A DNA stretch of 18,345 nt from an uncultured Ruminococcus sp. (GTDB taxonomy: Bacteria; Bacillota_A; Clostridia; Oscillospirales; Ruminococcaceae), in assembly GCA_946629405.1 (NCBI GenBank), contig CAMOXW010000131.1:1-18345 (forward strand), read 5' to 3'. The notes beneath the pieces were generated by a model. The model saw only the letters and a program-made list of their open reading frames with translations, was not told the origin of the DNA and made no database searches. Every line of letters starts with the position of its first letter. Position 1 is the stretch's first letter. Made by a program: the position numbers and the translations under genes. Positions 1 through 18,345 of this stretch are shown piece after piece.

Positions 1-537
1 AAGGAAGATATAAACTACAATGGCAATAAAGTTGACTAAAGCATACGGAGCGAGGAAGCTCTTATCGTCTTTTTTTATTTCCCTGATAGTTTTCTTCCTG
101 CTCCAGCCGTTTATGATGCCCTTAGCTATGATAATTTTCGGCTCGGGCGCGAGAAAACTGGAGTATTTCTTTTTCGCCTGCGCGAGGAGGTAGTCATTCT
201 CCTTTTTATAATTATGCGGGTCGTTCCGGGAGTAAGAGTAAATACCAAGGGTAAGAAAATCGAGGAGCACATCGTTTGCCGCAGAGTCGTAGTCCTTTTC
301 GTTGCCGTCAGCCATTGCAGCTCTGTAGCTTTTCCGTTCATGCTTGATGAAGTCATTGACCTCGCCGTAATACTTATCATAGGTCTTTTCATATTCCGCC
401 TGAGTGTTGATGAATGAATACAGGATAGAAACAAAAGCAATTGCCGCCGCGATGATAAGAGCAAGCAGCTGCGTGCGGTTAGTTGCAGGGCATTGCTCGG
501 AGAATACAGGAAATTTCGGCGTTTTATTTTCTTCCAT
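1..537 (-). CDS. Unrecognised membrane protein, 5' part only (runs off left edge)
   Basis: An open frame starts at ATG 537-535 and stays open to the window edge (179 codons visible), so the C-terminus is missing. The start is supported by a GAGGG element seven bases upstream and a consensus promoter at 595-623. Residues about 24-43 form a hydrophobic helix (LLALIIAAAIAFVSILYSFI). A charged, Lys/Glu/Tyr/Asp-rich segment of about 120 residues follows. A second hydrophobic stretch begins near residue 165 and runs to the edge. The layout suggests a protein with at least two membrane helices and a soluble loop between them. I do not recognise a family and assign no function. A longer antisense-looking frame at 126-644 on the same strand is a shadow: it lacks a ribosome site and has low-complexity Arg/Ser composition. 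Confidence 0.72.
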   Translation of the reverse strand, partial: MEENKTPKFPVFSEQCPATNRTQLLALIIAAAIAFVSILYSFINTQAEYEKTYDKYYGEVNDFIKHERKSYRAAMADGNEKDYDSAANDVLLDFLTLGIYSYSRNDPHNYKKENDYLLAQAKKKYSSFLAPEPKIIIAKGIINGWSRKKTIREIKKDDKSFLAPYALVNFIAIVVYIFL

Positions 538-594
538 ATCCGACCCTCACTTTTTCTTCTATAGCAAACGACAAAATTTTTGACGTTCACTATA

Positions 595-623
595 ATTATA
601 CTCATTGCCGGTTTGAATGTCAA
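595..623 (-). promoter_or_regulatory. Promoter of the left-edge membrane protein gene
   Basis: On the minus strand TTGACA (623-618) and TATAAT (600-595) are separated by exactly 17 bases, a perfect sigma-A consensus. It lies about 60 bases upstream of the ATG at 537. The -35 box abuts the poly-U end of the metY terminator at 625-654, so the two transcription units are packed without slack. Confidence 0.85.
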
Positions 624-624
624 G

Positions 625-654
625 AAAAAAAAGGCCCCTGACATAAGTCAGGGG
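625..654 (-). terminator. Rho-independent terminator of metY
   Basis: Minus-strand hairpin CCCCTGAC-TTAT-GTCAGGGG (stem 654-647 with 642-635), then GG and a run of eight T (632-625). It is the first strong terminator after the metY stop at 721. Confidence 0.88.
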
Positions 655-682
655 GAAAAGAAATGCTGTCAGATGTATGTCA

Positions 683-713
683 ATGTGCAGAATGAGGTCA
701 TGCTTCTGCACAT
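683..713 (-). other. Stem-loop in the metY 3' untranslated region
   Basis: A perfect 10-bp inverted repeat, ATGTGCAGAA (713-704) with TTCTGCACAT (692-683), encloses an 11-base loop between the metY stop codon and its terminator. It has no U-tract, so it is not itself a terminator. It may protect the transcript 3' end; that role is inference. Confidence 0.5.
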
Positions 714-720
714 CGAAGAC

Positions 721-2010
721 TTATCTTATCGCTGCAAATGCACCGTCAAGAGCTGCGATGAGGTCGTCGATATGCTCGGTGCCTATCGAAAGGCGGATAG
801 TATTGGGCTTGATGCCCTGCTCGAGCAGCTCGCTCTCCGTGAGCTGTGAATGTGTGGTCGAAGCCGGGTGGATAACGAGAGACTTTACGTCCGCAACATT
901 AGCGAGGAGCGAGAAAATACTGAGATTGTCGATGAACTTCTTTGCATCGTCCTCGCTGCCCTTTATATCAAATGTGAAGATGCTTCCGCCGCCGTTGGGG
1001 AAGTATTTTCTGTATACCTCATGGCTCGGCTCGGAGCTGAGCGACGGGTGATGAACAGCCTCTACCTGCGGATGCTTTGCGAGGTAATCAACTATCTTCT
1101 GGGCGTTTGAGGTATGTCTCTCAACGCGGAGTGAGAGCGTTTCAAGTCCCTGGAGGAAGATGAAGGCGTGGAAGGGCGAAAGAGTTGCGCCTGTATCCCT
1201 GAGGAGGATAGCGCGGATATATGTCACGAAGGCTGCGGGGCCGGCTGCTGCCGTGAAGCTTACACCGTGGTAGCTGGGATTGGGCTCGGATACCCACGGA
1301 TAACGTCCGGATCCTGCCCAGTCGAAGTTCCCGCTGTCAACGATAACACCGCCTATTGCCGTACCGTGACCGCCGATGAACTTAGTAGCGGAATGAACGA
1401 CTATATCAGCGCCGTACTCGATAGGACGGACGAGATAGGATGTAGCAAAGGTATTGTCAACAACGAGCGGGATGCCGTGAGCGTGTGCTATCTTAGCTAT
1501 CTTTTCTATGTCGATAGCGTTGGAATTAGGGTTGCCGAGGGTCTCGATGAAGACAGCCTTTGTATTCTCATTGATAGCAGCTTCAAATGAGCCTTCCACC
1601 TGAGGATCGGCGAATGAAGCGGTTATACCGTAGAGCGGGAGAGTGTGGGCGAGCAGGTTGTAGGTGCCGCCGTAAATGGTCTTTGAGGCAACGATGTTCT
1701 CGCCAGCCTTTGCAAGAGCCTGTATAGCGTAGGTTATAGCTGCTGCGCCGGAGGCTGTAGCGAGGGCGGCAACACCGCCTTCAAGAGCAGCGATGCGCTT
1801 CTCGAAAACGTCCTGGGTGGAATTAGTAAGCCTGCCGTAGATATTGCCGGGGTCCTTGAGGCCGAAGCGGTCAGCGGCGTGCTGTGAGTTATGGAAAACG
1901 TAAGAAGTTGAAGCGTATATCGGAACTGCCCTTGCATCTGTAGCGGGGTCAGCCTGCTCCTGTCCGACGTGGAGCTGAAGGGTCTCGAAATGTAATTTAT
2001 TGTCAGCCAT
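721..2010 (-). CDS. metY: O-acetylhomoserine sulfhydrylase (aminocarboxypropyltransferase)
   Basis: A 429-residue PLP enzyme of the Cys/Met-metabolism (gamma) family. It makes homocysteine from O-acetylhomoserine and sulfide in the cytosol (direct sulfhydrylation for methionine) and often also acts on O-acetylserine. Family features seen are ETLQLHVGQ and DPATDARAVPIYASTSYVF at the N-terminus, YGRLTNSTQDVFEKRIAALEGG (about 58-79), VVDNTF (183-188), and the PLP-lysine motif SATKFIGGHGTAIGG with K210. Length is typical of MetY rather than MetB/MetC. The ATG at 2010 has a strong AGGAGG ten bases upstream. The gene has its own promoter and a leader ORF (2074-2157) and ends at a terminator, so it is monocistronic. 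The neighbouring CysK-type enzyme at 12581-13507 shares its regulatory signals. Identity as MetY rather than a broader sulfhydrylase is fairly secure. Confidence 0.95.
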   Translation of the reverse strand: MADNKLHFETLQLHVGQEQADPATDARAVPIYASTSYVFHNSQHAADRFGLKDPGNIYGRLTNSTQDVFEKRIAALEGGVAALATASGAAAITYAIQALAKAGENIVASKTIYGGTYNLLAHTLPLYGITASFADPQVEGSFEAAINENTKAVFIETLGNPNSNAIDIEKIAKIAHAHGIPLVVDNTFATSYLVRPIEYGADIVVHSATKFIGGHGTAIGGVIVDSGNFDWAGSGRYPWVSEPNPSYHGVSFTAAAGPAAFVTYIRAILLRDTGATLSPFHAFIFLQGLETLSLRVERHTSNAQKIVDYLAKHPQVEAVHHPSLSSEPSHEVYRKYFPNGGGSIFTFDIKGSEDDAKKFIDNLSIFSLLANVADVKSLVIHPASTTHSQLTESELLEQGIKPNTIRLSIGTEHIDDLIAALDGAFAAIR

Positions 2011-2073
2011 TGTAATTTCCTCCTGATATATAAGTAATTTACGGTCAATAGTGATCTTACGGATAAGTTTCAG

Positions 2074-2157
2074 TTATAAACATCGCTGTCTGCACATTCG
2101 GTCCATTCCACGGATAATTGAACGGAGACGGCTCAGTGTATTCAGTTTTTTCATCAT
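2074..2157 (-). CDS. Putative Cys-containing leader peptide of metY (27 aa)
   Basis: Between the metY promoter and metY there is a complete 27-codon frame with its own ribosome site (AGGAG, six bases before ATG 2157-2155). It begins MMKKLNTLSRLRS and ends RMCRQRCL before TAA. Two Cys codons lie within the last six residues, and the peptide is Arg-rich. It stops 63 bases before the metY start. Placement in the 5' leader of a sulfur-assimilation gene, good initiation signals and C-terminal Cys codons suggest a leader peptide whose translation senses charged tRNA-Cys. I see no strong intrinsic terminator between it and metY, so the mechanism could be translational or Rho-dependent. A very similar arrangement precedes cysK (13562-13597). 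Confidence 0.62.
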   Translation of the reverse strand: MMKKLNTLSRLRSIIRGMDRMCRQRCL

Positions 2158-2170
2158 TGCCACTCCTTTT

Positions 2171-2180
2171 GTTTAGTATG
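2171..2180 (-). promoter_or_regulatory. Candidate operator CATACTAAAC at the metY start site
   Basis: The minus strand reads CATACTAAAC beginning five bases after the -10 box, overlapping the expected +1. The same ten bases lie within the Rrf2 gene promoter (10190-10199), and CATACCAAAC is at the identical spacing in the cysK promoter (13635-13644). Probable binding site of the Rrf2-family regulator; inference from recurrence and position. Confidence 0.55.
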
Positions 2181-2185
2181 TCTAT

Positions 2186-2214
2186 ATTATACATCGGTTT
2201 TATATATTTGTCCA
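2186..2214 (-). promoter_or_regulatory. metY promoter
   Basis: Minus strand TGGACA (2214-2209), 17-base spacer, TATAAT (2191-2186). It lies upstream of the leader ORF starting at 2157, so the leader peptide and metY should be on one transcript. Confidence 0.8.
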
Positions 2215-2284
2215 ATCCGTAAATTTCATAGCCGGTTATAGATTTTAGTTATATCTAAACACAGTGCACCGGCAAGACATAAAG

Positions 2285-2309
2285 AAAGCCCGGAACAGTT
2301 CCGGGCTTT
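2285..2309 (-). terminator. Terminator of the nrtR-pncA-pncB operon
   Basis: A perfect 11-bp stem (AAAGCCCGGAA with TTCCGGGCTTT) with a 3-base loop lies 3 bases after the pncB stop. On the minus strand it is followed by TTTCTTTATG; on the plus strand by five T, so it may act in both directions. Confidence 0.85.
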
Positions 2310-2312
2310 TTA

Positions 2313-3518
2313 TCATTTTCTCTTATCCGCTTCTCTCCGAAGTCTGAAATCCACGGAGCGTCTGAGGTATTCAAGGTAATCCTCATCGCGGCACATAGCC
2401 TTTCCGAAGTCGTCGGAGAGCTTGGCGACGGGTCTGCCGTTGACGTACTGGAGCTTTATGACGATGTTGAGCGCTGGAGCTTCCGTATCATTCGAGCAGA
2501 AGGTCCCTATGCCGAAGGAAACCTTTGATCTGCCGCAAAAGTGATCGTACAGCTTCTGAGCGCGGTCGAAGTCGAGGCTGTCGCTGAACAGCAGGAGCTT
2601 TGTCTTAGGGTCAACTCCGTACTTCTTGTAATGACTGATGATCTTCTCGCCCCACGCATACGGGTCGCCGCTGTCGTGGCGGACGCCGGTATAGTTATTG
2701 ACCATTGAACGGTTGAAGTCGAGGAGAAAGAGATCTGTCGTTATCGTGTCGGTGAGGGCAGTACCGTTGTCGCCGTCGTACTCGTCATACCAGTCATTCA
2801 TGGCGTAATGATTGGTATAGGCGAGCGGTATTGAGTCGATGCCCTGGTACATCTGAACGAATTCGTGGGCATATGTACCGATAGGAGTAACGTTGTACTT
2901 CATTGCAAGGTAAACGTTTGAAGTACCCACACACTTGTCAGTCTCGGTCACGAAGCGCTTCACCACAACGTCCTCCCACTCGCGGGAGAGCCTTCTGCGG
3001 CAGCCGAATTCAGCGAATTTAAAGGTATAGGTGCCGTCGTTCATAGCCCTTATCTTGGCATCGAGGCGTTCCTTTGCGGAGGCGAGCAGCGTGTCGTAGT
3101 CATACTTCATGCGGAAGTAGACCTCGTTGACGATCTCGAGGAGGTATATCTCAAACTGCATAGCCGAAAAGAGCGGACCGTCCACAACTATCTGCAATTC
3201 GCCGTTCTCTGCGAGTTCAGCGGTAACGTAGTCCCTGATCGGGTGCCAGAGGCGGAGAAATTCAACATAGTCGTCCTTGATGAAGCGTATGGAGCGCAGG
3301 TAGTCAAGCTCCTCCTTTTTGAAACGGAGGGTGCAGAGGAAGTCTATCTGGTCATTGATCTCCTGCACCATTTCAGGGGTGAAGACAATGTCCTTATTGC
3401 GGCACTTGAAGTAATACTGACCGCAGAGGTCGGTGTGCTTGTGGAAAATGACCTGATCCATATTGAACTTGTAAAGATCAGTGTCAAGGAGTGAGATAAC
3501 AATAGGTGCAAGTTTCAT
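2313..3518 (-). CDS. pncB: Nicotinate phosphoribosyltransferase
   Basis: A 401-residue cytosolic enzyme that joins nicotinate to PRPP to give nicotinate mononucleotide (Preiss-Handler NAD salvage), usually with ATP hydrolysis. Diagnostic segments are LLDTDLYKFNM near the N-terminus, FAEFGCRRRLSRE (168-180), GTYAHEF with H218 corresponding to the phosphorylated histidine of Salmonella PncB, ALTDTITTDLF (254-264), VRHDSGDP (279-286), LLFSDSLDFD and GIGTFCSND in the C-terminal half. Length matches the roughly 400-residue E. coli-type PncB. The gene starts 12 bases after the pncA stop; GGAGG directly follows that stop codon and serves the ATG at 3518. pncA supplies its substrate, so the two are consecutive steps. 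Confidence 0.96.
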   Translation of the reverse strand: MKLAPIVISLLDTDLYKFNMDQVIFHKHTDLCGQYYFKCRNKDIVFTPEMVQEINDQIDFLCTLRFKKEELDYLRSIRFIKDDYVEFLRLWHPIRDYVTAELAENGELQIVVDGPLFSAMQFEIYLLEIVNEVYFRMKYDYDTLLASAKERLDAKIRAMNDGTYTFKFAEFGCRRRLSREWEDVVVKRFVTETDKCVGTSNVYLAMKYNVTPIGTYAHEFVQMYQGIDSIPLAYTNHYAMNDWYDEYDGDNGTALTDTITTDLFLLDFNRSMVNNYTGVRHDSGDPYAWGEKIISHYKKYGVDPKTKLLLFSDSLDFDRAQKLYDHFCGRSKVSFGIGTFCSNDTEAPALNIVIKLQYVNGRPVAKLSDDFGKAMCRDEDYLEYLRRSVDFRLRREADKRK

Positions 3519-3530
3519 GGTGATTCCTCC

Positions 3531-4055
3531 TTATAAAATATCTATCTGGCAGCTTTTCATCGTCTCGATAGCCGCGTTGTGCTTATCGGGAGTTACTCCG
3601 GCGCAGCACTTTTCATCAACTGCGACAGGCACCTCCGGGAAGGCAGCCTTCAGCACAAGAGCGTTGCTTATGACGCAGATATCCGTGCAGAGACCGATCA
3701 GTTCGATGCTCATATCCTCGCCGTCCGCAGCCTTTCTGATGAGCTCGGGAAGTCTCAAAGAACCGAAGGTATATTTTTCAACTGCAGTGAAATTCTTTCC
3801 TGCGAGGGCAGCGGCGATATCGGCGTTGAGCTGCCAGCCGTCCGTATCCTTTATACAGTGCGGAACAGGGAGCTTCTTACCCTCAGCAGTATCCAAATAG
3901 TTATCGAAGTGAGTGTCGAAGGTAGCGAATATCTCGCCATCGAACTCAGCTATTTTCCTTGCAGCGGCAGGTATTATCGCGCAAGCCTCAGCGGTACCGA
4001 GGGCACCGTCCACGAAATCCTTCTGCATATCGACCACTATCAAAAACTTTTTCAT
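3531..4055 (-). CDS. pncA: Nicotinamidase (cysteine hydrolase family)
   Basis: A 174-residue isochorismatase-like hydrolase that deamidates nicotinamide to nicotinate, the first step of NAD salvage. The catalytic triad is visible: D9 in FLIVVDMQKDF, K94 in AVEKYTFGS, and C127 in GLCTDICVISNAL. Probable metal ligands are D47, H49 (ATFDTHFDNY) and H66 (PVPHC). The cis-peptide region before the catalytic Cys (ELIGLCTDIC) is standard. The ATG at 4055 has AGGAGG a few bases upstream and begins 24 bases after the nrtR stop. Co-location with pncB makes nicotinamidase much more likely than another isochorismatase-family amidase. Confidence 0.94.
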   Translation of the reverse strand: MKKFLIVVDMQKDFVDGALGTAEACAIIPAAARKIAEFDGEIFATFDTHFDNYLDTAEGKKLPVPHCIKDTDGWQLNADIAAALAGKNFTAVEKYTFGSLRLPELIRKAADGEDMSIELIGLCTDICVISNALVLKAAFPEVPVAVDEKCCAGVTPDKHNAAIETMKSCQIDIL

Positions 4056-4079
4056 GACAAACCTCCTGTTGATGAAACA

Positions 4080-4907
4080 TCATCCGTTGCTGATATTTTT
4101 TCTTCTGTAGAGCTTAGCGGGGCGGTGACCGCCGCCGCGGACGAATTCGTCCGTTTCCTCGACATAGCTGCTGACCATACGCCGGAAATTCGCCGGAAGT
4201 ATCGACACATTCATAATAGTTTCCTGAACCTTCTGGAGCTCTGTGAGCGTGAACTTTTCCGGCAGGAAATCAAATACAGTGTCGTAATTTCTTGCCTCGT
4301 TCCTGAGGACAGTCAGTGCAGCGGCGATTATCGAAGCGTGATCGAACGCAAGTCCGCCGCTGTCAATAATGCGGAATTCCGTCCGTCCGAAGCTTGTCCT
4401 GACCTCGGCGAGCACGGCATTGAGAACGGTGTCCTCGTAGGTAAGGGTGAGCCGGCAGGTCTCATCCTCACCGCGTTCAAAAGCGACGCTGAACCACTGT
4501 GCATCGGAAGCATCATCGCTCCCGGCCTGTCTTACGGACTCGTCGCTTATTACCGAAACGTAGGCGCTTGATATGATCCAGCCGCGGGGGTCGCGGCCGG
4601 GTCTGCTGAAAATACCCACGGGCATGATCGAGACCGGAAGCACCTGAGTTTCCTCATGTATCTCTCTCAGGGCACATTCCTCGATAGTTTCGTCCTTCTG
4701 GAGGAATCCTCCGGGGAGGGCCCACATACCTTTAAAGGGATGTCCGCCTCTGCGAATAAGAAGGAGCCTGAGGCTGTTTTCCGGTTCTTTCCGGTAGCTG
4801 ATCTTGTCCTCCGGGCGTATCATGAAAGCAGCTACGTCCGCAGTAACGGAAGGTCTTTCGTAATCGCTGAGCTTATAGTCCGCGAGGAATTCCTTTTCTG
4901 TGTCCAA
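4080..4907 (-). CDS. nrtR: NrtR-type Nudix regulator of NAD metabolism
   Basis: A 275-residue protein with an N-terminal Nudix domain and a C-terminal winged-helix region. The Nudix box spans about 67-89 (GFLQKDE...REIHEETQV); REIHEE is intact, but the usual Gly near the end is Gln. LAFDHASIIAAAL (186-198) links to a C-terminal segment (about 205-272, FTLTELQKVQETI, NFRRMVSS, HRPAKLYR) characteristic of NrtR repressors, which sense ADP-ribose. The first gene of an operon with pncA and pncB fits that role exactly. The start chosen is TTG 4907, with GGAGG eight bases upstream. A longer reading to 4967 would begin inside the promoter -35 box and is rejected. An intact catalytic glutamate cluster means hydrolysis of ADP-ribose or a related nucleotide is possible as well. 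Confidence 0.88.
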   Translation of the reverse strand: MDTEKEFLADYKLSDYERPSVTADVAAFMIRPEDKISYRKEPENSLRLLLIRRGGHPFKGMWALPGGFLQKDETIEECALREIHEETQVLPVSIMPVGIFSRPGRDPRGWIISSAYVSVISDESVRQAGSDDASDAQWFSVAFERGEDETCRLTLTYEDTVLNAVLAEVRTSFGRTEFRIIDSGGLAFDHASIIAAALTVLRNEARNYDTVFDFLPEKFTLTELQKVQETIMNVSILPANFRRMVSSYVEETDEFVRGGGHRPAKLYRRKNISNG

Positions 4908-4923
4908 TGTGACCGCCTCCTCT

Positions 4924-4960
4924 GTTATTTCTATTATGATAATATCACAAAAGCAATAAC
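4924..4960 (-). promoter_or_regulatory. Candidate NrtR operator (nested inverted repeats over the -10 box)
   Basis: TATTATCATAATA (4944-4932 on the minus strand) is a perfect 13-bp palindrome that includes the -10 box. Outside it GTTATT (4960-4955) and AATAAC (4929-4924) form a further inverted pair. This suits autorepression of the NAD-salvage operon by NrtR; the assignment is inference from location and symmetry. Confidence 0.5.
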
Positions 4961-4967
4961 TTGTCAA
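4939..4967 (-). promoter_or_regulatory. Promoter of nrtR-pncA-pncB
   Basis: Minus strand TTGACA (4967-4962), 17-base spacer, TATTAT (4944-4939). The predicted start lies about 25 bases before the TTG start codon at 4907. Confidence 0.82.
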
Positions 4968-5000
4968 GGGGGCTGAACTTATTTTATATATATAACAAAA

Positions 5001-5477
5001 TCAAGCCTTTACCATAAGTGCGACCGCATGGGCGGATATGCCGAGCTTTTCGCCGGTAAATCCGAGTTTTTCCTCAGTAGTTGCTTTGACACTTATCTGC
5101 GTTGCCTCACAGCCGCAGACCTTTGCGATATTCTCACGCATTTTCAGGATATGCGGAGCAAGCTTCGGCGCCTGAGCAATAACTGTAGCGTCAATATTTC
5201 CGATAATATAGCCTTTTTCGCGGCAGACACGGACGACCTCCGACATCAGCTTCATGCTGTCAGCGCCTTCAAATTCGTCGGCAGTATCCGGGAAAAGATG
5301 CCCTATATCGCCGAGTGCGAGCGCTCCGAGCATGGCGTCCATTATCGCGTGGGCAAGAACATCCGCATCGGAATGACCGAGCAGACCTGTGGTATGGGGG
5401 ATATGGACGCCGCCGAGAATGAGCCTGCGTCCCTCGACGAGCCTGTGAACATCATAGCCGTGACCTATCCTGAACAT
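5001..5477 (-). CDS. ispF: 2-C-methyl-D-erythritol 2,4-cyclodiphosphate synthase
   Basis: A 158-residue cytosolic trimeric enzyme of the MEP isoprenoid pathway that cyclises CDP-methylerythritol 2-phosphate with loss of CMP. Conserved features are [11 protein letters not shown] (metal ligands D9 and H11), [26 protein letters not shown] segment at 31-51 with the third metal ligand H43, [12 protein letters not shown], and the C-terminal [14 protein letters not shown] block. Full length for the family. The ATG at 5477 has AGGAGG upstream and its own promoter. Transcribed alone on the minus strand, divergent from the permease at 5653. No clear terminator separates it from the nrtR promoter. Confidence 0.97.
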
Positions 5478-5507
5478 AATGACCTCCTGAAATGAGTATT
5501 TTTCCTA

Positions 5508-5536
5508 ATTATACCACTCGCAGCCCTCCACGTCAA
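5508..5536 (-). promoter_or_regulatory. ispF promoter
   Basis: Minus strand TTGACG (5536-5531), 17-base spacer, TATAAT (5513-5508), about 30 bases upstream of the ispF ATG. Confidence 0.85.
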
Positions 5537-5582
5537 GCTTTTGTAATCAAAATTACCTTTATTTACAAAAAATTAACAAAAT

Positions 5583-5611
5583 TTGTCGTGACTTATTCTT
5601 ACACTTATATT
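5583..5611 (+). promoter_or_regulatory. Probable promoter of the AI-2E family permease
   Basis: Plus strand TTGTCG (5583-5588), 17-base spacer, TATATT (5606-5611) in a very AT-rich stretch. A TATAAT at 5611 is an alternative -10 but would need a 22-base spacer. Confidence 0.5.
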
Positions 5612-5652
5612 ATAATATTATCATAGCATACTATTCTTAAAGGACGGTCGGA

Positions 5653-6831
5653 ATGAAAAAAAAGGAAAAGGTAAAATATCTGTTTATCGCAGCACTTGCA
5701 GTCGCAGTCTGCCTGATAGTGCAAAATTTCGTGTTATTTATAAGACTGATCGGGCTCACTCTGTCAGCTCTCACGCCAATGATGATCGGCTGCATTATAG
5801 CCTATATCTTCAATATAATCATGAATTTTTTCGAGAAGCACTACTTCCCGAAGCAAAACTCAAAATTCATAGCAGCGACACGCAGGCCATTCTGCCTGAT
5901 CTTCTCATTCTCCATAGTTTTTGCAACTATCGCGCTCGTCATGAAAATCGTCATCCCTGAGGTCGTGACCGCCGGAAAGCTATTCTACGATGAGATACCT
6001 GACCTCTATGACAGGCTGCGGAATTACGCCGACAAAAAGCTCAGACAATACCCCGAGCTCAACAAGCAGATAGACAGCATCGAGATCAACAAGGCCGACG
6101 TCACCGCAAAGCTTGCGGACAGTGCCTTCGGTATCTTCGGCTCAGTAATATCCTTCATATCCTCCGTGACCTCCGCGATAATCAACACTATCATAGGCAT
6201 AATTTTCGCGATTTATCTTCTTCTTCGCAAGGACAAGCTCCACGCGGATGTTGTCAGGATACAGAAGGCTTACATGAGCGAAAAAGTTATTGATAAAATG
6301 AATTTCTTCCTCACGACCGCTCATGAGACCTTCACCAACTTCTTCATCGGACAGTTCATAGAGGCGATACTTATCGGCACGCTCACATTCATCGGCTCAT
6401 CGCTGCTCCGTCTCCCCTACCCTGCAATGACCGGAACTATCATAGGCGTAACAGCGCTCGTACCGATCGTCGGAGCGCTTGTCGGAGCAATACTCAGCGC
6501 GTTCATCATCTGCACGGTAAGCTTCTCAAAGGCGCTGATATTCCTTGTATTCCTGATAATCCTCCAGCAGATAGACGACAATATCATCTACCCGAAGGTC
6601 ATGGGAACCTCCGTCGGACTGCCGGGAATATGGGTGCTGGCAGCAGTTACCGTCGGCGGAAGTCTGTTCGGTATCATGGGAATGCTGCTCGGAGTACCGC
6701 TTGCCGCGACCTTCTACAAGATCGGATTCTATAACCTTGAAAAAAAGGAAAGGCTCATAGAGCATTCCAGAGCAGAGGCTGCCGAAGCACCGGCAGAGCC
6801 TGCTGAAGAAAAAGAAGGAAATTCTCCCTAA
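5653..6831 (+). CDS. AI-2E family transporter (UPF0118/PerM-type permease)
   Basis: A 392-residue polytopic membrane protein. Two helices lie at the N-terminus (LFIAALAVAVCLIVQNFVLFI, then LTPMMIGCIIAYIFNIIMNFF). A further helix sits near 90-105, followed by an extracytoplasmic region rich in charge (about 110-165). A cluster of helices fills the second half. The family signature block near the end is present: QQIDDNIIYPKVMGTSVGL, PGIWVLAAVTVGGSLFGIMGMLLGVPLAA. The tail is acidic and Ala/Glu/Pro-rich. Members have been linked to autoinducer-2 export, Na+/H+ antiport or simply general permease function; substrate cannot be told here. AAAGGA eight bases before the ATG at 5653 supports the start. 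Confidence 0.88.
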   Translation: MKKKEKVKYLFIAALAVAVCLIVQNFVLFIRLIGLTLSALTPMMIGCIIAYIFNIIMNFFEKHYFPKQNSKFIAATRRPFCLIFSFSIVFATIALVMKIVIPEVVTAGKLFYDEIPDLYDRLRNYADKKLRQYPELNKQIDSIEINKADVTAKLADSAFGIFGSVISFISSVTSAIINTIIGIIFAIYLLLRKDKLHADVVRIQKAYMSEKVIDKMNFFLTTAHETFTNFFIGQFIEAILIGTLTFIGSSLLRLPYPAMTGTIIGVTALVPIVGALVGAILSAFIICTVSFSKALIFLVFLIILQQIDDNIIYPKVMGTSVGLPGIWVLAAVTVGGSLFGIMGMLLGVPLAATFYKIGFYNLEKKERLIEHSRAEAAEAPAEPAEEKEGNSP

Positions 6832-6899
6832 TCACCAATTTATGCAAACAAGGCGCATTAAATTTGGAAGGCGAAGTTCTTCACAGGCGGTATTAAGCC

Positions 6900-6970
6900 A
6901 AAGCCAAAGCTGACGGAAAACGTTCAGTGAGACATTTGTTATTTATATGAACACTGTTTCGGCTTTTTTT
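6900..6970 (+). terminator. Probable terminator after the AI-2E permease
   Basis: AAAGCC (6900-6905) can pair with GGCTTT (6961-6966), and CAGTG (6925-6929) with CACTG (6952-6956), giving a long interrupted stem that ends in seven T (6964-6970). A second AAGCC copy gives an alternative register. The long internal loops make it less tidy than the other terminators here, so another structured RNA is possible. Confidence 0.5.
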
Positions 6971-6993
6971 GTTTGCCTTGGTTAATTTTTAGA

Positions 6994-7022
6994 TTGACAT
7001 TTTTGTGACAATGTGGTATGAT
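6994..7022 (+). promoter_or_regulatory. pflB operon promoter
   Basis: TTGACA (6994-6999), 17-base spacer, TATGAT (7017-7022), ending about 36 bases before the pflB start at 7059. The spacer contains TTGTGACAA (7003-7011), itself a short palindrome. Confidence 0.82.
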
Positions 7023-7029
7023 TATACCA
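7014..7029 (+). promoter_or_regulatory. Palindrome over the pflB -10 box, candidate operator
   Basis: TGGTATGATTATACCA is a 6+4+6 perfect inverted repeat covering the -10 box. Thirteen of its bases (TGGTATGATTATA) recur at 13638-13650 over the cysK -10 box. Regulator unknown; the Rrf2 protein encoded downstream is one candidate. Confidence 0.45.
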
Positions 7030-7058
7030 TACAATTATGCTGTAAAGGAGTCCTCACT

Positions 7059-9164
7059 ATGATCAACACTTGGGCAAAGGAATGGGACGGCTTCAATGAT
7101 GGCCGCTGGAGCCATACCTCCGTCAACGTGCGCGACTTTATCAAGAAAAACTACACACCCTACGACGGCGACGAGAGCTTCCTCGCTCCGCCTACAGAAG
7201 CCACAAAAAAGCTCTGGGAACAGGTCATGGACCTCTCGCGTCAGGAGCGTGAGGCCGGCGGTGTTCTCGATATGGACACAAAGATCATCTCAACTATAAC
7301 CTCACACGGTGCCGGATACCTCAACAAGGAACTTGAACAGATAGTCGGCCTCCAGACGGACAAGCCGTTCAAGCGTTCTCTCCAGCCCTTCGGCGGTATC
7401 CGTATGGCTCAGCAGGCCTGCAAGGAGTACGGCTATGAGGTCGATCCGTCTGTTGTCGAGATCTTCACAAAGTACAGAAAGACCCACAATCAGGGCGTTT
7501 TTGATGCTTATACTCCTGAGATGCGGCTCGCACGCCACGCTGCTATCCTAACGGGACTCCCCGACGCTTACGGCAGAGGACGTATCATAGGCGACTACCG
7601 CCGTGTTGCCCTCTACGGCACCGATCTCCTCATTGAGGACAAGAAGCACCAGATCGAAACTTCACTTGTCAGAATGACCTCCAAGAATATCCGCCTGCGC
7701 GAGGAGCTTGCTGAGCAGGTTCGCGCATTGCAGGATCTCAAGAAGCTCGGCGATATCTACGGCTTCGATATCTCAAAGCCTGCCACGACCGCTAAGGAAG
7801 CCGTACAGTGGCTCTATTTCGGCTACCTTGCAGCTGTCAAGGAGCAAAACGGTGCTGCTATGTCCCTCGGACGCACCTCGACCTTCCTGGATATCTATAT
7901 CCAGCGTGACCTTGAGCGAGGAATAATCACCGAGGAACAGGCTCAGGAGCTCATTGACCACTTCATCATGAAGCTGCGTATCGTCAAATTCGCGCGTACT
8001 CCGGAGTATAACGCACTGTTCTCAGGCGACCCCACATGGGTAACTGAATCTATCGGCGGCGTTGACGTTGACGGTCACCACATGGTCACGAAGAACAGCT
8101 TCCGTTATCTGCATACTCTCGAAAACCTCGGTACTGCTCCCGAGCCGAATATGACTATTCTCTGGTCAACGAAGCTCCCGCGGAAGTTCAAGGAATACTG
8201 TGCAAAAATATCTATCAAGACATCATCTATCCAATACGAAAACGACGATATGATGCGAGTTATCCACGGTGACGACTACGCTATCGCCTGCTGTGTATCA
8301 TCTATGAGAGTGGGCAAGGAGATGCAGTTCTTCGGAGCAAGAGCTAATCTTGCGAAGTGCCTGCTTTACGCAATAAACGGCGGCGTGGACGAACGTCTCG
8401 GAATACAGGTCGGCCCCAAGTACCGCCCTGTTGATACGGAATACCTTGACTTCGACGATGTCTGGGAGAAGTACATGGATATGATGGAGTGGCTGGCAGG
8501 ACTTTATGTCAATACACTTAACGTTATCCACTATATGCACGACAAGTACAGCTATGAGAGGCTCCAGATGGCTCTCCACGACCGTGATGTAAAGCGCTAT
8601 TTCGCTACCGGGATAGCAGGACTTTCAGTTGTCGCTGATTCACTTTCAGCTATAAAGTACGCTAAGGTAAAGCCTGTCCGCAAGGATATCGAGATCAAGG
8701 ACAAGGCAGGAAATGTCATTGACGTTGCAAAGAACGTGATCGTTGACTATGAGATCGAGGGCGACTTCCCGAAGTACGGCAACAATGACGACCGCGTCGA
8801 CCAGCTTGCAGTAACAGTTGTCCGCAAGTTTATGGAGAACATCAGAAAGCACCACACCTACCGTGACGGCGTTCCGACAATGTCAATACTCACGATCACT
8901 TCAAACGTTGTTTACGGCAAAAAAACCGGCAATACTCCTGACGGAAGAAAGCAGGGAGTTCCGCTTGCTCCCGGAGCAAATCCTATGCACGGCAGAGATA
9001 CTCACGGCGCAGTAGCTTCCCTCTCGTCAGTTGCAAAGCTACCCTTCCGTCACGCTCAGGACGGTATCTCCAACACCTTCTCGATCATACCGAATGCTCT
9101 CGGAAAGGATATGGATGTATTCGTGGGCGACCTCGACCTTGACAAGCTCAGGGAGGAAAAGTGA
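7059..9164 (+). CDS. pflB: Pyruvate formate-lyase catalytic chain lacking the glycyl-radical domain
   Basis: A 701-residue protein matching formate C-acetyltransferase, which converts pyruvate and CoA to acetyl-CoA and formate in anaerobic fermentation. The active-site pair C411-C412 lies in [26 protein letters not shown], followed by [10 protein letters not shown] and QVGPKYRP. Other conserved blocks are [30 protein letters not shown] sequence, [28 protein letters not shown] and [25 protein letters not shown]. coli PflB is 760 residues; this one stops after [25 protein letters not shown], just where the glycyl-radical domain should begin. That domain is encoded separately at 9392-9631. The start is ATG 7059, with GGAG eight bases upstream; an in-frame upstream extension overlaps the promoter and is rejected. 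The stop overlaps the next start (TGATG). No activating enzyme is in this window. Confidence 0.93.
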
Positions 9165-9379
9165 TGGTTGAATCAACTATCAAGGGCAAAGCCGGTTCGC
9201 CGGAGGAGCTTGCTGACCTCATAGATCAGCTCATGTCCGGCGGAACAGGTCATGTAAATATAATCCCCGCCGAAAACGGTGAGGGACTTACAGTAGAGAC
9301 CGTCAACAGCACTGACTGCGGCGTGAAAGGCGCCTGCTGTCAGCCCACCGAGAAAGCAGTTGACGAAACCGAAGACTAA
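9164..9379 (+). CDS. Middle protein of the split PFL operon (71 aa, function unknown)
   Basis: A 71-residue protein whose ATG overlaps the pflB stop (TGATG), with GGGAGG seven bases upstream, so it is likely translationally coupled. A GTG at 9161 is a weaker alternative. The middle part (EELADLIDQLMSGGTGHVNIIP) resembles the start of the separate glycyl-radical domain next door ([23 protein letters not shown]). However, it then diverges: there is no RVSGYA loop, and instead there is a Cys cluster, DCGVKGACC, and an acidic tail. It may be a degenerate or specialised copy of the domain's N-terminal part. It is not recognised as a known family, and its role (linker, redox or metal-binding accessory) is open. 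Confidence 0.8.
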   Translation: MVESTIKGKAGSPEELADLIDQLMSGGTGHVNIIPAENGEGLTVETVNSTDCGVKGACCQPTEKAVDETED

Positions 9380-9391
9380 GGAGGAATCACT

Positions 9392-9631
9392 ATGGAGAAT
9401 CAGAAACAGGTAGATAATCTCATTGAGCTGCTTGACGGCTATGTTGAAAAAGGCGGTCACCACCTCAACGTCAACGTTTTCACAAGGGAAACTCTCCTCG
9501 ACGCTCAGGCTCACCCAGAGAAATACCCGCAGCTCACCGTCAGGGTTTCCGGCTATGCAGTAAACTTTGTCAAGCTCACCAAGGAACAGCAGGACGATGT
9601 TATCTCCCGTACATTCCATTCTCAGCTGTAA
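9392..9631 (+). CDS. grcA: Stand-alone glycyl-radical domain protein of PFL (GrcA-like)
   Basis: A 79-residue protein equal to the last part of pyruvate formate-lyase. [21 protein letters not shown] aligns with the E. coli PflB hinge region, then [35 protein letters not shown] with the radical-bearing G54 in RVSGYA, and the C-terminal DVISRTF. It should be activated by a radical-SAM PFL-activating enzyme and supply the glycyl radical to the 701-residue chain encoded at 7059-9164. E. coli GrcA (YfiD) is a comparable free domain, but there it repairs an intact PFL; here the main chain has no such domain, so this protein should be essential for activity. GGAGG after the preceding stop and before ATG 9392 gives a clear ribosome site. 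Third gene of the operon, ending at a terminator. Confidence 0.92.
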
Positions 9632-9640
9632 TGAGCACAT

Positions 9641-9676
9641 AAAAAAATGCCGCTGTATTTACAGCGGCATTTTTTT
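9641..9676. terminator. Bidirectional terminator between the PFL operon and the Rrf2 gene
   Basis: Perfect stem ATGCCGCTGT-ATTT-ACAGCGGCAT (9647-9670) flanked by six A on the left and six T on the right, so it works for both converging units. Its core hairpin reappears almost identically at 15961-15980. Confidence 0.93.
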
Positions 9677-9684
9677 GCCTGATG

Positions 9685-10116
9685 TCATATACAATAGTCA
9701 CCGCCGGTGGAGTTTTTGTCGATGATATCCTTGAGGGTAATACTGTCAAGGTATTCGGAAACCGTCTTGAACAGCCCCTCCCAGACAAAAAGCGTGGAAC
9801 ACTCTCCGCGGCGCGGACACTCGTTCGGCTCGTAGTCGAGGCAGGGGACAGGCGCAAGGCTTCCCTCGGTCGCTCTGAGGATGTCGCCGACTGTATAATC
9901 TGAAGGCTTCTGGGCAAGCATATAGCCGCCGCGGTTGCCGCGGTTAGTCCTGAGAAAGCCTCCGCGGTTGAGGAGCGGAACGATCTGCTCGAGGTATTTT
10001 TTCGAGATATTCTGGCGTTCGGCGATGTCCTTCAGCGAAACATAGCCTTCCTCCTGATGAAGTGCAAGGTCGCAGAGCATACGCAGGGCGTATCTGCCTT
10101 TTGTCGAAATTTTCAT
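9685..10116 (-). CDS. Rrf2-family transcriptional regulator (IscR/CymR-like)
   Basis: A 143-residue DNA-binding protein beginning MKISTKGRYALRMLCDLALH, the standard Rrf2 winged-helix opening. IAERQNISKKYLEQIVPLLNRGGFLRTNRGNRGGYML (31-67) is the recognition helix and wing. A Cys set, C92, C100 and C106 (C-x7-C-x5-C), resembles the Fe-S ligand trio of IscR (C-x5-C-x5-C), so an iron-sulfur cluster is plausible; B. subtilis CymR, the cysteine repressor, is not known for such a cluster. The start is ATG 10116, with GGAG upstream; an eight-codon extension lacks a site. A motif in its own promoter recurs in the metY and cysK promoters, suggesting it autoregulates and controls those sulfur genes. Whether it senses cluster status, O-acetylserine or cysteine cannot be settled from sequence. 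Confidence 0.9.
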   Translation of the reverse strand: MKISTKGRYALRMLCDLALHQEEGYVSLKDIAERQNISKKYLEQIVPLLNRGGFLRTNRGNRGGYMLAQKPSDYTVGDILRATEGSLAPVPCLDYEPNECPRRGECSTLFVWEGLFKTVSEYLDSITLKDIIDKNSTGGDYCI

Positions 10117-10177
10117 AGAATTCTCCTTAAATATCCGCATCAGGTCTGCATTATGCGGATAATGATGTTATACTATT

Positions 10178-10206
10178 ATTATACCATAGGTTTAGTATGT
10201 TTTCAA
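10178..10206 (-). promoter_or_regulatory. Promoter of the Rrf2 gene
   Basis: Minus strand TTGAAA (10206-10201), 17-base spacer, TATAAT (10183-10178), about 60 bases upstream of the ATG at 10116. Confidence 0.82.
10190..10199 (-). promoter_or_regulatory. Candidate Rrf2 operator CATACTAAAC between -35 and -10
   Basis: The motif occupies the promoter spacer and is followed by CTATGGTAT, so ATAC and GTAT form a partial dyad across it. The same ten bases are in the metY promoter and nine of ten in the cysK promoter. A site between -35 and -10 fits autorepression. Confidence 0.55.
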
Positions 10207-10342
10207 GGGAAGTTTATCCGGCATTCTTCACAGATTTTTCTGATATAATTTGTTGAAAAAGCTCATTGTGTGCCAAACTTCTCTCCCGGCAGCCCGAAAA
10301 CAGTCCTCCGGAGCATCATGACGAAAAATTTTCCTCGGCTAC

Positions 10343-10372
10343 TTGACAATGCCTATAATTATGCTATATAAT
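10343..10372 (+). promoter_or_regulatory. dapF-dapL promoter
   Basis: TTGACA (10343-10348), 18-base spacer, TATAAT (10367-10372). The stretch 10207-10342 upstream holds no gene and no structure I can name. Confidence 0.75.
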
Positions 10373-10379
10373 GTAATCA

Positions 10380-10450
10380 GCGGCACGGCAGGTGTTAGCA
10401 GCCGTACCCGCGCCGCCGTTACTGCACTCCCATGAGTCACACGTTGGGAG
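10380..10450 (+). promoter_or_regulatory. Structured 5' leader of dapF, ribosome site inside a hairpin
   Basis: Two helices are visible. The first is nested: GCGGC (10380-10384) with GCCGC (10412-10416) enclosing ACGGC (10385-10389) with GCCGT (10401-10405). The second pairs CTCCCA (10427-10432) with TGGGAG (10445-10450) over a 12-base loop. The latter contains the dapF Shine-Dalgarno GGGAG (10446-10450), so pairing would hide it. Loop 1 GTGT (10392-10395) could also pair with loop 2 ACAC (10439-10442). A regulatory leader is plausible; it does not match a riboswitch class I can recall. Confidence 0.4.
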
Positions 10451-10457
10451 CGATATT

Positions 10458-11336
10458 ATGAAATTTACCAAAATGCACGGCATCGGCAACGACTATATCT
10501 ACATGAACTGCTTCGAGGAGAACGTCACTGAGCCCGAAAAGCTCTCCGTCATTCTCAGCGACCGCCGCAAGGGTATAGGCTCGGACGGACTGGTGCTCAT
10601 TATGCCTTCGGATAAGGCTGACTTCCGTATGCGTATCTTCAATGCCGACGGCTCAGAAGCAATGATGTGCGGCAACGCAACGCGCTGCATAGGCAAATAC
10701 GTCTACGAAAAGGGCCTTACCGACAAAACAAGCATAACGCTTGAAACAAATTCCGGTATCAAGTACCTCACGCTCTTTACAGAGGGCGAAAGGGTGCGTT
10801 CTGTCCGCGTGGATATGGGCAAGGCTGTCCTCACGCCGAAGGATATACCGGTCAGCAGTCACCTCGACCGCTTTATAGCTCAACCTGTAACGGTCGACGG
10901 CAAGATATGGAACATTACCTGCGTTTCAATGGGAAATCCCCACGCTGTAGTTTTTACTGACGGGATCTATGATCTTGACCTTGAAAAGATCGGTCCGCAG
11001 TTTGAGAATCACAGCCTTTTCCCTGACCGTATCAACACTGAATTCATCGAGGTCATCGACCGCCGCACGCTCAATATGCGCGTCTGGGAACGCGGCAGCG
11101 GTGAGACCTATGCCTGCGGTACAGGAGCCTGTGCCTCGGTCACAGCAGCAGTCCTGAACGACTTCTGCGACTACGACGAGGAGGTTCTCGTTCACCTCAG
11201 AGGAGGCGACCTCAGGATAACTTATCAGTCAGACGGTACAGTCATGATGACCGGCCCGGCAGCATTTATCTGCGAGGGTACGGTCACGGAGGAATTTATA
11301 AATGAAGCAAAGGAGAATGTAATATGCCGCAGTTAA
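10458..11336 (+). CDS. dapF: Diaminopimelate epimerase
   Basis: A 292-residue cofactor-independent epimerase that converts LL- to meso-diaminopimelate for lysine and peptidoglycan. It begins MKFTKMHGIGNDYIY, the family N-terminus. The two catalytic cysteines are C71 in MMCGNATRC and C220 in YACGTGACAS. RKGIGSDGL (38-45), FNADGSEA (61-68), SMGNPHAV (157-164) and RVWERGSGET (208-217) are conserved. The start chosen is ATG 10458, with GGGAG seven bases upstream; an upstream GTG reading lies in the structured leader and gives an untypical N-terminus. It overlaps dapL by 13 bases, so the two should be translationally coupled and act in consecutive steps. Confidence 0.96.
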   Translation: MKFTKMHGIGNDYIYMNCFEENVTEPEKLSVILSDRRKGIGSDGLVLIMPSDKADFRMRIFNADGSEAMMCGNATRCIGKYVYEKGLTDKTSITLETNSGIKYLTLFTEGERVRSVRVDMGKAVLTPKDIPVSSHLDRFIAQPVTVDGKIWNITCVSMGNPHAVVFTDGIYDLDLEKIGPQFENHSLFPDRINTEFIEVIDRRTLNMRVWERGSGETYACGTGACASVTAAVLNDFCDYDEEVLVHLRGGDLRITYQSDGTVMMTGPAAFICEGTVTEEFINEAKENVICRS

Positions 11337-12538
11337 ACGAAAATTTTCTCAGACTTGAAAAAAACTACCTGTTCATCAACATCGCCAAAAAAATCAGGGC
11401 GTTCAGGGAAAAACAGCCTGACGCTGACATAATCAGAATGGGGATCGGCGACGTTACGCTCCCTATCGCGCCAGTTGTCATCGAGGCTATGAAGAAGGGC
11501 TGCGACGAAATGGGGGTAAAAGAGACCTTCCGCGGATATGAGGACAGCGGTGCGGGCTATGACTTCCTCCGGGAGGCCGTTTCAGGCTATTACAAGAGCT
11601 TCGGAGCTGATGTTTCCCCGGACGAGATACGCATAAACGACGGCGCAAAGTCAGACTGCGGAAACATTGTCGATATCTTCGGCGACGATAATACTATCCT
11701 CGTCACCGACCCGGCTTACCCTGTTTATGTTGACTCCAACCTCATGAGCGGCAGAAAGATAATCTATGCCGATTCCAACGAGGAAAACGGCTTTGCCGCG
11801 ATGCCGGACGAAAACGTTCACGCCGATATAATTTACCTCTGCTCGCCGAATAATCCCACGGGCTCAGTATATACCCGCGATCAGCTCAGGGTATGGATAG
11901 ACTATGCAAGGAAGAACAACGCGGTCATCATCTACGATTCCGCCTACGAAGCCTTCATCACCGACCCGGAGGTCCCGCGCAGCATCTACTGCATCGAGGG
12001 CGCAAAGGAGGTCGCTATCGAGATGTGCTCGCTGTCCAAGACAGCTGGATTTACCGGTATGCGCTGCGGTTATACAGTCGTGCCTGAGGCTCTGAAATTC
12101 ACCGCGAGCGACGGTACGGAGGTCAGTCTCGCTCAGCTCTGGGGAAGACGTCAGGGCAGCAAGTTCAACGGTGTCTCATACCCTGTACAATGTGCAGCGG
12201 CAGCAGTATTCACTGACGAGGGACTTCGCCAGATACATGAGAATATAGCCTATTATCAGGAAAACGCACGCATCATCGCGGATACGATGAAAAGGCTCGG
12301 AGTGAAGTTCACAGGCGGGATCAATTCGCCTTATATATGGTTCAAATGCCCGGGAAATATGGGAAGCTGGGAGTTCTTTGACCTTATGCTCGAAAAGATA
12401 GCTGTTGTAGGAACGCCAGGTGCAGGCTTCGGAAAGAACGGCGAAGGCTGGTTCAGGCTGACCGCATTCGGTGACAGGCAGCGTACCATTGAAGCTATGG
12501 AGCGCTTCGCTAAGCTGGTCAACGATATTGATAAATAA
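11324..12538 (+). CDS. dapL: LL-diaminopimelate aminotransferase
   Basis: A 404-residue PLP aminotransferase of fold type I that makes LL-diaminopimelate directly from tetrahydrodipicolinate and glutamate, bypassing the succinylated or acetylated route. Features are the N-terminal NENFLRLEKNYLFINIAKKI, MGIGDVTLPIAP (about 39-50), YLCSPNNPTGSVYT, and the PLP-lysine block SLSKTAGFTGMRCGY with K239. ATG 11324 follows AAGGAG inside the end of dapF. Length and opening are those of DapL, not a general aspartate aminotransferase. Together with dapF it completes meso-DAP supply; no other lysine gene is in the window. The unit ends at the terminator at 12544. Confidence 0.96.
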   Translation: MPQLNENFLRLEKNYLFINIAKKIRAFREKQPDADIIRMGIGDVTLPIAPVVIEAMKKGCDEMGVKETFRGYEDSGAGYDFLREAVSGYYKSFGADVSPDEIRINDGAKSDCGNIVDIFGDDNTILVTDPAYPVYVDSNLMSGRKIIYADSNEENGFAAMPDENVHADIIYLCSPNNPTGSVYTRDQLRVWIDYARKNNAVIIYDSAYEAFITDPEVPRSIYCIEGAKEVAIEMCSLSKTAGFTGMRCGYTVVPEALKFTASDGTEVSLAQLWGRRQGSKFNGVSYPVQCAAAAVFTDEGLRQIHENIAYYQENARIIADTMKRLGVKFTGGINSPYIWFKCPGNMGSWEFFDLMLEKIAVVGTPGAGFGKNGEGWFRLTAFGDRQRTIEAMERFAKLVNDIDK

Positions 12539-12543
12539 TAAAA

Positions 12544-12579
12544 CGGGCGGAAGAATGAACTTCCGCCCGATAATTTTTT
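12544..12579 (+). terminator. Terminator of dapF-dapL, possibly shared with cysK
   Basis: Perfect 10-bp stem CGGGCGGAAG (12544-12553) and CTTCCGCCCG (12560-12569), then ATAA and six T (12574-12579). On the minus strand the stem is followed by TTTTATTA, so it may also stop cysK transcripts, whose stop codon is at 12581. Confidence 0.9.
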
Positions 12580-12580
12580 C

Positions 12581-13507
12581 TTATTCAAACATAGGAGTTG
12601 AGAGATATCTCTCGCCGGTGTCGGGGAGCAGAGCAACGATGGTCTTGCCCTTATTCTCGGGGCGCTTGGCAAGCTGGATAGCTGCCCATACAGCCGCACC
12701 GGAGGAAATTCCGACGAGCACGCCCTCTGTTCTTGCGATAGTTCTGCCTGTCTCGAAAGCCTCCTCATTGCCGACGGTAATGACCTCATCGTAGATGCTT
12801 GTATTCAGTGTTTCCGGAACGAAACCTGCACCGATACCCTGGATCTTATGAGGACCAGCCTTGCCCTCTGAGAGAACTGGTGAGCCGACCGGTTCAACTG
12901 CAACGACCTTGACATTGGGGTTCTGAGACTTGAGATAAGCGCCTGTACCGCTGACTGTACCGCCTGTACCTACGCCTGCAACGAATATATCGACCTTACC
13001 GTCGGTATCGTTCCAGATCTCAACACCGGTAGTTTTTTCATGGATAGCAGGGTTAGCGGGGTTAGTAAACTGTGAGGGGATGAAGCTTCCGGGGATCTCA
13101 GCGGCGAGCTCCTCAGCCTTAGCGATAGCGCCCTTCATGCCCTTTGTGCCGTCCGTGAGGACAAGCTCTGCACCGTAAGCCTTCATAAGATTGCGGCGTT
13201 CGATACTCATGGTCTCAGGCATAGCTATGATAAGACGGTAGCCGCGGGCTGCTGCAACGGAAGCGAGACCGATTCCGGTATTGCCGCTGGTAGGCTCAAT
13301 GATAACGCTGCCAGGCTTGAGAAGGCCTTTTTCCTCGGCGTCATCGATCATAGCCTTTGCGATCCTGTCCTTAACGCTTCCGGCGGGGTTGAAGTATTCG
13401 AGCTTGCCGACGATCTTTGCGTCAAGTCCGAACTGTTCCTCAATATTTGAGAGTTCAAGCAGGGGTGTACCTCCGATGAGGTCAGTGATCTTCTTATAAA
13501 TGCTCAT
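12581..13507 (-). CDS. cysK: Cysteine synthase A (O-acetylserine sulfhydrylase)
   Basis: A 308-residue PLP enzyme that makes cysteine from O-acetylserine and sulfide in the cytosol. Family signatures are IGGTPLLEL near the N-terminus, the PLP lysine K46 in [34 protein letters not shown] (the substrate-binding loop), [15 protein letters not shown] (phosphate-binding loop), [15 protein letters not shown] and [11 protein letters not shown]. Length is typical of CysK. The ATG at 13507 has AAGGAG eight bases upstream. It has its own promoter and an unusually informative leader with an 11-codon ORF ending in Arg-Arg-Cys-Cys-Arg. No cysE (serine acetyltransferase) is in this window. Confidence 0.97.
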
Positions 13508-13552
13508 AATAATTACTCCTTTTCTGTTATAAAAATAATATGTTCGTTAAAT

Positions 13553-13581
13553 AAAAACTATTCAGCGGCAACATCGCCGCT
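13553..13581 (-). promoter_or_regulatory. Hairpin over the Cys codons of the cysK leader, then T-tract (possible attenuator)
   Basis: Minus strand AGCGGC (13581-13576), loop GATGTT, GCCGCT (13569-13564), then GAATAG and TTTTT (13557-13553). The Cys codons TGT and TGC lie in the loop and 3' arm, so a ribosome stalled there would open the hairpin. The T-tract is six bases from the stem, which weakens a terminator reading; a translational role is equally possible. Confidence 0.45.
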
Positions 13582-13597
13582 TTAAAATCCTTTGCAT
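13562..13597 (-). CDS. Putative leader peptide of cysK, MQRILKRRCCR
   Basis: An 11-codon frame with ATG 13597-13595 and stop TGA 13564-13562, preceded by GAGGTG four to five bases upstream. It lies between the cysK promoter and cysK. The peptide MQRILKRRCCR contains two adjacent Cys codons just before the stop. Like the metY leader it is basic and has its Cys codons at the C-terminus. This fits sensing of charged tRNA-Cys by ribosome stalling, as known in principle for attenuators of amino-acid genes and for poly-Cys leader ORFs in mycobacteria. The role here is inference. Confidence 0.65.
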   Translation of the reverse strand: MQRILKRRCCR

Positions 13598-13634
13598 TTT
13601 ATCACCTCAGAAGAATTTGCTATATTTCCTATCT

Positions 13635-13644
13635 GTTTGGTATG
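13635..13644 (-). promoter_or_regulatory. Candidate operator CATACCAAAC at the cysK start site
   Basis: The minus strand reads CATACCAAAC five bases after the -10 box, the same spacing as CATACTAAAC at metY. Probable site for the Rrf2 regulator. Confidence 0.55.
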
Positions 13645-13649
13645 ATTAT

Positions 13650-13678
13650 ATTATATCAGCAATTATTAGTTTTGTCAA
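13650..13678 (-). promoter_or_regulatory. cysK promoter
   Basis: Minus strand TTGACA (13678-13673), 17-base spacer, TATAAT (13655-13650): perfect consensus. It is upstream of the leader ORF and about 145 bases from the cysK ATG, giving a long 5' leader. Confidence 0.88.
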
Positions 13679-13752
13679 TACCTTTTTATCATTTTTCAAG
13701 CTTTTACCTATTAACTTTATATTATCAGAAGTTATAAACTGTAACTATAACA

Positions 13753-13782
13753 AAAGCCACAGAGATAAGTCCCTGTGGCTTT
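13753..13782 (-). terminator. Terminator of the cohesin-like lipoprotein gene
   Basis: Minus strand AAAGCCACAG (13782-13773) pairs with CTGTGGCTTT (13762-13753) over a 10-base loop, then a short T-rich tail. It begins five bases after the stop at 13788. Confidence 0.8.
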
Positions 13783-13787
13783 GAATA

Positions 13788-14750
13788 TTATTCCTTAGCA
13801 GGTGAAGTACCGCTCTGTGTACGGGTCGAAGCAATAGCCTCAAACTCACCGCAGGGCTTGATACCCTGCCATTCGAGCGCATTCGTATCATAGCTCACCC
13901 ATGTCATGAGAGCTGCAACGCCGGGATTATTGTCGAAGCTGATGTAGAAATCAACTGTATCGCCGGGCTGAGCAGTGATCTTGTCGGCGTAAACAACAGG
14001 CCCGCTGACATTTGAAACGTCCTGAGGAGCATCAAGACCTGTACCTACAGCGATAGCGCCGTTGAAGACCTTGGTGCTTCTGTTGAGGCTTACGCCTCCG
14101 ACTGTTGAGATATCGGGATCAATAGCTATAGGATATACCCTTGAGACAGCATCATCCTTGACCTTGAATGTGATTTTTGCAAACTTACCGTTGAAGGTAT
14201 AGTCTATATCCTTCTCGATATCGAGCCAGTAGATGTATCTCATCTGTGTATTGCCGACATAGCTGTCATCAGCGGGCGGAACAGTAACAGCCTCTGTGAC
14301 GGGAACAGCTTCTGTAACTGCAATAGCCTCAGTAACTGCCTGACCGCCGTTCTCGGTAACAGCCTGACCGCCGGCTTCAGTAACGGGAACGTTCTCGGTA
14401 ACAGCCTGTCCGCCGGCCTCGGTAACGGGAACGTACTCGGTAACAGCCTGTCCGCCGGCCTCGGTAACCGGAACATACTCAGTAACAGCTTCCATTTTTT
14501 CCGGGTCGGGCTTGTTATAATCCAAAAGGCCGTTGAGGCTGATGCTGTCGCCCTCAGGCGCGCCGTCCTGGAAGGGAGCTGCGACCATGTAGCCCTCCTC
14601 GTTAGTTATGATCTCGATGGCATCGTCATTGAGAATGTCAGCATTGCCATCACTGCTGTTCTTATCTGAACAGGCAGTGAATGAAATTGAAGCAGCGGCA
14701 ACACAGATAAACGCACCGGCAGCAGCTATCCTTTTCTTTAAATTCTTCAT
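13788..14750 (-). CDS. Secreted lipoprotein with VTE-rich repeats and a cohesin-like, apparently permuted domain
   Basis: A 320-residue protein. Residues 1-27 form a signal peptide with a lipobox ending SFTAC (C27), so it is probably anchored to the outer face of the membrane. Residues 88-156 are tandem repeats: AVTEYVPVTEAGGQ twice, AVTENVPVTEAGGQ once, then shortened copies, likely an extended linker. Residues about 165-236 (DYTFNGKFAKITFKVKDDA, VYPIAIDPDIS, NGAIAVG) look like the C-terminal half of a cohesin. Residues 250-300 (VVYADKITAQPGDTVDFYIS, NNPGVAALMTWVSYDTNALEW) look like the N-terminal half, so the order is reversed. Start ATG 14750 is chosen over 14768 because AAAGGA lies nine bases before it. 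Function unknown; dockerin binding or surface attachment is possible. No dockerin or cellulase is in the window. Confidence 0.8.
   Translation of the reverse strand: MKNLKKRIAAAGAFICVAAASISFTACSDKNSSDGNADILNDDAIEIITNEEGYMVAAPFQDGAPEGDSISLNGLLDYNKPDPEKMEAVTEYVPVTEAGGQAVTEYVPVTEAGGQAVTENVPVTEAGGQAVTENGGQAVTEAIAVTEAVPVTEAVTVPPADDSYVGNTQMRYIYWLDIEKDIDYTFNGKFAKITFKVKDDAVSRVYPIAIDPDISTVGGVSLNRSTKVFNGAIAVGTGLDAPQDVSNVSGPVVYADKITAQPGDTVDFYISFDNNPGVAALMTWVSYDTNALEWQGIKPCGEFEAIASTRTQSGTSPAKE
14283..14489 (-). repeat. In-frame tandem repeats encoding AVTE(Y/N)VPVTEAGGQ units
   Basis: Three 42-bp units encode 14-residue repeats, followed by shorter VTE copies, in the linker of the lipoprotein. Copy number may vary between strains by slippage. 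Confidence 0.85.
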
Positions 14751-14832
14751 TTTGATAATTCCTTTCATCTATTGATAAGGCGGAAGTGCCGTCCGCCATG
14801 ATGGTCAAGTGATACATAATTCCGCAATATTA

Positions 14833-14861
14833 ATTATACACAAGCTGTGCTGATTTGTCAA
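14833..14861 (-). promoter_or_regulatory. Promoter of the lipoprotein gene
   Basis: Minus strand TTGACA (14861-14856), 17-base spacer, TATAAT (14838-14833), about 80 bases upstream of the ATG at 14750. Confidence 0.87.
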
Positions 14862-14943
14862 GCGCTACCTTCAATTGTAATCAATTTCTTTGCAAAAATA
14901 CACTTGATATTCATATTCTCGTCACAAAAATGTCAACAAAGCC

Positions 14944-14972
14944 ATACCCTCCGGTAGGAAGCCGGAGGGTAT
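14944..14972 (-). terminator. Terminator of the HD-domain gene
   Basis: Perfect 11-bp stem ATACCCTCCGG with CCGGAGGGTAT, 7-base loop, two bases after the stop codon at 14975. The following U-tract on the minus strand is short (GGCTTTGTT). Confidence 0.75.
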
Positions 14973-14974
14973 AA

Positions 14975-15472
14975 TCAGCCTTTTACGACTTTTTTTATTT
15001 TAGGTACACAGAATTCGAGTATCGCGCAGTATTTGTCAATGACCGTAATGACATAGCTTTCCATATACTTTGGCATCGGGCGGGTCATGGGCCACATATG
15101 CTTCTCGATAATATCTCTTTCAAGCGGGGTGATCTCGGTCACAGCGGCAGCGTTTTCGGCAGCAAGCAGGGCGTGCATCGCACTATGTGAAGGCTGTCCC
15201 TTGCTGCGGGTGGAGTTATACTCCTTGCGGTCATAGTAGAAAAGGTCGTGAAGAAGCCCTGCTCTTGCCGCTGAACGAGCGTTGAGTCTAAGCTTCCGGC
15301 AGACGAGATAGCTGTAATACGAAACATTCACACAGTGCTGGAATCGGGTAGTAGAAATGTGGTGTGTGATATTTTTCAGCTCACCGAGCTGTTCGCAGTC
15401 AATGATATCGCGGATGAGCGGGTAATACGCAGTGAGTGTAAGTTCCTTCCGGGAACAGATCGCACTTATCAT
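14975..15472 (-). CDS. HD-domain phosphohydrolase-like protein
   Basis: A 165-residue soluble protein with HD-superfamily metal ligands: H46 in TTRFQHCVNVSYYSYLVCRKL, the H75-D76 pair in AGLLHDLFYYD, further histidines in PSHSAMHALLAAENA (about 95-109) and IIEKHMWPM (H125), and D146 in VITVIDKYCA. Such proteins hydrolyse phosphate esters of nucleotides or second messengers; the particular substrate is not evident. The pattern HC...LLHD...H resembles small uncharacterised clostridial HD proteins. Start ATG 15472 is eight bases after AAGGAG; a GTG at 15481 sits too close to that site. Transcribed alone from a promoter at 15513-15541. Confidence 0.85.
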   Translation of the reverse strand: MISAICSRKELTLTAYYPLIRDIIDCEQLGELKNITHHISTTRFQHCVNVSYYSYLVCRKLRLNARSAARAGLLHDLFYYDRKEYNSTRSKGQPSHSAMHALLAAENAAAVTEITPLERDIIEKHMWPMTRPMPKYMESYVITVIDKYCAILEFCVPKIKKVVKG

Positions 15473-15512
15473 AGCTGTCACTCCTTAGCGAAGATTTGTC
15501 TTTGCTAACTGT

Positions 15513-15541
15513 ATTATAGCACACTCAGTATAAAAAATCAA
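15513..15541 (-). promoter_or_regulatory. Promoter of the HD-domain gene
   Basis: Minus strand TTGATT (15541-15536), 17-base spacer, TATAAT (15518-15513), about 40 bases before the ATG at 15472. Confidence 0.8.
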
Positions 15542-15656
15542 GTATTTTTTAAATTTTTCAAAAAGTTTTTTACTTCCTGTAATATGCCTGAAATTTCCTT
15601 TCAAAGCAGTGTATATCCGGAAGCTCACCGTAAATAATAGCTCCGAGGTGATTATT

Positions 15657-15824
15657 ATGAAAAAGAAACACAAGGAGATACCTGTCCCCGAACCCAGACC
15701 TGAGGACGGCTTCGACTGCCCGTCAGCTTCATGGGGAGATATGACAGGCCTCATCCCTACCCCTGCCGAAAACGAACACCAGCGCTCATCCTATGGCAGC
15801 ATCCTGCCCTATCAGGCGGATTGA
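15657..15824 (+). CDS. Small hypothetical protein (55 aa)
   Basis: A 55-residue protein with a clear ribosome site (GAGGTG six bases before ATG 15657). It starts with a basic run (MKKKHKEIPVPEPRPEDG), has one Cys (FDCPSASWGDMTGLIPTP), and ends SSYGSILPYQAD. No signal peptide or membrane segment. The Pro-rich, mostly polar composition suggests a small, perhaps disordered cytosolic protein. It is not recognised as a known family. It lies divergent from the HD gene; no strong promoter is obvious on the plus strand. Its stop is 8 bases before the fold-back element at 15832, whose internal hairpin may terminate it. Confidence 0.6.
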   Translation: MKKKHKEIPVPEPRPEDGFDCPSASWGDMTGLIPTPAENEHQRSSYGSILPYQAD

Positions 15825-15831
15825 CGCTGTT

Positions 15832-16129
15832 TTGCTCACTTAGGGTGGCTTGTGGGCAGCGGTGAGTTTTATTGAGGGCGGAACTTTTTGAAAAAAGTTC
15901 CCCCTCAAACTCCCCTTCAAAAACTTTCGACTTTGGTTTTCCCCGAAATGGTATGAATTTGCCGCTGTAGTTACAGCGGCAGTTTTTGTTATTCCGGAAA
16001 GAACATACCATTTCGGGGAAAACCCATGCTAAAAGTCTTTGGAAAGGGGGTTCGGGGGAAGAACCTTTCTTCAGAAAGGTTTGCCCCCGATAAAACCGCC
16101 GCAGTTCAAAAACCAACCTGAGTGAGCAA
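15832..16129. repeat. 298-bp fold-back (inverted repeat) intergenic element
   Basis: The two ends are TTGCTCACTTAGG and CCTGAGTGAGCAA, near-perfect terminal inverted repeats. The arms are diverged copies of each other over roughly 120 bases. Next to the centre they become a perfect 21-bp inverted repeat (15935-15955 with 16004-16024), which encloses a terminator hairpin (15961-15980). Each arm also contains its own hairpin (GGAACTTTTTGAAAAAAGTTCC at 15880-15901 region on the left; AACCTTTCTTCAGAAAGGTT on the right). No coding capacity. It resembles a MITE-like or extragenic palindromic element; no target-site duplication is visible. Confidence 0.7.
15961..15987 (+). terminator. Terminator hairpin at the centre of the fold-back element
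   Basis: GCCGCTGTA (15961-15969) pairs with TACAGCGGC (15972-15980), then AG and five T (15983-15987). It is nearly the same hairpin as the one after the PFL operon (9649-9668). It probably stops the small gene at 15657. Confidence 0.7.
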
Positions 16130-16136
16130 TCCGGCA

Positions 16137-16385
16137 TCACCCCGCGGAATAGACATCCTCGAGCCATTTGATGAGGTCAGTAAAGCCTTGCTCGGAGCGT
16201 TCAAACTCAGCCTGTTGCTCTATCTGTGCTTTAGCAGAGCAAAGTCTGCCATGCCACGTCATAGCGCAGAGCTTCTCGCCGTTTGTGATCTTATAGGCGA
16301 ATTCCCCCTTGCTGCCGGAGTAGTCGTTGCCGCTCTCGAAGTAATAAAATTTGGGTATCTCGAAAATTTCAGAAACGCTCGGCAC
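16137..16385 (-). CDS. Conserved-looking hypothetical protein (82 aa) overlapping the HAD gene
   Basis: An 82-residue soluble protein read from GTG 16385, with AAGGGGG eight bases upstream inside the end of the HAD gene. A TTG at 16403 is possible but has no ribosome site. Sequence features are IPKFYYFESGNDYSGSKGEFAYKI, an MTWHGRLCSAKAQ block, and FTDLIKWLEDVYSAG. Aromatic and charged residues alternate in the first half, suggesting a small beta-rich fold. It overlaps the HAD gene by 17 bases in a different frame, so it is probably translationally coupled to it. I do not recognise a family. Confidence 0.7.
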   Translation of the reverse strand: MPSVSEIFEIPKFYYFESGNDYSGSKGEFAYKITNGEKLCAMTWHGRLCSAKAQIEQQAEFERSEQGFTDLIKWLEDVYSAG

Positions 16386-17046
16386 AGTTATGTCCCCCTT
16401 CAAAAAATTCTACAGCCCCGGCAAGGTCGGAGTAAACCGCATCAAAGTATGGTTCATCCTCGGGCTGAGGCTGGGTCATATCGGGTATCATGATGACCTT
16501 GCATCCGGCAGCGCGTGCTGCTTTAAGCCCGTTCGGGGAATCCTCGAACGCCGCGCACTCCTCCGGAGGGATATCCAGAGCCCTTGCAGCTATGATGTAA
16601 ATTTCGGGGTCGGGCTTGCCGGTAGTGACCATATCTCCGCATATCACAGCATCAAATTTATCAGCAGCGCCAATTTTTCCGAGGTACATCAAGGTCCTGT
16701 CGCGGGGAGTAGCCGTAGCTACAGCAAGCCTCACTCCCCTGCCGCTGAGATAGCCGAGCAGCTCAAAAGCGCCTTTTTTCAGCTCAATACCGTGTTCTGC
16801 GATATGAGCGTTAATAAGCTCGGTGCGCCTTGCGCGAACCTCCTCAGTCGGGAAGTCCTCGCCGAAAAATCCCTTCAGCTTAGGGATAGAATACTTTCTT
16901 GCAAGGCTTCGGATAGCAAAAACGTGCTCGTCATGCATATCATAGCCGAAGTCAGCGGCAGCCTGTTTCCAGTAGCGAAGGTATAGCTTTTCGGTGTCAA
17001 TGAGCAGACCATCCATATCGAAGATCGCGCCGCGGATGTTTTTCAT
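16369..17046 (-). CDS. HAD-superfamily hydrolase (beta-phosphoglucomutase/phosphatase-like)
   Basis: A 225-residue cytosolic hydrolase of HAD subfamily IA. Motif I is GAIFDMDGLLIDTE with nucleophile D10 and acid D12; motif II is VATATPRDR; motif III lysine is in TTGKPDPEIY; motif IV is FEDSPNGLKAA. An alpha-helical cap lies between motif I and motif II (about 18-90). The group includes beta-phosphoglucomutases, phosphoglycolate and sugar-phosphate phosphatases; the substrate cannot be named. The start is ATG 17046, with AAAGGA seven bases upstream; an upstream extension is less well supported. Its 3' end overlaps the 82-residue gene. The neighbouring glgA makes a sugar-phosphate role attractive but unproven. 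Confidence 0.9.
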   Translation of the reverse strand: MKNIRGAIFDMDGLLIDTEKLYLRYWKQAAADFGYDMHDEHVFAIRSLARKYSIPKLKGFFGEDFPTEEVRARRTELINAHIAEHGIELKKGAFELLGYLSGRGVRLAVATATPRDRTLMYLGKIGAADKFDAVICGDMVTTGKPDPEIYIIAARALDIPPEECAAFEDSPNGLKAARAAGCKVIMIPDMTQPQPEDEPYFDAVYSDLAGAVEFFEGGHNCAERF

Positions 17047-17195
17047 AGTTTTTTCCTTTATCATATAACAGGGGCGATGCACACTTAGTGCTTAGAGTTT
17101 GGAAATCAGAGAGTTGTATGGACGGCATCCCTGACATCCCCAACGGTTGAAGTGAATAGTTGTGGTGTCCCTTCGGGACAGATTTAAAAAACTAC
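17047..17195. other. Gene-free stretch upstream of the HAD gene
   Basis: No frame with a ribosome site is seen. It contains a small perfect hairpin, TGTCCC-TTC-GGGACA (17166-17180), and a GTGCATCG/ACTTAGTG imperfect palindrome near 17080. A TATGAT-like -10 on the minus strand near 17060 may serve the HAD gene, but no good -35 accompanies it. Together with the repeat array that follows, 17047-17507 is 461 bases without a gene. Confidence 0.5.
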
Positions 17196-17507
17196 TGTGA
17201 GCGAAAGCAGACTAACGCCTTGTAAAGACAGAGCGAGTGAAGCAAGCGGCAACGTGGAGAGCGCAGCCTTCTGCTCTCTTTTATTATACGCCTGCATCTT
17301 TCTGAACTAATGTGAGCGAAAGCAGACTAATGCCTTGTAAAGGCAAAGCGAGCGAAGCAAGCGGCAACGTGAAGGGCGCAGCCTTCGGATCTCTTTTATT
17401 ATACGCCTGCATCTTCCTGAACTAATGTGAGCGAAAGCAGACTAACGCCTTGTAAAGACAGAGCGAGCGAAGCAAGCGGCAACGTGGAGGGCGCAGCCTT
17501 CGGCTGC
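17196..17507. repeat. 115-bp tandem direct repeat, 2.7 copies
   Basis: Copies begin at 17196, 17311 and 17426, each opening TGTGAGCGAAAGCAGACTAA. The period is exactly 115 bases; the third copy is cut after about 82 bases, where the glgA stop codon begins (17508). Copies differ by a handful of substitutions. Each full unit contains a short stem with a following T-run (for example GAGAGC...GCTCTCTTTTATT in copy 1) and a TATAAT-like box on the minus strand. No coding frame is supported. Confidence 0.88.
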
Positions 17508-18345
17508 TTACCAGTTTATCATCCAGTCGTACATACCTTCGTACTGGCGGGCAGAGCTGTTCCACGAGAAGTCAGCCTCCATGTCGCGGACTACCATCTT
17601 GTCCCACTGGTCACGGTGATTGTAATAAATGTGCTTAGAATAATTGATAACACCGAGCATTTCGTCGCCGTTGTAATTTGCAAACGAGAAGCCTGTACCT
17701 GTGCCGTCAAATTCGTTATAAGGCATGACCGTGTCCTTCAAGCCGCCGGTTTCGCGTACTATCGGGACAGTTCCGTACCTCAGCGCGATGAGCTGTGTAA
17801 GTCCGCATGGCTCAAACAGTGAGGGCATAAGCATAGTGTCAGCCGCCGCATAGAGCTTGTGAGCGAGGTCGTCCGAATAGAGGATATTAGCCGAAACTCT
17901 CTCCGGGTACTTCCACTGATAGTGCTTGAACATATTCTCATAGCGCGGATCGCCGGTGCCGATAACGATAAACTGCGTGAATTCGTCGCAGATACGCTCG
18001 ATAGCGTAGTTCACGAGATCAAGGCCCTTCTGGTCGGTAAGGCGGGAAATTATCGCGATCATGTACTTTGAGCGGTCAACGGGAAGTCCGAGCTGCTCCT
18101 GGAGCTTTTCCTTATTTACAGCCTTCTGCTCCTTGGCATTCGCAGCGGTATACTCTGCGAAGATCTTCTTGTCATTTGCAGGGTCAAAGACCTTATAGTC
18201 GATGCCGTTGACGATACCGCGCAGAGAAGCCGAACGCGCCCTGAGCAGGCCGTCGAGCTGTTCACCGAAGAACGGGTACTTTATCTCCTCGGCATAGGTC
18301 TCGGAAACCGTTGTGATATAGTCAGCGTAAACAAGTCCGCCCTTG
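17508..18345 (-). CDS. glgA: Glycogen synthase, C-terminal part (runs off right edge)
   Basis: The frame is open from the right edge to the stop at 17510-17508, giving 278 visible residues; the N-terminal part, including the start, lies outside. GlgA transfers glucose from ADP-glucose to the end of an alpha-1,4-glucan. Seen in order are KGGLVYADYITTVSETYAEEI, GLLRARSASLRGIVNGIDY, IISRLTDQKGLDL (the GT-B C-domain opening), VIGTGDPRYE, and FEPCGLTQLIALRYGTVPIVRETGGLKDTV with the family E-x7-E-type sugar-nucleotide site. The C-terminus is DWMINW. The tandem repeat array begins immediately after the stop on the downstream side, so any terminator must lie in it. Glycogen storage is consistent with a gut Ruminococcus-type organism. 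Confidence 0.95.
   Translation of the reverse strand, partial: KGGLVYADYITTVSETYAEEIKYPFFGEQLDGLLRARSASLRGIVNGIDYKVFDPANDKKIFAEYTAANAKEQKAVNKEKLQEQLGLPVDRSKYMIAIISRLTDQKGLDLVNYAIERICDEFTQFIVIGTGDPRYENMFKHYQWKYPERVSANILYSDDLAHKLYAAADTMLMPSLFEPCGLTQLIALRYGTVPIVRETGGLKDTVMPYNEFDGTGTGFSFANYNGDEMLGVINYSKHIYYNHRDQWDKMVVRDMEADFSWNSSARQYEGMYDWMINW

What the first reader, a model, noticed from the sequence alone, without database searches (positions are those of the whole stretch)
13562..13597. Eleven-codon leader MQRILKRRCCR before cysK, with its Cys codons inside a hairpin
A second sulfur gene has an independent small basic leader ORF ending in tandem Cys codons. The TGT TGC codons lie in the loop and 3' arm of AGCGGC-GATGTT-GCCGCT, which is followed by a T-tract. 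Ribosome stalling there would change the fold. Finding the same design at metY and cysK makes chance unlikely.
Basis: partly seen in the sequence, partly recalled or inferred. Interest (0 to 1): 0.75.

Follow-up and report, generated by a model that had tools for sequence, protein, structure and literature searches.

The report
Cysteine-sensing leader ORF before cysK
In front of a cysteine-making gene lies a tiny, translated-looking reading frame whose rare arginine codon followed by a cysteine codon is kept across many gut clostridia, and similar frames with a methionine codon precede methionine and sulfonate genes, so it probably lets the ribosome itself sense the supply of sulfur amino acids.

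Summary
The leader ORF MQRILKRRCCR (13597-13562, minus) is real: strong SD, strong promoter, 54 nt before cysK. Comparison supports it but moves the point of interest. The conserved core is not the hairpin (absent from the two relatives with the most similar CysK) nor tandem Cys codons. It is one in-frame dicodon, CGA-TGT: the rarest Arg codon, then the less-used Cys codon. In leaders found by protein similarity only, CGA is the Arg codon directly before Cys/Met in 81 of 88 cases, against 3 of 82 elsewhere in the same small ORFs. The second codon follows the product: Cys before cysK (50 of 51), Met in 21 of 37 at metY, and both before an ssuA-like operon. No conserved terminator or hairpin: only the window's own leader is terminator-like (1 of 53). 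SD sequestration is seen in a few relatives, not here. Best reading: ribosome-mediated sensing of Cys-tRNA (and Met-tRNA), with slow CGA decoding as amplifier; how a stall acts on cysK is open. Three close relatives lack the ORF while keeping promoter and box. New variant of a known kind (leader-peptide attenuation).

The parts
13650..13678 (-). sigma-70-type promoter TTGACA-17-TATAAT of cysK
   Evidence: 12 of 12 consensus match
13622..13644 (-). operator-like box CATACCAAACAGATAGGAAATAT just after the -10; core CATACYAAAC
   Evidence: core occurs 3 times in the window (metY, rrf2, cysK promoters), 0.04 expected; similar boxes in most leaders printed
13601..13608 (-). Shine-Dalgarno GAGGTGAT of the leader ORF
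   Evidence: read from sequence
13562..13597 (-). leader ORF MQRILKRRCCR
   Evidence: relatives
13571..13576 (-). sensor dicodon CGA-TGT (Arg-Cys), the conserved core
13564..13581 (-). hairpin AGCGGC-GATGTT-GCCGCT around the sensor; present here, not conserved
13516..13522 (-). Shine-Dalgarno AAAGGAG of cysK
   Evidence: read from sequence
12581..13507 (-). cysK, cysteine synthase A
   Evidence: TIGR01139, 466.6 bits, cutoff 350.95
2074..2157 (-). second leader ORF of the same kind, MMKKLNTLSRLRSIIRGMDRMCRQRCL, before metY; sensors CGA-ATG (2100-2095) and CGA-TGT (2085-2080)
   Evidence: read from sequence; similar leaders
721..2010 (-). metY, O-acetylhomoserine sulfhydrylase
   Evidence: TIGR01326, 621.2 bits, cutoff 495.1

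Best explanation
The leader ORF is a ribosome-based sensor of sulfur amino acid supply. Shown by comparison: selection keeps a short, mostly SD-initiated frame in which the rarest Arg codon, CGA, stands directly before the codon of the amino acid that the downstream gene makes (TGT for cysK; ATG and TGT for metY; both for an ssuA-like operon). Inferred: when charged tRNA-Cys falls, the ribosome stalls with CGA in the P site and UGU in the A site. CGA is read by tRNA-Arg(ICG) through an I:A pair and UGU by a G:U wobble, so this pair is a slow way to write Arg-Cys and should be very sensitive to Cys-tRNA charging. The parked ribosome, 69 nt ahead of the cysK start here, raises cysK expression, either by keeping the cysK SD free (supported in some relatives) or by protecting the mRNA 5' region from decay (untested). 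When cysteine is plentiful the ribosome passes the sensor, ends at the nearby stop and leaves. The output step is not established for the window's own leader.
For: (1) Frame: ATG plus SD in frame 0 at 31 of 37 CGATGT sites, 2 and 0 of 37 in the other frames. (2) Codon constraint, cysK loci chosen by protein similarity only: of 102 distinct leaders 54 have an SD-preceded ATG uORF with Cys; the codon before Cys is CGA in 47 of 54 and Cys is TGT in 52 of 54, while 15 window genes use CGA for 4 of 224 Arg codons and TGT for 19 of 69 Cys codons. (3) Internal control, protein-selected loci: CGA 81 of 88 directly before Cys/Met, 3 of 82 elsewhere in the same uORFs (Fisher P 6e-36); TGT 64 of 66 after Arg, 28 of 67 otherwise (P 5e-13). 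(4) Product matching: cysK 50 Cys, 1 Met; metY 21 Met, 16 Cys; ssuA-like leaders, all pattern-selected, carry CGA-ATG-CGA-TGT (8 of 9). (5) uORFs as short as MKRC and MFKRC suit codon sensing better than nascent-chain arrest. (6) A tRNA-Arg gene with anticodon ACG in 16 of 20 related genomes and no UCG version with that pattern, which is not exhaustive. [quoted passage not shown]
Against: No conserved RNA structure that would turn a stall into an output in the window's clade. In the window the cysK SD is hardly more accessible without the upstream RNA (0.50 full, 0.56 downstream only, 0.47 upstream shuffled) and shows no special pairing around the sensor (p 0.53). Position +7 (counting C of CGATGT as 0) is G in 52 of 53 sites even where that codon is a stop, and C, C, T, G are enriched at +9, +11, +12, +13: constraint beyond the two codons, which fits an RNA-level motif too. 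30 of 82 cysK and 21 of 43 metY leaders have no such uORF by the criteria, among them L162, L163 and L188 with promoter and box kept; and 5 of the 74 uORFs counted there hold Cys but no Arg-Cys or Arg-Met (list). One cysK leader (L055) has CGA-ATG-TGC-TGT-TGT. In B. subtilis CGN codons are reported to be read normally even without the inosine enzyme (PMC10454642, abstract), so CGA need not be slow in every Firmicute. Translation and regulation are not shown by any experiment here. The sequences are related by descent, so the P values overstate independence.
Confidence: 0.72

Rival explanations
1. CGAUGUYG (with a weaker C/G-rich tail) is an RNA motif bound by a protein or small RNA; it merely lies in a reading frame.
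For: +7 G in 52 of 53 and a tail consensus that runs past the stop codon (the six bases themselves were the selection criterion).
Against: Frame is kept; metY and ssuA-like leaders use CGA-ATG instead, which moves the RNA motif by one base but keeps the codon logic; a metY leader keeps Cys with TGC (L139). The extended motif CGATGTYGNCSCTG is not in excess in 60 genomes: 46 hits, 55 for the reversed control (my sums of the table).
Confidence: 0.15
2. Classical transcription attenuation: the leader hairpin plus T-tract is a terminator that a stalled ribosome prevents.
For: The window's hairpin is scored terminator-like; hairpins with the sensor in the loop occur in 7 of 53 leaders against 2.3 with shuffled flanks.
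Against: Terminator-like element in 1 of 53 leaders, the window's, 0.7 expected; T-run not adjacent to the stem; hairpin missing in L160 and L161.
Confidence: 0.07
3. Translational attenuation of the erm/cat type is the output throughout: the sensor region pairs with the cysK SD and a stalled ribosome frees it.
For: Strong complementarity in some leaders, such as L052, L053, L026, L067; 6 of 53 reach p <= 0.05 (binomial 0.048); mean z of the core region -0.43 (se 0.21, n 42) and -0.88 (se 0.39, n 11) in two groups that I set by eye.
Against: Marginal overall: a control region upstream gives 4 of 53, and mean SD accessibility is 0.51 full, 0.56 downstream only, 0.55 upstream shuffled. Absent in the window (p 0.53). 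A partly different subset appears by folding alone (L035, L047, L057, L062).
Confidence: 0.25
4. The ORF and dicodon are chance or a by-product of descent with no function.
For: Leaders without it exist in close relatives; the leaders are related by descent.
Against: Internal codon control and product-matched second codon; the rest of the peptide changes quickly around a fixed core.
Confidence: 0.03

Closest known systems
Mycobacterial/actinobacterial cysteine leader peptides (PMC1262725, passages read; Canestrari et al. 2020, 10.1111/mmi.14498, not held: only its title in the reference list and one sentence about it in PMC13236596 were seen)
   Same: short ORFs with Cys codons before cys genes, no conserved terminator; PMC13236596 describes the M. 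smegmatis case as translation attenuation
   Different: those are runs of Cys codons and, by the 2020 title, leaderless; here an SD-led ORF, often with a single Cys, a fixed CGA before it, a Met version, in clostridia
uORFC-8-2 motif before cysS in Rhodobacterales (PMC8632094, passages read)
   Same: uORF with two tandem Cys codons; ribosome-mediated attenuation proposed
   Different: there UGC dominates, the Cys codons lie in a conserved stem and a U-run terminator is present; no CGA rule in the passages seen
Classical amino acid leader-peptide attenuators (trp, his; recalled)
   Same: regulatory codons in a leader ORF match the product of the operon
   Different: no conserved alternative hairpins or terminator; a sensor codon with a slow codon before it instead of a run
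CGA stalling (yeast CGA codon pairs, PMC6301793; his leader codon-context assay, PMC4046918; passages read)
   Same: CGA slows or destabilises elongation; in yeast with CGA in the P site
   Different: those are constructs or quality-control contexts; here the pair seems used as a natural sensor

Membership tests
ribosome-mediated amino acid sensing by a leader peptide | translatable short ORF with start and SD before the gene | tested here: met
ribosome-mediated amino acid sensing by a leader peptide | conserved codons of the pathway product | tested here: met
   codon after Arg: cysK Cys 50 of 51; metY Met 21 of 37, Cys 16 of 37
ribosome-mediated amino acid sensing by a leader peptide | expression responds to charging of the cognate tRNA | not testable with these tools
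   needs reporters or ribosome profiling
classical transcription attenuator (trp type) | intrinsic terminator between leader ORF and gene, conserved | tested here: not met
   1 of 53, 0.7 expected
classical transcription attenuator (trp type) | mutually exclusive conserved hairpins | tested here: not met
   RNAalifold gives no structure for 16 chosen cysK leaders
translational attenuator (erm/cat type) | main SD paired with the leader ORF region | tested here: inconclusive
   a subset only, not the window
mycobacterial polycysteine leaderless attenuator | leaderless start | tested here: not met
   SD GAGGTGAT some 35 nt inside the transcript predicted from the promoter
mycobacterial polycysteine leaderless attenuator | run of Cys codons | tested here: not met
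   two Cys here; many relatives one
nascent-chain arrest peptide | conserved peptide long enough to act in the exit tunnel | tested here: not met
known Rfam riboswitch or T-box | match above gathering score | tested here: not met
   0 matches in the window

The most novel reading that the evidence does not exclude
CGA is a natural, general 'sensitiser' codon: evolution places the I:A-decoded CGA in the P site before a single hungry codon (UGU for Cys, AUG for Met), giving a structure-free, one-codon amino acid sensor that runs a sulfur regulon (cysK, metY, ssuABC-like) in Ruminococcus and other clostridia, in place of runs of regulatory codons.
Probability: 0.45. Interest if true: 0.85.

Novelty: new variant of a known kind. 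Interest (0 to 1): 0.7.

Why it matters
It would show that codon-pair kinetics, studied so far (in the papers seen) with engineered leaders and yeast stall pairs, are used in nature to set the sensitivity of an amino acid sensor. It also gives a simple signature (SD-led ORF with CGA-TGT or CGA-ATG) for finding sulfur regulons in gut and rumen clostridia. Changing one synonymous base (CGA to CGC) is a clean test.

Tried and rejected
Hairpin/T-tract as terminator: rejected as the conserved device. Frameshift coupling to cysK at the sensor: the +1 and -1 frames stay open into the gene in 14 and 15 of 53, with no common end point. SD sequestration as the general output: a subset only. Extended motif CGATGTYGNCSCTG as a free-standing element: 46 hits in 60 genomes against 55 control hits (my sums). 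Pattern GGAG..ATG..CGATGTTGA in 148 genomes of the wider family: 69 with a match; those I checked by eye were mostly out of frame. Met pattern: 10 of 148 genomes with a match and, in another form, 47 of 60, mostly chance by eye. (53 of 60 genomes with a match, list cut short): I picked in-frame hits by eye and fetched 15 stretches; 14 of 15 show an in-frame sensor uORF before cysK (7), metY (1) or the ssuA-like gene (6); L127 does not. Not run: structure prediction, the protein database search, viral-contig scans, covariance models.

Caveats on counts: one search includes pattern-selected loci (all ssuA-like leaders are of that kind), so the main numbers come, where loci came from protein similarity (window, L001-L080, L130-L189). 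In one search, 8 of 30 loci (L165, L167, L168, L171, L175, L176, L177, L189) were dropped because a crude start-finding pattern failed, and one duplicate (L172) was dropped. In one search, 10 of 30 metY loci (L142, L143, L144, L146, L153, L154, L156, L157, L158, L159) were not shown for the same kind of reason; of the 20 shown, 12 have CGAATGTG. One search uses a wider gene pattern and keeps one leader per distinct last 90 nt; it also misses some loci. In the metY alignment, L139 and L141 were left out, and the 16 cysK leaders there are my choice. The scan covers only fetched loci, most of them fetched for cysK or metY.

Full report
What is there. On the minus strand a perfect promoter (TTGACA, 17, TATAAT; 13678-13650) is followed by an operator-like box, an SD (GAGGTGAT, 13608-13601), the ORF MQRILKRRCCR (13597-13562), a 54-nt AT-rich spacer holding the cysK SD, and cysK (13507-12581). 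The gene is cysteine synthase A. Rfam has no match above gathering score in the window.

Is it more than chance. Listing SD-preceded short ORFs in their upstream regions showed again and again a peptide with KRC, ERC, RCC, RCR or FRCC ahead of cysK. The shared DNA is CGATGT: 37 of 81 leaders against 2.0 in shuffles. In 36 of 37 an in-frame start codon lies upstream without a stop between; with ATG and an SD of at least 4 matching bases it is 31 of 37 in that frame and 2 and 0 of 37 in the other frames (counted from its table).

The codon rule. In 102 distinct cysK leaders found by protein similarity, 54 have an SD-preceded ATG uORF with Cys; the codon before the Cys is CGA in 47 of 54 (CGC in 2), the Cys codon is TGT in 52 of 54, and the next codon is TGA 22, TGC 14, TGT 6, CGN 7, TGG 2, others 3. 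In 15 genes of the window CGA is 4 of 224 Arg codons and TGT 19 of 69 Cys codons. A control inside the uORFs, on protein-selected loci: CGA is 81 of 88 directly before Cys or Met and 3 of 82 elsewhere in the same uORFs; TGT is 64 of 66 after Arg and 28 of 67 otherwise. With pattern-selected loci added the figures are 97 of 104 and 3 of 91 for CGA. So it is not Arg in general, and not rare codons in general, but CGA at that one place that is kept.

Other genes and product matching. The window's metY leader (2157-2074) has CGA-ATG-TGC and CGA-TGT. Of 30 metY loci fetched by protein similarity from 60 related genomes, 20 leaders were shown; 12 of these, the 12 loci most like the window's metY (L130-L141), have CGAATGTG, and the other 8 do not. 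In one search, metY leaders give CGA-ATG 21, CGA-TGT 11, CGA-TGC 1, other Arg codons 4; cysK leaders give CGA-TGT 47, CGC-TGT 3, CGA-ATG 1 (L055). Three metY leader peptides end in R-M-stop, one of them with no Cys at all (MTAIRYITDTERM). A third group, SERMRC followed by C or W, precedes a substrate-binding protein whose best NCBIfam model is SsuA (TIGR01728, 106 bits, below its cutoff of 163.5), with what read by eye as ABC ATPase and permease genes behind it. The amino acid after CGA thus follows the pathway: Cys for cysteine synthase, Met and Cys for the homocysteine synthase, both for a sulfur-source importer. A scan of all fetched loci for such uORFs before long genes returned almost only these three genes; the exceptions are a protein in L028 that I take, from memory, for a glutamate-cysteine ligase, and one protein each in L060 and L113. 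Those loci were mostly fetched for cysK or metY, so this is not a genome-wide regulon.

How it may work. A ribosome that has just added Arg from CGA must accept tRNA-Cys (or tRNA-Met). CGA is read by tRNA-Arg(ICG). [quoted passage not shown] In yeast CGA in the P site destabilises elongation (PMC6301793, passages). In B. subtilis loss of inosine gives +1 shifting at CGA, though CGN codons are still read (PMC10454642, abstract). CGA-UGU is therefore a good candidate for the most supply-sensitive way to write Arg-Cys. This step is inference. A tRNA-Arg gene with ACG anticodon was seen in 16 of 20 related genomes by a simple pattern, none with UCG (not exhaustive).

Output. Hairpins with the sensor in the loop are somewhat more common than with shuffled flanks (7 of 53, 2.3 expected), so a supporting role is possible. 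Pairing of the sensor region with the cysK SD is strong in a few relatives and absent here. Protection of the 5' region from decay by the stalled ribosome is the remaining simple idea; nothing here tests it.

Against. Constraint reaches past the two codons: +7 is G in 52 of 53 sites. 30 of 82 cysK leaders lack such a uORF by the criteria. Some of these (L021, L030, L035, L045, L069) do have the dicodon in an open frame but fail on SD, start codon or stop; others, such as L162, L163 and L188, lack it with promoter and box kept. The data are related by descent. No experiment shows translation or regulation.

Novelty. Searches of the paper library returned, in the listings and passages seen, no report of a CGA rule in natural leaders or of Arg-Cys/Arg-Met leaders in clostridia. 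Cysteine leader peptides as such are known (PMC1262725, PMC8632094), so this is a new variant of a known kind.

Noticed in passing
13635-13644, 10190-10199, 2171-2180 (minus): CATACYAAAC occurs exactly three times in the window, within or next to the promoters of cysK, of an rrf2-family regulator gene and of metY (0.04 expected): probably the operator of that CymR/IscR-like regulator, so these genes may have two layers of control.
   Followed up: partly
9685-10140 (minus): Rrf2-family regulator (TIGR00738 above cutoff); the specific models IscR (118 bits) and CymR (113 bits) are both below cutoff; its own promoter carries the box.
   Followed up: partly
L085:1501-2823, L123:1-2949: SsuA-like binding protein with a Cys-rich N-terminal linker heading an ABC operon behind a SERMRCC leader.
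   Followed up: partly
13788-14768 (minus): Gene upstream of cysK on the same strand: lipoprotein-like start (by eye), VTEAGGQA repeats and a partial Cohesin match.
   Followed up: no
2157-2074 (minus) and metY leaders: metY leader ORFs keep a CUCCG segment (codons LR) that can pair with GGAG of the leader's own SD (RNAalifold, -3.29) or perhaps of metY's SD.
   Followed up: partly
L055:2384: A Lachnospiraceae cysK leader with a different form, GRMCCCLP (CGA ATG TGC TGT TGT).
   Followed up: no
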